From Verrucomicrobiota bacterium (GTDB lineage: Bacteria > Verrucomicrobiota > Verrucomicrobiia > Verrucomicrobiales > DEV007), in the NCBI GenBank assembly GCA_020630975.1, contig JAHDID010000001.1, positions 203,687 to 267,686 on the forward strand: a stretch of DNA of 64,000 nucleotides, read 5' to 3'. This document shows, in pieces, positions 1 to 64,000 of the stretch; the stretch's first letter is position 1; each line of letters starts with the position of its first letter. The notes beneath the pieces were generated by a model that was given only the letters and a program-made list of their open reading frames with translations, was not told the origin of the DNA and did no database searches. The position numbers were made by a program, and so were the translations under genes.

Positions 1-1702
1 CCATATTCACCAGCTTGGCACGCTCGCCTTCCTGGAGGCGCGAGACAGGGATATGCGTCCAGCTAGCCACGACCTCCGCGATGTCTTCTTCTGTCACCTC
101 CTCGTCGAGGATTCGCGATCCACTCTGATTTTCATGTAGGTCCGCCTGCGCCAGACGCAGCTTTTCCTCAAAATCAGGCAAACGCCCATACTGCAGCTCA
201 CTGGCTCTCCCCAGATCGCCCTCTCGCTGCGCCTTTTCTATCTCGATCTTCACCTGCTCGATCGCCTCCTGGGCATGGCTTGCTCGGTCGATGACAGCTT
301 TTTCATTCTGCCATTTCGCCTTTAGCCCATCGGCCTGCTCGCGCACGTCGGCCATCTCACGCTCGACTTTGCTCAGGCGCTCGAGACTGGCGGCATCCTT
401 CTCCTTGGACAGAGCCTGCCGCTCCATCTCTAGCTGCATCGCCTGCCGCTCTAGCTGATCGATCTCGGTAGGCATACTATCGAGCTCGATCTTTAGGCGA
501 GAAGCGGCCTCGTCGACTAGGTCCACGGCCTTGTCAGGCAGAAAGCGATCGGCTATGTACCGATCACTCAAAGTGGCCGCAGCGACTAGTGCCGAGTCCT
601 GGATACGCACGCCATGATGCACCTCGTAGCGCTCACGGATGCCTCGTAGGATCGCTATCGTATCCTCTACCGTCGGCTCATCGACCATCACCGGCTGGAA
701 TCTACGCTCCAAAGCGGCGTCTTTTTCGATATACTTTCGATACTCATCCAGAGTCGTCGCACCGATGGCTCTCAGCTCACCTCTAGCTAGCTGAGGTTTC
801 AACAAATTCGACGCATCGACAGCGCCTTCGCTCGCCCCCGCTCCCACGATAGTGTGCAGCTCGTCGATGAATAAAATGATCTCGCCATCGCTATCTGTGA
901 TCTCTTTGAGAAAGGCCTTTAGGCGATCTTCGAATTCTCCACGGTATTTGGCACCAGCGATCATCGCGCCTATATCCATCGAGATCAGGCGCTTACCCTT
1001 TAGAGACTCTGGCACATCGCCACTGACGATACGGCGCGCCAGACCTTCTGAGATAGCTGTCTTACCCGTGCCCGGCTCTCCGATCAGCACCGGATTATTT
1101 TTGGTGCGGCGCGACAGGATCTGCATGACTCGACGGATCTCATCATCGCGACCGATGATGGGGTCGATATCTCCCCGGCTGGCTATGGCGGTCAGATCCG
1201 TCCCATATTTCTCCAGCGCTTGATATTTACCCTCTGGATCCTGATCAGTCACCCGCTGGCTACCTCGCACCGCCGATATCGCCTCCGACAGCGACTCAGG
1301 AGTCACCCCCTCTGCAGCTAGCGTAGACTTGAGATCCGCAGGCCCGTCCTGGAGGATGGCGAGCAGTACATGCTCGACACTGGTGTACTCGTCGCCCATC
1401 TCAGAGCGAATTTTCTCCGCTGTAGCGATGACGGCACGCAGATCGTTACTCAGATACACCTGCTGCCCTAGGGCTCCTTGGACCGATGGTTGGCTCGCTA
1501 GCAGGTCGCCCACCGCCGTACGGATTGCCTCGATATTTGCCCCGACTTTGGCAAAGATCGGCCGTGTCGCACCGGAGTCGTCTTCGAGCAAAGCACCTAA
1601 AAGGTGCGGCGAACGCAGCTCGGCATGCCCCAGGCGCTGGGCATCAGAGTCCGCTTGTTGAAAGGCCTCCTGGAGTTTTAGAGTGAATTGGTTGGCGTTC
1701 AT
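1..1702 (-). CDS. clpB: ATP-dependent disaggregase ClpB, N-terminal part (gene runs off the window)
   Basis: Read on the minus strand from ATG at 1702 (protein begins [16 protein letters not shown]), open to base 1, about 567 residues. ClpB is a cytosolic AAA+ disaggregase working with DnaK. Visible in order: Clp N-terminal repeat domain (about 1-145), first AAA+ domain with Walker [10 protein letters not shown] and Walker [11 protein letters not shown], the pore loop KYRGEFEDR, and the coiled-coil middle domain (about 400-520, rich in Glu/Lys/Gln) that distinguishes ClpB from ClpA and ClpC. The second AAA+ domain lies outside the window. Upstream 1703-1972 holds no other convincing gene; it should contain the promoter, but no CIRCE operator is complete there. 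Confidence 0.96.
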
Positions 1703-1972
1703 GAAAAGGCTGTTGTGATTTACAGCAAACAACCATCACAAAGCCAACCTTCGAGAAGTAGAAAAATCACAAAGTTTTGTAATAAACGATCGTAGGACAC
1801 CCATTCTTAGCGTCGATACTGTCACTTTGCTTTTCAGAAACTACTGCGAGGCTAAGCTTATGGAAACGATAGACATAGGAGTCTCCCCCACTGCACTTAT
1901 CCTTATCCGCTTAGCACTCGCTCACTTTGGCTTACTAGCCATCGCGCTATTGTGCACGCTCCCTGAGAAGGG

Positions 1973-3055
1973 TCAGGCGACTAGCGGAAAGAAGTGAGTC
2001 ACACCCCAAATCAAGGAGCAGCCCACAAAGGCAAGAGCTGGCCCATCATTGGTATGCGGACTGATCGCCTCAGCGACAGTCATGGATATCGGCAAGATAC
2101 CGAGTAAGATCCAAAACGCTGTCGGATCGAACTGTTCTCGAAAGATGAACATCACGATGATCGACACAATGAAGACAGCCGAACTGCCTTCGAGCGATCT
2201 CTCGAACTTGCCATTCCAGAACTTGCCGTCATACCACAGCGAGCGTGTGCGGTATTTGTGCTTACCAAAACGGATACCGACAGGCTCGGCTAGACCATCG
2301 CCGAACTCGTTAATGAACTGAGGAATCATCACCAAGAGAGCCCCTTTACCAAAAATGCAGATAAACGGCAGGTAAACGATAAATCGCAATACATCCTCCA
2401 ACACATCGAATCTAAGGGTGTAAGGCCTGTCCTCGATCCTGTCCCATGCCAAGAAAGCCTTCTTTAAAACCGGCACCTTGCGCCGAATCACATTCCACTC
2501 AGTTAGAATGGTTTTCAGGACATCCAAAAAGGTCAGCATGACCACGGCTATCACCGAGCTGCTGCCGCCTTTCTCCAGCCCAAATACCCCGACAAGCATC
2601 AACGGGATGACATAAGACTTCAGCTTTCGCCAAGGGCGTAGAGCCAGCTTGCGGACATAGTTGATCTTGATGTTGAACTTAAGGATCGCCCATGAAAATA
2701 GAAGTTTTCCTGCTATCTCAACAAAAATCCAAGCGAAGAACAGAGCGTAAGTGTAAGGGCTGATGGCTGGAGCAATCCCGAGTGACTGCAGGTAAGTCAC
2801 CACAGACACTCCGAGTATCGCGAGACTGCCGACCCAAGCGACGAACCGGTCTTCTCCCGTCCAGTCGTAGGCCTTATTTTCTAGGCCATAAGGGTCAGCA
2901 TGTAGAGCTTTGAAGTAAATCTCTCGTGAAGCATGGACCGCCATCGGGTCGTCCAGATTAGCTTCGAATTCTTTGTCGTTTGAGTTTGCAGCAGTATTAG
3001 ATCCCATGGGTTGGAAAGGGCAAAATTGAGTAGGGGGGTGTGACGATGCTGTCAC
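1973..3055 (-). CDS. Integral membrane protein resembling dolichol/phytol kinase and CDP-diglyceride synthetase-type CTP transferases
   Basis: 360 residues, about eight hydrophobic segments after a soluble 65-residue N-terminus. The C-terminal part has GDGLAEPVGIRFGKHKY, then FERSLEGSSAVFIVS and AEAISPHTNDGPALAF. This order (GDGxA..G..FG, then a Lys/Arg..EGS segment, then an acidic E..P..DN-like motif) is the signature of the SEC59/VTE5/CDP-diglyceride-synthase membrane family, which uses CTP to phosphorylate or activate isoprenoid alcohols or lipids. Substrate cannot be read from sequence. Start: ATG at 3055 is the first; a second ATG (Met17) is possible because residues 1-16 look non-conserved. 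It follows the histidine kinase gene on the same strand after 46 bases but need not share its role. Confidence 0.6.
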   Translation of the reverse strand: MTASSHPPTQFCPFQPMGSNTAANSNDKEFEANLDDPMAVHASREIYFKALHADPYGLENKAYDWTGEDRFVAWVGSLAILGVSVVTYLQSLGIAPAISPYTYALFFAWIFVEIAGKLLFSWAILKFNIKINYVRKLALRPWRKLKSYVIPLMLVGVFGLEKGGSSSVIAVVMLTFLDVLKTILTEWNVIRRKVPVLKKAFLAWDRIEDRPYTLRFDVLEDVLRFIVYLPFICIFGKGALLVMIPQFINEFGDGLAEPVGIRFGKHKYRTRSLWYDGKFWNGKFERSLEGSSAVFIVSIIVMFIFREQFDPTAFWILLGILPISMTVAEAISPHTNDGPALAFVGCSLIWGVTHFFPLVA

Positions 3056-3101
3056 AAATCCTCAAATTTGCCAACCGGAAACATCATTTTTATCAAAAAA
3101 A

Positions 3102-5510
3102 CTATGATTTCATCAATTCTCTCGCTTTCCTTGCTTTTGTTCTCTCGTTCGGAAACTTCTGAATAAACTCTTTTACTGCTCCCATTTCTAGTGGTTTAGA
3201 GAAAATCTCATCAGCAGACAGCTCCTCACGATTGTCATCTGAGAGAATTTCAGCTGTGACCACGGCGATAGGAATCTTTTGCAGATTCTCACCCAGATCT
3301 CCATTGCGGATCTTTTCGGCGACTTTAAAGCCATTCATCCTTGGCATTCTAAGGTCCAGAAAGATAGCATCGAAATCCGACTCACCCGTCTCCAGTAGCT
3401 CGATACACTCGAGACCATCGTTAGCAAAAGTTGCCTTCCCCTTACAGGTATCAATCAACTTACCGAGAAGCATTTGCATCTTGGCCTGGTCTTCGACTAC
3501 TAGGATATTGGCTGTGTCCTCATCTTCTGCTTTAGCTGTATCGGCCTTCTTGCTAGCTTTCTTACTACTAGCAGTCTTCTTGCTAGGCTTCCCTGCCTTA
3601 GATTTGGCAGATTCGCCTTGGATCTCTTTCAGAAATCCGTGCAGGCTAGGCACATCGATCGGCTTAGAAATAAAAGCATCAAACCCAATCTCTTCGCACT
3701 CCTCAGTAGCTAGAACATCTGCTGACATCACAGCCAAAGGTAGTCCCTGGACTTTCTCACCGAAATCTCCGGCCCGAATCTTCTTCGCGATTTCTATACC
3801 ACCAGCCTTAGGCATTTGAAGATCTAGGAAAATCACATCGAAGTCACTGCTCTCAGTGAGGATATCGATACATTCTCCACCATCATGGGCAAAACGAATA
3901 TTGTGACCGGTTGGCTTCAACATCTTCTGCACCAGCATACGGTTCGCAGGCTGGTCTTCTGCTATCAATACCGACAAGACTTTCGACTCGGCTCCGGCCC
4001 TCTTGGCTCCAGATCCCTTATCTGATGGCGAATCACTCTTCTCGATATCAGACAGTTTGGTGTCGGAGATTTCCATATCGATAGTGAAGTGGAAGGTGGA
4101 TCCCTTCCCTAGCTCACTATCCACTTGTATCTCACCACCCATCAGCTCCACGAGATGCTGAGAAATCGATAGACCTAGACCTGTGCCACCAAACTTACGA
4201 CTGGTAGATGAATCGGCCTGAGTGAATGGCTGGAAGATTTTAGCAGCCTGTTCAGGAGTCATCCCCACTCCAGTATCGGTAACTGCAAACTTAACCTTAG
4301 ACTTACCTTTTGATCTTCCAATAATCGATATATCGATTTTGACTCCTCCTTGCTCGGTAAACTTGATTGAGTTACCAGCCAAATTCATCAAGATCTGCAC
4401 CAATCGGTGTTTATCACCGACCCAAGCAAACTTGCCTGGTGCATTCACGGAAACACTGTAGTCGATTCCTTTCTGTGCAGCATGGCCCTGCAGCATCGTG
4501 CGCATCTCACCACCCAACTCTTTTAGCGACATTGGCAGCGGATCGAGATCAATCCCCTTGGCTTCGATCTTGGATAGATCCAAGATATCATTGATGATGC
4601 GTAGGAGGAAATCTCCACTCTGTCCGATATTGTCCAGATACTCACGCTCCTCATCATCCAGGTTCGCTGTCTCCAGCAACTTGCTGAAACCAAGCATCAC
4701 ACCCAGCGGCGTACGGATCTCGTGACTCATCAGAGATAGGAAGTCCATACGAGCCTTTGCCACATCCTCTGCAGCTTTGGCCTGCTCATTGGCACGAATC
4801 ACCTCAGCTTCCTTCTCAGAGCGCTCAACCAGCATACGAGCCGTTTGATTCAGGTTTTTATCCAAGTTAGCAAACTCAAGAGAGGCCATCTGCCTGTCAA
4901 AATCCTCTAACTCTTTACGAGTACCTATGGCTCGGACCTTTTCATTCAAATACTCAAGCGGACTGATGAAGGCAAATTTAATGCAAACCACCATAAGTCC
5001 GATTAAGAATAGAGTGATAACTAAACCAACGATAGCCGATGTCCTGACCTTGTGGATAATTGGATCAGCGAAATAGCTGTAATCCCACATCATCTCAAGC
5101 GAACCAAAGGCCTGACCGTGATAGTTAATTGGCTGTTTTGAAGACACGATCTTTAGATTATGTCCCTCTCCCTCGAATCGATCCCATCCCGCCATGACTC
5201 GCTTATCCACATCCTTGATCTGGATAGAAATGAGTCCTTCGTCCTGCATTTGGAGGCCAGTGACGATAGTCTCTAAAGCGGGCCTGTCATTGGCCAGTAG
5301 GGCATCGATTGATAGAATAGTAAGAAGCTCTGCTTTCTGCTCACCACGAATTCGGGTGGTTGTTTCGATATTAGCCAGATTCCGAGTGATGACCACTCCT
5401 GTGATGACTGGCAAAACGAAAAACGCGATGAAAAGAAATAGACACAGCACCTGGCGATAGACGGGGAGTCTAACCAAAAAAGCAATAAACCTATTTCTTA
5501 ACAAATCCAT
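3102..5510 (-). CDS. Hybrid sensor histidine kinase with two C-terminal receiver domains
   Basis: 802 residues. Two membrane helices (about 20-43 and 158-182) enclose a periplasmic domain of about 115 residues; then a HAMP-like/coiled linker, HisKA with phospho-acceptor His263 in [12 protein letters not shown], HATPase_c with N box ([15 protein letters not shown]), DTGVGM and [10 protein letters not shown]. Two receiver domains follow, with phospho-acceptor Asp563 ([11 protein letters not shown]) and Asp719 ([11 protein letters not shown]), separated by a Lys/Ala/Ser-rich linker (about 635-660). No HPt domain or DNA-binding output is present, so a separate HPt or direct effector must exist. 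The gene lies 78 bases downstream of a PhnD-like lipoprotein on the same strand, which probably supplies ligand sensing at the periplasmic domain. Codon and base use is AT-richer than in the following secretion operon. Confidence 0.93.
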
Positions 5511-5527
5511 TTACTTAAACTGTTGCT

Positions 5528-5561
5528 CCCTCTCTACATCCCAGACGGCTTGCAGAGAGGG
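5528..5561 (-). promoter_or_regulatory. Intercistronic hairpin between PhnD-like gene and histidine kinase gene
   Basis: A perfect 8-bp inverted repeat CCCTCTCT / AGAGAGGG with an 18-base loop fills the gap between the binding-protein stop and the kinase start. There is no following U-run, so it is not a clean terminator; it could be a processing or attenuation element that sets the binding protein to kinase ratio. The function is inferred only from position. Confidence 0.45.
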
Positions 5562-5588
5562 ATAATTTTCTATATCAAAATCCTTCTA

Positions 5589-6470
5589 CTAGAACTTCTT
5601 TGAAGCTGTCATCGCTTCGCGGACAGGAGCATAGTGAGCCTCGGTCGCAGTCAGGAATCCATCCTTGCTGACGCTGCTGGACTCCATCTCAAGAAGGCTC
5701 TGAGAAATCGCTTCAACGATTTTAGAGTCGAGAGACTGGTGTGCTACCCATGGCTTAGTCACATTGTCGAACTTGGTGAGAGCTTTGATCGGCTGACCAT
5801 CTTCTACCAGTTTCTTAAATGTACTCTCCTTCAGCGCGCCTGCGGTGAAGTCGCCAGCAGCCACTGCCATCCCTACGGTGTCGTGACGGCCGAGGAACTC
5901 ATATTTCTCAAATTTGTCGCTACTCAAGCCAGCCTCCAACAGGAGCGCCTGTGAAAGATAACGACCAATAGTCGACAGCTCGTCGCCAAAAGCGAAGCTC
6001 TTTCCAGCCAGACCTTCAACAGTCTCGATGTCGCTGTCGGCATGGATAGCGATGATGCCGTTGAAAACACGCTCCCCCTTCTTCGACTCCATAGCGAGCA
6101 GCTGTAGATCTGGATTTTGCTCTTTAGACAATACAAAAGACGCAGGTCCGAGACGTGAGAAATGCACGGTGCCATCAGCGATCTGGCTGATACCCTGCTG
6201 GTACTCGTTAGCAATCTTGAACTGGATCTCGATTGGCTCTTCTAGTTTTTCGTTCACACTTTTCTCGAGGCTATCGATAGTAGGTGCAAACTCCTCGACC
6301 ACTGTTGATGCTTTATCAGCGGTGTATAGGCCAAACAACACGACTTTGGACTCAGCCACAGATTCCGTCTGGGCTGGAGTCTCCGCCACGCTGGCAGGCT
6401 CCTCATTGTTACTCTGGCATCCGATCAGGCAAAGAAAGGAAGCAGCGATGGTGAATGCAGTTAGTTTCAT
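5589..6470 (-). CDS. PhnD-like (phosphate/phosphonate-type) periplasmic binding lipoprotein
   Basis: 293 residues with a lipoprotein signal ending in the lipobox LIGC (Cys18), followed by a short acidic/Ser-rich tether. The mature part has the PhnD/transferrin-like binding-protein signatures: LFGLYTADKAS, a stretch around DGTVHFSRLGPASFVLSKE and the hinge segment FAFGDELSTIGRYLSQALL. The ligand is unknown; family members bind phosphonate, phosphite or other small anions. No ABC permease or ATPase accompanies it. It is instead the first gene before a hybrid histidine kinase, so a role as a sensory co-receptor is more likely than transport. Start ATG at 6470 gives the complete signal peptide. 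Confidence 0.85.
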   Translation of the reverse strand: MKLTAFTIAASFLCLIGCQSNNEEPASVAETPAQTESVAESKVVLFGLYTADKASTVVEEFAPTIDSLEKSVNEKLEEPIEIQFKIANEYQQGISQIADGTVHFSRLGPASFVLSKEQNPDLQLLAMESKKGERVFNGIIAIHADSDIETVEGLAGKSFAFGDELSTIGRYLSQALLLEAGLSSDKFEKYEFLGRHDTVGMAVAAGDFTAGALKESTFKKLVEDGQPIKALTKFDNVTKPWVAHQSLDSKIVEAISQSLLEMESSSVSKDGFLTATEAHYAPVREAMTASKKF

Positions 6471-6576
6471 TTTATGTTTTTGGGGATTATTTATAGTTCC
6501 TAACCAATTTACGCCTTAATATTTTGGAAATCTATTAAAATTATTGAATTTATGTAAAATTAACTGAAGTTAAGGG

Positions 6577-6807
6577 GTGAACATTTTAAAAATCAGTCTG
6601 TTAGCGATTGTGACAATCTGTGTGGCCTCAGCCATCCTCTGGGGAGCCGAGCTGCCGCGCACCGCATTGCACAATGATGAGGGAATCACCCGACAGGGTC
6701 TTACCGTGATAGCCGTGCGTTGCGGCTTCTTCGCCATGGCACTCACCGGTGTGCTGATCTGGCTGCATGCACCCATGCCCCAGACCTCGGCTAGAGCCAG
6801 CGACTAG
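6577..6807 (+). CDS. Small two-helix membrane protein, unknown
   Basis: 76 residues starting at GTG (6577). Two hydrophobic stretches (about 4-23 and 45-65) with a short basic/polar loop between them, and a C-terminal Ser/Ala-rich tail. It is transcribed alone, divergent from the PhnD-like gene and convergent with gspE. No family recognised. Purine-rich GAAGTTAAGGG just upstream could act as ribosome binding site but is very close to the GTG. Confidence 0.5.
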   Translation: MNILKISLLAIVTICVASAILWGAELPRTALHNDEGITRQGLTVIAVRCGFFAMALTGVLIWLHAPMPQTSARASD

Positions 6808-6830
6808 CCTAGGTATACGCCTAACTTTCC

Positions 6831-6848
6831 GACCACTAAAGAGTGGTC
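6831..6848. terminator. Short hairpin between convergent genes
   Basis: GACCACT-AAAG-AGTGGTC forms a perfect 7-bp stem with a tetraloop, located between the end of the small membrane protein gene and the stop of gspE, which it nearly touches. No strong U-run on either side, so termination is only plausible. Confidence 0.4.
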
Positions 6849-6851
6849 ATA

Positions 6852-8537
6852 TCAGTGGTCGACATTGGTCAGGACCTCTTCGATCGTCGTGCGTCCAGCA
6901 GCCACTTTGCTCCAGCCATAGTCACGCAGACGGATCATGCCATTCTCCACTGCGATGTCTTTTAGCTCCGAGTAGGGAGCATTAGCCGTAATCTTTTCCG
7001 CTAGATTCTGCTCGATACAGCAGATCTCGATGATCGCCATCCGCCCACGGTAGCCGGTATTGCGGCACTGCTGGCAGCCGACCGCCTCACAGATGCCATC
7101 GCGCCCGTCCTGAGGAAAACCGATCCGATCCAGATAGGCATGATCGATCTCGGAGCTAGGCTGTTTGCACTGCGGACATAGCGTGCGCACCAGGCGCTGG
7201 GCGATGAAAGCCCGGATCGACGAGGCGATCAAAAACGGCTCGATACCCATATCGAGCAATCGCGTGATGCCTGCCACCGCATCATTGGTGTGCAGGGTGC
7301 TAAAGACCAGGTGGCCGGTCAGCGCACCGCGGATGGCGATATCGGTGGTCTCCAGATCGCGCATCTCACCGACCATAATGATATTCGGATCGCCACGCAG
7401 GATACTGCGCAGACCGCTGGCAAAGGTGAGCCCGATGTCGCTTTTCACCGGGATCTGGATGATGCCATCGAGCTTATTCTCCACTGGATCCTCGACCGTC
7501 ACGATCCGCGTCTCCTTGGTATTCAGCTTGCGGAGAAAGGCATAGAGCGTGGTCGACTTACCCGACCCCGTAGGACCGGTGACTAGGATGATGCCATTGG
7601 GCTGCTGCAGCAGACCATCGATGATCTCGGTGCTGCGCTCATCGAGACCGAGCATCGACATATCGAAAGACTTGCTGGTGAGCAGGCGTAGGCTAACGCT
7701 CTCGCCATGCACCGAGGGGATGGTGGCCACACGCACATCGATCGGCTCGCCATCTAGCTCCAGATTGATCCGGCCATCCTGCGGCAGCCGACGCTCGGCG
7801 ATATCGAGCTGGGCCATGATTTTCAGCCTAGAGATCAGCGAGGCCTGCAGAGCGCGGATATTCGGCGGCACGGTCACCTCCTGTAGAGCACCGTCGACCC
7901 GGTAGCGGATGCGCAGATTTTTCTCCAGCGGCTCGATGTGGATATCAGTCGCCCGCTCGCGTAGTGCCTCGCGGAAGATCTGATTCACAAAGTTCATCAC
8001 CGAGGCCTCCTGGTCCTCCTCATCGAGCTGAGTCACCTCCTGGGCGAGGTCATCCTCGTCCGGAGCCACTTCGCGGCCCTCGATCAGCTCGTCGAATTGC
8101 TCTGCGCCCACACCGTAGCCCTGGCGCAGCCCTTCCATGATGCGGTAGCGGCTGGATACCGCCCAGGTCACGTTTTTCTGCAGCTCCCTGCCGACGGCTT
8201 GCTTGGCCTCGATGTCGAAGGGGTCGTAGGTCATCAGACAGATGTCCTTGCCATCGATCTTGCCGGGCAGCAGATGGTAGCGCAGGGCTAGCTTGGCGGG
8301 AAACCGGTTGTGCAGCGGGTGCCCGAGGTCGAGCTCGGTGTCCTCCTGGTAGGAGAGGCCGGTGGTCTCCGCCAGATTTCGGGCAAAATCATGCTCATCG
8401 ATCAGATCCGAGTCTAGGAGCCCTTCCACCAGCGAGGCTTGCTTGCTACTAGCCTCAGCCAGTACCGCTTCGCATTTGGATTTATCCTGGCAGCCGCTCG
8501 CTAGCGCAGCCTCTGTGATCAATGATATCAGGGACAT
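6852..8537 (-). CDS. gspE: Type II secretion/type IV pilus assembly ATPase, GspE/PilB family
   Basis: 561 residues. N-terminal GspE-N domain (about 60-150), then the secretion ATPase core: Walker A GPTGSGKSTT with Lys327, Asp box, Walker B IIMVGEMRD, His box GALTGHLVFSTLHTND, and the tetracysteine zinc motif CPQC...CEAVGCQQC (about 435-480) typical of GspE and PilB. It powers pseudopilus assembly at the cytoplasmic face of the inner membrane. Last gene of the minus-strand secretion operon (pseudopilin, GspL-like, GspM-like, unknown, GspE). Absence of GspD secretin and GspF platform in this operon means those are encoded elsewhere. Confidence 0.92.
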   Translation of the reverse strand: MSLISLITEAALASGCQDKSKCEAVLAEASSKQASLVEGLLDSDLIDEHDFARNLAETTGLSYQEDTELDLGHPLHNRFPAKLALRYHLLPGKIDGKDICLMTYDPFDIEAKQAVGRELQKNVTWAVSSRYRIMEGLRQGYGVGAEQFDELIEGREVAPDEDDLAQEVTQLDEEDQEASVMNFVNQIFREALRERATDIHIEPLEKNLRIRYRVDGALQEVTVPPNIRALQASLISRLKIMAQLDIAERRLPQDGRINLELDGEPIDVRVATIPSVHGESVSLRLLTSKSFDMSMLGLDERSTEIIDGLLQQPNGIILVTGPTGSGKSTTLYAFLRKLNTKETRIVTVEDPVENKLDGIIQIPVKSDIGLTFASGLRSILRGDPNIIMVGEMRDLETTDIAIRGALTGHLVFSTLHTNDAVAGITRLLDMGIEPFLIASSIRAFIAQRLVRTLCPQCKQPSSEIDHAYLDRIGFPQDGRDGICEAVGCQQCRNTGYRGRMAIIEICCIEQNLAEKITANAPYSELKDIAVENGMIRLRDYGWSKVAAGRTTIEEVLTNVDH

Positions 8538-8552
8538 GGTGGAAACTAATGC

Positions 8553-9296
8553 TTACTTCGGGACTTCGATATCGCCCCCATCGCTGAGCTTTTGTAGGGC
8601 ACCACGGATCAAGTTGCCCTTCTCCTCGCGCGGCATATCGGGATACTTTTCCATGACGGAGCGGATGTAGGTTTTGAATTTTTCCTTCTTCTCCTCCGGC
8701 AGAGCGAAGTACTTTTGCTTGGACTCCTCGCTTGGGCCACGGCGTTTGCCATCGCCGCCTTTGCGCATTCCTTTTCGCCCATCGGGCGGCCCGCCCTCTT
8801 TCTTGCCACGGTTGGCCGGATCTAGCTGAGCGGGATCGTACTTCAGCTCCGCCTCCTCGCCAGCGAAGGCGACCATGGCCGACACACCGGACAGATCACT
8901 GGCATCCTCCGAGGCATTGATCTGTTTTAGCACCAGTCCAGCCTGCGGCTCGCCCCCCAGCTCCATGGTAATAGTCTTATTGGTCTCGCGATTATAAACT
9001 CTGGCGAAGGCGACATCCGCGTAGGTCGCGACCGCCCGCAGCGCATAGGTCTCAGATATATTCAGCGTCCGCTGAAAAGGGCTGGCAGCCTTGAGCGCAG
9101 AGAACAGCGCCGGATCGGGTGCATCGGGGTAGCTGAGCGCTTCATCATCGGCCCAAGCGATAGCTAGCGAGAAAATCAGGCAATTGTACCCTATTGAATG
9201 AAAATTGTACCCTATTGAATTTCGGGTTCGACAGAGATTCACACAGCCACTCAGAGCCCTCCTGTAAAACTGTATCAATCCTGTCAGAAACCTCAT
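8553..9296 (-). CDS. Exported protein of the secretion operon, unknown, with repeat-derived insertion near its N-terminus
   Basis: The start at 9296 overlaps the stop of the upstream GspM-like gene as ATGA, giving 247 residues and translational coupling; a longer reading (to 9449) would lie inside the upstream gene and is rejected. A hydrophobic stretch (LIFSLAIAWA) followed by DDEALSYPDAP looks like the end of a signal peptide, but it is preceded by an unusually long N-terminus containing two copies of a heptad-like SIGYN segment encoded by two 21-bp repeats (9183-9220). The C-terminal half is very charged (Lys/Glu-rich, about 155-240). Located between gspM and gspE, so a role in type II secretion is inferred only from position. 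The true start could lie downstream of the repeats. Confidence 0.6.
   Translation of the reverse strand: MRFLTGLIQFYRRALSGCVNLCRTRNSIGYNFHSIGYNCLIFSLAIAWADDEALSYPDAPDPALFSALKAASPFQRTLNISETYALRAVATYADVAFARVYNRETNKTITMELGGEPQAGLVLKQINASEDASDLSGVSAMVAFAGEEAELKYDPAQLDPANRGKKEGGPPDGRKGMRKGGDGKRRGPSEESKQKYFALPEEKKEKFKTYIRSVMEKYPDMPREEKGNLIRGALQKLSDGGDIEVPK
9183..9220 (+). repeat. 21-bp-period repeat array, locus 1 (two copies)
   Basis: Two identical 17-mers ATTGTACCCTATTGAAT at 9183-9199 and 9204-9220, separated by GAAA, giving an exact 21-base period. The same motif occurs at 26244-26302, 34908-34945 and 51203-51261. Here the array sits inside the apparent reading frame of an exported-protein gene, adding an in-frame SIGYN repeat (21 bases equal seven codons). 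Confidence 0.9.
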
Positions 9297-9844
9297 TCCG
9301 CCTCCCTCTCCTCCAAAGGTGCAAACCAACGCGCGATAGTGATCTCGCACACCGATTGTGGTTCTTCCTCGCGGGATTTCCGATCCAGCTCCAGTTCCAG
9401 CCGTTTGATCACCTGAAACTTCTTCGCCCCCTGTATCGTCGTCAGCCATTCGATAATGTCTTTCTCCGCTCCACGGACTTTCAGCGAGATGCCGACTTCC
9501 TGGTAATACTCATTCGAGCTGGGCTCCTGCAGGGTCTGCTTTTCGATCGCGATCTTTCGCTCGAAGAGGTCATCCTGGTAGAACTGCAGTAAATCTCCCT
9601 GCGCCTTGGTCATGGAGACCTCTTGAGGCGTGTTTTCGAGTAGCCAATCTTCTTTGGCCCGCATCTCGTCGGCATCCTCCAGCCACATCTCCAGATCGGC
9701 CAGCTCAGACTTGAGCGCCCGGATCTTTTCGGTGCCACCGCCCCAGTTTTTCTTCATGTAGCGGATGGCAAACGCATTCGCCATGGTGAAGATCACCAAC
9801 AGGCAAATGACCAGAAGCGTCTTTTCTCGTTTGTTTAGCTTCAT
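9293..9844 (-). CDS. GspM/PilO-like inner-membrane protein of the type II secretion system
   Basis: 183 residues: short cytoplasmic N-terminus, one membrane helix (about 9-28), coiled-coil (about 35-75) and a periplasmic ferredoxin-like region containing the pattern EVGISLKVRGAEKDIIEWL and a final beta segment. That is the build of GspM and PilO, which pair with GspL/PilN in the assembly platform. ATG at 9844 overlaps the stop of the upstream GspL-like gene by four bases, and its own stop overlaps the next start, so the three genes are translationally coupled. Sequence identity to either family is low, hence no firm symbol. Confidence 0.7.
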   Translation of the reverse strand: MKLNKREKTLLVICLLVIFTMANAFAIRYMKKNWGGGTEKIRALKSELADLEMWLEDADEMRAKEDWLLENTPQEVSMTKAQGDLLQFYQDDLFERKIAIEKQTLQEPSSNEYYQEVGISLKVRGAEKDIIEWLTTIQGAKKFQVIKRLELELDRKSREEEPQSVCEITIARWFAPLEEREAE

Positions 9845-11058
9845 TCCTCTATTGGCTCGCCCTGTATCTGAAAGGTAGCGGTATTGTCACTATCCATCGC
9901 GGGCTTAGGCATATCCCACTGGTACCGCTCAAATCCAGGCATCTGCTGCAGATCCTCCTGCAGCCGAAAGGCCAGCTGCACGTCGCGCGCCTGACCTTTG
10001 ATGAAGATCTGCCGCCCCCGGGTCTCATACTCACGGATCACCACCCCACTGCCGGGCAGCGCCTCGGTGATACGGCTGAGCTGCACGACTGGGAACCAAT
10101 TCAGATCAAAGGCAGGCTCCAGCTCCGCCCAGCGCGCCTCGATATCCTGGATCATCGCCACATCTGGCTCGATAGTAGCGATCTGCCGCTCTAGCGAGGC
10201 GATCTGCCGCTCAGCACTCTCAGCGCGCTTCCATGTCCAGATGCCGAACATGAAGTAAGCGATCAAAAACAACAGCAGCCCTGCCGCCACCCAGCGCACC
10301 GTCTTTTTGCTACGGCGATAGCGCAAGATCTCTGCAGGCATCAGTGGGCTGCGCAAGCGAGCTCGCTTGTTGGCACCACGCAGCTCGGTGTATTGCGTGG
10401 CCAGCTGGATCTTGGCGTCAAAAGCATCCCGCGCCTCTTCGTCCACGATCAGTCCATCGGTCAACACCAGCAGGCGCTCGGGCATATCATCCTCGAATAC
10501 CGGATCGCCCTGTAGCGACAGCAGCAGCAGATTCAGCTCCTGAGCCGTGCCCGCCCCCAGATCGGCACTGCTCGATAGCAACTGCGAGTGTAGCAGCCGA
10601 CCATTCTGAAATATCGCAAAAGCAAACTGACGCCCCTCGCGCCACAGGAGCGCCCCATCATCGATCCGCTGGCGCACCAGTGGCGAGGGCAGATAGCCCG
10701 CCGCCGTAGGTAGGATGAGATCGTCCGGCAGCGGCGCATCGATGAGATGCACAGCCAGCTTGGTCTGCCCATGAGCCTGCTCGATCACATCGTAGTCAAA
10801 GATCGTCTCCTCAGCACTGCCCTGCCCCAGCCCGCGCTTTTCGATCTGCGCAAAGGCCATGTCGCGCAGCAGACTGGCATCGGTAGTCGGCACCACTATG
10901 GCAAAGCTCGGCGCCTGAGCCACCGGCACACCGACCAGCAGGCCAGCCCGCTTGCCCGCAGCCTCGTGGAGATCCCGCCCCTCACTGACAGGTCGGTCCC
11001 CTGAAAAAATCACCCAGCCACTATCGTGCTCTGGGATGGCGGTGAGATATTTTGACAT
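9841..11058 (-). CDS. GspL-like protein (PilM-type actin fold plus PilN-like membrane/periplasmic part)
   Basis: 405 residues. Residues 1-240 look like the cytoplasmic ASKHA/actin-like domain of GspL or PilM (binds GspE), followed by a basic segment RYRRSKKTVRW, a single membrane helix (about 250-272), a coiled coil (about 275-310) and a periplasmic PilN-like ferredoxin fold with SRITEALPGSGVVIREYE. In type IV pili these parts are two proteins (PilM and PilN); here they are fused, as in GspL. Coupled by a four-base overlap to the GspM-like gene. Assigned by architecture and context rather than strong motifs. Confidence 0.7.
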   Translation of the reverse strand: MSKYLTAIPEHDSGWVIFSGDRPVSEGRDLHEAAGKRAGLLVGVPVAQAPSFAIVVPTTDASLLRDMAFAQIEKRGLGQGSAEETIFDYDVIEQAHGQTKLAVHLIDAPLPDDLILPTAAGYLPSPLVRQRIDDGALLWREGRQFAFAIFQNGRLLHSQLLSSSADLGAGTAQELNLLLLSLQGDPVFEDDMPERLLVLTDGLIVDEEARDAFDAKIQLATQYTELRGANKRARLRSPLMPAEILRYRRSKKTVRWVAAGLLLFLIAYFMFGIWTWKRAESAERQIASLERQIATIEPDVAMIQDIEARWAELEPAFDLNWFPVVQLSRITEALPGSGVVIREYETRGRQIFIKGQARDVQLAFRLQEDLQQMPGFERYQWDMPKPAMDSDNTATFQIQGEPIEE

Positions 11059-11170
11059 GCTTCTTTGAGAAGAATCGACGATGGCGACGCGGATTCAACA
11101 CCGCAATCAAAGAGAAGTTTCTCTCCGAGCCATCGCAGCTTTTCCCAAAGCAAATATCTCTCGCGCTGAA

Positions 11171-11593
11171 TCAGTGGAGCACCAAATTGCCACCCTGCAG
11201 CGCCACATAGTTCGCGGCAGAGATTTGATCAGGAACCGCCAGTGTCTTTAGGCCAAACGCTTGGCCATTGTACATATTGCCCTGCTCCTCGATGGTGTAG
11301 CCCTTCACCAGAGCACGGATCACGGCCAGACACTCCTCCGAACCAGGCTCTGCCGTCACATTCTGAGGCAGATCTCCATCCGCCAGACTGATCCAATCCA
11401 CTCCCAGTGCATTGGATGCCGTGAATGTCGAGACCAGCTGCTGAGCATTGCTCCGGTCCTTATTCTCTCGCCCCTCTCCACTCAGCTTCTTGAACACAGG
11501 TATGGCGACAGCCGACATCGCGACGATCACCATGAAAACTAATAATACTTCGAGAAAGCTGAAGCCAGCCTCAGATCTTTTGGAATAATTCAT
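11171..11593 (-). CDS. Type II secretion pseudopilin (GspG/prepilin-type)
   Basis: 140 residues with a classical class III signal: basic leader MNYSKRSEAG, cleavage before Phe11, Glu at position +5 (FSFLEVLLVFMVIVAMSAV) and a 20-residue hydrophobic helix. Prepilin peptidase would cut and methylate it; it would form the pseudopilus shaft or a minor component. It is the first gene of the minus-strand operon, 112 bases upstream of the GspL-like gene. The C-terminal domain is small and lacks the usual GspG calcium-site signature as far as I can see, so it may be a minor pseudopilin. Confidence 0.82.
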   Translation of the reverse strand: MNYSKRSEAGFSFLEVLLVFMVIVAMSAVAIPVFKKLSGEGRENKDRSNAQQLVSTFTASNALGVDWISLADGDLPQNVTAEPGSEECLAVIRALVKGYTIEEQGNMYNGQAFGLKTLAVPDQISAANYVALQGGNLVLH

Positions 11594-11855
11594 GCGGGGA
11601 ATAAATTTATGGTAATTATAAATATCAAATCACCCAACTTCAACTGTTTCGCTGATGAAAATGCCAGCAAACCCGAAGTAAGGGCTGCGGAAGAAATAAA
11701 TTGTCCCAAAATGCGCAGAGATCTGGTCTGTCAGCTAGGCGACATCGAGCGGAGTTTAGCGGGCTAAATGAGCTGGATGGTAACGAAGCTGACAGGCGAG
11801 AGATCAAGCAGTTTGGGATAAGTTATTTTTTCCGCGGCCCTAAGTTCCCCCTCCT

Positions 11856-13652
11856 TTACTCCGCTACCAATCGCGTGAGAACCCGTAGCTCGATACCGGC
11901 AGCGTCCTGTCTTCCCAGCTTCTGCTGCAGGCTTTTGCGGATAGCAGCCACCTGCTCGGTGGTGACGGGTGCTGGCGCATCGGTGCTCACCTCGCACACC
12001 AATCGTCCGGACTCATCGATGAGCTGCGTGACTTTGTGATTTGGCAAATGAGCTGCCAAAACAGATTCCACTTTGGCCCGCGACTGTGCAGCGGGCTGCG
12101 ACTTGCCCGCCTGGCTCACCAGAACAGTGCTCAAAGGCACGACTAAGACTGCCAAGGCTCCAAGTAGACACATGGTCGTCCGGCGTGCCCAGAGCGCCTT
12201 CGGTCCTAGCTGGCCACGAATACCGATGGCGAAAAAAGTGATCGCCGCCGCGATGATGATGGCGACCACATTGGTGCCGAAAAGCAGAGCTGCGCCAATA
12301 GCATTCGACCACTCGCGTAGCGCCATCGAGATGCCGACGGTAGCGATAGGCGGCACCAGCGCTGCGGCTATGGCCACGCCTGCCAGCGCAGAGGATAGCG
12401 AGGGCCGTGCCACACAGTAGCTAGCTGCGATACCGGAGAGTGTCGCCACCCCGAGGTCGAGCAGATTCGGCCCGCCACGGGCAGCTAGCTCAGAGGTGAG
12501 CTCGGTGATCGGGGCGATGTAGCCGACACCGACGCCAAGTACCAGCGCCGATAAAAAGCCAAAGATGATCGCTTTGATACACTCAAGCATCAGCGGCAGA
12601 TTGCCCTGCACCAGAGACATGCCACTGCCCAGCAGCGGCGTCATCAGTGGGGCGACCAGCATAGCTCCGATCACCACAGCAGGACTACTCTGGATGAGCC
12701 CCAGCGAGGCAATGCCTGTGGACAGGAGGATCAAAACCACAAAATCAAAACTCCACACCGACTGAGTCTGCAGTCTCTCAAACAAAGCCACCCGCTCCTC
12801 CCTCTCGAGCTGCGGGATACGGAGGGAGAGAAATTTCTCCAACCGCTGGCGCAAGCGCAGTCCCATCGGCTGACGGTGTTTTACCAAAGCTACAGTCGTA
12901 GCATCGTCACCCTCGAAGTAGGATTTCGGCAGTATCCCGAACAGCTTTTTCTTGGCGATCAAGCTATTCGACGCGCCGATCAGCACCAGATCATAATCCC
13001 GTGCCATCGCTGCACGAGCGATACCGCGACCCACATCATTGGAGATCACCACCTCGGGATGGACGTGAGTGTTGTCCTTTTTGTTGAGACCTGCTTTATC
13101 GAGATAGCGCTTCAGGATGCGCAAGCCCACGGCTCGCCCGTCCTCCTCGCCGATGTCCGACTCGACAAAGACAGGCACCAGCTGGCCTGACTCCTCTTTT
13201 ACGATGCGACTCGCCATGCGCAATGCGATCTGCGCATGCGGGCCACCAGATGTCGGCACCATCACCTTGTCGACTTGATCGGGCAGGCGACTACCCAACC
13301 GTAAGATGATGCTATCGCACAGCGCGCGATCGAAAATACGCCTGAGAATGCCGAGATCCTGGCTACTGGTCTCGCCAAAAAGATTCTGCCCCAGCACGAG
13401 CAGGTCGACCGAGACATCGTCGACGGCTGTCAGCAGGCGCTCTTCATCGAGCCGGTCGCCGAGGCACTGAGTCTCTACCTCGATATCGGTAACTGTCTGA
13501 GCCGCCACAGCCTCCTCGATAGCTGCACTCGCCACCGACTCGGTATGCATCAGCACCACCCGCTGCGTCTCTCTAGCCCCGGCAAAGCACAGGGCCCAGT
13601 GCAGCATGCGATCGGCCTCGATCGAATTGGTGATGACGGTGGCGACTGCCAT
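11856..13652 (-). CDS. Universal-stress-domain plus DUF389 membrane protein
   Basis: 598 residues from ATG at 13652 (MAVATVITNSIEADRMLHWA). The longer reading to 13739 would overlap the upstream gene and adds a non-homologous leader. Residues 1-about 290 form one or two universal-stress-protein-like domains (for example VDLLVLGQNLFG and LVLIGASNSLIA motifs); the C-terminal half has about seven membrane helices and the DUF389 signature SPAVVIGAMLVAPLMTP, then GVAIAAALVPPIATVG. The DUF389 function is not known; fusion to USP domains suggests a nucleotide- or stress-responsive transporter. The final 90 residues after the membrane part form a small soluble domain. Confidence 0.8.
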   Translation of the reverse strand: MAVATVITNSIEADRMLHWALCFAGARETQRVVLMHTESVASAAIEEAVAAQTVTDIEVETQCLGDRLDEERLLTAVDDVSVDLLVLGQNLFGETSSQDLGILRRIFDRALCDSIILRLGSRLPDQVDKVMVPTSGGPHAQIALRMASRIVKEESGQLVPVFVESDIGEEDGRAVGLRILKRYLDKAGLNKKDNTHVHPEVVISNDVGRGIARAAMARDYDLVLIGASNSLIAKKKLFGILPKSYFEGDDATTVALVKHRQPMGLRLRQRLEKFLSLRIPQLEREERVALFERLQTQSVWSFDFVVLILLSTGIASLGLIQSSPAVVIGAMLVAPLMTPLLGSGMSLVQGNLPLMLECIKAIIFGFLSALVLGVGVGYIAPITELTSELAARGGPNLLDLGVATLSGIAASYCVARPSLSSALAGVAIAAALVPPIATVGISMALREWSNAIGAALLFGTNVVAIIIAAAITFFAIGIRGQLGPKALWARRTTMCLLGALAVLVVPLSTVLVSQAGKSQPAAQSRAKVESVLAAHLPNHKVTQLIDESGRLVCEVSTDAPAPVTTEQVAAIRKSLQQKLGRQDAAGIELRVLTRLVAE

Positions 13653-13710
13653 ATCATCAGCTAAGCATACTGGTAGGGAAGATAGTAGTAAAAATGGTGA
13701 CGGATACCAC

Positions 13711-14712
13711 TCACTTCGACTTGTGGCGAATATCAGCAATCGTGTTTAGCGGCAAATCGGTCAGATCAGCGACCTCCGCATCAGAAAGCCCTTTCCCAAT
13801 AAGCTTTGCAACAATATTTGACTCACCTCTAGCTTCCCCCTGAGCCTCGCCCTGCTTCACCAATTGGTCTGCCACACTGCCTATTTCATAGTCCATATTT
13901 TTCGATCCTTTCTCTCGCACGATAGTCAAGAATTCGCTTTTCGTCAATCCAGCTCCAGACTTCAGAGCGTAGCTCAAGATCAATGTAACAGTCTCGACGT
14001 GATCGGGAAAGACCGTATTTAATTGGTCGAGATTGGCATCTAGCCACTGATATACCCTACGGTTCATCACCGCTGTCATCAGGCCCAGCCCTAGCGCTGC
14101 TAGCTGGTCATTTGGAGTGATTCGGGGCGAATCCTCGTCTAGCCGGATCAGATCTATCTCGAAGCTAGGCACCCATTTATCTAAAGTTGGGTCGAGGCCA
14201 TCTAGATCGATCAGGTCGCGCAACGACAGCCCTTTGCTCCACCCCTCGGTGCCTTGGAACAACACAATTGGGTAAACGAAAGGCAATTTATTCCCCGGCA
14301 GCAGGTGGCCATCTCTCGCTAGATAGCTATAAATCATCCCGAGATAGATCCACATACGCAGCATCATCAGCGAATCTCGCCGCCGCTGGTGCTCCCAAAG
14401 TACATAGACATAGCAATCCTGCCCAGACCGATCTATCCTCGGTATCCGAAAAAGCAGATCCGACTCCACCTCAGTCATCTGCTCATCGATGAAGTGCGAA
14501 TTCTCCACCTCTAACCGCTCCAGATCTAGCACCTTTAGAAAAGAACTCGGCAACTGTACCCCAAGCATGCCAACAGCTGGTCGCTTCTGTGAAAAATAGC
14601 TGAGCACGAAGCGGTTGTGCGGACTTTGTAGCTGTTGCTCTTCTTCAGAACTGTCATCAGGCTTCTTCAATTGATCGATGATATCACAACGACGCGCTTG
14701 GCTAAGCCACAA
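13711..14712 (-). CDS. Rpn/YhgA-type PD-(D/E)XK nuclease (recombination-promoting nuclease or transposase-like)
   Basis: 333 residues. The N-terminal half has the family pattern HNRFVLSYFSQ, ESDLLFRIPR and YVYVLWEHQ, which corresponds to the E..SD...Y..LEHQ active-site arrangement of RpnA-like PD-(D/E)XK nucleases, and KLPFVYPIVLFQGTEGW further on. The C-terminus ends with the typical short module KLIGKGLSDAEVADLTDLP. These proteins are DNA endonucleases of uncertain purpose, often mobile or in multi-copy. The start at 14712 is TTG; no ATG exists before residue 49, which would truncate the conserved core. The stop lies just outside the USP-DUF389 gene. Confidence 0.8.
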   Translation of the reverse strand: MWLSQARRCDIIDQLKKPDDSSEEEQQLQSPHNRFVLSYFSQKRPAVGMLGVQLPSSFLKVLDLERLEVENSHFIDEQMTEVESDLLFRIPRIDRSGQDCYVYVLWEHQRRRDSLMMLRMWIYLGMIYSYLARDGHLLPGNKLPFVYPIVLFQGTEGWSKGLSLRDLIDLDGLDPTLDKWVPSFEIDLIRLDEDSPRITPNDQLAALGLGLMTAVMNRRVYQWLDANLDQLNTVFPDHVETVTLILSYALKSGAGLTKSEFLTIVREKGSKNMDYEIGSVADQLVKQGEAQGEARGESNIVAKLIGKGLSDAEVADLTDLPLNTIADIRHKSK

Positions 14713-14715
14713 AAA

Positions 14716-17043
14716 TCAAAACTTCACATCCACCCCGAGGACAAAATTGACCCCAGGCTCATTCTGCCCCGAGCCATGGGCACGGTAGGGCTGGTCGAAG
14801 ATGTTTTCGACCGCGGCATTGATGTGCATGCGATCGGTCGCCTGCCAGCCGCTGCGCAGTGTCCACAGGGTGTAGCCAGGAGTGCCGCCGGGCGGGATGC
14901 GCTGGGTGTCGCGGATATCGCTGGTGCTCAGACGGTCGGCGCGATCGACCACGCGGGTGATGCCCTCTAGCCAGAGCCTCTCATCGGCCGAGGTCCAGCG
15001 CGCACCGATGTAGCCATTGGTAGGCATCAGGCGAGTCAATGGCTCCTCCGACAGGATCGGGGCCGAGGTAGCAAAGGTGGTGACCTGACTGTCCTGATAG
15101 GCAAAGCCGCCGAATAGATCGATCTGGTCGCTCCAGTCATACTCGAAGGTCAACTCCACGCCCTGCACATGGCCATCGCCAGAGTTGCTCTTGGTCACCT
15201 CATTGTCGCCATCGATCACTCGGCCAGTCGGCGAGCGTAGGATCATGCCATCGACATCAGTGTAGTAGTAGGAGGCGACACTGGATAGCTTACCGAAATC
15301 GGTCTTCACCCCGATCTCGTAGGTCACGAAGTTCTCCGGATCTAGCCCAGGAGCAGGAGTCTCGATCTCATTCGACCTAGCGGAGCTGAAGCGAGACAGG
15401 TCAGACAGATTGGGCGCGCGGAAGCTCTGCGACACCGCACCGAAGAGCCGCACCCGATCGAGTTCGTCGAGCTGGTAGGAGATGCGCCCACTACCGACGA
15501 GATTTTGCCACGACTCATCGATGGAGGTGACGCCACCAGTGGTCGGATCCTGCACGCGGCCGATGTCGGCACGAGCATAGGTGTAGCGCGAGCCGAGATC
15601 GAGACGCAAACGCTCACTCAGCTCGGTCGAGCTATTGATGAAAGCGCCGAATAAATCATAGCTGCCATCATCGCCCACCGCGCCCTGGATACGGCTGCGA
15701 TTGAAGCTGCCATCGGCATTGAAGTCATCGCGAAAAGACTCGATCTGATCGTGGTAGTAGCTGATGCCATAGGTCAGGTCCGTTTTATCCAGATACTTAT
15801 CGAACTGAAAATTCGTGCCGATGGTATTAACAGTGAAACCCTGGATATCCAGTCGCCCATCGCTGCGCACTCGGCTCTGCTCCTCGTCCTGCCGCTGATG
15901 CGATACGGTGAGCTGGTAGTGGTCGAACCACGGTGTCGAGTAGCTATCGCCCTCCAGACTCACGTAGCTGAGCACCCGATGCTGGTCGAGCACGCGCGAC
16001 TGATCGCTGCCGACCGTGGTGCCTGCCCAGCTCCTGCCGAATTGGGTTTTATGCACACGCCAGGCATCATCTAGGTGCACCTGCTGGTGGAAAAAAGTCA
16101 GCCGAGTGTCTTCGTTCAAAAACAACTCCAGCTTGGCATCGACATCCCACTCCTCGTAGCCGGTGAAAGGTAGCTCGCCGAGGTCGGCGGCTTTGATATT
16201 GCCAAAGTCTTTGTAAGTCCCACCGATGATGAAGCCATACTTATCGGCCTCGCTCACCGAGTACTCGGCACGCTGGACGAAGCTATTTTCCCCCGAGGCA
16301 TAGCGAGAGTAGCTGCGCCCCGAGGTGTGCACCCCAGCATCGTCGATGTACACAGGCCTACGAGTCAGTGCCTGGACCGTGCCGCCCACGGCATCACTAC
16401 CATAGAGCACCGAGCCCTGAGATTTGACCAGCTCGATACCGGCTAGCCCCTGCGAGTCGACCGTATTCCAATACTGGTTCGGCCCCGAGCGAAACACCGA
16501 ATTATTCAGCCGCACACCATCGACCAGAAAGAGATTGTGATACGCGGTAAAACCACGGATAAAGGGCGATCCCTGGCCGTGAGCCGTTTTTTGCACCGTC
16601 ACACCCGGCGTCTGCTCAAAGGCTTCAGGCACACTGCGCACGGCTCGATCGCGCAGCGCGGTCTCGGAGATGGTATCGACGACGAATGGCGAGGTGAAAT
16701 TCGACTCGACCACACGAGATGGAGTGAGCACCAGCGTATCGACCGCCATCACTGGAGGCGCGCTGGCGACAGGTGCCGCATCATTGATGACTGGCGGCGG
16801 GCTCGGCGCCGGCGTGCTGGCTGGAGCTGGTGCCGGTGTAGGAGGCGCCACAGTGCGTACCTCGGCACGAGCAGGCTTTTGCTCGGTGTAGCTAGGCTGA
16901 GCCTCTACCACTGTCGTCCCCAGCGTGGATTCCACAGGTGGTGGGCTGACAGCATCGGCTGCGCCATCGCCCTGAGCGACGGCTAGATGAGGTGAGATGG
17001 CTGTGAAAACACAGCAAAGGGTAGGAATAAGAATTTTTGTCAT
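14716..17043 (-). CDS. TonB-dependent outer-membrane receptor
   Basis: 775 residues. Signal peptide 1-23 (cut after AVAQ-like end), then an unusual Pro/Ala/Thr-rich stretch (about 30-95), TonB-box-like VDTLVLTPSRVVE, plug domain (FEQTPGVTVQK, GSPFIRGFTAYHNLFLVDG, GIELVKSQGSVLYGSDAVGG) and a 22-strand type barrel ending in an aromatic Phe. The motif FRAPNLSDLSRF and the end PYRAHGSGQNEPGVNF resemble receptors for haem/haemoglobin or siderophores, but the substrate is not certain. No TonB, ExbB or ABC partners are adjacent; there is no cobalamin riboswitch in the 124-base region upstream. Confidence 0.93.
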   Translation of the reverse strand: MTKILIPTLCCVFTAISPHLAVAQGDGAADAVSPPPVESTLGTTVVEAQPSYTEQKPARAEVRTVAPPTPAPAPASTPAPSPPPVINDAAPVASAPPVMAVDTLVLTPSRVVESNFTSPFVVDTISETALRDRAVRSVPEAFEQTPGVTVQKTAHGQGSPFIRGFTAYHNLFLVDGVRLNNSVFRSGPNQYWNTVDSQGLAGIELVKSQGSVLYGSDAVGGTVQALTRRPVYIDDAGVHTSGRSYSRYASGENSFVQRAEYSVSEADKYGFIIGGTYKDFGNIKAADLGELPFTGYEEWDVDAKLELFLNEDTRLTFFHQQVHLDDAWRVHKTQFGRSWAGTTVGSDQSRVLDQHRVLSYVSLEGDSYSTPWFDHYQLTVSHQRQDEEQSRVRSDGRLDIQGFTVNTIGTNFQFDKYLDKTDLTYGISYYHDQIESFRDDFNADGSFNRSRIQGAVGDDGSYDLFGAFINSSTELSERLRLDLGSRYTYARADIGRVQDPTTGGVTSIDESWQNLVGSGRISYQLDELDRVRLFGAVSQSFRAPNLSDLSRFSSARSNEIETPAPGLDPENFVTYEIGVKTDFGKLSSVASYYYTDVDGMILRSPTGRVIDGDNEVTKSNSGDGHVQGVELTFEYDWSDQIDLFGGFAYQDSQVTTFATSAPILSEEPLTRLMPTNGYIGARWTSADERLWLEGITRVVDRADRLSTSDIRDTQRIPPGGTPGYTLWTLRSGWQATDRMHINAAVENIFDQPYRAHGSGQNEPGVNFVLGVDVKF

Positions 17044-17167
17044 GTGTTAGAGGAAAGGTGTCCTAGATAGGATCTAGCGAAACCTCACTCATTGTTCAAC
17101 GAATAGTTTTCCTCGTTTCATCCGCTTTTGGCCTTGCCACGAGCGGGATTTCGCAGAAAAAGAGCAT

Positions 17168-18235
17168 GTGGCCAACAAGAAAAAATCCGCTGCCAAGCTA
17201 CCGCCAAAGTATCTGGACAGTCCACTGCGACTGCTGGCAGTATCGGTGGAGACCCTACTGGAGAAAGCACACCGCACCGTGCGCTCGTGGCGCGGTGCTC
17301 CTAGGCTGCCGCTGACCATCGTAAAGCACAACGCTATCGGCTACCCCGGCGGCGTCTTTGTGCAGGGCCGAGTGATGGCGGCCCGCCGCATCCGCCGCCC
17401 GCAGGAGTGCGACTCTGGCTGGGTGAATCTCAGCCGCATGATCCGCTACTGGCTGACCGATGAGGAGCCCTACACCCAAGTCGAGATCCGCTGTGGCGAC
17501 CAGGTGCAGGAGGTGAACTCCGATGAGGAAGGCTACTTCGAAGCGACATTCGCTACCGAGGCCCTGACCGAAAAAATCGAATGGCGTCTCGTCTACGGGC
17601 ACTCCGACAAATGGCGCAACACGGGCGTCATCACCCCACCGGATCAATTCCGGCACATCATTGTCTCGGACATCGACGACACGATCCTGATATCCAATGC
17701 GGCCTCGCTGTGGAAGATGATCAAGACCACTCTCTTTGGCAATGTCCTGACGCGGGAGGTCTTCGATGGCACCACCGACTTTTACCGAAAGCTCACGGCT
17801 GATGGTAGCCCGATGTTTTACGTGACCAGCTCGCCCTGGAATCTGCGCGGCTTCATCCGCTCGATCTTCGATCGCAACGAGCTGCCCAAAGGCGGATTCT
17901 TCATGACTGACTGGGGATTGGATAAGGAAAAGTGGTTCACCAAAAGCCATCGCGCGCACAAAATCGCTGCTATCGAAAAGATCCTCGCGTGGTATCCCGA
18001 CCGACCTATCGTCTTACTAGGCGATAGCGGCCAAAAAGATCCCGAGATCTATGAGATCATCGCCCAGCGCTACCCCGACCGAGTCGAGCTGGCAATGATA
18101 CGCAATGTATCGATCGTAAAAAAACGCCAACTGGATGTAGAAGCCATAGCCAGCCATAGTCGTACCGCCGGCACTCCCTACTACCTGTGCGATACCACTG
18201 CAGATATGGAGCAACACTACACCAGCCTGGACTAA
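17168..18235 (+). CDS. App1-like phosphatidate phosphatase family protein (DUF2183, HAD-type)
   Basis: 355 residues starting at GTG 17168, preceded at good distance by an A/G-rich GAAAAAGAG. Residues 55-160 form an N-terminal beta-rich domain; the catalytic part carries the HAD motif DIDDT (Asp168-Ile-Asp170-Asp171-Thr172), FYVTSSPWNLRGFI and LLGDSGQKDPEIY. The family (yeast App1) hydrolyses phosphatidate with Mg2+ through a DxDxT nucleophile. A role in membrane lipid turnover is inferred. Divergent from the TonB receptor gene. Confidence 0.88.
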   Translation: MANKKKSAAKLPPKYLDSPLRLLAVSVETLLEKAHRTVRSWRGAPRLPLTIVKHNAIGYPGGVFVQGRVMAARRIRRPQECDSGWVNLSRMIRYWLTDEEPYTQVEIRCGDQVQEVNSDEEGYFEATFATEALTEKIEWRLVYGHSDKWRNTGVITPPDQFRHIIVSDIDDTILISNAASLWKMIKTTLFGNVLTREVFDGTTDFYRKLTADGSPMFYVTSSPWNLRGFIRSIFDRNELPKGGFFMTDWGLDKEKWFTKSHRAHKIAAIEKILAWYPDRPIVLLGDSGQKDPEIYEIIAQRYPDRVELAMIRNVSIVKKRQLDVEAIASHSRTAGTPYYLCDTTADMEQHYTSLD

Positions 18236-18270
18236 CTACTAACTAATCGATACCAACCAAAACGAAAACC

Positions 18271-18528
18271 ATGAGCCGAGGATCGAGACTGAGGATACTA
18301 CTGGGAGCCTGCATCATTGCGGGCATCGGTATCTTCGTCGGAGCCGCATGGCTGATCATCACCGCTTTAGTCCTAGTCGTAGCCTCCTGCTTTCGCCTAC
18401 GCGAGTCCACCCCCACCAACTACACCGCCAAATACGGCCCACCCGAGCGCGATGCGGAGGACGAGGAGAGTGAGGAGGTGAAGACGCCTTTTAATACGGA
18501 TGTCAGTGAGGATGATCCCGCTACTTGA
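18271..18528 (+). CDS. Small membrane protein with acidic tail, unknown
   Basis: 85 residues: basic N-terminus (MSRGSRLR), one or two hydrophobic helices (about 9-46), then an acidic Glu/Asp-rich tail. It lies 35 bases after the App1-like gene and is probably co-transcribed. No family recognised. Confidence 0.6.
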   Translation: MSRGSRLRILLGACIIAGIGIFVGAAWLIITALVLVVASCFRLRESTPTNYTAKYGPPERDAEDEESEEVKTPFNTDVSEDDPAT

Positions 18529-18550
18529 ATCCACAATTTGTTCTGATGTT

Positions 18551-18892
18551 ATGGCTAGAAAGCGAAAAAAGGGTAATCGAAAGAAAAAGAAGCCAGAGAT
18601 TCTGACTGACCGGAAGGGCCCGTTCTACTTCCGGACTGTTTTCATGAATGGCAAACAAGTGAGAGAGAAAGTCCGAGGTTTTGTCGTAGTTGACAGCAAG
18701 CCGGTCGATCGAGATGAATTTCTTCGAGCTAATGCGACTGAGATGGACCTTATGGCCTTGGGTGAATATGAGCTGCTACACGAGTTAGAATGTGAACGGA
18801 ATCAAGAGTGGGAGGCGACCGATGAGCCTGCAGGCAAATCCAAACCGAAACAGAAGCCTATCGCTGATGATGACTCCGATCTGCCATTTTGA
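18551..18892 (+). CDS. Small protein with basic N-terminus and acidic C-terminus, unknown
   Basis: 113 residues from ATG 18551 (MARKRKKGNRKKKKPE); an earlier ATG at 18500 would overlap the previous gene and only adds a leader. The middle segment FYFRTVFMNGKQVREKVRGF has a beta-rich look. The C-terminus DDDSDLPF resembles the acidic SSB-type tip (DDD.PF), which in other proteins contacts DNA-repair partners; that is only a similarity. Convergent with the HNH gene. Confidence 0.6.
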   Translation: MARKRKKGNRKKKKPEILTDRKGPFYFRTVFMNGKQVREKVRGFVVVDSKPVDRDEFLRANATEMDLMALGEYELLHELECERNQEWEATDEPAGKSKPKQKPIADDDSDLPF

Positions 18893-18899
18893 TTATTTG

Positions 18900-19523
18900 T
18901 TACGTTCTTACCTCACCTAGCTCTGGAATCAAAAACGAACGGAAGGCATAAGAATCAATGTTGGCGAGATCTCGATCATTATCCCATTTCTCAATCTCAG
19001 TTAACCGAATTCGGCGTTTGGATCGGGAGTCCAGCTTGTACATGTCTATCGTGATTTGAGCTCTCTCCTGATCCAAAGGATCAGCTCTGGGATTTGGGGT
19101 GATACCTCCGCTTTCAAAATCGAAGAGAAAATAACGGTATTCGTCGTAATCAGGCTCATCGGGAGCTAGCAGGCGCTCATCAAACTGCTCGCGCTTGCTG
19201 CCGTTACAAGTCGTGCAGCAGTAATAAAGATTCTTCCACTCGTAAGCGAGATGGTAGAAATCTGGATCAGTCTTAGGGCGGAAGTGCTCTATCGGGTGGT
19301 CGCCTTCATCGAGAGGGAAATTGTCGCAGAATGAGCAATGGCCTTGATTCATGGTCTCCAGTTCTGGCAAAGCCCATTCACGAGCGGTTTTTCCATCTAT
19401 GCTATACCAGTCGAAAGAAGCCGATGGGTTGCTCTCGCGAAGACGGGTCCATTGCTGGTTCCACTGGGCTGAGTATTTTGCGAAGATCTCAGGTTCTTGA
19501 GGGCGAGTCTGTGCTTTCATCAA
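18900..19523 (-). CDS. ptuB: HNH nuclease of the PtuB/TIGR02646 type, Septu-like defence partner
   Basis: 207 residues. HNH core with zinc ligands: Cys63-x2-Cys66, Asp75-His76..Glu79-His80 (DHPIEHFRPK), Asn98-Leu, then Cys103-x2-Cys106-Asn107. This is the pattern of TIGR02646 HNH proteins found with retrons and as PtuB in Septu. It is coupled by a four-base overlap to the ATPase gene, the classic ptuA-ptuB order. Septu systems degrade DNA on phage infection after ATP sensing. No reverse transcriptase is next to it, so a retron is not supported. Base use is visibly AT-richer than that of the App1 gene upstream. Confidence 0.75.
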   Translation of the reverse strand: MMKAQTRPQEPEIFAKYSAQWNQQWTRLRESNPSASFDWYSIDGKTAREWALPELETMNQGHCSFCDNFPLDEGDHPIEHFRPKTDPDFYHLAYEWKNLYYCCTTCNGSKREQFDERLLAPDEPDYDEYRYFLFDFESGGITPNPRADPLDQERAQITIDMYKLDSRSKRRIRLTEIEKWDNDRDLANIDSYAFRSFLIPELGEVRT

Positions 19524-20755
19524 GGATTAACTCTAGTTGATGCCATAGCTCGGTTTAACTGATACATTTCTCTACCCATCATGTGTTGCAGGGACTCACT
19601 ACGCCCTCCAATTTTGAGCATAAGTTCCTTCAGCTCCGGCTCTTTAGTGAAACCATTTGAGAAAACCTCTTGCTTGAGGGCTTTAAATTCCGCGAGTAGG
19701 CACTCTGTCTCGGGATCATAACGCTCAGAAATCCCCAGAACATCTTCTACCACATCCATATAGGTATCGCCTTCGCTACAAGGGATAGGTTCTTGAAACT
19801 CTACAGCACCTTGGCTATTCTTTTTTAAGATATGAATCCATCCATGATTGATGCTTGAAATAATGAAGGGAGAATGAGTGGCCACGAAAATCTGTGCATT
19901 AGGAAATAGTCTTTGAGCAATTCGAAGAACATGCCTTTGCCAAGCAGGATGCAAATGTGTCTCAGGCTCATCAAGAAACATCGTGAACGGGTAATGATGC
20001 GGTTTTGCATCTTTTGGGAACGCAATTTCTAATTTCGCTATAGTAGCAAATAGCCAAGCAATAATAGAGCGCAAACCATCTGGAAGATGAGACATGGGAA
20101 CCCTTTCTCCGTCGATTAACACTCGAAGGCCAATCTTCTCACCTGAACTATCAACGAAAAATGCAGTTTTTGTCCCGATAACTTCAGCCAAAGTTTCGTT
20201 CACCTGCCTGAGAAGGCCGGCATACTTCTGATCATCAATTTCTTGGGCTATCTCTTGGGAGCCCATACTAACAATGTTGGCAATTGCCTGAGCAATCGTC
20301 TGCGATTCATTTTCAGGCCTATAATCTAAGGACAAATGATCTCTCTTCTCACCAAATCCAATTGGGGCTTGAGAGTATATTTGCTTATCATCGATCCTTA
20401 GACTACCTCTAAATGACAGACCGAACCCACCAAATCGAGGGTCGTTTAAATAGCCAAGCTGAGACCCTCCCTGAGAAAACACCGCACCATCGACCCAATA
20501 GTACGACTTTTCACTATTTTGAAAATAGATCTTCCCTAGGTCTCGAGATCGTTTTATCCCCCTGTTCTCCAAATCTATATCAGCCCCAAATGCACTCTCT
20601 AAAAAACTCAGAAACCGGGTTTTACCGGCTCCATTCACACCGGTTACCAGATGAATTTCTGCTCGCTCTTTACCACATTCAGTTGACGGAAACCCCCCGA
20701 TTGTACCTTGTTCAAATGGGCTAAATTCGTTTAATACAACTTTCCGAATAGGCAT
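19520..20755 (-). CDS. ptuA: AAA/SMC-like ATPase of the PtuA type, Septu-like defence
   Basis: 411 residues. Walker A GVNGAGKT (Lys45), an ABC/SMC-type fold with Walker B FTMFLDEPETHLHPAW (Asp262-Glu263), switch histidine in FVATHSPF, and a C-terminal helical tail. This is the AAA_21-like ATPase of PtuA. It starts 45 bases after the stop of the FtsK/EssC-like gene on the same strand and overlaps ptuB by four bases. Septu PtuA forms a ring that controls PtuB. The AT-rich composition suggests recent acquisition. Other OLD-like or Gabija-like ATPases were considered, but the neighbouring HNH favours Septu. Confidence 0.75.
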   Translation of the reverse strand: MPIRKVVLNEFSPFEQGTIGGFPSTECGKERAEIHLVTGVNGAGKTRFLSFLESAFGADIDLENRGIKRSRDLGKIYFQNSEKSYYWVDGAVFSQGGSQLGYLNDPRFGGFGLSFRGSLRIDDKQIYSQAPIGFGEKRDHLSLDYRPENESQTIAQAIANIVSMGSQEIAQEIDDQKYAGLLRQVNETLAEVIGTKTAFFVDSSGEKIGLRVLIDGERVPMSHLPDGLRSIIAWLFATIAKLEIAFPKDAKPHHYPFTMFLDEPETHLHPAWQRHVLRIAQRLFPNAQIFVATHSPFIISSINHGWIHILKKNSQGAVEFQEPIPCSEGDTYMDVVEDVLGISERYDPETECLLAEFKALKQEVFSNGFTKEPELKELMLKIGGRSESLQHMMGREMYQLNRAMASTRVNP

Positions 20756-20800
20756 AAGATTATCTTTTTAGTTTTCTGCTTAAATTAGGGACTAATGACT

Positions 20801-23800
20801 CTACCCCAACCACTCCCGAGGCGGCTGGGCATATGGCCTGAAGGTTTCGGCTATACCTGTTGGCTCGTTGTAGTAGATCGCTCGGTTCATACCGAGATTC
20901 CCGGCTTTACCGGTATCGATCAGACTCGCGGAGTCGGCGGCACTCATCTGGAAGAGGATCTTCTTCTCGAATTCGCTGACCGCTTTGCGACTGATACAGC
21001 GGCCTACGTTGTTGTAGGTATCGATGGAGAGGATGTTGTGGAAACCTAGACCTGGCCCTTCGGTGATCAGATCGTTTAGCGCGTCGCTTGGCTTGGCTTC
21101 GGCATCTTCGTCCAGTGAGAAGCTGAAGTCTTCTTCGTAGCGGAGTTTCTTGTATTTCTGCAGGCCGAGGATGATGAGGAATGTCGTGGTATCCTCGCCC
21201 TCAAAGGTGCCATCGGCTTTGGCCTTCATCTCCTGCGCGAGACTGGTTATGACATCGCCCATCTCATGAGCCTCTGGGCAGGTGACTCGATCGCCGAGCA
21301 GCGGCACTGCCTCTTTGAGCCAGCTTTGGCCATTGGGATCGGCTAGCTGACCATCGATCAGGATGAAGCGCCCCTTCTCACCGAGCTGCTCGATGAGCAT
21401 GCGTAGACCGATAGTGAGCATGCCCTCTACGACATCGTCGCGCTGACCAACGATCATGAGATTGGCACCGCTCTGGCGCTCAAAAACGGCCTCGGTCGGA
21501 GTCTTGATCGAGTTTGGCGCTCCTAGGAATAGACGTGGCGAACCACCGTAGTCGCCGCTCTGCAGCAGATCGGCGATGTAGCGATCCTCAGTAATCTCAG
21601 CCGGTGCATTGCCCTCAAAGACAACTCGCGGCTTGCCATCTAGACCACGCTCGGCAGCGGCTGTCGCTACTTTAGATAGGTACTTGTTTCGATCGTCATC
21701 ATCGAGCCAGACCACTTGAAAAGGGCTGTTGGCCTCGGCATTTCCGGCCTGATCATTGTAGATGCCCTCACCAGGGCGAGTCAGCAGGCGCGGCGCGGGA
21801 TTGCTATCGTCCATGATCAGATAGGCATCGGCCTCATTACACATCAGCGCGATACGCACCACCATCTGGCCGAGCGTCGCGCGGGCCAATGTAAAAGCTC
21901 CGCCCAGTGTCTGCGAGCCGAGCACAGCATGGATACCAAAGGCACGCCCCTGACGCACGATCCGGTCTAGCAAGACAGCTGCCTGCTGGGAGATCTGATC
22001 GTCCTCGACGAAAAACTCCTGAAACTCATCGATCAGCAGCAGCGTCCTCGGTACAGGATCTGTGCCGCCTGCCTTGAAGTAACCGGCGACATCCTGTGCG
22101 CCAATAGCACGGAACTTTTCTCCTCGATCTTTCAGCTCTTCGTCGAGCTTCTGCAGCACACTCAGGCCAAACTCGCGATCACTCTCGATCGCGATCACTC
22201 GGGCATGCGGCAGCTTGTGCGTGGCGTAGGCTTTAAACTCGACGCCTTTCTTGAAGTCGATCAGGTAAAACTCGACCTGATCGGGATCGCACCACAGCGC
22301 CATGTTGGTGATCATGACGTGGAACAGCGTCGACTTACCCGAGCCGGTCTTACCCGCGATCAGCGCATGCTGGCAGGTGCCCTTGCCTATAGCGAGCTCC
22401 TGTAGCTTGGTAGCACCCGTAGGACCGATCGGAACACGCAGTTCACCAGAGGTATTCTGCGCCCAAAATTGCTCATCCGTCGGTGCGATCTTATCGAAAG
22501 GCACCATGATGCGATTCGAGTCGCGGTTTTCCTCGCCGATGCGGTGCACCCACTCGAGGAAGCGATCGGCAGGTGGCGGCGGCAGTAGTGCCACCTGAGT
22601 ACCCGGTATCGGCTCGTCGCCGAGTAGAAAGCCCTCAGGTGCGGACTTGAGCCAGACCGAAGTCGACTTCAGATCATCGAGCATGAAGCCGCTCGGCAGT
22701 TTCACCCGACGATCGTAATGGATCAGGGTAAACACGCCACAGCGTGCGCCCGATTTGGCGATGCTCTGTAGACGGCGTAGCGCTTCGTCGGTGAAATTAT
22801 TGGGAAAATCTGATACGACTAGGAAGTGGTAGCGCTCTGCGGTGGTCCCTGCGGCCTGATTGTACTCCGAGATCGTCTCGTACTCATTGCGCAGATACAT
22901 CTGGATGACTTTCTCCATGTGCTCGCACAGCTCACCGAGGCGAGCCTCGATCTGGTCTGCCTGAGTGCGCACCCGCTTATTCACCAGATGCTCCTCGTAG
23001 TCGGACAGGTGCATGAGACCCGCGAAGCTCTCGCCGAGACTGACCGGATCGACCAGACTAAAGGACACTCGCCCAGCAGGCGCATTGGTCAGCAGACTGC
23101 CGACGATTTGGTTGAGCGTATCGATAGCGGTCTCTCGACTATCGGCAGCCCCTGTCTCGATGAGGATCGAGCCCTGCGATGGGAACAACAGGCGCAGCGG
23201 CAGGGCAAACTCTCCCGAATGCCCGAGGTCGATCTCGTCGTGATTGGCGATGCGCGCCTCGGTATCGTGAAACTTGTAATCCAAGGTGCCATACACCACC
23301 TCCTCGGGAAAAGTTGTAGGTGCTGCCCAGTCGCCCGGCTGGCGCTGGCTCCAGTGGCCCGCCAGATCGAAAGAGGCTGTCACGCCCTGCATCTGCTCTA
23401 GCTGCTCGGCGGAGTCGCCCTGCCAATCGGTGACCATGGTCGCCCGCTGCGCGGCAAAATCCGCCAAGGCATCGCCCGGACCGCGCGCTGCGAGAGCATC
23501 AGTGTGCTCGGCATCGATCTGCGCTAGCTGTGCAGCACCAGTTTGCTCGATCTGGGCCAGCTGATTCGCCTTCCACTGACCGAGACGATTGGCGATGCGC
23601 TGCGCCTTTTGATCGACCTGCTCGGGCGCCTGCATCCGGCTGCTGCCTGCCGCTTCGCCGGTGCTCTTGATACCTTCATTAAAGGCGGTCTCTACCTGCT
23701 GGTGCTCAGCCTCGTAGGCGGCTTTTTTGGCCTCAAACAACTCCTCCAGTGGACCGAAAAGCCGCTGCCGCGCATGTCTTGCCAGCAGAAAACATTTACT

Positions 23801-24637
23801 CAGCTTGGCCGCCGAGCTACCAGCCGCAGCAGCCACCATCGCCCAGACCACGATGACCAGTAGCACCAGTCCACCGGCTCCCATCAGTAGATAAGTCGGC
23901 TCGACAGCACCGAGCCCGATCGAGTCGCGTAAAAAATAAGCTGCCCCACCGATGAGAACCGCCACGATAGCCTGCAGCCAGATCGGCACCACGGCATACA
24001 GCCCGAGCATGGGATTGCCCTTGGCTGCCTTCCACACTTTGGCGGTGCGCTTGTAGGCATCGTCGACCGAGCCATTGTATTTGATCTCTTTGGGCCCGCC
24101 TTTGCCCTCGATGGCGGCAAGCAGCTTCTTTTGCGGCCCGGAAAAGGCACGAAAAGCTTTGGGCGCTGCTTGCTCGATCTCCTCGAGCTTTCCGGCATTG
24201 GCACCGATCTCGGCTTTGGCAGCCTCCAGCTCCTGTCGAGCCGCCTCGATCTGCTGGTCGCGACGCTTGGCCGAGTCCATCATCTGCCGCTGCAGGTCGT
24301 AGCGCTGGTGCCCCTCAGCGGTTTTGATCCCCTCCATCAGCTGCTGACGCACAGCTAGCTTGGCTTTTTCGATCTGTTCGGCGCGAGCGATAGCCTTTGC
24401 CTCGAGAGCGGTCTTTGCCTGAGTCAGCCACTCCTGTACGCCTGCCTTTTTCTCGGCTGTCTGCGCCTCGATCTGGCCGACCTGCTCAGCCTCGGAGGCG
24501 CGGCTGTTCGAGGCAGCTAGCTTCTCGGCATAGTCGATCCGTCCCTCGCGCGAGGCGTAGGAGCCGATCTTTTCAGTGAACTGTTGGACGAGATTGAGGG
24601 TATCGTCGGTGGAGAGTCGATTATTTGTCGGTTTCAC
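20801..24637 (-). CDS. FtsK/SpoIIIE-family ATPase of EssC/EccC type (type VII-like secretion)
   Basis: 1278 residues from GTG 24637. Layout: N-terminal coiled coil (about 30-165, Ala/Glu/Gln/Lys-rich), two membrane helices (about 208-235 and 247-272), another coiled coil, then three ATPase-like domains. The first (around 490) has a degenerate nucleotide loop (ETGAADSRET). The second is canonical: GKTGSGKST with Lys768, YLIDFKKGVEF, LLLIDEFQEFF. The third (around 1085) has only a remnant (MIVGQRDDVVEG). Such a three-domain build is that of EssC and EccC, motors of type VII secretion, rather than cell-division FtsK with its gamma domain, which is absent here. It overlaps a WXG100-like gene by 17 bases. 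Confidence 0.83.
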   Translation of the reverse strand: MKPTNNRLSTDDTLNLVQQFTEKIGSYASREGRIDYAEKLAASNSRASEAEQVGQIEAQTAEKKAGVQEWLTQAKTALEAKAIARAEQIEKAKLAVRQQLMEGIKTAEGHQRYDLQRQMMDSAKRRDQQIEAARQELEAAKAEIGANAGKLEEIEQAAPKAFRAFSGPQKKLLAAIEGKGGPKEIKYNGSVDDAYKRTAKVWKAAKGNPMLGLYAVVPIWLQAIVAVLIGGAAYFLRDSIGLGAVEPTYLLMGAGGLVLLVIVVWAMVAAAAGSSAAKLSKCFLLARHARQRLFGPLEELFEAKKAAYEAEHQQVETAFNEGIKSTGEAAGSSRMQAPEQVDQKAQRIANRLGQWKANQLAQIEQTGAAQLAQIDAEHTDALAARGPGDALADFAAQRATMVTDWQGDSAEQLEQMQGVTASFDLAGHWSQRQPGDWAAPTTFPEEVVYGTLDYKFHDTEARIANHDEIDLGHSGEFALPLRLLFPSQGSILIETGAADSRETAIDTLNQIVGSLLTNAPAGRVSFSLVDPVSLGESFAGLMHLSDYEEHLVNKRVRTQADQIEARLGELCEHMEKVIQMYLRNEYETISEYNQAAGTTAERYHFLVVSDFPNNFTDEALRRLQSIAKSGARCGVFTLIHYDRRVKLPSGFMLDDLKSTSVWLKSAPEGFLLGDEPIPGTQVALLPPPPADRFLEWVHRIGEENRDSNRIMVPFDKIAPTDEQFWAQNTSGELRVPIGPTGATKLQELAIGKGTCQHALIAGKTGSGKSTLFHVMITNMALWCDPDQVEFYLIDFKKGVEFKAYATHKLPHARVIAIESDREFGLSVLQKLDEELKDRGEKFRAIGAQDVAGYFKAGGTDPVPRTLLLIDEFQEFFVEDDQISQQAAVLLDRIVRQGRAFGIHAVLGSQTLGGAFTLARATLGQMVVRIALMCNEADAYLIMDDSNPAPRLLTRPGEGIYNDQAGNAEANSPFQVVWLDDDDRNKYLSKVATAAAERGLDGKPRVVFEGNAPAEITEDRYIADLLQSGDYGGSPRLFLGAPNSIKTPTEAVFERQSGANLMIVGQRDDVVEGMLTIGLRMLIEQLGEKGRFILIDGQLADPNGQSWLKEAVPLLGDRVTCPEAHEMGDVITSLAQEMKAKADGTFEGEDTTTFLIILGLQKYKKLRYEEDFSFSLDEDAEAKPSDALNDLITEGPGLGFHNILSIDTYNNVGRCISRKAVSEFEKKILFQMSAADSASLIDTGKAGNLGMNRAIYYNEPTGIAETFRPYAQPPREWLG

Positions 24638-24842
24638 AGTCTGAACGTATTTTTCTTAATACTTTATCGAGATCACCCATGGCAGCCACAGCATTCTCGA
24701 TCGAATCAAAAAGCGGCTGCATGTACTCCTCGGCGAAGTCACCACGCTTTTGGTCGCGCCACTGGTCCTGAGTCTCGTGCCACGATCGGTTCAGCTCCTT
24801 CGAGAGACCTGCGAGACGATTGCGATTGGATTGGAGACTCAT
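24621..24842 (-). CDS. WXG100-like small helical protein A
   Basis: 73 residues from ATG 24842; the longer reading to 24896 only adds an unlikely Ser/Lys-rich leader. All-helical, with central W28-R-D followed by Q and then FAEEY (pattern WxDQxxxxFAxxY), which is shared with the second WXG100-like gene at 26322-26594. WXG100 proteins are about 80-110 residues, dimerise as helical hairpins and are exported by EssC-type ATPases. The overlap of its 3' end with the ATPase start shows co-translation. The classical C-terminal YxxxD/E export signal is not visible. Confidence 0.68.
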   Translation of the reverse strand: MSLQSNRNRLAGLSKELNRSWHETQDQWRDQKRGDFAEEYMQPLFDSIENAVAAMGDLDKVLRKIRSDCETDK

Positions 24843-24950
24843 GGATTTGGGTGATGCTTTCCTAGAGATACTAGCGTGCCGAAAGGATTCACCCAAGCCT
24901 AATTTCAGTTGTTTACCCTACCAATTCAGGTGAGGCTGAAAAGCGATCCG

Positions 24951-25546
24951 ATGGCTGACGAACCCCAGATGAACTTGGTGTAGCAGACCCTGCTAGAGGT
25001 GGTCCAGCTAGCTCATGATCACGAGTTGCGAGACTTCCTCCTGATCGGCGGCAATGCCGTGATCGCCTATGGCGTGCCCAGATTTACCCGAGATGTCGAC
25101 CTAGTCATCCCAGAGAGAGATGAGCTGGCCTGGCGCAGCATGATGGGAGCCGCGGGCTTTGAAATGATCCATGGTACGCAAGCTTTCGTTCAGTTCTTGG
25201 ATTTCGACCGTATCAAACCCCGTGTCGATTTGATGATCGTGGATGAGTCGACTTGGGGAAAGAGCTCAGCAAAGCTCCTTATTACTTCTCATTCGGGAGC
25301 CCCATCGATGTCCCCCTCGCCGAACCTCAGCACATCATCGCTATGAAGCTAGCCGCCTGCCGAAGCAAGACTCGGCGCACCGATGCTACCGACTGGACAG
25401 ACATCATCGATCTGTGCCGACTGCACAGTCTAAACCCAGAAACCGATACCGAATTTCGAGATCTCGTGCTACGCTATGGTCAGAAAGAACTCCTTGAGCA
25501 GTTAATATCTGCAATAAAAAGCGATGAAGCAGGCCCACGAAGCTAG
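24951..25546 (+). pseudogene. Broken nucleotidyltransferase (MNT/AbiEii-type) with nonsense and frameshift
   Basis: Read from ATG 24951, codon 11 is TAG (24981-24983), after which the same frame encodes LIGGNAVIAYGVPRFTRDVD (G-G, then DxD nucleotidyltransferase motif). Around 25250-25262 the frame shifts by one base and the protein continues with APYYFSFGSPIDVPLAEP and AACRSKTRRTDATDWTDII to 25546. Together the pieces make one about 198-residue minimal-nucleotidyltransferase/AbiEii-like protein. A GTG at 24999 and a start at 25253 would allow two fragments. Opposite strand to the surrounding type VII-like cluster, so it was inserted and then decayed, unless both lesions are sequencing errors. 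Confidence 0.75.
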
Positions 25547-25748
25547 AGAAAGCAAAATCGAGATCAAAACGACAGATCTCGAGCTCAACTTCCCCGAGCC
25601 TGACTGTTTCCTGATCGAGGATGCAGGTCCTCCCATCCCATGGGAGCAGTGGATGGCAGAAACTGCTGCGCAGACCAACTACTGGCTCAAACACTATGGG
25701 CCAGATCTATCACCACCACCCTTCGAAGAGCGGTTTTCATTGGATTAG
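25524..25748 (+). CDS. Small acidic protein downstream of the broken nucleotidyltransferase, unknown
   Basis: 74 residues starting at ATG 25524, overlapping the end of the nucleotidyltransferase fragment by 23 bases, as a coupled second gene would. Contains Pro/Trp-rich segment PPIPWEQWMAE and ends PPPFEERFSLD. No family recognised. Its overlap suggests that it belonged to the same unit as the nucleotidyltransferase. It ends 11 bases before the stop of the convergent coiled-coil gene. Confidence 0.5.
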   Translation: MKQAHEARESKIEIKTTDLELNFPEPDCFLIEDAGPPIPWEQWMAETAAQTNYWLKHYGPDLSPPPFEERFSLD

Positions 25749-25759
25749 TGAATGGGTCG

Positions 25760-26239
25760 CTAGCCACTCTGCGGAGTCGAGTAATCGTGAAGCGCCTTGG
25801 CCGCCTCGTTCAAAAATTTCACCGCATTGGACATCTCACTATCGAGGACTGATTGCAGTTTCTCGACCTTTCGCGCCTCTACCTCTACCTTGGAGTCGAA
25901 ATGGCGATTCCAAGCCTGGAGAGCGCGCTGCTTGGTCTCTAGATCGCGGATTTCTTGCTTGAGATGGCGCATCTGCATCTGGATGCCAGTGATGCGCTCG
26001 TTGGCATCGGTGAGGCGAGCGGAGTAGAGCTCGGCCTCGACCATCTCCATCTTCTTTTGTTTGGTGCGCATCTCGCGCTCCAGCGTCATCTTCTGCTCGC
26101 TCTGCAGCCAGTGGCGAGTACGCTTCACCTCCTCGCTGACTTCATCGATACAGAGTGTCGCTTTTTCGACAAATAACATGAGCTGAGTGCGAAACCGCTC
26201 CAGCACATCGACATCGGTCACATTTGCTTTGTCAGCCAT
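25760..26239 (-). CDS. Coiled-coil protein of the type VII-like cluster
   Basis: 159 residues, nearly all predicted coiled coil or long helix (about 10-150) rich in Glu, Lys, Arg, Gln, with several Met. No signal peptide or membrane segment. It lies between the two WXG100-like genes on the same strand and would be either a structural component, a chaperone or a LXG-like/helical secretion substrate; the sequence does not decide. The 21-bp repeat array lies directly before its ATG (26239). Confidence 0.6.
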   Translation of the reverse strand: MADKANVTDVDVLERFRTQLMLFVEKATLCIDEVSEEVKRTRHWLQSEQKMTLEREMRTKQKKMEMVEAELYSARLTDANERITGIQMQMRHLKQEIRDLETKQRALQAWNRHFDSKVEVEARKVEKLQSVLDSEMSNAVKFLNEAAKALHDYSTPQSG

Positions 26240-26243
26240 GCCT

Positions 26244-26302
26244 TTTCAATAGGGTACAGTCTGGACTGAATAGGGTACAATTTTGATTCAATAGGGTACA
26301 AT
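26244..26302 (-). repeat. 21-bp-period repeat array, locus 2 (three copies)
   Basis: On the minus strand three copies of the 17-mer: ATTGTACCCTATTGAAT (26286-26302), a variant at 26265-26281 (ends ATTCAGT) and ACTGTACCCTATTGAAA at 26244-26260, with a 21-base period. It fills the 82-base gap between the WXG100-like gene 26322-26594 and the start of the coiled-coil gene, so it is placed as leader of that gene. Confidence 0.9.
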
Positions 26303-26321
26303 CGCCCTCCAGACCCTCAAA

Positions 26322-26594
26322 TTAACGCTGGCCGAGGTAGTCCTCGATACGCTGGGCTTTTCTCAGTAGGAATGGCCCTTGGGTATTCGAGGCTTCCACG
26401 AATTTGCGCAGCACCTTCATCGTCTCCTGATAGTCGTCGGCAAATTTCTGATGCTCCTGATCCTGCCAAGTATCGCCGAGCGCGGCGAAGCGGGCATTCA
26501 GAGACGACATGGAGTTTTGGAGGTCGTTATTGAAACGCTTTAGCTCCTCGGCGAAACGCCGGAGCTCTTCTGGGTCTGCAATTGCTTGAGCCAT
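26322..26594 (-). CDS. WXG100-like small helical protein B
   Basis: 90 residues, two-helix hairpin with the central turn LGDTWQDQEHQKFADDY (Trp43), the same WxDQ...FA..Y pattern as the gene at 24621-24842. Length and pattern fit the WXG100/ESAT-6 superfamily, with Asp instead of Gly in the WXG. First gene of the minus-strand cluster leading to the EssC-like ATPase. Likely secreted as homo- or heterodimer; no YxxxD/E signal is evident near the C-terminus. Confidence 0.78.
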   Translation of the reverse strand: MAQAIADPEELRRFAEELKRFNNDLQNSMSSLNARFAALGDTWQDQEHQKFADDYQETMKVLRKFVEASNTQGPFLLRKAQRIEDYLGQR

Positions 26595-26663
26595 ATTAGG
26601 GAGTTTAGCGAACAGTAAGTGAAGAAAGCAAGCACGAATGGAAAGCGCAAAAAGCTCCGAAAT

Positions 26664-26730
26664 AGGAAGATTGGGATCTTCCTCTACGCAGCGAAAACTC
26701 GCAGGAAGCCGAATCCCCCAAGAATTCAGC
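26664..26730. repeat. Modular palindromic repeat, intergenic
   Basis: AGGAAGAT-TGGG-ATCTTCCT (26664-26683) is a perfect 8-bp inverted repeat, and 26708-26730 holds a degenerate copy of the GAATTC..GAATTC palindrome found intact at 53895-53914. Same building blocks as in the tandem units near 54 kb. They sit upstream of the first WXG100-like gene and downstream of the TIM-barrel gene. Confidence 0.75.
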
Positions 26731-26804
26731 CCTCAGAGCTTCCGGCCCACTGCAGAGCCTAGGTCCCTAGCCTCCTAGAAACCTAGCCCCTATAAAAAAC
26801 CTGC

Positions 26805-27827
26805 TTACGCTCCCTGCAGATGGCCACGCAGGGTCAAGTTGTTCAGCCTGTGGCAGACCTCTTCGAGACCGTCGACTGTCGTCTGGCTGTAGCTGCGGCC
26901 ATCGGTAGTGTCCAGTCCATGACCGGGGTCGAGGTTGCGCAGACCTTCTAGAGCTGGATCTTCGTGGTGAAAGATCTCTACAAAGACATTCTTCAGCTTG
27001 CCAGTCTTGGCAGCAGAAGCGAGCAGCGAGCCAATCCAGCCATCGTCGGTGGTCAGGCAGCCGCGAGTGGTCTTGGATGAGCAGTGAAACATGCCCATCT
27101 CATCGGCTGCAGCGATCTGTGCGATCAGCGCCTGATTCTCCTCGATAGTCAGCACCGAGTCACCACAGTGAGCCGCATCGACCATCACCTTGTAGAATGG
27201 ACGCCCTAGCTCAGCATTAGCAGCCTTTACGACTTCCCAGATCTTGGACAGACTGGTGAATGTCTGAAACTCGCCGCCACGGAGGAACTCGAGGTCCCAG
27301 CTTTCGATGCAGCTATTATCGACATCGGCCTCGCGACAGGCGCGGATGTGGGCTTTTACCACTTGGGCCACAGCCGCATCAAAGTCGGCACCCGTCTTAG
27401 GCGTAGCGCCTGGCTGCATCCACTCCTCGGCTGAGGTAGAGGCCACTTGAGAGATATTGTATTTCTTGGCGACTTCGAGACCTGCTTTGAGCATGTCGAC
27501 TACGGCATCCTCATCCTCGGGCTTCATCGGATCGGCTCCACCGACCATCATGATGATGTGTACCTCCATACCCAGCGCACGGATACCAGTGATCATCTCA
27601 TCGACATCGCCACCATCCACACCTGGAAAAGCGGTGACCTGGGCACTCTGGATCGGCGCGGCAGAGATCGACTGTAGGTGAGCTAGCTCGGCGACCACGG
27701 TCAGCTGGCCATCGTCATTGCGAGGTAGCTTGCCATTGTCGTCCGGTGCGAGACCGCCGACGAATTTGATGTGAGTGGGGACCACGCCGAGCTCGACGCC
27801 TGCTTTGAGAGATAGTTCACCAGCCAT
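26805..27827 (-). CDS. Conserved TIM-barrel-like protein, unknown
   Basis: 340 residues with no signal peptide. Alternating beta/alpha pattern and motifs such as HIIMMVGGADPM, VMVDAAHCGDS and VFVEIFHHEDPAL suggest a TIM barrel related to sugar-phosphate isomerases/epimerases (xylose isomerase-like). His, Asp and Glu in the last motifs could bind a metal. I recall similar proteins only as uncharacterised in PVC genomes; the substrate is unknown. It is transcribed alone, divergent from the nif3-like gene. Confidence 0.55.
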   Translation of the reverse strand: MAGELSLKAGVELGVVPTHIKFVGGLAPDDNGKLPRNDDGQLTVVAELAHLQSISAAPIQSAQVTAFPGVDGGDVDEMITGIRALGMEVHIIMMVGGADPMKPEDEDAVVDMLKAGLEVAKKYNISQVASTSAEEWMQPGATPKTGADFDAAVAQVVKAHIRACREADVDNSCIESWDLEFLRGGEFQTFTSLSKIWEVVKAANAELGRPFYKVMVDAAHCGDSVLTIEENQALIAQIAAADEMGMFHCSSKTTRGCLTTDDGWIGSLLASAAKTGKLKNVFVEIFHHEDPALEGLRNLDPGHGLDTTDGRSYSQTTVDGLEEVCHRLNNLTLRGHLQGA

Positions 27828-27966
27828 GAGATAGATGTACGATTGTTGTCTTTAAAAACTGCCTCAGCTTTTACCACGAAATCGGCCGATGCACAGCTAA
27901 ACTTTTTTCCGCGACGAAGCCCTTTTCTCCCACTACATTTTCCTCAGCCCAAACGACTTTCCCACT

Positions 27967-28725
27967 ATGCCCAGACTGAATACACTCGTGACCAGTGCCG
28001 ACGACTGGCTCTCCACCAGCGCGGTACCCGACTACTCCGGCGCTGTGAATGGCCTGCAGCTGCAAAATGACGGTTCCGTCACCAAGATCGCCGCAGCTGT
28101 AGATGCCTGCCTACCCGTCATCGAAAAGGCCGTAGAGGCAGAGGCCGACCTCCTAGTAGTCCACCACGGACTCTTCTGGAATGGTGCCAAACCCTACACC
28201 GGTGCCACCTACCAGAAGCTGAAGCTCGCCATGGACAACAATCTGGCCATCTACAGCTCCCACATCCCGCTGGATGTGCACCCCACGCTAGGGAATAACG
28301 CCTGTCTAGCCCGCGCTCTAGACTGGGTAGCTCCCGAGCCATTTTTCGACTGGAAAGGCATCTCACTGGGCCTGAGACAGGATGTCGATCTATCTCGCGA
28401 CGATCTATTCTCAAAGATCGAAGAAGCCACCGGTGCCCCAGCCCATCACTGCCCCGGCGGCCCTGAGCAGGTGAAAAAGATCGGCTTGATCACTGGTGGT
28501 GCTGGCAGCGAGGTCTTTTCTCTGGCAGAGACTGGCATCGATACTTTCATCACTGGCGAGGGCCCGCACTGGAGCTACACCGCCGCAGAGGAGCTAGGTC
28601 TAAATGTGATCTACGCAGGCCACTACGCCACCGAGACCTTTGGGGTGAAAGCACTGGCGGAAAAATGGTGCGAAGAGATATCCGGGCTAGAGTGGCTGTT
28701 TATCGACCACCCCACTGGTCTGTGA
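27967..28725 (+). CDS. Nif3-like dinuclear metal-centre protein (YbgI/DUF34 family)
   Basis: 252 residues with the family pattern NGLQLQNDG, VVHHGLFWNG (metal His-His), YSSHIPLDVHP, and near the end TGEGPHWSYTAAEELGLNVIYAGHYATE (His and Glu ligands; only parts quoted as motif). Nif3 proteins form toroidal hexamers with two metals; they are annotated as GTP cyclohydrolase I type 2-like, but the physiological reaction is not settled. Followed after 13 bases by the ACT-domain gene, hence probably an operon of three genes up to the amidotransferase. Confidence 0.9.
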   Translation: MPRLNTLVTSADDWLSTSAVPDYSGAVNGLQLQNDGSVTKIAAAVDACLPVIEKAVEAEADLLVVHHGLFWNGAKPYTGATYQKLKLAMDNNLAIYSSHIPLDVHPTLGNNACLARALDWVAPEPFFDWKGISLGLRQDVDLSRDDLFSKIEEATGAPAHHCPGGPEQVKKIGLITGGAGSEVFSLAETGIDTFITGEGPHWSYTAAEELGLNVIYAGHYATETFGVKALAEKWCEEISGLEWLFIDHPTGL

Positions 28726-28738
28726 TACACTGTTTCCC

Positions 28739-29260
28739 ATGACTTCTCTCATCGTGAATATGGCTGGCCCCGACCGGCCCGGTCTCGTAGAGGCACTTTC
28801 CTCTGCTATCTCCTCCGCCTCTGGCAACTGGGAGGGCAGCCGCATGGCCAAGCTCTCCGGACAATTCGCCGGCGTCGTCCACGTCGTCGTGCCCGATGAT
28901 CAGGCTGATCTGCTGCGGGCCAATCTACAGGCCATGGCCAGCGATGGGCTGCTCATCTCGATTAGCGACGATTCTGGCCAGGCCGCCAGCGAGGTGACTG
29001 GCGAGTCTGTGATGCTCGATGTCGTCGGGCTCGATCGCACCGGCATCGTCAGCGAGATATCGCACGTCCTGACTGAGCTAGGGGTCAATGTGGAGGAACT
29101 CCTCACCGAGTGTCTATCGGCGCCCATGTCTGGCGAAAGACTCTTCGAGGCCAGCGCCATCATCGTGCTGCCAGATGGCATCACCGAAGAGCAGGTGCAA
29201 AACCGCGTAGAAGAGATCGACCAAGACCTACAGGTGACGATTTCTGACTTGGAAGACTAG
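28739..29260 (+). CDS. Double ACT-domain protein, GcvR-like
   Basis: 173 residues with two ACT domains (about 1-80 and 88-170): each starts with the phrase xVxGxDRPGxV (NMAGPDRPGLVEAL and VVGLDRTGIVSEI). This is the build of GcvR, which binds glycine to control the glycine cleavage regulator GcvA in enterobacteria. GcvA is not seen here, so the role as an amino-acid sensor is inferred. Located between nif3-like and trpG/pabA-like genes. Confidence 0.85.
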   Translation: MTSLIVNMAGPDRPGLVEALSSAISSASGNWEGSRMAKLSGQFAGVVHVVVPDDQADLLRANLQAMASDGLLISISDDSGQAASEVTGESVMLDVVGLDRTGIVSEISHVLTELGVNVEELLTECLSAPMSGERLFEASAIIVLPDGITEEQVQNRVEEIDQDLQVTISDLED

Positions 29261-29305
29261 CGCTCTCGGCGTAGTCTCCCGCCTCGCGAATACTATCAGG
29301 CCGCT

Positions 29306-29875
29306 ATGCTACTCGTCATCGATAATTACGACTCCTTCACCTACAATCTCGTCCAATACTTCGGCGAGCTAGGTGCCGAGATGGAGATCTATCGGAATGA
29401 TCAGATCTCCATCGATGAGATCCGCGAGCTCGCGCCCGAGCGCATCTGCATCTCGCCCGGCCCCTGCACCCCCAAGGAGGCAGGCATCAGCTGCGATGTG
29501 ATCCGTACCTTTGGCGAGAGCACACCGCTACTCGGCGTATGCCTAGGGCACCAGAGTATCGGCGATGTCTTTGGTGGCGACGTGATCCGTGCCGACCGCC
29601 TCATGCACGGCAAGACCTCCCCAGTCTACCACGATGGCAAAGGCCTGTTCGCTGGCATCAGCGATCCATTTGAAGCGACTCGCTACCACTCACTCATCGT
29701 CAAGCGAGCCACCTTTCCCAAATGTCTAAAGATCACCGCCTGGACAGCGGAGGAAGAGATCATGGGGCTCCAGCACGAGACCCACCCCATCTACGGAGTC
29801 CAGTTTCACCCCGAGTCGATTTTGACCGAGTCCGGTAAGAGACTCCTGCAAAACTTTCTAGATGTGCCAGCGTAA
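29306..29875 (+). CDS. Glutamine amidotransferase subunit of anthranilate or aminodeoxychorismate synthase
   Basis: 189 residues, class I amidotransferase with catalytic Cys79 (GVCLGHQS), His168 and Glu170 (QFHPES), and the ISPGPCTP loop. It supplies ammonia to TrpE (anthranilate, tryptophan route) or PabB (folate route). Sequence alone does not separate TrpG from PabA, and no trpE or pabB is adjacent. Length is normal for the stand-alone subunit. Confidence 0.92.
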
Positions 29876-29976
29876 GCGTAGGATGGCATCGCTATAGGCC
29901 ACATAGGACCTATCCGACCTATAGCAACTTTCCAGAAATGATCGTCTTTCGAGGCGGGTTCTGTTAGCCTCAGAGA

Positions 29977-30729
29977 ATGCGACACAAACTCCTCTCCCTA
30001 GCCTTTTTTCTGACTGCTCTCACTCTTTCCTCTAGTGCAGCCGATATCCCCAAGCTCGAGCGGGTCTTTCAGCTCGCCAAGACTCGCTCTGGCTGGGCAG
30101 AGCAGCAGACCCTATCCGACCAGATGTGGAAGCTCCGCGAGGCGATCGGCGAGCTCGATATCGTCTCCGATCCCGTGTCCGATCGCTACCTCATCACCAA
30201 GCTCGGTGGCCCGATCGATCTGGTGCATTTTCTAGCGCTTTCAGCCCAAGTCTGCAGCGGAAAGTTCAGCCTCGCCGATGCCCTCTATCGCCAGTGGGAG
30301 GCTGAGGGCGGCCCTGATCACGAGAAAGGCCTGAGCCGAGTCTACTACCCCGAGGCGCACCCAGACGACCTCCCCTCCAATGCCCTCGGAGCCCTCTTTG
30401 GCGAAGAGGTGAAGCACCTCCAGTCCGATCCTTCAGCAGATCTCTCGCAGCTACTACACCATTTTCTACAGCCCCTGCGCCCGGCAGAGGATCAGCTAGC
30501 GAAGCAATACTCCCATCGCTACATCGTGATGGGGCTACCCGCAAAAGCATCTCGCAACCAGCAGCTATCACGTAGCGAATGGTTTACCGCCGAGCCCATG
30601 TATATGCTATCGGCACTCGACCCCGCTTTGAAACGCAAGGCATCAAATGCTCGCAGCGCACTGCGTCTAGCAGGGATGGAGGTCTATCTCATCAAAGAAA
30701 AGCCTATCGGTATCCGCCGTATAAAGTGA
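29977..30729 (+). CDS. Secreted protein, unknown
   Basis: 250 residues with signal peptide 1-21 (cut after SSSA, ADIPKLE). The mature part is helical and has no recognised domain; it contains the segment VSDPVSDRYLITKLGGPIDLVHFLALSAQ (quoted only as location, about 65-95). Clean promoterless spacing of about 100 bases from the amidotransferase gene. No function proposed. Confidence 0.6.
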   Translation: MRHKLLSLAFFLTALTLSSSAADIPKLERVFQLAKTRSGWAEQQTLSDQMWKLREAIGELDIVSDPVSDRYLITKLGGPIDLVHFLALSAQVCSGKFSLADALYRQWEAEGGPDHEKGLSRVYYPEAHPDDLPSNALGALFGEEVKHLQSDPSADLSQLLHHFLQPLRPAEDQLAKQYSHRYIVMGLPAKASRNQQLSRSEWFTAEPMYMLSALDPALKRKASNARSALRLAGMEVYLIKEKPIGIRRIK

Positions 30730-30763
30730 CGCCCAAACAACCATAAATAAAACACGTTTCCCA

Positions 30764-32011
30764 ATGAACAATACCATCCGACTTGGGTGCATTCTGCTTT
30801 TTTCACTGCCATTCTCTGTTAAAATTTTGCAAGCACAGCCGCTTTCAGGCGATTTTGCGTGGCAGAGCGAATCCCCAATCAAATCACCGGACTATACGGC
30901 ATATTTTCCAGACGATCCCGAAGCTGGAAAGCGATTGGATGATTTGATCCGAAATCGCCAACTAAGGAGCCTCGATGCAGCGAAATACCTAGAAGCCGTT
31001 AGGAAAGGGCTGCGTAACACCACTAACCACAAAACTACTATACTAGGCAGGGTTGGCAGTTTATTCATTTGGAACCAAACACCACAGAACCCGCAAGCCA
31101 TTGAACTCATGTACCATGCCAGTGGTTGCCGCGACGAATCGATCGTCCACCATGCCGTCTACTCGGGATTATCTGTAACTCGACCTAAGACTCCTGCCAT
31201 CCTCAAGCGCCTAGGCGAGATCATGATGTCGACAACTAAAGCTGACACAGCCCACAGAATTGCTTGGGGGAGCTCCGAACAAAGAGAAGAATTGATCAAA
31301 GAGCTCACTTTAGCAGCGTACCACGACGACCCTGCAATCTCAGAAAGATCCAAAGCGATGATCAAAATCGCTCAGGGAGAACTGAAAGCGGCAGTCTACT
31401 TCACGGGCATTAAATCTATCCAAATGCAGCAAGAATTTGGCAGCCGAATGGACGAATTCCGACAAAAGCTACAGTCAGGCACTAGCACTGAGCGCCTAGA
31501 AATTTTACGACTTATTCATAAGCACCAATTACACCTCATCATGAAAGATAATGATGCTTGGCTAAAAGCCTACCTAGAAGCCGCGAAGGATCAAGAGGCT
31601 CAAGTGAGACGATGCGTAGCAAGCAACATCGGAAGTTATTGGGTCTGGCGAGCCCAGCCCATTAATCAGCAAGCAATCGATACCCTAGTGATGATGGCTA
31701 ATGACAGCGATTCCGAAGTGCGCGCCAATGCAATGTATTATGGATTAGATAGACTACCTAGCAATCATTCCAATATTAACAAAGTGGAACAGGCAAAAGT
31801 AAATGACGTCAAATTTAGGATCGAAAAGATTCGGCAGATAGCCCTACAGGCAATTGAAAATGGGCTCTACGACCAAGTTGACGGCTTGCTGCATGATATA
31901 GAACCATCTCCTAATCGCAGCTATAACAACCCGGAAGAGAAGAGGATTGCCGAAGAACTATTCCGTGAACTTTCAGATAAATTGGCAGCAGCGAGAGGTC
32001 CTGATAAATAA
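30764..32011 (+). CDS. Secreted helical-repeat (HEAT-like) protein, unknown
   Basis: 415 residues, signal peptide 1-26 (ends LQAQPLSG). Repeating helical segments with Asp/Glu at turns (for example AYHDDPAISERSKAMIKIAQ, and VRRCVASNIGSYWV, SEVRANAMYYGL) suggest HEAT-like repeats for protein contacts. AT-richer than hflX and the APC gene, so possibly acquired separately. Ends 11 bases before the permease gene. Confidence 0.6.
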   Translation: MNNTIRLGCILLFSLPFSVKILQAQPLSGDFAWQSESPIKSPDYTAYFPDDPEAGKRLDDLIRNRQLRSLDAAKYLEAVRKGLRNTTNHKTTILGRVGSLFIWNQTPQNPQAIELMYHASGCRDESIVHHAVYSGLSVTRPKTPAILKRLGEIMMSTTKADTAHRIAWGSSEQREELIKELTLAAYHDDPAISERSKAMIKIAQGELKAAVYFTGIKSIQMQQEFGSRMDEFRQKLQSGTSTERLEILRLIHKHQLHLIMKDNDAWLKAYLEAAKDQEAQVRRCVASNIGSYWVWRAQPINQQAIDTLVMMANDSDSEVRANAMYYGLDRLPSNHSNINKVEQAKVNDVKFRIEKIRQIALQAIENGLYDQVDGLLHDIEPSPNRSYNNPEEKRIAEELFRELSDKLAAARGPDK

Positions 32012-32022
32012 CCGCTACCGGC

Positions 32023-33315
32023 ATGAAAACCAAAGTCTCGCTCTACACAGCCACGGCCATCGTGGTCGCCAATATGGTCGGCACCGGCATCTTTGGTAGC
32101 CTAGGGTATCAGGTCGGTGCCATACCGAGTGGCTTCCCTATCTTACTGCTGTGGCTAGTCGGTGGTATCATCTCGATCTGCGGTGCGCTCTGCTATGCCG
32201 AGCTAGCGGCCATGTTTCCTCGCTCGGGTGGGGAGTATCAGTTGCTCCGCAGTAGCTGGTCGCCACTGCTTGGTTTTCTCGCCGGCTGGGTGTCTATCGT
32301 AGCGGGATTTGCCGCTCCTATCGCGCTGAATGCATCGCTCCTCGGCCACTACCTAGCGGCGATCACTGGCTGGTCGGGCTATTGGTTCTCAGTGCCACTG
32401 CTACTCCTCGTCACTGTCATCCATCTGGGTAAACTATCGTCGATCGCACGATTTCAGTCAGGCTTCACCACGGCCAAGATCTTGCTCATCATCGTGCTAG
32501 CCGTACTCGGTTTTACGATCGGCACTCGGCAGACTGATATCTCCTTTCTACCAGTGGCAGGTGATGGCTCGGCTATCCTCTCGGCAGACTTCGCTGTATC
32601 CCTGGTCTATGTGCTCTATGCCTATGCGGGGTGGAATGCCGCCACCTACATGATGGATGAGATACACGATGCTCCACGACTCGTGCCACGCGCTATCCTA
32701 CTCGGTACGGCACTGGTTACTGGGCTATACATCGTGGTCAATGCTGCCTTCCTCTACGCGACACCGGTCGATGCTCTGGCAGGGCAGCCTGAGGCGGGGC
32801 TCATCGCATCGCAGGCGATCCTAGGCGAGCGCGGTGGCAGCCTGATGGGACTGCTCATCGCCTTTGGCCTGATCTCTACTATCAGCGCGATGACTTGGGC
32901 TGGCCCTCGAGTGACCAGCACGATCGGCCAAGACTATCGGGTATTTTCCCAGCTGGCGAAAAACAACCGCCACGGCGTACCGGCCATCGCCATCGCCATG
33001 CAGAGCGTTTTCGCCATCGTTCTACTGATCACCTCGACTTTCGAGACTCTGCTGCACTATGTGCAGGCCCTACTGACCCTGTCCTCCATCGCAGTCGTCA
33101 TCGGCATGATCTGGCTGCGCATCAGCCAGCCACAGCTCGAGCGTCCATTTCGCGCGTGGGGGTATCCAGTCACGCCTGTCATTTTTCTGCTGATGACAGG
33201 CTACATCCTATACTTTCAGATCCAGCAGCAGCCTATCCAGTGCCTCTGGGGGCTGCTGACTTTGGCGGTTGGATTTGCGGTTTACTGGCTTGCTGGTAGA
33301 AAGATCCGCCAATAA
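32023..33315 (+). CDS. Amino acid permease, APC superfamily
   Basis: 430 residues with about 12 hydrophobic segments. Starts ATVIVVANMVGTGIFGSLGY (APC signature GTGIF), consensus YAELAAMFPRSGGEYQ, and the later AYAGWNAATYMMDE and AMTWAGPRV segments. Family members exchange or import amino acids with protons. No substrate can be assigned. Plus-strand neighbour of hflX, 29 bases apart. Confidence 0.9.
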   Translation: MKTKVSLYTATAIVVANMVGTGIFGSLGYQVGAIPSGFPILLLWLVGGIISICGALCYAELAAMFPRSGGEYQLLRSSWSPLLGFLAGWVSIVAGFAAPIALNASLLGHYLAAITGWSGYWFSVPLLLLVTVIHLGKLSSIARFQSGFTTAKILLIIVLAVLGFTIGTRQTDISFLPVAGDGSAILSADFAVSLVYVLYAYAGWNAATYMMDEIHDAPRLVPRAILLGTALVTGLYIVVNAAFLYATPVDALAGQPEAGLIASQAILGERGGSLMGLLIAFGLISTISAMTWAGPRVTSTIGQDYRVFSQLAKNNRHGVPAIAIAMQSVFAIVLLITSTFETLLHYVQALLTLSSIAVVIGMIWLRISQPQLERPFRAWGYPVTPVIFLLMTGYILYFQIQQQPIQCLWGLLTLAVGFAVYWLAGRKIRQ

Positions 33316-33344
33316 ACTCCGACGCCCCTTTTACTGATTTAGCT

Positions 33345-34646
33345 ATGGCAATGTTCGACGTCAAAGAGAAGCCACAGATGGTGGAGCGCGCGTTCCTCAT
33401 CGGTGCTTATTTCGATCGCAATGATGGCGATCGCGCAGCCAGCCTGCTCAAAGAGCTAGGCGAGCTAGTCGACACCCTGCAGATCGGTATCGTCGGCCAA
33501 GATTGCTGCTTCATCCGCAATCGCAACACCCGCTACCTGACCGGCACGGGCAAGTGCACCGAGCTCATCGAAAAAGCCCACGAACTAGAGGCCGACTGCA
33601 TCGTCTTTGACAACGAACTATCCCCCATGCAGCAGCGTGCCTGGGAGGAAGAGAGCGGCATCACCGTGATCGATCGCGAGGAGGTGATCCTAGATATCTT
33701 TAAAATGCGCGCTCAGACCAAGGAAGCCCGCCTCCAGGTAGACCTCGCTCGCATGCAATACTCGCTACCGCGCCTGACTCGCATGTGGTCGCACCTCGAT
33801 CGCCAAGGCGGCGGGGGTGGTGGCGGCGGCAAAGGCGCAGCCCGTGGCGAGGGCGAGCAGCAGATCGAGGTAGACCGCCGTCTGGCCAGAAAGCGCATCG
33901 ATCGTATCCGCGCCGATCTCGAGGATGTACGCAAGAACCGCCAGACTCAGCGCAAACAGCGTGCTGACGATGGGGTGCCTCATGCCGCAATCGTCGGCTA
34001 CACCAATGCCGGCAAAAGCTCACTGCTCAATCAGCTGGCCGGAGCCACCGTGCTGGCCGAGGACAAACTCTTTGCCACCCTCGACCCCACGACCCGCGCC
34101 ATCGATCTCGACAATGGCCAAGTGCTACTGCTAACCGATACCGTGGGATTTGTGCGCAATCTGCCGCACCGTCTAGTCGAGGCATTCAAAGCCACTCTGG
34201 AGGAGGCCGTGCTTTCAGACTTTCTTGTACACGTGCTCGATGCCAGCGCTGAGGAGGTATTTTCCTTTTACGAGACGACTCTAAAAGTACTCGGCGAACT
34301 CGGTGCCGACGACAAACCGACTATCATCGTGCTCAACAAGGTCGACCTCATCGAGGACGACCCCGAGCGCATGCAGGAGCTAAACGCCTACTTCGAGGGC
34401 AAAGCGATCTTCATCTCTGCCACCAGCGATAAAAATCTCGATGCCCTGCTCAATGCTTTTTGCGACCAGCTGGTCGACCGCGTCGCCCGCATGGAGCTCC
34501 GCATCCCCCAGTCTCGCCAAGATCTCGTAGCCCTACTCCACCGCGAGGCAAACATCCTCGAGCAAGACTACGAGGGCAACGATGTGCTACTGACAGCCAT
34601 CGTGCCCCACGTGATCGCCCACAAGGTCGAGGAATTTCGCTCATAA
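33345..34646 (+). CDS. hflX: Ribosome-associated GTPase HflX
   Basis: 433 residues. N-terminal HflX domain with LVDTLQIGIVGQD and YLTGTGKCTEL, glycine-rich linker of eight Gly residues (QGGGGGGGGKG), then the Obg-like GTPase core: G1 GYTNAGKSSLLN, G2 around LFATLDPTTR, G3 DTVGFVRNLPHRLVE, G4 NKVD. HflX splits stalled or vacant ribosomes under stress. Length and domains are normal. Its start ATG lies after an A/G-poor leader; no alternative in frame upstream. Confidence 0.96.
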   Translation: MAMFDVKEKPQMVERAFLIGAYFDRNDGDRAASLLKELGELVDTLQIGIVGQDCCFIRNRNTRYLTGTGKCTELIEKAHELEADCIVFDNELSPMQQRAWEEESGITVIDREEVILDIFKMRAQTKEARLQVDLARMQYSLPRLTRMWSHLDRQGGGGGGGGKGAARGEGEQQIEVDRRLARKRIDRIRADLEDVRKNRQTQRKQRADDGVPHAAIVGYTNAGKSSLLNQLAGATVLAEDKLFATLDPTTRAIDLDNGQVLLLTDTVGFVRNLPHRLVEAFKATLEEAVLSDFLVHVLDASAEEVFSFYETTLKVLGELGADDKPTIIVLNKVDLIEDDPERMQELNAYFEGKAIFISATSDKNLDALLNAFCDQLVDRVARMELRIPQSRQDLVALLHREANILEQDYEGNDVLLTAIVPHVIAHKVEEFRS

Positions 34647-34662
34647 GTGGAGACTCCAGCAT

Positions 34663-34716
34663 GAGTAGCCGCGCTCCTGGAAGCTACTCCTAAGTAGGGT
34701 CAGCCTTCAGCTGACC
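34663..34716. repeat. Two palindromes after hflX (modular intergenic repeat)
   Basis: GAGTAGC (34663-34669) pairs with GCTACTC (34683-34689) and GGTCAGC (34698-34704) with GCTGACC (34710-34716), both perfect 7-bp stems. The rest of the 379-base gap 34647-35025 holds no gene; it contains G/C-rich stretches, then the 21-bp repeat array at 34908. The first stem may terminate hflX transcription, although no U-run follows. Confidence 0.7.
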
Positions 34717-34907
34717 GACAGGCTGAGTGCACCAGTTCCAGCAGCCAGATTATGACTTCATCAAAAAGCCGGAGGCTGGACAGCCAATAAAAATGGTCCC
34801 GCAAACTTCCCTGCCCCGGGGGCGACAGAAGCGTCATAGCTCACAAGAGCGGAGCTGAATAATCCCACCAAGGAAAGATACACTGCAAAATACGCTCCAA
34901 ATCAGCA

Positions 34908-34945
34908 ACTGTACCCTATTGAATCAAAATTGTACCCTATTGAAT
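34908..34945 (+). repeat. 21-bp-period repeat array, locus 3 (two copies)
   Basis: ACTGTACCCTATTGAAT (34908-34924) and ATTGTACCCTATTGAAT (34929-34945), 21 bases apart with spacer CAAA. It lies about 80 bases upstream of the ATG of the secreted protein at 35026, so a leader or operator location is plausible. Confidence 0.9.
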
Positions 34946-35025
34946 TTCAGGGTATAACAATGGATCATAGCCCAAAATTTTGCATTTTTTAGTGCCCGCG
35001 TCGTCGAATACCCATCCTCAAGTAT

Positions 35026-35538
35026 ATGACGCTAAGACACACAACGAAAAACCCCTACTCCCCTATTCTACTCTTGACCGCGATCGTGGCTATCGCCTCA
35101 GCCCCAATGGCTTCCAAAGCAGACGGCTTTAAATTCTACGGTCAGAGCGCCTTCAGTATCGGCGGCTTTAGCTTTGGCTCATCGAGCGAAGTCGAGCCAG
35201 CCTTTGCCGAGATCGGTAAAAACGTCTACGCCATCGACAATCTGGCCGACCAACTCAGCTACCGGACCAAGAAGGAACTCTCCAAAGCCGAAAACTCCAC
35301 AGACGCCGATGCTCTAGTCGCCCAAGTCAAACGCCATGGCGAACTGACCAACAAGCTGATAAAAGCCTACAAGAGCAAATCCAAGACCGATCTCCAGAGC
35401 GTCGCTCGCGATGTGCGGACCTCCACCGAGTCCCTCTCCCGCCTCAGCCGAGACATCGACCTGAGCAGCACCTTGGTGAATCTCATCAACCAGTCTACCC
35501 CACTGGCTCGAGAGGTAGAGAATCAGGCACGGAACTAA
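35026..35538 (+). CDS. Secreted helical protein, unknown
   Basis: 170 residues with a signal peptide of about 33 residues (hydrophobic core ILLLTAIVAIASAPMAS, cut before KADGF). Mature part is helical with regular Lys/Glu/Leu spacing (about 65-165). No family recognised. The start ATG at 35026 is 80 bases downstream of the third 21-bp repeat array. Confidence 0.6.
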   Translation: MTLRHTTKNPYSPILLLTAIVAIASAPMASKADGFKFYGQSAFSIGGFSFGSSSEVEPAFAEIGKNVYAIDNLADQLSYRTKKELSKAENSTDADALVAQVKRHGELTNKLIKAYKSKSKTDLQSVARDVRTSTESLSRLSRDIDLSSTLVNLINQSTPLAREVENQARN

Positions 35539-35593
35539 TTTCCCTACTGAGGTTTAACCTTCTAAATAATCAGATTGCCCTTACTTTTAGCAA

Positions 35594-36976
35594 GTGAGGG
35601 CAAGTATTCTGACTCTGATTTGCATGACCGTCGCCCTTCTTTGCTGGGCGACTCAGCATTTTTACCACTGGGGTGGAAAGATGCGCCACGAGGCCTTTGT
35701 CGAGAAATGGCAGAAACGAGGCGTCTCATTCGATCTTCCCGCTTCACCAGCGCTTGATGACGAAGAGAACTTCCTGAAAGCACCTGGCATCGTAGATTGG
35801 ATCGAGTACTACGGGCCCGATGGCTTGATTGAACGCGAAGGACGCCCAGAAATCATCATCGCCGCGGAAAGCTTTCACGCCGCTGCCGTATCGGGCCCTT
35901 CATTTTGGTTACGCGACTATAGAATCGAGCCGGTAGAGATGAGGGATACTTGCACCTCATTTGAGCAACTTTGGCAAGAAGACGAAGCCACAGTAGCCTT
36001 GCTGCATGAGGCTGCCCTAAGACCATCCACAGACGTCCACTCAGTCTATGGCATAGAGCAGCTCAACAACGTCCAGAAATACCTGACCTATCGGGCTTAT
36101 CATCATGTTCACTCGGGTAATTTACCCGTAGGCCTACGGGATTTCACCACATCACTACGGCTATCGAGCCAGATTTACGAGTCCTGCCCTAGCCTTGTTG
36201 GGTCATTGATCGAACTCGCAGGGCTAGATATCGCTATCAATGCCATCTGGGTAAGCCTGGAAAGTGGCGACTGGGATAAAGAATCCTTAGATCGACTAGA
36301 GGCCGAATGTCGACGCATCCGACTGACGCAGGATTTCCCGAAAAGATTAATCCGAATGATCGCTATCGAAGACAAAGATATGCGCTCTCAGCCTTACGAA
36401 GATGAACGAGACCCACGACTCGCGCAAAAGCTCGAAAGCCGAATACAGCTCCACCTAGTAACCAGCCACTCCATGCTAGTGGATAACTTACTATGGGATA
36501 AACAAGGAGATCGTCTGACAACCGAACTCACACAACAAAGCTCATTAAACCTTGAGGAAGCTGTCATAAAGTGGCGAATGCAACCTGATTGGCGTAGATC
36601 ACTAACAGGCATAACCGTCCGAAATCTAGGCAAATGGACCGATAGAACTCTAGAGCTCCAACAGCTGTACGAGTTCGCCATCGTCGCTTGCCAATTGAAA
36701 AAGTTTCACCTAGAACATGGCGCGTATCCCGAGTTTATCGATGAACTGAGAACAGGCGAAATCCGAGACCTCTTCACCGACGCCAGCTATGCTACCTACA
36801 AAAGGCTAGACGCAGACAACTTTGAATTGATCAGTATCGGAAGCGACCGCACGGATGACAGCGGCAATAAAGAAGACGACCTAGTCTGGACTACCGTCCT
36901 CCCTACCCCAAAACCACCCGAACCAATCGATCCCGAGACGGCCAAAATAATCGAAAGATTGCTCAAACAAATGTAG
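35594..36976 (+). CDS. Membrane-anchored protein, unknown
   Basis: 460 residues from GTG 35594. One N-terminal hydrophobic helix (about 5-22) acts as signal anchor; the rest is soluble, helix-rich, with a Pro-rich C-terminus (PTPKPPEPIDP). AT-rich relative to housekeeping genes. In the C-terminal third, CQLKKFHLEHGAYPEFIDEL resembles the helical segment after the N-terminal helix of pilin-like substrates seen in PVC proteins, but a pseudopilin signature is absent at the N-terminus. No function claimed. Confidence 0.6.
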   Translation: MRASILTLICMTVALLCWATQHFYHWGGKMRHEAFVEKWQKRGVSFDLPASPALDDEENFLKAPGIVDWIEYYGPDGLIEREGRPEIIIAAESFHAAAVSGPSFWLRDYRIEPVEMRDTCTSFEQLWQEDEATVALLHEAALRPSTDVHSVYGIEQLNNVQKYLTYRAYHHVHSGNLPVGLRDFTTSLRLSSQIYESCPSLVGSLIELAGLDIAINAIWVSLESGDWDKESLDRLEAECRRIRLTQDFPKRLIRMIAIEDKDMRSQPYEDERDPRLAQKLESRIQLHLVTSHSMLVDNLLWDKQGDRLTTELTQQSSLNLEEAVIKWRMQPDWRRSLTGITVRNLGKWTDRTLELQQLYEFAIVACQLKKFHLEHGAYPEFIDELRTGEIRDLFTDASYATYKRLDADNFELISIGSDRTDDSGNKEDDLVWTTVLPTPKPPEPIDPETAKIIERLLKQM

Positions 36977-36992
36977 GCACGGAACAACTAAC

Positions 36993-38306
36993 CTATATCG
37001 CCAGCGCGCCACCCTCGCACAGCTTTGCCTGACCAAAGGTATCCATCTGGTGCCCCATGGACTCGGCGACTGATAACCACAGGCGATTGTGGGCGACGGA
37101 ATCAAACTGGTGATGGTGCCCGGACTCGATGCCGTGCGCCTTTCCACCTACCGTCAGGAATGGGATATCCGCGTGGGTGTGGTTGTTGCCTTTACCCAGC
37201 TCATTCAGCCAAATGACCAGCGTGTGATCGAGCATGGTACCGCTATGACCGGGCTCGGGCGTCTCAGCCAAGCGCTTCGTCAGGTAGGCTAGCTCTCCGG
37301 CAAACCACTCATTGATCTTCACCAGCTTCTCGACAGCTTCCTTATTCTTATCGGGCTCGTGAGAAAGCGAGTGGTGGCCCTCGTCGATGCCCAGCCAATT
37401 CATCCGCGCCTGCCCCACCGAGCGCATAAACTGCAGACTACCGATGTGACTCATACCATTGGCCATGGCACTCACCAGCAGATCGATCTGCATCCGGCTC
37501 AGGCGAGGCGTGTTATCATTGAGCACCTCCACCTCGGGATCGATGTCTGGGATCGGGTGATTCAGCTCATCCTGTGCATCGCTGCGCTGGAGCTCGGTCT
37601 CGATATCGCGTACCAAAGTGATGTGCTGGTCGAAAAGTGCTTTGTCCTCGCTGCCCAGGCTGCGGCTCACGGTTTTGAGATCGTCATTCAGCAGATCGAT
37701 CACACTCTGCAGTGTGTCTTTATCCTTCATCTGGCCGTAGAGCTTGCTCAGCATCACGTCGGGATCGCTGATCGGTGCCACCGGCTGATTGGGCCCAGCA
37801 TAGGACATACGAGTCCAGGGATCGGCCCGATTCGGCACCGCCACACCTAGCTCCAGCGACCCAAAACGGGTCTGAGTGGCCGCTTGGCTCTGGTAAAAAT
37901 TCTTCAGTTCCTGGTCGATGGAGATATTCCGCGCCCAGCCGGCAGGAGTATTTCCCCCGCCCTGGATATTTCCCGAGAACAGCTCTTCCCCCGTCAGCAG
38001 ACAGCTCATGCCGCGCATATGCTGGTCGCCATCGCCCTTCACTTTATTATGCACACCACGCAGCGTCGTCACATGCTGCTGCCATGGCTCCAGAGCCTTC
38101 AGGATGCGGCCGTAGCGGACCTTCCCATCCTCACCGACCTCAGGCCAAAACTCCTCTGGCACCGTACCATTGGGCGAAAACATAATGATCAGCCTCTTTG
38201 CGAGCGCACCACTGCCAGAGGCGGCCTGTAGCCCAGGCAGCCCAGAGACAAAAGGCAAAACACCAGCGGAGACACCAAGATCACGGATGAAGGAACGACG
38301 GTTCAT
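36993..38306 (-). CDS. DUF1552 family secreted protein
   Basis: 437 residues starting MNRRSFIRDLGVSAGVLPFV, a twin-arginine-like signal (RRSFIRD). Motifs typical of DUF1552: FSPNGTVPEEFWPE, LRGVHNKVKGDGDQHMRG and HHSLSHEPD, plus GKGNNHTHADIPFLTVGG. DUF1552 proteins occur with DUF1592 cytochrome proteins in Planctomycetes and Verrucomicrobia; function unknown. The partner DUF1592 gene is 1385 bases upstream on the same strand, the gap being filled by a toxin-antitoxin locus and insert. Confidence 0.9.
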   Translation of the reverse strand: MNRRSFIRDLGVSAGVLPFVSGLPGLQAASGSGALAKRLIIMFSPNGTVPEEFWPEVGEDGKVRYGRILKALEPWQQHVTTLRGVHNKVKGDGDQHMRGMSCLLTGEELFSGNIQGGGNTPAGWARNISIDQELKNFYQSQAATQTRFGSLELGVAVPNRADPWTRMSYAGPNQPVAPISDPDVMLSKLYGQMKDKDTLQSVIDLLNDDLKTVSRSLGSEDKALFDQHITLVRDIETELQRSDAQDELNHPIPDIDPEVEVLNDNTPRLSRMQIDLLVSAMANGMSHIGSLQFMRSVGQARMNWLGIDEGHHSLSHEPDKNKEAVEKLVKINEWFAGELAYLTKRLAETPEPGHSGTMLDHTLVIWLNELGKGNNHTHADIPFLTVGGKAHGIESGHHHQFDSVAHNRLWLSVAESMGHQMDTFGQAKLCEGGALAI

Positions 38307-38405
38307 GTTTGTTTGATTAAACGTTACGAAATAACGCTGAAATCCCCGCCGGGATCAATGGCCATGGTTGCGGGATACGCTTATCTGTTGCCGAAAACAA
38401 CAGAG

Positions 38406-38786
38406 CTATGGAATCACGTTAATACCCTTCAAACCGAATAACGGAGCAGCCGCTAACAAATGCTTGTCATTTGAGTAAATCGCTGAAAAGCCGTTCGCAG
38501 CAGCACTGGCCAAGTGCAAACCATCCGCTGCTCTTAAGAAAGTCTTTGCGGGCGCCTTTTGAAAAACCACTCTCACTAAATCAATGAGATTCTGATCTAT
38601 CGAAGCCCAGCGCAAGGCTCCCACCGCTGTATCCCTATCCATCTGCTTCAAATAAGCATCCAAGTCCTGCCGACTAGAAACTCCTTCTCGCATCTTTCTA
38701 TGCGCTGCCGATACAAACTCAGCCTGGCCATGCACCGAACAATGAATCACATCCACAGTCGCCACATGCGCCCTCAGCACTACCAT
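38406..38786 (-). pseudogene. VapC-type PIN toxin, 3' part of an interrupted gene
   Basis: 126 residues readable from 38786. Contains the later PIN motifs: acidic QAEFVSAAHRKMREG, LRAADGLHLASAAA (Asp for metal), and IYSNDKHLL (final acid), ending near GLKGINVIP. The N-terminal strand with the first catalytic Asp is missing from this frame but is found separately at 39322-39378, next to the antitoxin. So the toxin gene is split by a segment that carries the gene at 38925-39329. PIN toxins cleave RNA; this one is presumably dead unless the fragment is expressed. Confidence 0.75.
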
Positions 38787-38924
38787 TTTCTGAAAATCGG
38801 AGTTTCATCGTATAAGGCCTGGGACCCCGCGGGAACCACGCTTTGATCCAGATCCTGACGGTGTCAACACAGGGAGGATAGCGAGGTTCCCAGCGCCGAC
38901 TTGATAGGTCAGGGAATGGACAGA
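38787..38924. other. Non-coding part of the segment inserted in vapC
   Basis: 138 bases with GC-rich imperfect inverted repeats, including CCCGCGGGAACC and, about 60 bases on, GGTTCCCAGCG. On the minus strand the boundary with the toxin remnant reads AGAAAATGGTAG, almost the same as GAAAAATGGGTAG at the far end of the insert (near 39320-39335). This looks like a target-site duplication or shared junction. No transposase is present, so the mover is unknown. Confidence 0.5.
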
Positions 38925-39329
38925 TCAGTAGCTGAAGGTGCATTCATAATTTCCAGCATAAATTGCTCCTTGGGTGTCACCCCAGTTAATTGTCCCGGCT
39001 TCGTATGCTGAGTCAAAAACCAGAATGAATGTGTCGCAGTGACCAATAATATCCCTCAAAGCGTCAATATCGCCCTCGCCTTTAATGTATGTTTTCATGT
39101 AATCCCACACATTACGATCATCTCCGTTAAAAAATTCGATGTCGTCTTGATCTAACGTGCCAACCTCATCCGCAAATCCCCAGATCGGATTGCGTTGCTC
39201 CCATTGATGAAGCTGCTCAGCTGACGCATCTTTGGGTTCAGGCTCCCAGTAAGGATAACCATATCCTTCGGTTTCACCGATTGATCCTGGCTTTATGCCA
39301 AACACTCTCACAGTTCCGATTCTACCCAT
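38925..39329 (-). CDS. Small acidic protein inserted within the vapC locus, unknown
   Basis: 134 residues, no signal peptide or membrane helix. Acidic, with Trp/Tyr-rich stretches (YGYPYWEPEPKD, NPIWGFADEVGTLD, CDTFILVFDSAYEAG) and a beta/alpha alternation in the second half. The look is that of polymorphic-toxin immunity proteins, but no toxin is encoded nearby, so the assignment is only an impression. It starts exactly inside the 5' end of the former toxin gene. Confidence 0.6.
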   Translation of the reverse strand: MGRIGTVRVFGIKPGSIGETEGYGYPYWEPEPKDASAEQLHQWEQRNPIWGFADEVGTLDQDDIEFFNGDDRNVWDYMKTYIKGEGDIDALRDIIGHCDTFILVFDSAYEAGTINWGDTQGAIYAGNYECTFSY

Positions 39330-39378
39330 TTTTCAAAGGACCTATCAGATAATTGGTATCGTAGTGAACTGATATCAT
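39322..39378 (-). pseudogene. VapC-type PIN toxin, 5' part (first strand with catalytic Asp)
   Basis: ATG at 39378 lies three bases after the antitoxin stop (TAG GGT ATG), the usual vapBC spacing. It encodes MISVHYDTNYLIGPLKNG and then TAG; YDTNYLIG is the first PIN strand with its conserved Asp-Thr-Asn. The remaining two thirds of the toxin are at 38406-38786, 535 bases away. This is direct evidence that the toxin gene was interrupted. Confidence 0.75.
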
Positions 39379-39381
39379 ACC

Positions 39382-39645
39382 CTACCTAGCATCGCGCTCT
39401 TCCGATATGATTGCAGTCGAATCCACTCCACCTGAGAAAGCACCGCGCTCATCAGCTTCGGCAAACTCCGGAATCATAGGGAGATCTCTCCAATACCCTT
39501 TTGGGGGCGTCGGCTTAGCTGAGTTCAAAGATTGCTCCAATAACACTATCGCCTGTTGAGTGACCGATCGACGATCTTCGGCTGCGGCCTCCTTCAGCTT
39601 CGCATGCAATTCGTCAGGAAAAGATTTTATCACCAGCGTCGACAT
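39382..39645 (-). CDS. FitA/VapB-like ribbon-helix-helix antitoxin
   Basis: 87 residues. N-terminus MSTLVIKSFPDELHAKLKEA followed by SVTQQAIVLLEQSL is the ribbon-helix-helix fold of FitA/StbC-type antitoxins, which bind operator DNA as dimers; the acidic C-terminal tail usually covers the PIN toxin. The cognate toxin is interrupted (see 39322-39378 and 38406-38786), so this antitoxin now stands with a non-functional or partial toxin. An intact VapB-like protein may still act as a regulator. Confidence 0.85.
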   Translation of the reverse strand: MSTLVIKSFPDELHAKLKEAAAEDRRSVTQQAIVLLEQSLNSAKPTPPKGYWRDLPMIPEFAEADERGAFSGGVDSTAIISEERDAR

Positions 39646-39690
39646 TCTTAACGCTACCTTAACGGTACCATTAGGTCAACCAATCGAAAC

Positions 39691-42147
39691 TCAATCAATA
39701 CCCAGCCCCTCACTAGCCGTCGAAAACGCTATCTGCTTCAGCAGATCCAGTATCGAAAACTCCTGCGCCACAAAGCTATCGCACAACCACTCAAGGCGTT
39801 CAGCATCGTAGGCTGCGGCGGGTTGTTTGACGGTGTGGTGAAAGAGCATCTCGACGAAGGCGAGATGAGCCGATCGCTGGGTAGCAGCCAGCTTGGCCAC
39901 ATCCTGAGCCGACTGCAGCTCCAGCGCCTCGCCACTATCCAGCACTAGCTGGCTGCGGCTATTGATCGGCTTGCCAGTCGGCTCGGCCTCGCGCCAGCGA
40001 CCGATGCCATCGTAATGCTCTAGGCTGAAGCCGAGTGGATTGATAGTCGAGTGACAGGCCATACAGCTCTGGTTTTTGGTCAGCTCGGTCACTTTCTCGC
40101 GCATGGTCAGGGTGGGATCGAAATGATCGGCGACAAATTCATTGGCCATCGGCGGCGACTTCAGCGCGATGCCGAGGATCTGCCGGCTCAGGAACACACC
40201 TCTATGGATAGGCGAAGTGCTATCGTGATACGCCAAGGTCGACAGCAGATACGGGTGCGTGAGCAGCCCTGCCCGTTGACCATCTGCCAGCGATACAGGC
40301 CGCAGATGGTCGCCCTTCACCGGCTGTGCACCGGGATAGATCTGAGCCAGAGCCTCATTGAGAAACAGGTAATCAGCTGCCAAAAGCTTGCGGTAATCTG
40401 AGCCCTCGCCCCACACGATGTGCTCGATCTGGCGATGCAGCGACTGTCTCAGATAGGCACGCAGTTCCTCCGAATATTCAGGGAATGCCTCCTGGCTTTT
40501 CGAGGCATCGGCAGCACGCTCCAGCTCCAGCCAGTGGTGGAAAAAGCCATGCAACTTGTTCTTGGCTAGCGGCGCTTCCATCAGCTTCCAGGTCTCGGTA
40601 TCGACTCGCTTCAGATCCTTGTAGTAGCCGTCTCTGGCACGCTTTCGCAGATAGGGTGTAGGCAGCGAGTCCCATAGCGCCAGTGCCAGCCGGTAGATCA
40701 CCCGCTCCTGGTCGGATTGATCCTCATCGGCCAGACCAGGGTAGAGAAACTTCGGCGACGTCAGTGATAGGATCACTAGCTGGCGCACCGCCGCCTCGAC
40801 ATTATCCGATTTCTCAAACACCAAGGCCACCATCGCCTGCTGCTTTTCACTCAGCTTCAGGGTGCGCTGAGATCGAGCAAAAAACTCTTCGGCAAAAGCT
40901 CGCAACTTCTTAGCGCGCTCTTTGTCGCTCGACTTGGTCCGGGCCAACTCATCTAGGTGAGCGCCCACATAGTCAGCAGCCTCGATCGCCCCTTGATTCA
41001 CCGCATCTAGCCAGGCGCGCGATACCGAAGTACCTCGCTCGTAGCCGACACTGCGATCATCTGCGGGAAAGCTGACGGTGGGCACAAAACTCTCGTGATG
41101 CTGATCCGGTAGAAACGCTCTCTGCGGCATCGTCGCCAGCACGCCACCCGGCGGTCGCCACAGCAGCTCGATCTCGGCGCGCTTGCCTTTGTCCTTCTTA
41201 TTGGTGCGCTTCTCCATGTCGAGTCGCACGGGATAGGTACGCCCCCCGACCAGAAAAACCTTGGCTCGTAGCTCGCGCAGATCGTTATTCGACACCACAT
41301 AGCCATCGATGGTGTAGGGGCTCTTGATATCGCGCTCATTCACCCAAAACTGCACCCCATTGCGCGTGCGAATGACAAACTCATAGGTGCCCGTCTCCTC
41401 CGCGATGATCGAGCCCACCCAGGTGATTTTAAAGCGATCGGGATTAAACTTTTTCACCTCAGTCACGATCGGCTTCGGCTCCTCTGCTTTCGGCTGCGCC
41501 TTATCCTTCCCATCTGCGTCCGCCTTGCCCTTGCCTTTCGGTTTGGGCATGGGTTTAGGTTTCGGAGGTTTTTCGGTAAAGATCCGCTTCTTCGGATCCA
41601 TCTCGACCTGAGGGTGACCACTGACGAAGTCGTGCTTCACCGGCCCTGAGATTTCCTGATGGACGATGCCTTTATCCTTTAGCTTTTCGTAGTCTTTTTC
41701 ATCGGGATACAGCGCATAGCTCACCCGCAGCCCACGCTGATCTTTCCTCGCGACCAGGTGATCGTAGCGAAAGCCATAGACCAAATCCATCGCCGAGTGG
41801 CGATACTGCGGCACCGTCAGCCGAGCCAGCTCGACCCGCGCCGGAGCCAGCTTTGCCCGAGCCTCCACAGAGTAAAAGGCATGATAGATATACTCAGCCA
41901 CCGCATCGGCATCCTCGCCCATGCATAGATCGGGATCGTCCTCCGGCATCGTCCGCGTGATACGCCCAGCCAGCGCTTCGATTGATTTCGTCCCGTAGAG
42001 AGGTTCGTCAGCCAGCCCATCGACACCTTCACCGCGCGCCCCATGGCACTCGATACACTGGGTACGGTAGATCTGCGAGCCCCGCTCATTGGCTGCGGCA
42101 GACACTCCGAAAACTAGACAGAGAAATGTAGCGATCCACTTCATCAC
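39691..42147 (-). CDS. DUF1592-type secreted cytochrome protein with PA14-like domain
   Basis: 818 residues. Signal peptide (1-20), cytochrome c motif CIECH (Cys31, Cys34, His35), a long Lys/Pro-rich linker (about 195-240, many Lys-Pro-Lys), a PA14-like beta domain (about 245-350, FKITWVGSIIAEETGTYEFV-like), then DUF1595/DUF1592/DUF1588-like region with LPTPYLRKRARDG and second CMACHSTINPLGFSLEHYDGIGRW, and DUF1585 at the end. Found in PVC bacteria next to DUF1552. The role is unknown; attachment to polysaccharide breakdown has been suggested for such genes. Confidence 0.88.
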   Translation of the reverse strand: MMKWIATFLCLVFGVSAAANERGSQIYRTQCIECHGARGEGVDGLADEPLYGTKSIEALAGRITRTMPEDDPDLCMGEDADAVAEYIYHAFYSVEARAKLAPARVELARLTVPQYRHSAMDLVYGFRYDHLVARKDQRGLRVSYALYPDEKDYEKLKDKGIVHQEISGPVKHDFVSGHPQVEMDPKKRIFTEKPPKPKPMPKPKGKGKADADGKDKAQPKAEEPKPIVTEVKKFNPDRFKITWVGSIIAEETGTYEFVIRTRNGVQFWVNERDIKSPYTIDGYVVSNNDLRELRAKVFLVGGRTYPVRLDMEKRTNKKDKGKRAEIELLWRPPGGVLATMPQRAFLPDQHHESFVPTVSFPADDRSVGYERGTSVSRAWLDAVNQGAIEAADYVGAHLDELARTKSSDKERAKKLRAFAEEFFARSQRTLKLSEKQQAMVALVFEKSDNVEAAVRQLVILSLTSPKFLYPGLADEDQSDQERVIYRLALALWDSLPTPYLRKRARDGYYKDLKRVDTETWKLMEAPLAKNKLHGFFHHWLELERAADASKSQEAFPEYSEELRAYLRQSLHRQIEHIVWGEGSDYRKLLAADYLFLNEALAQIYPGAQPVKGDHLRPVSLADGQRAGLLTHPYLLSTLAYHDSTSPIHRGVFLSRQILGIALKSPPMANEFVADHFDPTLTMREKVTELTKNQSCMACHSTINPLGFSLEHYDGIGRWREAEPTGKPINSRSQLVLDSGEALELQSAQDVAKLAATQRSAHLAFVEMLFHHTVKQPAAAYDAERLEWLCDSFVAQEFSILDLLKQIAFSTASEGLGID

Positions 42148-42326
42148 CCCACACGGTAGACCTCCGAAAATAGTCCACCAAGGGCCGCTATGACGGCTTT
42201 TGCGGCACGCGACTACCTCACACTAGCACTCTCTAGTTGATGCGCTGATTAAGACCTGCCACTATCCTACGCAAAAATATTCTCCGAAGAACTGCTATCC
42301 AAGTGTTAAAAAGCTGGAGGTGGTGA

Positions 42327-42533
42327 TCAAAGATCCTCATCAGAACATGGAATCAGCTTCATCAAAGCGCGCTGAAGCCCTGGTTTCAGCGATTTGTTGC
42401 CATGAATCGGAATGACTAATCTCTCATCTCTACCTGACTGCGTAAAGATGTGGTGACTACCATTGACTCGCTTGAGCGACCAGCCCTGTTTGACTGCGAT
42501 AGCTGCCATCCGTTTGCCTGAAACGGATTTCAT
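42327..42533 (-). CDS. hicA: HicA-family mRNA interferase toxin
   Basis: 68 residues from ATG 42533 (MKSVSGKRMAAIAVKQGW). dsRBD-like fold with conserved GSHHIFTQSGRD (catalytic His) and the VIPIHGNKSLKPGLQRALMK end. HicA cleaves mRNA; HicB neutralises it. The longer reading to 42593 would lie in the antitoxin gene. Overlaps hicB stop by four bases (ATGA). Confidence 0.9.
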   Translation of the reverse strand: MKSVSGKRMAAIAVKQGWSLKRVNGSHHIFTQSGRDERLVIPIHGNKSLKPGLQRALMKLIPCSDEDL

Positions 42534-42733
42534 ACCGCTATCTCTAGCAGCTGCTGGCTCTCGATCGGCTCTGGCTCGCCAGCTAGCAGCCATCCCTCGA
42601 CGGCCTCTTTCAGATTGATCTCTAAATCTTTGAGGGTATCACCTTCAGTAAAACAACCGGGCAGAGATGGAACCTCTGCCCAATATCCACCACCATCAGG
42701 CTCGGAATGGACAATGGCTTTGATCTTCATCAT
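42530..42733 (-). CDS. hicB: HicB-family antitoxin
   Basis: 67 residues with the partially degraded RNase H fold of HicB: YWAEVPSLPGCFTEGDTLKDLEINLKEA contains the family core (SLPGCFTEGDT). The C-terminal DNA-binding domain of long HicB proteins is absent, so autoregulation would need another factor. Order here is antitoxin then toxin, reverse to E. coli hicAB but common elsewhere. Confidence 0.9.
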   Translation of the reverse strand: MMKIKAIVHSEPDGGGYWAEVPSLPGCFTEGDTLKDLEINLKEAVEGWLLAGEPEPIESQQLLEIAV

Positions 42734-42885
42734 AACAGCTTAAGATCAATCGTACGGTAAGCAAGTGTATAAAAAGACACTCAAAGACGTTAGAAAGAGA
42801 TCGCCTAGTCGCTAAATTTTTAAAATCCAAGTTTTCTATCGGCTACCCGTAAGTTTTCGATTTCTGATCACATCCCTTTAAGACC

Positions 42886-43437
42886 TTGAGTGCTTTGTTC
42901 GATGGAGATGATAGTGATGACCCGTTCGCGGAGGAGCTACGCTTGGCCCAAGTGCCACTGCTCGGCTATCTCGTGAAGCTGACGGGCAATCTCTCCGACT
43001 CGCACGACCTCCTCCAGCAGACCAATCTCACCGCCTGGCAAAAGCGAGCCGACTACGCCACTGGCTCCAATGCCGTCGCCTGGATGCGCTCCATCGCCCG
43101 CAATCACTACCGCAACTACAGCCGATCGGCCAACCGAAGCCGCACCGTGCCCCTGCTCGACGACGATGTGGCTACCCTAGTCGAGGCTCGCTCCGAGGAG
43201 CGCGAGCTGGAGGAGACTCGAAAGCGCCGCCTCCTGCACCTGTGCATCGAGCAGCTACCCGAGCGCCATCGCCAGTTCATTACCGCCTTTTACATAGACG
43301 GCAGATCCCTGATCGAAGTCGGCGACCTACATGGCGTGAATGCCAATGCCGTCTCACAGATGCTGCACCGAGCCCGCCAAAATCTGATCCGCTGCGTGCG
43401 CCAGAAATCCCACGAACACACCCAAGACGACCTTTAA
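42886..43437 (+). CDS. ECF RNA polymerase sigma factor
   Basis: 183 residues from TTG 42886; no ATG is in frame before the conserved core. Region 2 at about 17-85 (LLGYLVKLTGNLSDSHDLLQ, WMRSIARNHYRNY) and region 4 at about 115-170 (LPERHRQFITAFYIDG, VNANAVSQMLHRARQNL) show a complete sigma-70 group 4 factor. It is followed after 20 bases by a gene starting with an anti-sigma-like N-terminus and a membrane helix, so membrane control by its neighbour is expected, as in other PVC sigma/PSD1 loci. Confidence 0.93.
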   Translation: MSALFDGDDSDDPFAEELRLAQVPLLGYLVKLTGNLSDSHDLLQQTNLTAWQKRADYATGSNAVAWMRSIARNHYRNYSRSANRSRTVPLLDDDVATLVEARSEERELEETRKRRLLHLCIEQLPERHRQFITAFYIDGRSLIEVGDLHGVNANAVSQMLHRARQNLIRCVRQKSHEHTQDDL

Positions 43438-43457
43438 ATCCAACGAGCCTTTTCCCA

Positions 43458-46400
43458 ATGAAAGACGACAAAACAGAGATCGAATCGCTGATCCTAACGA
43501 TGAGCAAAGGCCCGCTGAGCGAAGCCGATAGACAGCGGCTAAACGAGCTGCTGCGCCGCTCTCCCGAGGCACTCGATACCTGGCTAGACCACGCCGAGAT
43601 GACCACCTGGCTAGGCTCCATGGGGCTGGAGTCAGCTTCAGCATCGCCAGTCGCCTCCATAGAGCCGACACCTACCTCCACTCGCCAGCCCATACTGGCC
43701 ATCGCGGCAGCTATCACGATCTGCGCAGGCTTACTCATCTGGCTCCTTGCAGCTAAGCCTGAAGCAAGTAAAGACCTAGTAACCGAGGCCGATAGCGATA
43801 CCAAAGCCACTCCCACCGATCGCCAGGGCGAGTATGAAAAAATCGTCGCCACCCTACCAGTGACGGGCTCGCAGACTCGACCACCCACAGGCTTTGAGAA
43901 TGTCGCTGCCGCCAGCCATCTACCCGAGCAGATCGATTTCAATCGCGATATCCGCCCTATCCTCACAGAGAACTGCATCGCCTGCCATGGCCCCGACGAG
44001 CACGACCGTGCTGCGGGTCTCCGGCTCGATACCTACGCTGGAGCCACAGCTGGCGAGCTACCTGCCATCGTCCCTGGCGATGTCGAGGCCAGCGAGAGCT
44101 ACCACCGCATCCACAGCGACGATGCCGATGACATCATGCCCCCACCCAAGTCGAACAAATCTCTGACCGACCGGCAAAAGGCCCTACTCGCCCTCTGGAT
44201 CGAGCAGGGTGCCGAGTACCAAAAACACTGGTCGCTGGTGCCACCTCAGCAGTCCATCTCCGAGGACTCTGAGCACGCTCGCCACCCCATCGATGTGCTA
44301 GTGCAGCGCCAGCTCGACACCGAGGGCCTCAGTCTATCGCCAGAGGCACCTGGCTATACCCTGCTGCGCCGCGCCACTCTAGACCTGACAGGCCTGCCGC
44401 CCACGCTGGAAGAGATAGCCGACTTTTCGCCCGACGGATACGAGGCCACGCTCGATCGTCTACTCGCCTCTCCCGCCTACGGCGAGCACCGCGCTCGCTA
44501 CTGGCTAGATGCCGCCCGCTATGGCGATACCCACGGCCTGCACCTCGACAACTACCGCGAGATCTGGCCCTACCGCGACTGGGTGATCCAGGCCTACAAT
44601 GATAACCTGCCCTTCGACCAGTTCACCATCGAGCAGCTCGCCGGCGATCTTCTCCCCGAACCTACCCAATCGCAGCGCGTCGCCACCGGCTTCAATCGCT
44701 GCAATGTGACCACCGCCGAGGGTGGTGCCATCGCCGAGGAATTTCTCACCCGCTATGCCGTCGATCGCGTCAATACCACCGCCACCGTCTGGCTGGGCAT
44801 GACCGCTGGTTGCGCCCAGTGCCACGACCACAAATTCGACCCACTGACGATGCGCGAGTTTTATCAGCTCTACGCTTTTTTCAATCACACTACCCAGCCG
44901 GCGATGGATGGTAATAACAAAGACTCGCCCCCCGTCATCCACGTCTACCCCGATGAGGCGACCGAGGCTCGGGCCAAAGCCCTACAGACCGAGATCCGCT
45001 CTACAGAGAAAGCACTAGCTGCGGCTAAGAAACAGGCCGAGGCCAGCTACCAGGCATGGCTAGCAGACGTCTCGCCGAAAAAGATCGATGCCGCTATCGC
45101 CAGCCTCGATCCGCTACCACTGACCACTACTGGTGACCAGATCTCTGGGCTTCCCGACTTTGCCAAGACCGATCCCTTCACCCTATCCATGAGCTACCAG
45201 CTGCCTGACTCAGGCGATGCCATCATCCTCGACAAGACAGATCCAGCTTTAGCCGATCGCGGTATCCGCCTACGGGTGGAGAAAGCCCGCCTCATCGTAG
45301 AGCTGATCGAGTCCTGGCCAAACCGCATGTTACGCATCGGAGCCTCCAGCGCCTTCAAGCCTGGCGCGCGCGGCCGCATCGTCGTGAGCTACGATGGTAG
45401 TGGTAGCTCCGCCGGCTTGTCCCTATGGGTGAATGGTCGGGCGCAGACCAGCCGCTTCCTCAATAGCTGGGCAGAGACACTAGTCGACGACTTTACCACC
45501 GACGCACCCGCCCGCCTGGGCGAGGCAGGCGTCGCTCCGGTCACAATCTATGCCGCGCAACTACCCACTGAGGTGATCAACTCACTCACCGTCCATCAAG
45601 CGAGCCGAGGAGCCGCTAGGAAAGCTGCCGATAAGCGTACCAAACAAGAAACCGACCGCCTACGCGCCCTCTACGATAGCTGTGTGGATGCCGATGTGAT
45701 GGCTCAGATCCAGCAGCTACACAGCCACCGCGCCGCCCTACAGCGGATCCACCACACCGCACCGATCACCCTCGTCATGCACGAAAAGCCCGGCGCTCCT
45801 ACCGCCCACATCCTCGAGCGCGGTGAGTACGATCAAAAAGGTGAATCGGTCAGCCCAGGCTTTCCCGCCTATATCGAAATGCCCAGTTCCGACCTCGATG
45901 CCTTTCCGAAAAACCGCCTCGGCCTGGCTCAATGGCTAGTCGATCCCAGCCATCCGCTAACGGCAAGAGTCACGGTAAATCGAGTCTGGCAGGAGCTATT
46001 CGGTCGCGGGCTAGTAAAAACCTCTGAGGACTTTGGCACCCAGGGCGAGGCCCCCAGTCACCCTGAGCTGCTCGATCACTTAGCACTCTACTTCGTCGAG
46101 TCGGGCTGGGATCTGAAACAGCTCTACCGCCACATCATGACCTCTGCCGTCTATCGCCAAAGCTCGCACGGCAGCCCTGAGCTGATCGCCCGAGATCCCG
46201 AGAATATCCTACTGGCCCGCGGCCCACGCTTTCGCCTAGATGCCGAGACCATCCGCGACCAAGCGCTCGCTGCCAGCGGACTGCTAGATCGCCGCATCGG
46301 TGGCCCCAGTGTCAAGCCCTACCAGCCAGACGGCATCTGGAAAACAGTAGGCTATACCAACTCCAACACTCAGACCTTTCAACAAGACTACGGCCACAGC

Positions 46401-46871
46401 CCCGAGCACCGCCGCTCGGTCTACTCGTTTTGGAAGCGCACCGCCCCACCGCCAAATATGGCCATCTTTGACGCCCCTGATCGCGAGAGCTGCACCGTGC
46501 GCCGCGAGCGCACCAATACCCCGCTGCAGGCCCTAGTGCTCATGAATGACCCGCAGTATATGCGCACCGCCCGTCACTTGGCTCAGCGCATCATCGCCGA
46601 GGCGTCGGCGACCGACAGCGAGCGCATCGACCAGCTCGCCCTGCTCACACTCAGCCGCCAGCTTTCCCCCGACGAGAGCCAAGTCGTCGCCAACAGTCTC
46701 ACCCAATTTCGTGACATCTATCGCAGCCAAAGCGAAGCCGCCCGCGAGCTCCTACACGACCCAGCCAACGCCACCTTTTCCCTACAAACGGAAGATCCCA
46801 ACGAGCTAGCCTCCTGGATCATGGTAGCCAGCCAGATCATGAACCTCGACGAGACCGTTACCAAGAACTAA
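43458..46871 (+). CDS. Fusion: anti-sigma-like N-terminus, membrane helix, cytochrome c, DUF1549, DUF1553 (PSD1 protein)
   Basis: 1137 residues from ATG 43458 (the open frame upstream to 43242 lies in the sigma gene). Residues 1-60 (LILTMSKGPLSEADRQRLNELL, WLDHAEMTTWL) look like the short cytoplasmic helical part of FecR/zinc-less anti-sigma proteins, followed by a membrane helix (about 78-98). Then cytochrome motif Cys173-x2-Cys176-His177 (CIACH), DUF1549 (PSCyt2; LPPTLEEIADFSPDGYEATLDRLLASPAYG region, TAGCAQCHDHKFDP), a concanavalin-like stretch, and DUF1553 (PSD1) with QLYRHIMTSAVYRQ and ERTNTPLQALVLMNDPQ. The fusion places the sigma regulator and the secreted cytochrome part in one polypeptide across the membrane. 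Confidence 0.85.
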   Translation: MKDDKTEIESLILTMSKGPLSEADRQRLNELLRRSPEALDTWLDHAEMTTWLGSMGLESASASPVASIEPTPTSTRQPILAIAAAITICAGLLIWLLAAKPEASKDLVTEADSDTKATPTDRQGEYEKIVATLPVTGSQTRPPTGFENVAAASHLPEQIDFNRDIRPILTENCIACHGPDEHDRAAGLRLDTYAGATAGELPAIVPGDVEASESYHRIHSDDADDIMPPPKSNKSLTDRQKALLALWIEQGAEYQKHWSLVPPQQSISEDSEHARHPIDVLVQRQLDTEGLSLSPEAPGYTLLRRATLDLTGLPPTLEEIADFSPDGYEATLDRLLASPAYGEHRARYWLDAARYGDTHGLHLDNYREIWPYRDWVIQAYNDNLPFDQFTIEQLAGDLLPEPTQSQRVATGFNRCNVTTAEGGAIAEEFLTRYAVDRVNTTATVWLGMTAGCAQCHDHKFDPLTMREFYQLYAFFNHTTQPAMDGNNKDSPPVIHVYPDEATEARAKALQTEIRSTEKALAAAKKQAEASYQAWLADVSPKKIDAAIASLDPLPLTTTGDQISGLPDFAKTDPFTLSMSYQLPDSGDAIILDKTDPALADRGIRLRVEKARLIVELIESWPNRMLRIGASSAFKPGARGRIVVSYDGSGSSAGLSLWVNGRAQTSRFLNSWAETLVDDFTTDAPARLGEAGVAPVTIYAAQLPTEVINSLTVHQASRGAARKAADKRTKQETDRLRALYDSCVDADVMAQIQQLHSHRAALQRIHHTAPITLVMHEKPGAPTAHILERGEYDQKGESVSPGFPAYIEMPSSDLDAFPKNRLGLAQWLVDPSHPLTARVTVNRVWQELFGRGLVKTSEDFGTQGEAPSHPELLDHLALYFVESGWDLKQLYRHIMTSAVYRQSSHGSPELIARDPENILLARGPRFRLDAETIRDQALAASGLLDRRIGGPSVKPYQPDGIWKTVGYTNSNTQTFQQDYGHSPEHRRSVYSFWKRTAPPPNMAIFDAPDRESCTVRRERTNTPLQALVLMNDPQYMRTARHLAQRIIAEASATDSERIDQLALLTLSRQLSPDESQVVANSLTQFRDIYRSQSEAARELLHDPANATFSLQTEDPNELASWIMVASQIMNLDETVTKN

Positions 46872-46907
46872 CCCAACAACATGAGTCACAACCAGCCAAA
46901 GCCAACC

Positions 46908-47127
46908 AAGGAGGGGCGACGTCCCGTCGCCCGGCAGGCTGCGCACACTATCCAAGCACCACGGCCCAAGCAGCCGGGCGACGAGACGTCGCCCCTCCTT
47001 GACCTCACACCGCCATTCCACTCTCTCATAGCAGAGCTATCTCAAGGAGGGGCTGCCTTCAGCTGCCCGGCTACCTCGGCCAAAGCATCCGGCTCAGCCT
47101 GCCGGGCAGCTAAAGGCAGCCCCTCCG
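46908..47127. repeat. Two long imperfect inverted repeats, GC-rich hairpins
   Basis: Element 1: arms at 46908-46935 and 46973-47000, each beginning AAGGAGGGGCGACGTC and ending CGTCGCCCGG, one mismatch apart. Element 2: arms at 47046-47071 and about 47102-47127, each GGAGGGGCTGCCTT.AGCTGCCC. Both share the AAGGAGGGG...CCCGGC frame with a different inner palindrome. They fill the 308-base gap between the PSD1 fusion and DUF1501 genes. The open frame over them has no gene-like features. Confidence 0.85.
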
Positions 47128-47179
47128 TGCCCTCCATTCTCCGGCTAAAACCACCGAAACACCTAACCTATAGCAACTC

Positions 47180-48625
47180 ATGAGCCAGATACTCACCAAC
47201 TACCTACAGCACGAGACACGCCGCCAGTTTTTCGGCAAGACAGCCATGGGCTTGGGCGGTGCGGCACTCGGCCACCTACTCGGACGCGATGCCTCGGCAG
47301 CATCACCCACCTTGCCCAACTACCGGTTTGCCCCAAAGGCGAAACGAGCCATCTACCTATTCATGTCGGGAGCGCCATCGCAGATCGATATGTGGGACCC
47401 CAAACCTGGCATGGCTGACTGGTATGATAAAGATCTACCCGACTCGATCCGCAATGGCCAGCGCCTGACCACCATGACATCGGGGCAATCGCGCTTCCCC
47501 ATCGCCCCATCTATCTACGACTTTCAGCCACACGGCGAGTGTGGCACCGAGGTCAGCGAACTACTACCACATACCGCAGGCATCGTAGACGATATCGCCC
47601 TGGTGCGCAGTATGTGGACCGAGGCAATCAATCACGATCCCGCGATTACCTACATACAAACCGGCAACCAAATACCTGGCCGCCCCAGCCTAGGTGCCTG
47701 GCTCAGCTACGGTCTCGGTAGCGAAAACGAAAACCTACCCGCCTTCGTCGTGCTCAACTCCACTTGGTCGGCCAAGCGCGATGCCCAGGCCCTGTTTTCG
47801 CGCCTGTGGGGGAGCGGATTCCTACCCTCGCGTCACCAAGGTGTAGCCCTACGCTCGCAGGGCGACCCCGTGCTGTACCTATCGAATCCATCCGGCATCG
47901 ACAGTAGCGTCCGCCGCACCATGCTCGACGGGCTCAATGCACTCAACCAAAAACACTACGAGCAAGCCCACGACCCCGAGATCCAAACCCGCATCTCCCA
48001 ATACGAGATGGCTTTCCGCATGCAGGCATCCGTCCCCGAGCTTACCGATCTATCCGGCGAGCCCGAATCGATCCTACAGATGTATGGGCCAGACGTGAAG
48101 ACCCCAGGGAGCTTTGCCTACAACTGCCTACTCGCACGCCGCATGGCCGAGCGTGGTGTACGCTTCTCGCAGATCTTCCACCGAGGCTGGGACCAGCACG
48201 ATAATCTAACTGGCGACCTGCCCCTACAGGCAAGAGACATCGACCAAGCCTCCGCCGCCCTAGTCAAAGACCTAAAAATGCGCGGCATGCTAGACGACAC
48301 TCTAGTTGTATGGGGAGGCGAATTCGGCCGCACCATGTACTGCCAGGGCAAGCTATCGCCCACCAACTACGGTCGCGACCACCACCCGCGCTGCTTTTCC
48401 ATGTGGCTAGCAGGCGGTGGCATCCGCGGAGGCACTGTCTACGGCGAGACCGACGAGTTTTGCTACAACATCACCAAAGACCCCGTGCATATCCGCGACC
48501 TAAACGCCACCATCCTCAATCAACTAGGCATCGATCACCATCGCTTCAGTGTGAAACACATGGGCCTCGACCAAAAGCTAACCGGCGTCGAGAAGGCGCA
48601 TGTCATCGATGGCATACTGGGGTAG
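47180..48625 (+). CDS. DUF1501 family secreted protein
   Basis: 481 residues with a twin-arginine signal ([15 protein letters not shown]) and the family signatures [58 protein letters not shown], all typical of DUF1501, a sulfatase/alkaline-phosphatase-like fold seen in PVC bacteria next to PSD1 proteins. It is exported folded via Tat. The enzymatic reaction is not known. The gene forms an operon-like set with the sigma factor and the PSD1 fusion, apart from the inverted-repeat gap. Confidence 0.92.
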
Positions 48626-48722
48626 TAATCCCCATTGTTTCACCTAAAACTAGCCATCAAACGCACAGTACTACCACACCACTAAAAACCCTAAAGGGCT
48701 CTCACGAGGCATTTACTCCAAC

Positions 48723-49517
48723 TTACCTATTATTTAGATCCCCCTTTTTTCTGAGGTAACGAGAAGGTGGAAAGCTCCTATTGTAATAAGCGTCTCCCTG
48801 GCCTGGAAAATCAATTCCGAAAGGCTCATAAACCTCGAGATAAAGATCTACACGAAAAGAGCTCACCCCCAACTGGTAAGCACAGTCTAGGCAATAAGCT
48901 GCTGCTGAGCGCAGGGTCTCACGCCCCTTTATTCGCCCTTCTTCTGTATTAGGCGCTAAATGGCAAATCCCCACAGCCAACTCCTCACCACTCCGAATTG
49001 TGGGCAATTTTGCTGCTACAAGGCGTTCCGTGTCACCAAAATACAGGGAAGTCACATGATCGTCCCACCCATCTTTAGCTCCCCAATGTTCACGAAGTGT
49101 CCCATAGACAGCGCCCTGCCGATAGTAATCAAGGTCAGCAAGACCAACCCCAGTTTCTGGATCGGTTTCTATTTTCCCACCAGAAGGTGCTGTCCACCTA
49201 AAACCACCATCTGCAATTTTCTCTACATTGGAAACCACAATGCCACGTATATCCGAACCCAAATCGGTTTCAATAATCGAAAATCCTTTCGATAGCTCCA
49301 AACTGAAATCACTTAGTTTTCCGAGAAGCACCCTCTCTTCATCACCACCTCTTAGGTAGAAATACTGGCCCGCATCATCAGCAGTCGGCCGATATTCTTT
49401 GCCATTCACATCAATCGGAGCAAACGGCCCCTTGTTTCTCGGCGGCGGTTGTTTTTCACAACTGCCCAGAACAAATAAAACAACAATCAGCAAAAAATTT
49501 AATTGGGAAGACTTCAT
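48723..49517 (-). CDS. Lipoprotein, unknown
   Basis: 264 residues, lipobox VLGSC (Cys20) after a hydrophobic signal, then Pro-rich tether KQPPPRN. Beta-rich body with no recognised domain, ending RYLRKKGDLNNR. It is the last gene after the metal ABC transporter on the same strand (38 bases from ZnuB-like stop), so a link is possible; but no metal-binding cluster is visible. AT-richer than the transporter genes. Confidence 0.6.
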   Translation of the reverse strand: MKSSQLNFLLIVVLFVLGSCEKQPPPRNKGPFAPIDVNGKEYRPTADDAGQYFYLRGGDEERVLLGKLSDFSLELSKGFSIIETDLGSDIRGIVVSNVEKIADGGFRWTAPSGGKIETDPETGVGLADLDYYRQGAVYGTLREHWGAKDGWDDHVTSLYFGDTERLVAAKLPTIRSGEELAVGICHLAPNTEEGRIKGRETLRSAAAYCLDCAYQLGVSSFRVDLYLEVYEPFGIDFPGQGDAYYNRSFPPSRYLRKKGDLNNR

Positions 49518-49554
49518 ATATAAACCGAAGGCAGTAAATATCAGAGAATCAAAA

Positions 49555-50403
49555 TCACCCGCCTTTTCTCACCCGACGCTTTGCCACCAGAAACGACAGC
49601 CCATAGACCACAGCGCCCACCACTACGATGAGTGGGCCAGTGGGCTGCTCGAGTTCATAGCTGAGGGCTAGGCCGCCTACGTTGTAGAGCATCGATAGGC
49701 CGATGGCGATCAGGATAATGGTCCACATCTTGCCGGCAAACTTCGAGGCAGTCGCAGCTGGCAACACAATGAGCGCCAAAGCCAGGATGATACCCGCCAG
49801 GCGTACTAGCATGACCATGCTGACAGCGGTGATCCCGAGCAATAACAGATAATAAGCATCCGATGAGATGCCACGCAATCGAGCAAACTCCTCGTCGAAA
49901 CACACTGCGACCAGCTTGTGGTAAAATAGTGCGACCACCACTAACACAATGGAACCGAGTACCACCGTGAGGATAACGTCGTCGACTGAGGTGATCAGGA
50001 TATTGCCAAATATGTAGCTCTCTAAAATGACACCCGAACCCGGCGTGCTTTGAGCAAAAAGCATTCCCACTGCCATGCCAAAGGCCCAGATCGCCCCGAT
50101 GATGGTATCTTCCCGCTCCTTCACCCGCAGGCTGACCCAGCCGATAATGGCCGCCGACAGCAGCGCTGCCACCACAGCCCCGAGCTCTGCTGTGCACCAC
50201 TCCCAGCCACACTTGCGCTGGAAGTAGATCGCGGCCCCCACCCCCCCGAGGATACTGTGTGCAATGGCTGCAGCGATGTAGCCGATCCGGCGAGTCACCA
50301 CAAAGGCACCTACTACACCAAAGGTGAAGCTAGAAAGAATACCCGCCAGCAGACAATACATCAGCAGCGGCACCTCGATGAGATCTCGGAAAAAACTAGT
50401 CAT
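49555..50403 (-). CDS. Metal ABC transporter permease, ZnuB/MntB-like
   Basis: 282 residues from ATG 50403 (MTSFFRDLIEVPLLMYCLLA); the longer reading lies in the ATPase gene. About eight hydrophobic helices, family signature GILSSFTFGVVGAFVVTRR and IGYIAAAIAHSILGG, ITAVSMVMLVRLAGIILALAL, which are characteristic for ABC-3 permeases (Zn, Mn, Fe). It overlaps the ATPase gene by eight bases. No periplasmic ZnuA-like binding protein is encoded in the window. Confidence 0.9.
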   Translation of the reverse strand: MTSFFRDLIEVPLLMYCLLAGILSSFTFGVVGAFVVTRRIGYIAAAIAHSILGGVGAAIYFQRKCGWEWCTAELGAVVAALLSAAIIGWVSLRVKEREDTIIGAIWAFGMAVGMLFAQSTPGSGVILESYIFGNILITSVDDVILTVVLGSIVLVVVALFYHKLVAVCFDEEFARLRGISSDAYYLLLLGITAVSMVMLVRLAGIILALALIVLPAATASKFAGKMWTIILIAIGLSMLYNVGGLALSYELEQPTGPLIVVVGAVVYGLSFLVAKRRVRKGG

Positions 50404-51160
50404 GGCTGCAGGAAGAATGGTCGCCCTGGCTATGGCGAGTCTCGCGGTCGTGCTCGATCCGGCGGGTACCACTGTAGATCTCGCGGATCACACCACCGCT
50501 CAGCGGTAGCTCATGCCGGTGCACCCGGCGGTTCACACACAGCGTGGAGTCGCCGATCTCAGAGACGATATCGAGATCGTGAGTGACCAGCAGGATGGTC
50601 ATCTGCCCACGCAGCTTCTGCAGCACATCGATAAACTGCGCCTCTATGGACAGGTCGATATTCGCCGTGGGCTCGTCGAGCAACAGGATCTCCGGCTCGC
50701 AGGCCAAAGCACGAGCGATCATCACCCGCTGGCGCTGCCCGCCGGACAAGGCAGAAAAAGGTCGCTGAGCCAGATCTGCCATCTCCACCTGTGCCAGAGC
50801 CTCGAGTGCACGCTCGCGGCAGGCTTTAGAAAAACGCCCGATGCCAAGCCGATCGAGACGCCCCATCAGCGCGATGTCGATAGCTGTGATCGGGTAGAGC
50901 GGGTCAAACCGCATCGCCTGCGGCACATAGCCGAGCCGTCGGCGGGCCTTGCTGGGCGACTTGCCCAGGATCTCTAGCTTTCCGCCCTGCGGTGAGAGCA
51001 GGCCTAGCAGCAGCTTGAGCAGCGTCGATTTGCCGCCACCATTGGGACCGATCACGCAGAGCGACTCGCCTTGGCTCACCTGAAAGTCCACTTCCTCCAG
51101 CACCAGGGAATTGGTGTAGGCGAAACTCAGATCACAGCACTGGATGGCGACATCGGACAC
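50396..51160 (-). CDS. Metal ABC transporter ATPase, ZnuC-like
   Basis: About 254 residues from GTG 51160 (a TTG at 51196 would add 12 residues; neither has a good Shine-Dalgarno). Walker A GPNGGGKST, Q-loop YVPQAMRFD, signature LSGGQRQRVMIARALA, Walker B LLLDEPTANID, switch VTHD. Drives the ABC-3 permease of the preceding entry. The His-rich C-terminus (GDHSSCSHD) hints at metal binding. The 21-bp repeat array lies 43-101 bases upstream of the GTG, where promoter or operator would be expected. Confidence 0.9.
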   Translation of the reverse strand: MSDVAIQCCDLSFAYTNSLVLEEVDFQVSQGESLCVIGPNGGGKSTLLKLLLGLLSPQGGKLEILGKSPSKARRRLGYVPQAMRFDPLYPITAIDIALMGRLDRLGIGRFSKACRERALEALAQVEMADLAQRPFSALSGGQRQRVMIARALACEPEILLLDEPTANIDLSIEAQFIDVLQKLRGQMTILLVTHDLDIVSEIGDSTLCVNRRVHRHELPLSGGVIREIYSGTRRIEHDRETRHSQGDHSSCSHD

Positions 51161-51202
51161 GCCGAGATGGTAGCGTGATAGTGGAACTAAGGCCAAGAAT
51201 GT

Positions 51203-51261
51203 TTTAGACCCTATTGAATGAAAATTGTACCCTATTAAATCGAGCCAGTACCCTACGAAAA
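51203..51261 (-). repeat. 21-bp-period repeat array, locus 4 (three degenerate copies)
   Basis: On the plus strand: TTAGACCCTATTGAAT-like copy (51203-51219), ATTGTACCCTATTAAAT (51224-51240) and CCAGTACCCTACGAAAA (51245-51261), period 21. Located between the terminator of the small basic gene and the start of the ZnuC-like gene. The first and third copies are degenerate, the second differs from the 9-kb copies by one base. Confidence 0.85.
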
Positions 51262-51287
51262 AAGGCTGAGCCTGACAGACCCAGCCT
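51257..51287 (-). terminator. Rho-independent terminator of the small basic gene
   Basis: On the minus strand the stem AGGCTG...CAGCCT (51263-51268 with 51282-51287, extended by further pairs inside) is followed by a run of six T. It lies 37 bases after the stop of the gene at 51324-51542 and therefore ends its transcript before the metal transporter genes. Confidence 0.85.
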
Positions 51288-51323
51288 ACTGATCAGCTGT
51301 AAGCTAACTCGAAAAAAGTCGAT

Positions 51324-51542
51324 CTACTCAGAGGCAGAAGCCGCCTCGAGTGCTTTCACGACCTTAGCAGGATACTTGAGCTGGTCACGAATCTCCTTCG
51401 GATTCATGCGCTCCACAGTTTCCTCAGCTACGCCCAGTGCGAGAAGGCGGCGCTTCTGCTCGAGTTGGCGACGGCGCTTGGCACCCGCTTTCTTACGAGG
51501 GCGAGTCATGTGAGTTTTAAAATATTTGCGCTTAGTTCTCAT
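51324..51542 (-). CDS. Small very basic protein, unknown
   Basis: 72 residues (or 61 from ATG at 51509). N-terminal half is extremely Arg/Lys-rich (TRPRKKAGAKRRRQLEQKRR), then a helical part LALGVAEETVERMNPKEIRD. The profile suggests nucleic-acid or ribosome binding. It is not ribosomal protein S21 or L34. Own terminator downstream and a divergent permease gene upstream, so it is a monocistronic gene. Confidence 0.7.
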   Translation of the reverse strand: MRTKRKYFKTHMTRPRKKAGAKRRRQLEQKRRLLALGVAEETVERMNPKEIRDQLKYPAKVVKALEAASASE

Positions 51543-51686
51543 CGTCTTGCTAGAGCTTTTTTAAATTTGCGGGCGAGACCTGTAATAGCAAATGCCACAT
51601 CGGTCAACTTTGAAAAACCAACTCTGGCGAGAACTTTTCCCGCCGCTGTCCGATATCAGGTATTGCATAGGTGGCATGGCCGCATA

Positions 51687-52835
51687 ATGATGGCCACAAT
51701 GCAGCAGCTCTCACCGTTTACCGATTTCTGCTTTCTGTTCCTGAGTATCATCTTGGAGGGCGCTCCCTTCATCCTACTCGGTACGGTCATCTCGGGCCTG
51801 ATCGATGCCTACCTGCCACCAGGCCTGATCGACAAGTGGCTGCCTAAGAATAAGCCCGTAGCCGTGATGCTGAGTGGCCTGCTGGGGATCATCTTTCCCG
51901 TGTGCGAGTGCACCATCGTGCCAGTGATCCGCCGACTGATCAAAAAAGGCCTGCCGATCTCCTGTGCGGTCACTTACATGCTGTCCTCGCCGATCATCAA
52001 TCCGATCACCATAATCAGTACGATGAACGCCTTTTCCTCGTCGGTGAAGAACTTCTCGCTGCGCGAAAATGCCTCCACCATCGAGGCCTACAGCGCCACC
52101 TACATGACCTCTAGCCGCCTGCTAGTAGCCTTTGCCGTGACGGTGATGGTAGGCTGGATCCTGCTAAAAGTCCGCAAACGTGACATCCTAGCCGACTCAC
52201 TGCTCGACGAAGATGAAAAAGCCGAGTCCAAAGCTAGCAAAGCCCACGATCATGATCACGACCACAAATGCGAAGGGCACGATCACGATCACAAGCATGA
52301 CGACTGCGACGGCCACGATCATGAGCACGCGGACGATGACCACAAATGCGATGGCAACCACGAGCACGATCATGACCACTCCCACAGTCATGACCATGGC
52401 GGCGACGAGAAACCAGTCCCTGCAGCCGAGCCACAGATCAATCGCCCAGTGCTAGCCATGCGCACCGCGCTGCGCGACTTTGTCGAGACGGCCATGTACT
52501 TTACCATCGGTGTCGCGATCACCTCGGTGTTCAAGGCATTCGTCACCGAAGATCTTGTGATGGTGTTTAACCAAAGCGAACCGGTGGGCGTCGGTCTGAT
52601 GATGGTGTTGGCCTTCATCCTCAGCCTGTGTAGCACGTCCGATGCCTTCATCGCTGCGAATTTCCCAGTGCCTCAGTCGGCTCGACTCGCCTTCCTAGTC
52701 TACGGCCCGATGATGGATGTGAAGCTGATCTTCATGTACCTATCGGTATTCCGCGCAAAATTCGTCGCCATCCTAGCGGTGTCGCTTTTCGTGGTGATAG
52801 GGGTTATGTGCTATGTTTGGTTTCAGCTGTCGTAA
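51687..52835 (+). CDS. COG0701-type permease with His-rich cytoplasmic or periplasmic loop
   Basis: 382 residues from ATG 51687 (MMATMQQLSPF; the longer reading has a non-hydrophobic leader). About eight hydrophobic helices. Family core FPVCECTIVPVIRRLIKKGLP and SSPIINPITIISTMNAF, repeated later as SLCSTSDAFIAANFP. Between the halves (about 186-238) is a loop of His, Asp, Cys and Lys with many HDHDH groups, which should bind zinc or a similar ion. Homologues pair with TIGR03943 proteins, as here (33 bases downstream). Substrate inferred to be Zn2+ from the loop and from the neighbouring ABC-3 transporter. Confidence 0.85.
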   Translation: MMATMQQLSPFTDFCFLFLSIILEGAPFILLGTVISGLIDAYLPPGLIDKWLPKNKPVAVMLSGLLGIIFPVCECTIVPVIRRLIKKGLPISCAVTYMLSSPIINPITIISTMNAFSSSVKNFSLRENASTIEAYSATYMTSSRLLVAFAVTVMVGWILLKVRKRDILADSLLDEDEKAESKASKAHDHDHDHKCEGHDHDHKHDDCDGHDHEHADDDHKCDGNHEHDHDHSHSHDHGGDEKPVPAAEPQINRPVLAMRTALRDFVETAMYFTIGVAITSVFKAFVTEDLVMVFNQSEPVGVGLMMVLAFILSLCSTSDAFIAANFPVPQSARLAFLVYGPMMDVKLIFMYLSVFRAKFVAILAVSLFVVIGVMCYVWFQLS

Positions 52836-52868
52836 TCGGACGCAAAGGGAGAAAACGGTTTATTCATT

Positions 52869-53870
52869 ATGAAAAAGTTTTTCGAGATCCTGACCATGGT
52901 GGGCATCATCGTCTGGGGTGGTTTGTTCATTTACTTCTTCTTCAGCGATCGGGTGCGAGCCTACTTGAGCCCCGAGTTCCGCATCTGGGTACCGATCGCA
53001 GGAGTGGCGATGATCATCCTCGGCATCCTGAATCTGATCTTCCGCAATCGCCTGACTGGGGTCTGCTCTCATGAGCACGCCCATGGCGACCACGTCCACG
53101 ATCACAGCCAGTGCGATCACGACCATGGTCATCACCACCATCACCATGGTGAGTGCGATCATGATCATGACGACGATGATGGCGAAAGCCACAAACCTCA
53201 CTTTCACGACGAGGCCACTGCCTCCAGCCTAGCCTTTGCTCTGATCGTCCTACTGGTCCCCGTGCTAACCGCTGCCGCCTTCACCGAAGACAAATTCAGT
53301 GGTGCCTACACCAAAAAGTGGGCCGAGATCGAGTCGGACATGCAGCGCATGCGTATGCGCAAAGCCGCCGAGGCCAAAGCCATCGCTAACGGCGAAAATC
53401 CCTACGACGATCCACAGGCTGCCGATGGCTCATCGAGCGGAGCGGGCGATGAGTGGGGCGAGTTTACCCTCGAGGATTTGAAGAAAATGGTGCCTCAGAC
53501 GACCGCAGGCGACTTCATGCTCGACGTGCCACAAATCTTCTACACCGCAGGCGACCAGGAGCTGATGCGCGTGATGGAGGGCATCTCTGTGGAGACCACG
53601 GCCCAAGTCATCGAAGACACCACCGAGCAGGCCCAAGCCAATCGCCTCCGCGCCTACCGCCTACTCATCGAGTGCTGCGCCGCCGATGCTCGCCCCCTGT
53701 CTATCCCCATCGACTTTGCCGAAGCCCTGCCCGAATACACCGAGATGGGCTGGTACAAACTCATCGGTCGACTGCACTTTCATGAAAATGAAAATGCCGA
53801 ATACACCCCGATCCTACAGATCAAAACCTTTGAGGCGACCCCTGAGCCTGCAGAGTGGCTGGGGTATTAA
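52869..53870 (+). CDS. TIGR03943-like (DUF1980) membrane protein with His-rich loop
   Basis: 333 residues: two N-terminal hydrophobic helices (about 7-25 and 34-55), a His/Asp/Cys-rich loop (about 68-103; HGDHVHDHSQCDHDHGHHHH and more), a third helix (about 115-135) and a soluble C-terminal beta domain ending PAEWLGY. The topology and C-terminus resemble TIGR03943/DUF1980, the usual partner of COG0701 permeases. The two His-rich loops in neighbouring proteins suggest shared zinc handling. Confidence 0.82.
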   Translation: MKKFFEILTMVGIIVWGGLFIYFFFSDRVRAYLSPEFRIWVPIAGVAMIILGILNLIFRNRLTGVCSHEHAHGDHVHDHSQCDHDHGHHHHHHGECDHDHDDDDGESHKPHFHDEATASSLAFALIVLLVPVLTAAAFTEDKFSGAYTKKWAEIESDMQRMRMRKAAEAKAIANGENPYDDPQAADGSSSGAGDEWGEFTLEDLKKMVPQTTAGDFMLDVPQIFYTAGDQELMRVMEGISVETTAQVIEDTTEQAQANRLRAYRLLIECCAADARPLSIPIDFAEALPEYTEMGWYKLIGRLHFHENENAEYTPILQIKTFEATPEPAEWLGY

Positions 53871-53890
53871 AGGTGCAGCCGAGAAAGACA

Positions 53891-54150
53891 GTAGCTGAAT
53901 TCCCCAGAATTCAGTCACGCAGACTCAAGTCTGCAGCCCAAGCCGCGCGCCTCGCAGATCGGAAACTAGGAAGATTGGAATCTTCCTCTACGACTATACC
54001 GTCGGGTAGCTGAATTCCCCAGAATTCAGTCACGCAGGCTCAAGTCTACAGCCCAAGCCCGCCCGCCTCGCAGATCGGAAACTAGGAAGATTGGGATCTT
54101 CCTCTACATGACTAAACTCGTCGGTAGCTGAATTCCCCAGAATTCAGCCG
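53891..54150. repeat. Tandem palindromic repeat units (2 full, 1 partial)
   Basis: Unit 1 53891-54005 (115 bases), unit 2 54006-54123 (118 bases), start of a third at 54124. Each begins with CTGAATTC-CCCA-GAATTCAG, followed by CAGACT-CA-AGTCTG (or a decayed form) and, near its end, AGGAAGATT-GG-AATCTTCCT (53968-53987 in unit 1). The rest of the 348-base gap 53871-54218 has no gene. The same modules occur at 26664-26730. Confidence 0.9.
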
Positions 54151-54218
54151 CCCCCACTTCAGCCCACCACCAACTGCAAGTTGACCCTACCATGGCGCAT
54201 GTTTAGTTCCTACCTATC

Positions 54219-54695
54219 ATGCCTAAGTCAGCACCCACACCCGTCCCGACCTCCGATTTCGATGGTCGCATCTCCATCGTCGCCTCTCGCTACAATGCGA
54301 CCTACACCGACGCCCTAGTCGATTCCGCAGAGCAGACGATCGCGTCGCTATGCCCGCAGGCGGAGGTGCAACTGGTGCGAGTGCCCGGCGCCTACGAGAT
54401 ACCCGTAGTCGTGGAAAAGCTGGCCAGCGATCATGAAAACCCGCCAGCAGCGATCATAGCCCTGGGCGTGATCATCCGTGGCTCCACTGCCCACGCCGAC
54501 CTGATCGCCGAGTCGATCACCACCAGCCTGCATCGCACCTCGCTCGACTACGTGCTCCCTGTGATCCACGAGGTCCTACTCGTCGAGAATGCTGAACAAG
54601 CCGAGACCCGCTCTCTGGGCGATGAGCTAAACCGAGGCCGCGAGGCCGCAGAAGCCGCCGTGGAGATGATCGGGGTGATGGCGAGTCTCGACTAG
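54219..54695 (+). CDS. ribH: 6,7-dimethyl-8-ribityllumazine synthase
   Basis: 158 residues. Conserved core: RISIVASRYNATYTDALVDSA, VRVPGAYEIPVVVEKLA, IALGVIIRGSTAHADLIAES (His92 is the family catalytic His), and C-terminal NRGREAAEAAVEMIGV. Condenses 5-amino-6-ribitylaminouracil with the 4-carbon phosphate to the riboflavin precursor. The usual TAHFEYV is TAHADLI here and the GVLT motif is changed (HEVLLVEN), so it is a divergent member. No other rib gene is adjacent and no FMN riboswitch fits in the short leader. Confidence 0.9.
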   Translation: MPKSAPTPVPTSDFDGRISIVASRYNATYTDALVDSAEQTIASLCPQAEVQLVRVPGAYEIPVVVEKLASDHENPPAAIIALGVIIRGSTAHADLIAESITTSLHRTSLDYVLPVIHEVLLVENAEQAETRSLGDELNRGREAAEAAVEMIGVMASLD

Positions 54696-54802
54696 ATATC
54701 GTGCATATCTCGGTAGCCCATCCGTCACTTGACCTTGGCGCTCCATCGTATTTTTTTAGATTCTAGAAAACACGCTAACCATCCATCTCACCACCACCAG
54801 TC

Positions 54803-55396
54803 ATGCAGCACTATCTCGCCCAGGAAGTCTTCGCCAACCAACACCTACTCAAGACCCTAGCCTGGGTCTTCACGATGATCTCGGGCGTCGCGAGTATCAC
54901 ACTGACGATCCACAAATTTGGCCTACCCAAGTGGAAACAGATCACCCTGATCTGTGGTGTGTTGGCCTTTGGGCTAGCAGTCGTCTTCTTTGTGATACCG
55001 CGGATGACGACATTCAATGGCCCTGCGATGCTCTCCGTCGAGGATACCCAGCATCTCCAGGCTCTGGCTAGCGAGCTGGGTGACTACTCTGGCGGCTATG
55101 AGAAAACCGAAGCCGGCTTTGTCTCCAAGCCCATGCGTGGCGAGGTAAACCGTGTGTCTGAGCATCTCTTTGCGGTGATGCACCCCGATGGCCACTTCGA
55201 TGCCATCTACAGCGGCGATTTTTTCACCGCACAGATCGATGGCAGCGAGGTCAGCTGCGAGCTCATCGATATGGGCGACGATCGTGTCCTGATCGTGCGG
55301 GGCGACGATACCGAGATCGTCAAACTCGGAGCAGACCAATCCAAGAACACTTTCAAAATCAAAAAAGTATCCGTGCAACAGCCGCGCCAGGCTTGA
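54803..55396 (+). CDS. Membrane protein, unknown, two helices and a soluble C-terminal part
   Basis: 197 residues with two hydrophobic helices (about 18-38 and 46-66), the second ending IPRMTT, then a soluble domain (about 70-190) rich in Asp/Glu and beta. A small Lys-rich tail. No family recognised. It is followed by two further plus-strand genes at 59 and 71 bases. Confidence 0.6.
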   Translation: MQHYLAQEVFANQHLLKTLAWVFTMISGVASITLTIHKFGLPKWKQITLICGVLAFGLAVVFFVIPRMTTFNGPAMLSVEDTQHLQALASELGDYSGGYEKTEAGFVSKPMRGEVNRVSEHLFAVMHPDGHFDAIYSGDFFTAQIDGSEVSCELIDMGDDRVLIVRGDDTEIVKLGADQSKNTFKIKKVSVQQPRQA

Positions 55397-55454
55397 TCCA
55401 CTGCACGATTTTTTTAACCGACTAACCGAACAACCTAATCGTCTCATCTATCCT

Positions 55455-55850
55455 ATGACATTTCGCAAACTATCCGCCCCCCTCATCGCTCTCGCTATCG
55501 CCGCTCTTTCACTCCCTGCTCTAGCCGACTCCGTAGGCGTCTCATTCGCTGGCGAAGCCGATCTACAGACCGCCATCTCAGAGGCTCTGACAGCCGAGGG
55601 ACACCAGATCGTAGACATCTCCGAGGCAGCCGAGGGCAAAAAAATGGACTCCGTAGCCGCGGCCGAGATCGGCAAAGCCACAGGTGCAGCCATCATCGTA
55701 TCAGGCAAAAAACTCGGCAATGTAATCGTGCTGAAAATCCTCAGCACCAAGAACGACACCGTGATCGGTGGCACCGCTGCCGATAGCGCCACCTGCGTCG
55801 AGCAGGTCAAAACTCTGCTCGCGGAGAATAAGGACAAACTGGGCGAGTAG
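55455..55850 (+). CDS. Secreted protein, unknown
   Basis: 131 residues with signal peptide 1-24 (ALA-DSVGV cleavage). Mature domain alternates beta/alpha (VGVSFAGEADLQTAISEAL, IIVSGKKLGNVIVLKILST), reminiscent of CsgG/TolB N-terminal or Lpp-type amphipathic folds but not assignable. Ala-rich and highly acidic. Confidence 0.6.
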   Translation: MTFRKLSAPLIALAIAALSLPALADSVGVSFAGEADLQTAISEALTAEGHQIVDISEAAEGKKMDSVAAAEIGKATGAAIIVSGKKLGNVIVLKILSTKNDTVIGGTAADSATCVEQVKTLLAENKDKLGE

Positions 55851-55920
55851 ACAGTAGCGCTTGCTACAATTGCCATAAATTATCATTTGATTACCAAGAG
55901 GTCGCAGCTGAGTATCAGAT

Positions 55921-57252
55921 ATGAGACTACACACACTTCGTCTTGCAGTCTTGGCCCTATCCCTCGCTTGCGCGGGACTAGCCCAAGCCCAATCCTCTCT
56001 TTTCGAGCTCAATTTTCCATCAAGCGACCACCCCTTCCCCGTCAATCAGGGAAGTGATAAGGTGAATCCAGGTATCGCGACTGGTTCCAGCTCAGGCCTG
56101 TACATGCGCTTTGGTGAAGATATCGCCAAGCTCTGTGCCAACTACGGTATCCCACTCACTTCTCAGGACCCGAACCGGTTCCGTTTCCCAAAATTCCGCT
56201 CCAATGTGTATGCCACTCAGGGCGGATTCGATAGTGTGAAGCGCCTCCGCTACGAGCGCGAAGTCCAGCTCGCCATTGTGCAGTCCGACCTACGCTACTT
56301 TGCCTCTCAGCGTATCAAAGACGAGTACGATGCCAAGAAGCGCGAAGCCTGGCGCCAGATCGCCGACGATATCAAACTCGTGCTGCCTCTCTATAAAGAG
56401 AAAGTCCACATCGTGATCCGCCCCGGCGACAAGCAGCGCTTCCGCGACCTATCCGACCTGATGAAAGCTGGCGCTCGCGTGAATGTGGGCTCGATCAGCT
56501 CTGGAGGCATGATCACCTGCCACATGATCCAAGAGATCGTCGCCAAATCACGTGCTTGGAAAGAAGCCGGCAACCGCACCTGGCAGCCGACCTACCATGC
56601 TACCAGCACAGCTCTCGACATGCTCGTCGGAAAGAACGCCACTGACCGCGTAGATGCTGTCATCCTCGTCGGCGGTGTGCCTTACCCTGCTCTCGAGCAG
56701 TATGGTCTCGATTGGGCGATCAAGAAAGGACTCTTCAAAGCCGGTGTCACCGAGGAGCCACAGCTCGCTCTACTACCTGTCGGACCAGAGGTCATGGACA
56801 TCCTCAGCCAGTCCGAGTTCGGTGGTTACCACCCGACTACCATCGACGTCACCAGCGGCTACAAGTTCCTCGGTCAGAATGCTCAGAGTGTGGAGACCGT
56901 CGGTGTCTATGCCTGTCTCGTGACTCACGCCGCCTACAAAGACGACGCCAAGCGCGACGGCCACAAGATCGACTGGGTGCGCCACATCCTATTCCGAGTG
57001 CTGACCAAACTCGATCCCTACAGCGACTACGGTCTACCACACGACTTCGGCGTGCCTAAGGCAGGCGACAAGTGGAAAGAAGTACGCGCAGTCGACGGCC
57101 TCACGACCGAGGCCAAGTGGGAAGAGCTCTACGGCTGGCCACGCCACGACGACGAGATCCTACGCCAGATGGTAGATCTCTGGGCCAAAGGCAGAAACGC
57201 CGACCGCTCCAGTAGCAACTCCAACATCGTCGACCCGATCACTCTTTTCTAG
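55921..57252 (+). CDS. TAXI-family TRAP transporter substrate-binding protein
   Basis: 443 residues, signal peptide 1-23. Signatures of the TAXI family: VQLAIVQSDLRYFASQR, VHIVIRPGDKQRFRDLSDLM and VNVGSISSGGMITCHMI, and later VDAVILVGGVPYPALEQY. TAXI proteins bind dicarboxylates or glutamate-like ligands for a fused TRAP membrane protein. No TRAP membrane gene is next to it, so this is an orphan binding protein or works with a distant partner. It has its own terminator. Confidence 0.87.
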   Translation: MRLHTLRLAVLALSLACAGLAQAQSSLFELNFPSSDHPFPVNQGSDKVNPGIATGSSSGLYMRFGEDIAKLCANYGIPLTSQDPNRFRFPKFRSNVYATQGGFDSVKRLRYEREVQLAIVQSDLRYFASQRIKDEYDAKKREAWRQIADDIKLVLPLYKEKVHIVIRPGDKQRFRDLSDLMKAGARVNVGSISSGGMITCHMIQEIVAKSRAWKEAGNRTWQPTYHATSTALDMLVGKNATDRVDAVILVGGVPYPALEQYGLDWAIKKGLFKAGVTEEPQLALLPVGPEVMDILSQSEFGGYHPTTIDVTSGYKFLGQNAQSVETVGVYACLVTHAAYKDDAKRDGHKIDWVRHILFRVLTKLDPYSDYGLPHDFGVPKAGDKWKEVRAVDGLTTEAKWEELYGWPRHDDEILRQMVDLWAKGRNADRSSSNSNIVDPITLF

Positions 57253-57290
57253 ATCGACACACTTTACGCCATATCAAAATGGCAAAATCG

Positions 57291-57326
57291 AAAGCCTACT
57301 TCCTCGTTTGGGAGTAGGCTTTTTTG
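57291..57326 (+). terminator. Rho-independent terminator after TAXI gene
   Basis: AAAGCCTACT pairs with AGTAGGCTTT (10-bp perfect stem, 12-base loop), followed by TTTTG. It lies about 40 bases after the stop of the TAXI gene. Confidence 0.95.
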
Positions 57327-57343
57327 TTACCCTATCCTGAGTA

Positions 57344-57676
57344 ATGCGTGGAAAGTTTTCTCTTTTTGGCATCGTAGTGATCGTGCATCTGCTCCTAAGC
57401 TGCATCGTCTCGGCAGCAGAAACACTGGCATGGTATGATATTTCACTCTTTGCTACTATCCCAGATTCAGTGCTTGAGCTCATTCGAGTGATCTACTTAC
57501 TACCTTTGAGATGGGCGGAAATTTCATCGCTTGTCTCACCTAAGGCCTTCGATTCGATGGCAGAGTATCTCTTGAATACAGCCTGCAACATCCTACTTCA
57601 GATCGGCAACGCCTTCACATTGGGCTTCCTGCTTTCACTAACAGTAAGGTCAGGACGAGCAAAACCTAGAACCTAG
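57344..57676 (+). CDS. Small membrane protein, unknown
   Basis: 110 residues with three likely hydrophobic segments (about 4-26, 35-53 and 80-100), the first resembling a signal peptide. No family recognised. Convergent with the next minus-strand gene (nine bases between stops). Confidence 0.55.
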   Translation: MRGKFSLFGIVVIVHLLLSCIVSAAETLAWYDISLFATIPDSVLELIRVIYLLPLRWAEISSLVSPKAFDSMAEYLLNTACNILLQIGNAFTLGFLLSLTVRSGRAKPRT

Positions 57677-57685
57677 CGCCAATGC

Positions 57686-58138
57686 TCACTGAATACGACC
57701 CGCCAATTTGGGATCGACACTATCTACCAAAAAACGAGACAGATACTCCAAGCGGTTCTGGCTCGCTCTCTCACTCATATATTCCCAAGCTTGCTGGAAT
57801 GCAGGGAGCTCAAAGTTGGCGGATAGGCCACGAGTCCACATCGTCCAAGTGGATGAACCAATGCGCCCCTGCGCTCTGAGAAATAACTGCGAGTTACACA
57901 GGTGAAAGTATTCATGAAAGGCAGCCAGAGACTCCTGCAGCTCGGAATCCGTCAGTGGCTCTCCCAAAAAGGCTTTCACCGGCAGCCGTGCGCATAGTTC
58001 CCTGTAATCGCGCCGCAACTGATCCTCAAACTGAGTCGCCGCCAACCGCTCGGAGTGCCAAAGTTGAAAAACAGCGATGAGCACACCGATAGCCGTAGCC
58101 GTCGATGCGACAGCAGTGATCCAGTCTAAAACATTCAT
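57686..58138 (-). CDS. Single-helix membrane protein, unknown
   Basis: 150 residues with one N-terminal helix (about 5-27, WITAVASTATAIGVLIAVFQL) then a soluble helical domain with conserved-looking Trp/Phe (EYFHLCNSQLFLRAQGRIGSST region, about 90-115). The layout recalls DUF4760-like proteins, which are small membrane-anchored helical proteins of unknown function. It is divergent from the selenoprotein-like gene. Confidence 0.55.
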   Translation of the reverse strand: MNVLDWITAVASTATAIGVLIAVFQLWHSERLAATQFEDQLRRDYRELCARLPVKAFLGEPLTDSELQESLAAFHEYFHLCNSQLFLRAQGRIGSSTWTMWTRGLSANFELPAFQQAWEYMSERASQNRLEYLSRFLVDSVDPKLAGRIQ

Positions 58139-58318
58139 GATTTTTGCGAAGTAAGGAAGCTAGCACACGACCTAGGCGCTTAACCACTACCGAAACTGAC
58201 TCCGATTGTAATGCTCGGAGAGCTCTCCGCCGAAAGCATCTACGCCCCACCCAATCGAGGGGCGCAGATGCTTGCATTGATTTCTCGGTAGCCTTGGGCA
58301 CAGTCTATGACTACGCCC

Positions 58319-58573
58319 ATGAAAGTCGAAATCATCTACTGCCCTATCTGAAAGTCCTATGGCGAAAAGGCGGCAAGTTATGCCGCCGCGATAGCAGAGC
58401 ATTTAGGGACCGAACCCAGTGTCAGAGGTGGACGCTGGGGCCAGTTCCAAATCTTCGCGGATGGGCAGGAAATCGCTCGGCGAGAGGGCAATTGGCTCTC
58501 CCTGATCCTCACCAAATCCGGCTGGCCGACCACCGAGCAGGTCATCGAACGAGTCACGAAAAACAGCCTCTGA
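58319..58573 (+). CDS. Candidate selenoprotein, SelW/Rdx-like, UGA read as selenocysteine
   Basis: From ATG 58319 one frame runs to the TGA at 58571-58573 with a single in-frame TGA at codon 11 (58349-58351). The product would be 84 residues: MKVEIIYCPIU followed by KSYGEKAASYAAAIAEHLG, then RGGRWGQFQIFADGQEIARR and a C-terminal helix TTEQVIERVTKN. The N-terminal strand-CxxU-helix, then the Gly-rich strand G.FQI.ADGQ.I match the Rdx (SelW/SelT/SelH, PF10262) fold with catalytic CxxU in place of CxxC. A GC-rich hairpin follows at 58369-58387. It would be a cytosolic thioredoxin-like redox protein. Twelve bases after its stop is a DUF899 thioredoxin-like gene with CxxC. A normal truncated 10-residue peptide makes no sense. 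Confidence 0.85.
58369..58387 (+). promoter_or_regulatory. bSECIS-like hairpin of the selenoprotein ORF
   Basis: GGCGGCA-AGTTA-TGCCGCC, a perfect 7-bp GC-rich stem with a five-base loop, starts 17 bases after the in-frame UGA, placing the apical loop 24-28 bases downstream. Bacterial SECIS elements lie just 3' of the UGA with the apical loop in this general range and bind SelB. The loop lacks the typical leading GG or GU of known bSECIS, so the assignment is inferred. Confidence 0.65.
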
Positions 58574-58585
58574 CCTCCATAGCCC

Positions 58586-59167
58586 ATGAGCACCACCACT
58601 GAAGACTGCGAAAAAAGATACGAGTCCATCATCGCCATCACAAAGAAGCTGGCCGAAGATGCTCGCAATGGAGAGCACCAGAAAATCGACCAGGATTTTA
58701 GCTTTCAAACCACCAGCACACCTATAACGCTGAGCGAAGCATTTGGCGAAAAATCGGACCTCATCATCATCCACAACATGGGCACTATCTGCTCTTGGTG
58801 CACGATGTGGGCGGATGGCTTCAATGGCATGATCGATCACCTAGCCGATCGCTCCGCCTTTCTGCTGCTATCGCCCGACATCCCAGAGACGGTTGAGGAA
58901 TTTGCCCAAGACCGTGGCTGGACATTCCCTGTGGCATCGGCCCGCGACTCAGGTTTCAATGAATACATCGCCTTTGGCGAAAGCGACGATGCCTACCCAG
59001 GCTTCTCGACTCTCCATAAAGATACCGATGGCACGATATGGAGGATCGCGACAGAGTGCTTTGGTGATTTCGATCTATTTTCGCCCGTCTGGCATATGAT
59101 CGCACGGCTGAAAGATGGCGTGGCCGACTGGCAGCCAAAGTTCAGCTACGAGGATACTAGCGAGTAA
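58586..59167 (+). CDS. DUF899 family thioredoxin-like protein
   Basis: 193 residues. Thioredoxin-like strand-CxxC: IIIHNMGTICSWCTMWADGF (Cys-Ser-Trp-Cys), then FLLLSPDIPETVEEFAQ and FPVASARDSGFNEYIAFG, all typical of DUF899. Role in redox or detoxification unknown. Starts 12 bases after the stop of the selenoprotein-like gene, so the two are co-transcribed and probably functionally linked as redox proteins. Confidence 0.85.
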   Translation: MSTTTEDCEKRYESIIAITKKLAEDARNGEHQKIDQDFSFQTTSTPITLSEAFGEKSDLIIIHNMGTICSWCTMWADGFNGMIDHLADRSAFLLLSPDIPETVEEFAQDRGWTFPVASARDSGFNEYIAFGESDDAYPGFSTLHKDTDGTIWRIATECFGDFDLFSPVWHMIARLKDGVADWQPKFSYEDTSE

Positions 59168-59357
59168 CTAGGGTGCGCCAGCCCACACTTCGCCCTTCGT
59201 CAGACCAGAAGTTGAAAGATCTGCCCCTTCTGGGCGTAATCTATCTGACCACTCAAATTTCTCGGAATTTCTAAGCTTGTTTTTCAATCAAAAGGCTTGA
59301 ACTAGAGCCGATCTGATTGTTTTTGTGGCCCCGTTCAATTTTTGTCCAATTTCACCT

Positions 59358-59642
59358 ATGTCTAAGACTGCCAAAAAATCAGCGAATGCTGAGAAAGAGG
59401 AGGAGTCCCCCCTAGCTTTTGAGGAAGCGCTCTCCCAGCTCGAGGCTATCGTGCAGGGCATGGAGTCCGATCAACTGCCCCTAGACGAGTTGATCAAAAA
59501 CTATGAAACGGGCACCAAGCTTTACCAAGTGTGCGAAAGCCGTCTCGACGAGGCACAAGGCCGAATCGAAGTGATCCGTAAAAAACGTGACGGCTCTGTG
59601 AAACTGGAAAGTCTAGAAACGACCGAAGCCACTAACGAATAA
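59358..59642 (+). CDS. xseB: Exodeoxyribonuclease VII small subunit
   Basis: 94 residues from ATG 59358 (MSKTAKKSANAEKEEE); an earlier start at 59325 only adds a leader. Family signature FEEALSQLEAIVQGMESDQL, LPLDELIKNYETGTKL, CESRLDEAQGRIEVI. Two long helices that bind XseA as several copies. Located 26 bases before dxs; the large subunit xseA is not in the window. xseB-dxs linkage is common in bacteria. Confidence 0.95.
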   Translation: MSKTAKKSANAEKEEESPLAFEEALSQLEAIVQGMESDQLPLDELIKNYETGTKLYQVCESRLDEAQGRIEVIRKKRDGSVKLESLETTEATNE

Positions 59643-59667
59643 TCCCTGAAAAACGTAACCTGAACCA

Positions 59668-61596
59668 GTGAAAGCACCGACAATGGAGAACTCCTTTGAA
59701 TACCAGGACATTCCTACCGAGGAACTGCCCAAAGCCGACACGGGTGATGCGGTAAAAGCCCTCCCCATGGAGGATCTGCCAAAACTGGCAGAGCGCATCC
59801 GTAGGACTCTGATCAGTAGTCTGTCCAAAACTGGTGGCCATCTGGGTCCCAATCTCGGTGTGGTCGAGCTTTCGATCGCTCTGCACCGTGTGTTCAACAC
59901 ACCCAAGGATAAGTTCGTATTCGATGTGAGTCACCAGGGCTACGTGCACAAGATGCTCACCGGCCGCTGGGATCAGATCGATACCATCCGCACCTACCAG
60001 GGTCTGAATGGCTTTCTGCTGCGTACGGAGAGCGACCACGACTGCTACGGGGCAGGCCACGCAGGTACAGCCGTATCTGCTGCTCTCGGTATGGCTGCCG
60101 CTCGCGACCTAAAAGGCGGCGATGATCATGTGGTGGCTGTCGCTGGCGATGCTGCTTTCACCTGTGGCCCCACTTTTGAGGCGCTAAACAACATCACCGA
60201 ATCGACCAAAAAGTTCATTCTGATCCTGAATGACAACGAGTGGTCGATCGATCGAAACGTCGGTGCTGTCGCCAAATATTTCCACGCGCTCCAGACTAGC
60301 TCGACTTTCGATCACATCCGCGATAGGGCTGCTGGCTTTGTCGAGAAAGTAGCTGGCAAAGGCGTGCGCGGTATCGCCTCCAAAGTCGAAGAAGGGGCCA
60401 AAAACCTACTCTTCCCCAATGTCCTTTTCGAGAAGTTTGGTCTGCACTACTACGGCCCTATCGACGGGCACGATGTGGACCTACTAGTGAAGACCCTCGA
60501 CTTTCTGAAAGATCAGGACGAACCGGTGATCCTGCACATCATCACCGAGAAGGGCAGAGGCTATGAGCCAGCCAAAGCCAACCCCATGAAGTTTCACGGT
60601 CTAGGCTCCTATAAAACTGAGACCGGCGAGACCCCGCCATCCGATCTACCGACCTTCTCACAGATCTACGGGGAGAAACTGGGCGAGTTTGCGACCGAAG
60701 ACGAAAAGATCACCGCGATCACTGCTGCCATGCCAAATGGTACCGGCCTCACCGGTTTCCGCAGTCAGGTCCCTGAGCGCTACTTCGATGTCGGCATCGC
60801 CGAGGAGCATGCCGCACTATTTGCCTGTGGTCACGCAGTCCAAGGGCTGAAGCCATTCCTCACCATCTACTCCACTTTCTTCCAGCGTGCCTATGATATG
60901 GCGATCCACGACATCGCCCTGCAGGAGCTACCAGTCCGCCTCTGTATGGACCGTGCAGGTCTGAGCGGCGACGATGGTCCGACCCACCACGGTCTGTTCG
61001 ACATCGGCTACATGCGCCACATCCCCAACTGGGTCTTCATGCAGGCCAAGGATGAAGAAGAATTCACCGACATGCTGTGGACCATGGCCCAGTATGATGA
61101 TGGCCCATCTGCGATCCGCTACCCACGCGGTGCTGGCACTGGTGCCAAGCCTAAAGCGCAGCCTGAGATCCTCGAGATCGGCAAAGCAGAAGTCGTCGAG
61201 ACTGGTACCGATGTGGCGCTGATCGGTCTAGGGAATATGTTCGAAATGGCGGAGGCCACCAAGGCTATGCTGGAGGAGCGCGGCTACTCGGTAGCCCTGA
61301 TCAACCCACGCTGGATCAAGCCTCTCGATGAGAAGTGCTTCATCGAGTATGCCCAAACTTGCTCTGTGCTCTGCACTTTCGAAGATCACAGCTTAGCCAA
61401 TGGTTTTGGCTCATCGATCATCGAGCTCCTGCACGATGCAGGTATATCGACACCGGTCGAGCGTATCGGCTGGCCGGATACCTTTGTCGAGCATGGCAAG
61501 CCAGACATCCTACGCGCCAACCACGGACTGACTGCCGAAGCTGCGGTGAAGAAAGTCCTGCAGCATCTACCTGAGCGAGCAGTCGTGGCAGCCTAG
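59668..61596 (+). CDS. dxs: 1-deoxy-D-xylulose-5-phosphate synthase
   Basis: 642 residues from GTG 59668. Thiamine-diphosphate enzyme: SKTGGHLGPNLGVVELSIAL, VFDVSHQGYVHKMLTGR, GDAAFTCGPTFEALNN with N..ND of the metal site (ILNDNEWSID), pyrimidine-domain GTGLTGFRSQVPERYFDVGI, and the C-terminal transketolase domain. It makes DXP from pyruvate and glyceraldehyde-3-phosphate for the MEP isoprenoid pathway. The catalytic pair is altered relative to E. coli (HQGY instead of HQAY, GHAGTAVS instead of GHSSTSIS), a divergent branch. It ends overlapping the convergent gene by four bases. Confidence 0.88.
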   Translation: MKAPTMENSFEYQDIPTEELPKADTGDAVKALPMEDLPKLAERIRRTLISSLSKTGGHLGPNLGVVELSIALHRVFNTPKDKFVFDVSHQGYVHKMLTGRWDQIDTIRTYQGLNGFLLRTESDHDCYGAGHAGTAVSAALGMAAARDLKGGDDHVVAVAGDAAFTCGPTFEALNNITESTKKFILILNDNEWSIDRNVGAVAKYFHALQTSSTFDHIRDRAAGFVEKVAGKGVRGIASKVEEGAKNLLFPNVLFEKFGLHYYGPIDGHDVDLLVKTLDFLKDQDEPVILHIITEKGRGYEPAKANPMKFHGLGSYKTETGETPPSDLPTFSQIYGEKLGEFATEDEKITAITAAMPNGTGLTGFRSQVPERYFDVGIAEEHAALFACGHAVQGLKPFLTIYSTFFQRAYDMAIHDIALQELPVRLCMDRAGLSGDDGPTHHGLFDIGYMRHIPNWVFMQAKDEEEFTDMLWTMAQYDDGPSAIRYPRGAGTGAKPKAQPEILEIGKAEVVETGTDVALIGLGNMFEMAEATKAMLEERGYSVALINPRWIKPLDEKCFIEYAQTCSVLCTFEDHSLANGFGSSIIELLHDAGISTPVERIGWPDTFVEHGKPDILRANHGLTAEAAVKKVLQHLPERAVVAA

Positions 61597-62435
61597 AAGG
61601 CATCCAGAATCGGCACCAACCAAGCTTCCACTTGGCCACGCAAGCTGTCGGGAGCGAAGGTGTACGCTGCGAAGCAACAGGCTGCGAGTAGACACACTGC
61701 AGCTACTGGGTGCACCCACATGGGTATTGGCTTCTTCACCTTTTCCGGTTTGAGCTGAAACCCATCATCCGTCGGACCGACATCCATACCTCGCACCTTT
61801 TTGCGTTCACGATTGAGCAGACTCGATAGCGGATTTGTTTTGGATGTATCCTCGATGTATTCCTGTTTCGCCATATTCACTGTAGGCGGAGCAAGTGTAG
61901 GCGAACTACTCTCCACCTCAGCCGATGCACTCTCCTCAGCGATTGAGAATGGCGATGCGAAGAGCCCACCTTCCGTCAATCTTTGAGCAGTGGGCTGCTC
62001 AATAACCGCAGCCTGTGCTTGAGGAGTCGCCGCAAAGGCAGATGTCTGCACCTCTGGAGCTGTCTGCGGCCGCGCGTGATCTGACAACGCTCTCGAAAAA
62101 CCCCACTGCCCTGTCGCAGGTGCGGCAACCTGAGGTAATGACTGCGGCTGCGACTGAGCATCATCTCTAGTCGGAGCGACAGTGTGATGCCCCACCGGCT
62201 GCGTTGCAGGCGCTGGGCTCATACTGGATAGAAAGGGCGATGCAGGCGGATCGACCAGCTCTGCAGCAAAGGTACCTGGGCCAGTCTCTCGCCCAACTAT
62301 CTTCACATCGCATTTCGTGCAGTTCCCCTCTACTCCGAGGAACTGATATGGGAGTGCCATTGGGTGCTGACAGGTCGGACACTGTAGCTTCAAAATCTCT
62401 CCACCTCTGTGGAGTTGAATCGCTTGTTGGCTCAT
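61593..62435 (-). CDS. Zinc-ribbon and tail-anchor protein, unknown
   Basis: 280 residues. N-terminal zinc-ribbon like CPTCQHPMALPYQF and CTKCDVKI (four Cys at about 19-40), then a long Pro/Ala/Gln/Thr-rich low-complexity region (about 60-215), basic LLNRERKKVRGMD and a C-terminal membrane helix (about 245-262), followed by EAWLVPILDAF. It thus seems to be a C-terminally anchored cytosolic protein. Same architecture as its neighbour upstream, perhaps a paralogue; no function proposed. Confidence 0.65.
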   Translation of the reverse strand: MSQQAIQLHRGGEILKLQCPTCQHPMALPYQFLGVEGNCTKCDVKIVGRETGPGTFAAELVDPPASPFLSSMSPAPATQPVGHHTVAPTRDDAQSQPQSLPQVAAPATGQWGFSRALSDHARPQTAPEVQTSAFAATPQAQAAVIEQPTAQRLTEGGLFASPFSIAEESASAEVESSSPTLAPPTVNMAKQEYIEDTSKTNPLSSLLNRERKKVRGMDVGPTDDGFQLKPEKVKKPIPMWVHPVAAVCLLAACCFAAYTFAPDSLRGQVEAWLVPILDAF

Positions 62436-62474
62436 GGCTACCTAAATTTTATCTTAATCTGGGAAACACCCTAC

Positions 62475-64000
62475 TTAGCCAGCGTCCACTCCACCTGTGA
62501 ACTTCTGCAGCAATTGCATTAGCTGCTCGACTAAGGCATCTGTCGGGATAAAGAAAGCGGCTGCACCAGCTCCCGATACCGCACCGATCAGCACAATCAA
62601 AAGACAGATATCTCGATTACTGAGACGACGTCTATCGGCCTTTTCTACCGTCTGCGGCTTGGAATCTAACAGAGCCTGGACAAATTCATTTACTTCTAAT
62701 TGCGCCTCGCTGACTACCTCCGCCGTGGTCGGCTCGACGGTAGCCTGCTCGAGTGGTAGCTCGGTATTCTCCACAGTTTGCTCATTGGTCTGCAGAGCGT
62801 CCACATCGATACTGTCTTCCTCATCCTCTGCAGGAATGAAAGGCGATGCTACTAAAGCCTTGCTAGTCGCGACGGATGCCTCCTGCCCCTCGGCATCTGG
62901 CATATCGTCAAAAGGTAATCCCAAGTAAGCCTCTGCCTCAGCAGCAGGCAGCCCCCCAAAAACCTCGCGAGTTCCTGTAGCCGAGCCGATCTCAATAACT
63001 CTTGATGAGTTAGGCTCAAACTTTTCAAACACAGGTCCAGTATCGCTAGCGGCCTGAGCTGGCAGAGTTACCGTGGCGCCCGCGTCGTTGAGCTGAAATG
63101 GCATTCCCGCTGCATCTTCCGCAGTGAGTGGCGCGGTGATATCGGCAGAAGGCGCAGAACTGAATGCTGTGACCGGTTCCGAATTTTCCTCAAGTACGAC
63201 ACCGCTAGCTGCAGAATTGATCGCACTCGACGTAAATGGACTGTCGAATTCTTTGCTATCCAGATCCGATGCCATCGGGATAGCTTGATTGAAGTGAGCC
63301 ATGCCATCATCCTCTCCCTTATTGGGAAAAGTAGCGGCATTCGAGCCACCCATCGGCAGACCAAACCCACTCGGCGCAGTCTGGCTAGGTGTAGGACTCG
63401 CTGGTGTGATAAAGGTAGCCGACTCAGTAGCAGCACTCTCGCTGACCACTGCGGCTGCAGGCTCCTCCGCAGGGGTCACAAATACACCCGGCATTTGTGG
63501 AGCGGCAGCCGTAGCTGCTGATGGCGCTACAAATGCACTAGGTGCCTCAGTTCTTCCCACGGGGGCCATGAAAGCACTCGGAACCTCTGACGCAGCAGGC
63601 AGCGACGCCGCCGCCATCGGAGCTACGAAAGCACTCGGAGCCTGGGCCCCTCCTCCGTCCGAGACTTTTTCTACAGCCGGTGCCATAAAGGCATTGGGCG
63701 CTTGGGCATCAGGCGCCGCAAAAGTGGCGGGTGCGACGACTGTCTCGATCGGAATTTTCGGCTGAGCCGATTCAAAAAACACTGCTTCAGCAACTTCCTT
63801 TTTGGATTCCACAGGTGGTGCCTGCTTAGCGGTTGCTACAGGAGAGGCCTTTTTCTTCACAGCCTGCTTTTTAGCCTTGGGCTTAGCCGACCTGACGGGT
63901 TCGACACCTATTTTACTACCCGGTTTTTTCTTTACTGGATTGACGACCAGTGCCGCACTTTGGTCAGCACTACCAGAGTCAGCAAGGGGCGACTTTCCCC
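62475..64000 (-). CDS. Low-complexity protein with PSAF(V/M)AP repeats and C-terminal membrane helix (5' end outside window)
   Basis: The frame is open without stop from 62475 to the window end at 64000, so the start is outside and GTG 63860 is not necessarily the true start. Shown part is about 508 residues: Lys-rich basic leader, then five or more degenerate repeats of the form PSAFVAP (PNAFMAP, PSAFVAP, PSAFMAP, PSAFVAP, PGVFVTP), Ala/Thr/Glu-rich regions, a basic segment EKADRRRLSNRD and a membrane helix (CLLIVLIGAVSGAGAAAFF) near the C-terminus. It resembles its neighbour in composition and tail anchor. Possibly an adaptor at the inner membrane, but function unknown. Confidence 0.7.
   Translation of the reverse strand, partial: GKSPLADSGSADQSAALVVNPVKKKPGSKIGVEPVRSAKPKAKKQAVKKKASPVATAKQAPPVESKKEVAEAVFFESAQPKIPIETVVAPATFAAPDAQAPNAFMAPAVEKVSDGGGAQAPSAFVAPMAAASLPAASEVPSAFMAPVGRTEAPSAFVAPSAATAAAPQMPGVFVTPAEEPAAAVVSESAATESATFITPASPTPSQTAPSGFGLPMGGSNAATFPNKGEDDGMAHFNQAIPMASDLDSKEFDSPFTSSAINSAASGVVLEENSEPVTAFSSAPSADITAPLTAEDAAGMPFQLNDAGATVTLPAQAASDTGPVFEKFEPNSSRVIEIGSATGTREVFGGLPAAEAEAYLGLPFDDMPDAEGQEASVATSKALVASPFIPAEDEEDSIDVDALQTNEQTVENTELPLEQATVEPTTAEVVSEAQLEVNEFVQALLDSKPQTVEKADRRRLSNRDICLLIVLIGAVSGAGAAAFFIPTDALVEQLMQLLQKFTGGVDAG

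What the first reader, a model, noticed from the sequence alone, without database searches (positions are those of the whole stretch)
58319..58573. Unannotated-type selenoprotein: SelW/Rdx-like ORF with in-frame UGA in a CPIU motif
One frame is open from ATG to a second TGA with a single TGA exactly where the CxxC/CxxU cysteine of Rdx proteins should be. The product matches the fold length (about 84 residues) and is followed by a DUF899 thioredoxin-like gene. Automatic gene callers would stop at codon 10 and miss it.
Basis: partly seen in the sequence, partly recalled or inferred. Interest (0 to 1): 0.9.

Follow-up and report, generated by a model that had tools for sequence, protein, structure and literature searches.

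The report
Divergent bacterial SelW-like selenoprotein gene
The stretch encodes a small 84-residue redox protein of the known selenoprotein W family, in which one UGA codon is read as selenocysteine instead of stop; it is a real and easily missed gene, but a divergent new member of a known kind rather than something unprecedented.

Summary
Window 58319-58573 (+) is open from ATG to TGA with one in-frame TGA at codon 11, in CPIU. A blind six-frame scan of the whole window with an Rdx profile built from other genes gives one significant hit, this ORF (E 1.6e-8; next 1.3). Read with Sec as Cys it passes Pfam Rdx (26.7 vs 22.6 bits), and its AlphaFold2 model matches solved SelW-related proteins. 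The genome carries SelA, SelB, tRNA-Sec (UCA) and an Ndh-SelD fusion. A 7-bp hairpin 24 nt after the UGA meets every rule of the published bacterial SECIS model; 6 of 2160 window TGAs do as well. All 17 relatives from named genomes carry UGA at the same codon. Bacterial CxxU SelW-like selenoproteins have been known since 2005, so this is a new member of a known kind: unusually divergent, without orthologue in the 74 other genomes of its family, and followed 12 bp later by a DUF899 gene. In passing, the genome's other SelW-like gene has two Sec codons (UxxU), as do 13 of the other 64 genes collected; UxxU SelW is published for two eukaryotes but absent from the 2026 prokaryotic catalogue.

The parts
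58319..58573 (+). SelW/Rdx-like selenoprotein gene, 84 residues, stop TGA at 58571-58573 (alternative in-frame ATG at 58307)
   Evidence: PF10262 26.7 bits over cut-off 22.6; sole significant hit of a blind six-frame scan, E 1.6e-8
58340..58351 (+). redox motif C-P-I-U; Cys8 codon TGC 58340-58342, Sec codon TGA 58349-58351
   Evidence: aligned to CxxU/UxxU of relatives
58369..58387 (+). putative bacterial SECIS hairpin GGCGGCA-AGUUA-UGCCGCC (7 bp, loop 58376-58380, 24 nt after the UGA)
   Evidence: meets the published bSECIS model (PMC13188914); same pairing register as other SelW genes
58571..58573 (+). terminal TGA, read as ordinary stop: no hairpin follows (-0.5 kcal/mol over 48 nt)
58586..59167 (+). 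DUF899 thioredoxin-like gene (CSWC motif), 193 aa, starts 12 bp after the stop; probable same transcript (inference)
   Evidence: PF05988 61.7 bits, AhpC-TSA 25.0 bits

Best explanation
The ORF is a functional bacterial SelW-like (Rdx, PF10262) selenoprotein gene. SelB carrying Sec-tRNA(UCA) is recruited by the hairpin at 58369-58387 and inserts selenocysteine at UGA 58349-58351, giving an 84-residue protein with a thioredoxin-like Rdx fold. The CPIU motif sits at the beta1-alpha1 loop and cycles between selenol/thiol and a selenenylsulphide, exchanging electrons with a protein or glutathione partner. The co-directional DUF899 protein, also thioredoxin-like with CSWC, is a plausible partner or co-regulated redox enzyme. 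Shown: ORF, homology, predicted fold, machinery genes, hairpin. Inferred: actual Sec insertion, redox cycling, the partner and the operon.
For: Rdx homology across the UGA. AF2 model pLDDT 86, pTM 0.76, best PDB matches are SelW-related proteins 2p0g, 2obk, 2ojl, 2oka, 3dex, 2fa8, query TM 0.74-0.77. SelA E 7.4e-123; tRNA-Sec 58.6 bits over cut-off 47, anticodon TCA; SelB 272.6 bits over 242.25, 668-aa frame; SelD 301.1 bits in a Pyr_redox-AIRS fusion. Hairpin meets all bSECIS rules; 60 of 2160 window TGAs have such a hairpin at -7.5 kcal/mol or lower and 6 at -12.5 or lower; 0.8% of synonymous recodings reach it. 17 of 17 named-genome relatives have UGA at the same codon.
Against: No orthologue was found in the 74 other genomes of the family or 386 of the phylum, so selection on this very gene cannot be shown, and its branch is very long (5.2 changes per column). 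With Sec masked as X the Pfam score falls to 20.7, below the cut-off of 22.6. TIGR02174 stays below its cut-off (22.5 vs 34.2). A covariance model of the other SelW hairpins does not single out the window's hairpin (5.8 bits, eighth in the window; not listed genome-wide). No strong Shine-Dalgarno motif is seen before the ATG. Expression is untested.
Confidence: 0.91

Rival explanations
1. A decaying, no longer translated SelW-like paralogue: the genome keeps a typical SelW-like gene elsewhere, and the window copy drifts.
For: Very long branch and no orthologues; better-conserved second copy at G000:C31:44856-45074.
Against: Frame intact over 84 codons apart from the expected UGA; the family's YCxxU, glycines, F and DG are kept; coding-like codon use; a strong hairpin rarer than 1% among synonymous recodings; confident fold.
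Confidence: 0.06
2. A chance open frame behind a real 10-residue stop; no selenoprotein.
For: A stop-free run of this length has P about 0.05.
Against: Profile E 1.6e-8 in the six-frame scan; 0 of 4000 shuffles reach the score; Rdx fold; UGA at the family's Sec codon.
Confidence: 0.01
3. UGA is not read as Sec: the true codon is TGC/TGT and the TGA is an assembly error, so the protein is a Cys-type Rdx.
For: CxxC Rdx proteins exist in the same order (L022-L024); only one assembly was seen.
Against: The hairpin sits where a SECIS should be; relatives at this codon are UGA; the full Sec machinery is present.
Confidence: 0.02

Closest known systems
Bacterial SelW-like (SELENOW-like) selenoproteins, PF10262, CxxU (PMC1088965, PMC2398784, PMC13188914)
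   Same: CxxU after beta1, Rdx fold, about 70-85 residues, SECIS hairpin just after UGA, found in genomes with SelA/B/C/D
   Different: Only 21-38% identical to those compared; extra Lys codon between Sec and (N/S)Y; about 8-residue insertion before the C-terminal helix; hairpin loop starts 24 nt rather than 21-22 nt after UGA
SelW-related proteins of solved structure (2p0g, 2obk, 2ojl, 2oka, 3dex, 2fa8)
   Same: Fold, query TM 0.74-0.77
   Different: 20-24% identity; here the second active-site residue is encoded by UGA
UxxU SELENOW of amphioxus and Ostreococcus lucimarinus (PMC7539508)
   Same: Same family; the two-Sec form parallels this genome's other copy (L052)
   Different: The window gene itself is CxxU; those are eukaryotic
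Prx/SelW neighbouring selenoprotein genes in GOS reads (PMC2398784)
   Same: SelW-like gene next to a thioredoxin-fold redox gene
   Different: Here the neighbour is DUF899 with Cys (CSWC), only weakly Prx-like

Membership tests
SelW/Rdx family (PF10262) | profile match over the gathering score along the whole domain | tested here: met
   26.7 vs 22.6 bits, residues 2-80, profile 1-73 of 74; 20.7 if Sec is masked
SelW/Rdx family (PF10262) | CxxU/CxxC motif directly after the first beta strand | tested here: met
   YCPIU, strand E3-7 then helix H12-29
SelW/Rdx family (PF10262) | thioredoxin-like Rdx fold | tested here: met
   22 PDB matches at E <= 0.001: ranks 1-21 are chains of 2p0g, 2obk, 2ojl, 2oka, 3dex, 2fa8 (SelW-related and their kin), rank 22 is MIEN1
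NCBIfam TIGR02174 (SelT/SelW/SelH, CXXU_selWTH) | score over curated cut-off | tested here: not met
   22.5 vs 34.2 bits, E 1e-4: related, but too divergent to be filed in this model
bacterial selenoprotein | SelA, SelB, tRNA-Sec and SelD in the same genome | tested here: met
bacterial selenoprotein | in-frame UGA aligned to Sec or Cys of homologues | tested here: met
   17 of 17 named-genome relatives have UGA; order-level genes mostly UGA, some Cys
[quoted passage not shown]
   loop AGUUA, 7 bp, 24 nt, -12.5 (hairpin alone) to -18.5 kcal/mol
bacterial selenoprotein | the same gene with UGA conserved in close relatives | tested here: inconclusive
   no orthologue at E <= 0.01 in the family; only the wider SelW-like family
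bacterial selenoprotein | selenium physically incorporated | not testable with these tools
   needs 75Se labelling or mass spectrometry

The most novel reading that the evidence does not exclude
The window gene founds a separate divergent SelW subfamily working as a dedicated selenol electron donor for the adjacent DUF899 protein, in a genome that divides SelW function between this CxxU form and a two-Sec (UxxU, possible diselenide) form decoded from one shared SECIS.
Probability: 0.15. Interest if true: 0.6.

Novelty: new member of a known kind. Interest (0 to 1): 0.32.

Why it matters
It is another selenoprotein hidden from standard annotation, and it shows how divergent a SelW-like selenoprotein can be while keeping its UGA and SECIS position. 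The bacterial function of SelW is still unknown; the tight pairing with a DUF899 gene gives one testable partner. The UxxU form found alongside it, with one hairpin in range of two UGAs nine bases apart, would be a useful test of how one bacterial SECIS can serve two Sec codons.

Tried and rejected
Orthologues of the window ORF: none in phylum and family samples, genome contigs with the single protein or plasmids. A 12-sequence alignment was too diverse to scan with. Rfam over the locus: no relevant match. PDB by sequence: none. Blind covariance model of 33 other SelW hairpins: the window hairpin is not singled out, so sequence-level homology of the SECIS is not claimed. DUF899 orthologues: best 34-38% in three genomes, none with an Rdx-like gene within the flanks read, so conserved synteny is not shown; viral contigs none, plasmids under 30% identity in the rows listed. 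No conserved SelW neighbour was seen by eye in 20 loci. The terminal TGA as a second Sec codon was rejected: no hairpin, and only Pro-Pro and TAG follow.

Full report
Observation. The sequence at 58319-58573 is as described: ATG, an internal TGA at codon 11 within Y-C-P-I-TGA, and a terminal TGA, giving 84 residues.

Is it more than chance? Openness alone is only mildly unlikely (P about 0.05 for 73 codons without TAA or TAG). Homology is decisive. I collected SelW-like genes from other loci, built a profile without the window sequence and scanned all six frames of the window with TGA read as Cys. The only significant hit is this ORF (E 1.6e-8; next 1.3). Keeping the CPIU end and shuffling the rest never reaches its score (best 17.4 vs 31.8 bits in 2000), so the part after the UGA is itself Rdx-like. 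Pfam Rdx is passed with Sec read as Cys (26.7 vs 22.6) and missed with the residue masked (20.7). NCBIfam TIGR02174 is matched only below cut-off. So it is a divergent member.

Fold. AlphaFold2 on a five-sequence alignment gives pLDDT 86 and pTM 0.76 with the order beta-alpha-beta-beta-beta-alpha-alpha. The best 21 PDB matches are chains of SelW-related proteins and their kin, and the next is human MIEN1, which from my own knowledge is an Rdx-family protein. The weak stretch is the insertion around residues 55-70.

Machinery. The window's own genome (7.14 Mb, 158 contigs, 95.8% complete) has SelA, tRNA-Sec with anticodon TCA, SelB in a 668-residue frame and SelD fused behind a pyridine-nucleotide oxidoreductase domain. 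Ndh-SelD fusions were described in GOS data (PMC2398784).

SECIS. The 2026 review states the bSECIS rules: loop of 3-9 nt with G in its first two positions, stem of 4-16 bp, 16-37 nt from UGA, MFE at most -7.5 kcal/mol (PMC13188914). The window has GGCGGCA-AGUUA-UGCCGCC 24 nt after the UGA; the hairpin alone is -12.5 kcal/mol, and 40-nt and 48-nt folds reach -14.5 and -18.5. Of 2160 TGA triplets in the window (both strands), 60 have such a hairpin at -7.5 or lower and 6 at -12.5 or lower. Among random synonymous recodings of the same residues 4.9% and 0.8% do. In 35 distinct 24-nt sequences (window included) the six pairs in the same register are kept in 92.4% of cells, with 32 cells changed on both sides against 7.0 in shuffles; registers slid by 1-3 columns keep 16-59%. 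The window differs from the commonest type at pairs 6-18 (C-G to G-C) and 9-15 (C-G to A-U), both sides at once. However, a covariance model from 33 other genes does not pick out the window hairpin (5.8 bits), while it finds the genome's other SelW gene at 55.8 bits (that gene was in the training set). The shared register is therefore suggestive of common descent, not proof.

Relatives. With an alignment query, 17 loci in named genomes (Planctomycetes, Myxococcales/Polyangiaceae, Acidobacteria, Caldithrix, KSB1) encode relatives, and every one has UGA at this codon. In the order, 70 of 387 genomes have Rdx matches, mostly with one or two TGA inside. In the class sample, 67 of 384 genomes match; the UGA form is frequent, and forms without a stop are also present. 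Sec-type SelW with few Cys homologues in Sec users was noted in 2006 (PMC1794560). The window protein sits on a very long branch that cannot be placed, and no orthologue was found in its family.

Context and mechanism. The DUF899 gene begins 12 bp after the stop, and its product has a CSWC motif in a thioredoxin-like family. Its own relatives are rare in the phylum and not near Rdx genes in the flanks read. Co-transcription and partnership are inferred from spacing only. The most likely mechanism is that of the family: SelB-dependent Sec insertion at the UGA, then a CxxU selenol-thiol cycle on a protein or glutathione partner. The substrate is unknown for bacterial SelW in general (PMC1088965, calls the function unclear; PMC13188914, says functions remain largely uncharacterised).

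Novelty. Bacterial SelW-like CxxU selenoproteins are an established family (PMC1088965, PMC2398784, PMC9312934, PMC13188914). This is a new and divergent member. What may be new lies outside the coordinates: the same genome's second SelW-like gene is UxxU, as are 13 of the other 64 distinct genes collected. The single hairpin lies 22 nt after the second UGA and 31 nt after the first, both inside the model range. Prokaryotic SELENOW is catalogued as CxxU with one Sec (PMC13188914), whereas UxxU SELENOW is published for amphioxus and Ostreococcus (PMC7539508).

Noticed in passing
L052:3857-4078 (G000:C31:44856-45074), the window's own genome: Second SelW-like gene with two in-frame TGA codons (YUGMUNY): a probable two-Sec UxxU selenoprotein. 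14 of 65 distinct SelW-like genes collected are UxxU, e.g. L028-L033, L035-L037, L039, L053, L061. Not in the 2026 prokaryotic catalogue; known in two eukaryotes.
   Followed up: partly
L052 and other UxxU loci: Only one hairpin was modelled behind the two UGAs, 31 and 22 nt away, both within the bSECIS range, so one SECIS may serve both codons.
   Followed up: partly
L018:1387-3651 (-): SelD is the C-terminal half of a 754-aa pyridine-nucleotide oxidoreductase-SelD fusion with a CGGC motif, a known Ndh-SelD type.
   Followed up: yes
L030:1981-2274 and L032:1719-2009: A small Smr-domain gene lies just downstream of UxxU SelW-like genes in two genera of the same family; in L032 it overlaps the SelW stop.
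   Followed up: no
L052:4152-5090: An OmpA-domain protein with a long run of tandem PTTPSN-type repeats follows the UxxU gene.
   Followed up: no
window 57686-58138 (-): 150-aa gene with an N-terminal hydrophobic segment upstream of the selenoprotein, opposite strand, no Pfam match.
   Followed up: no
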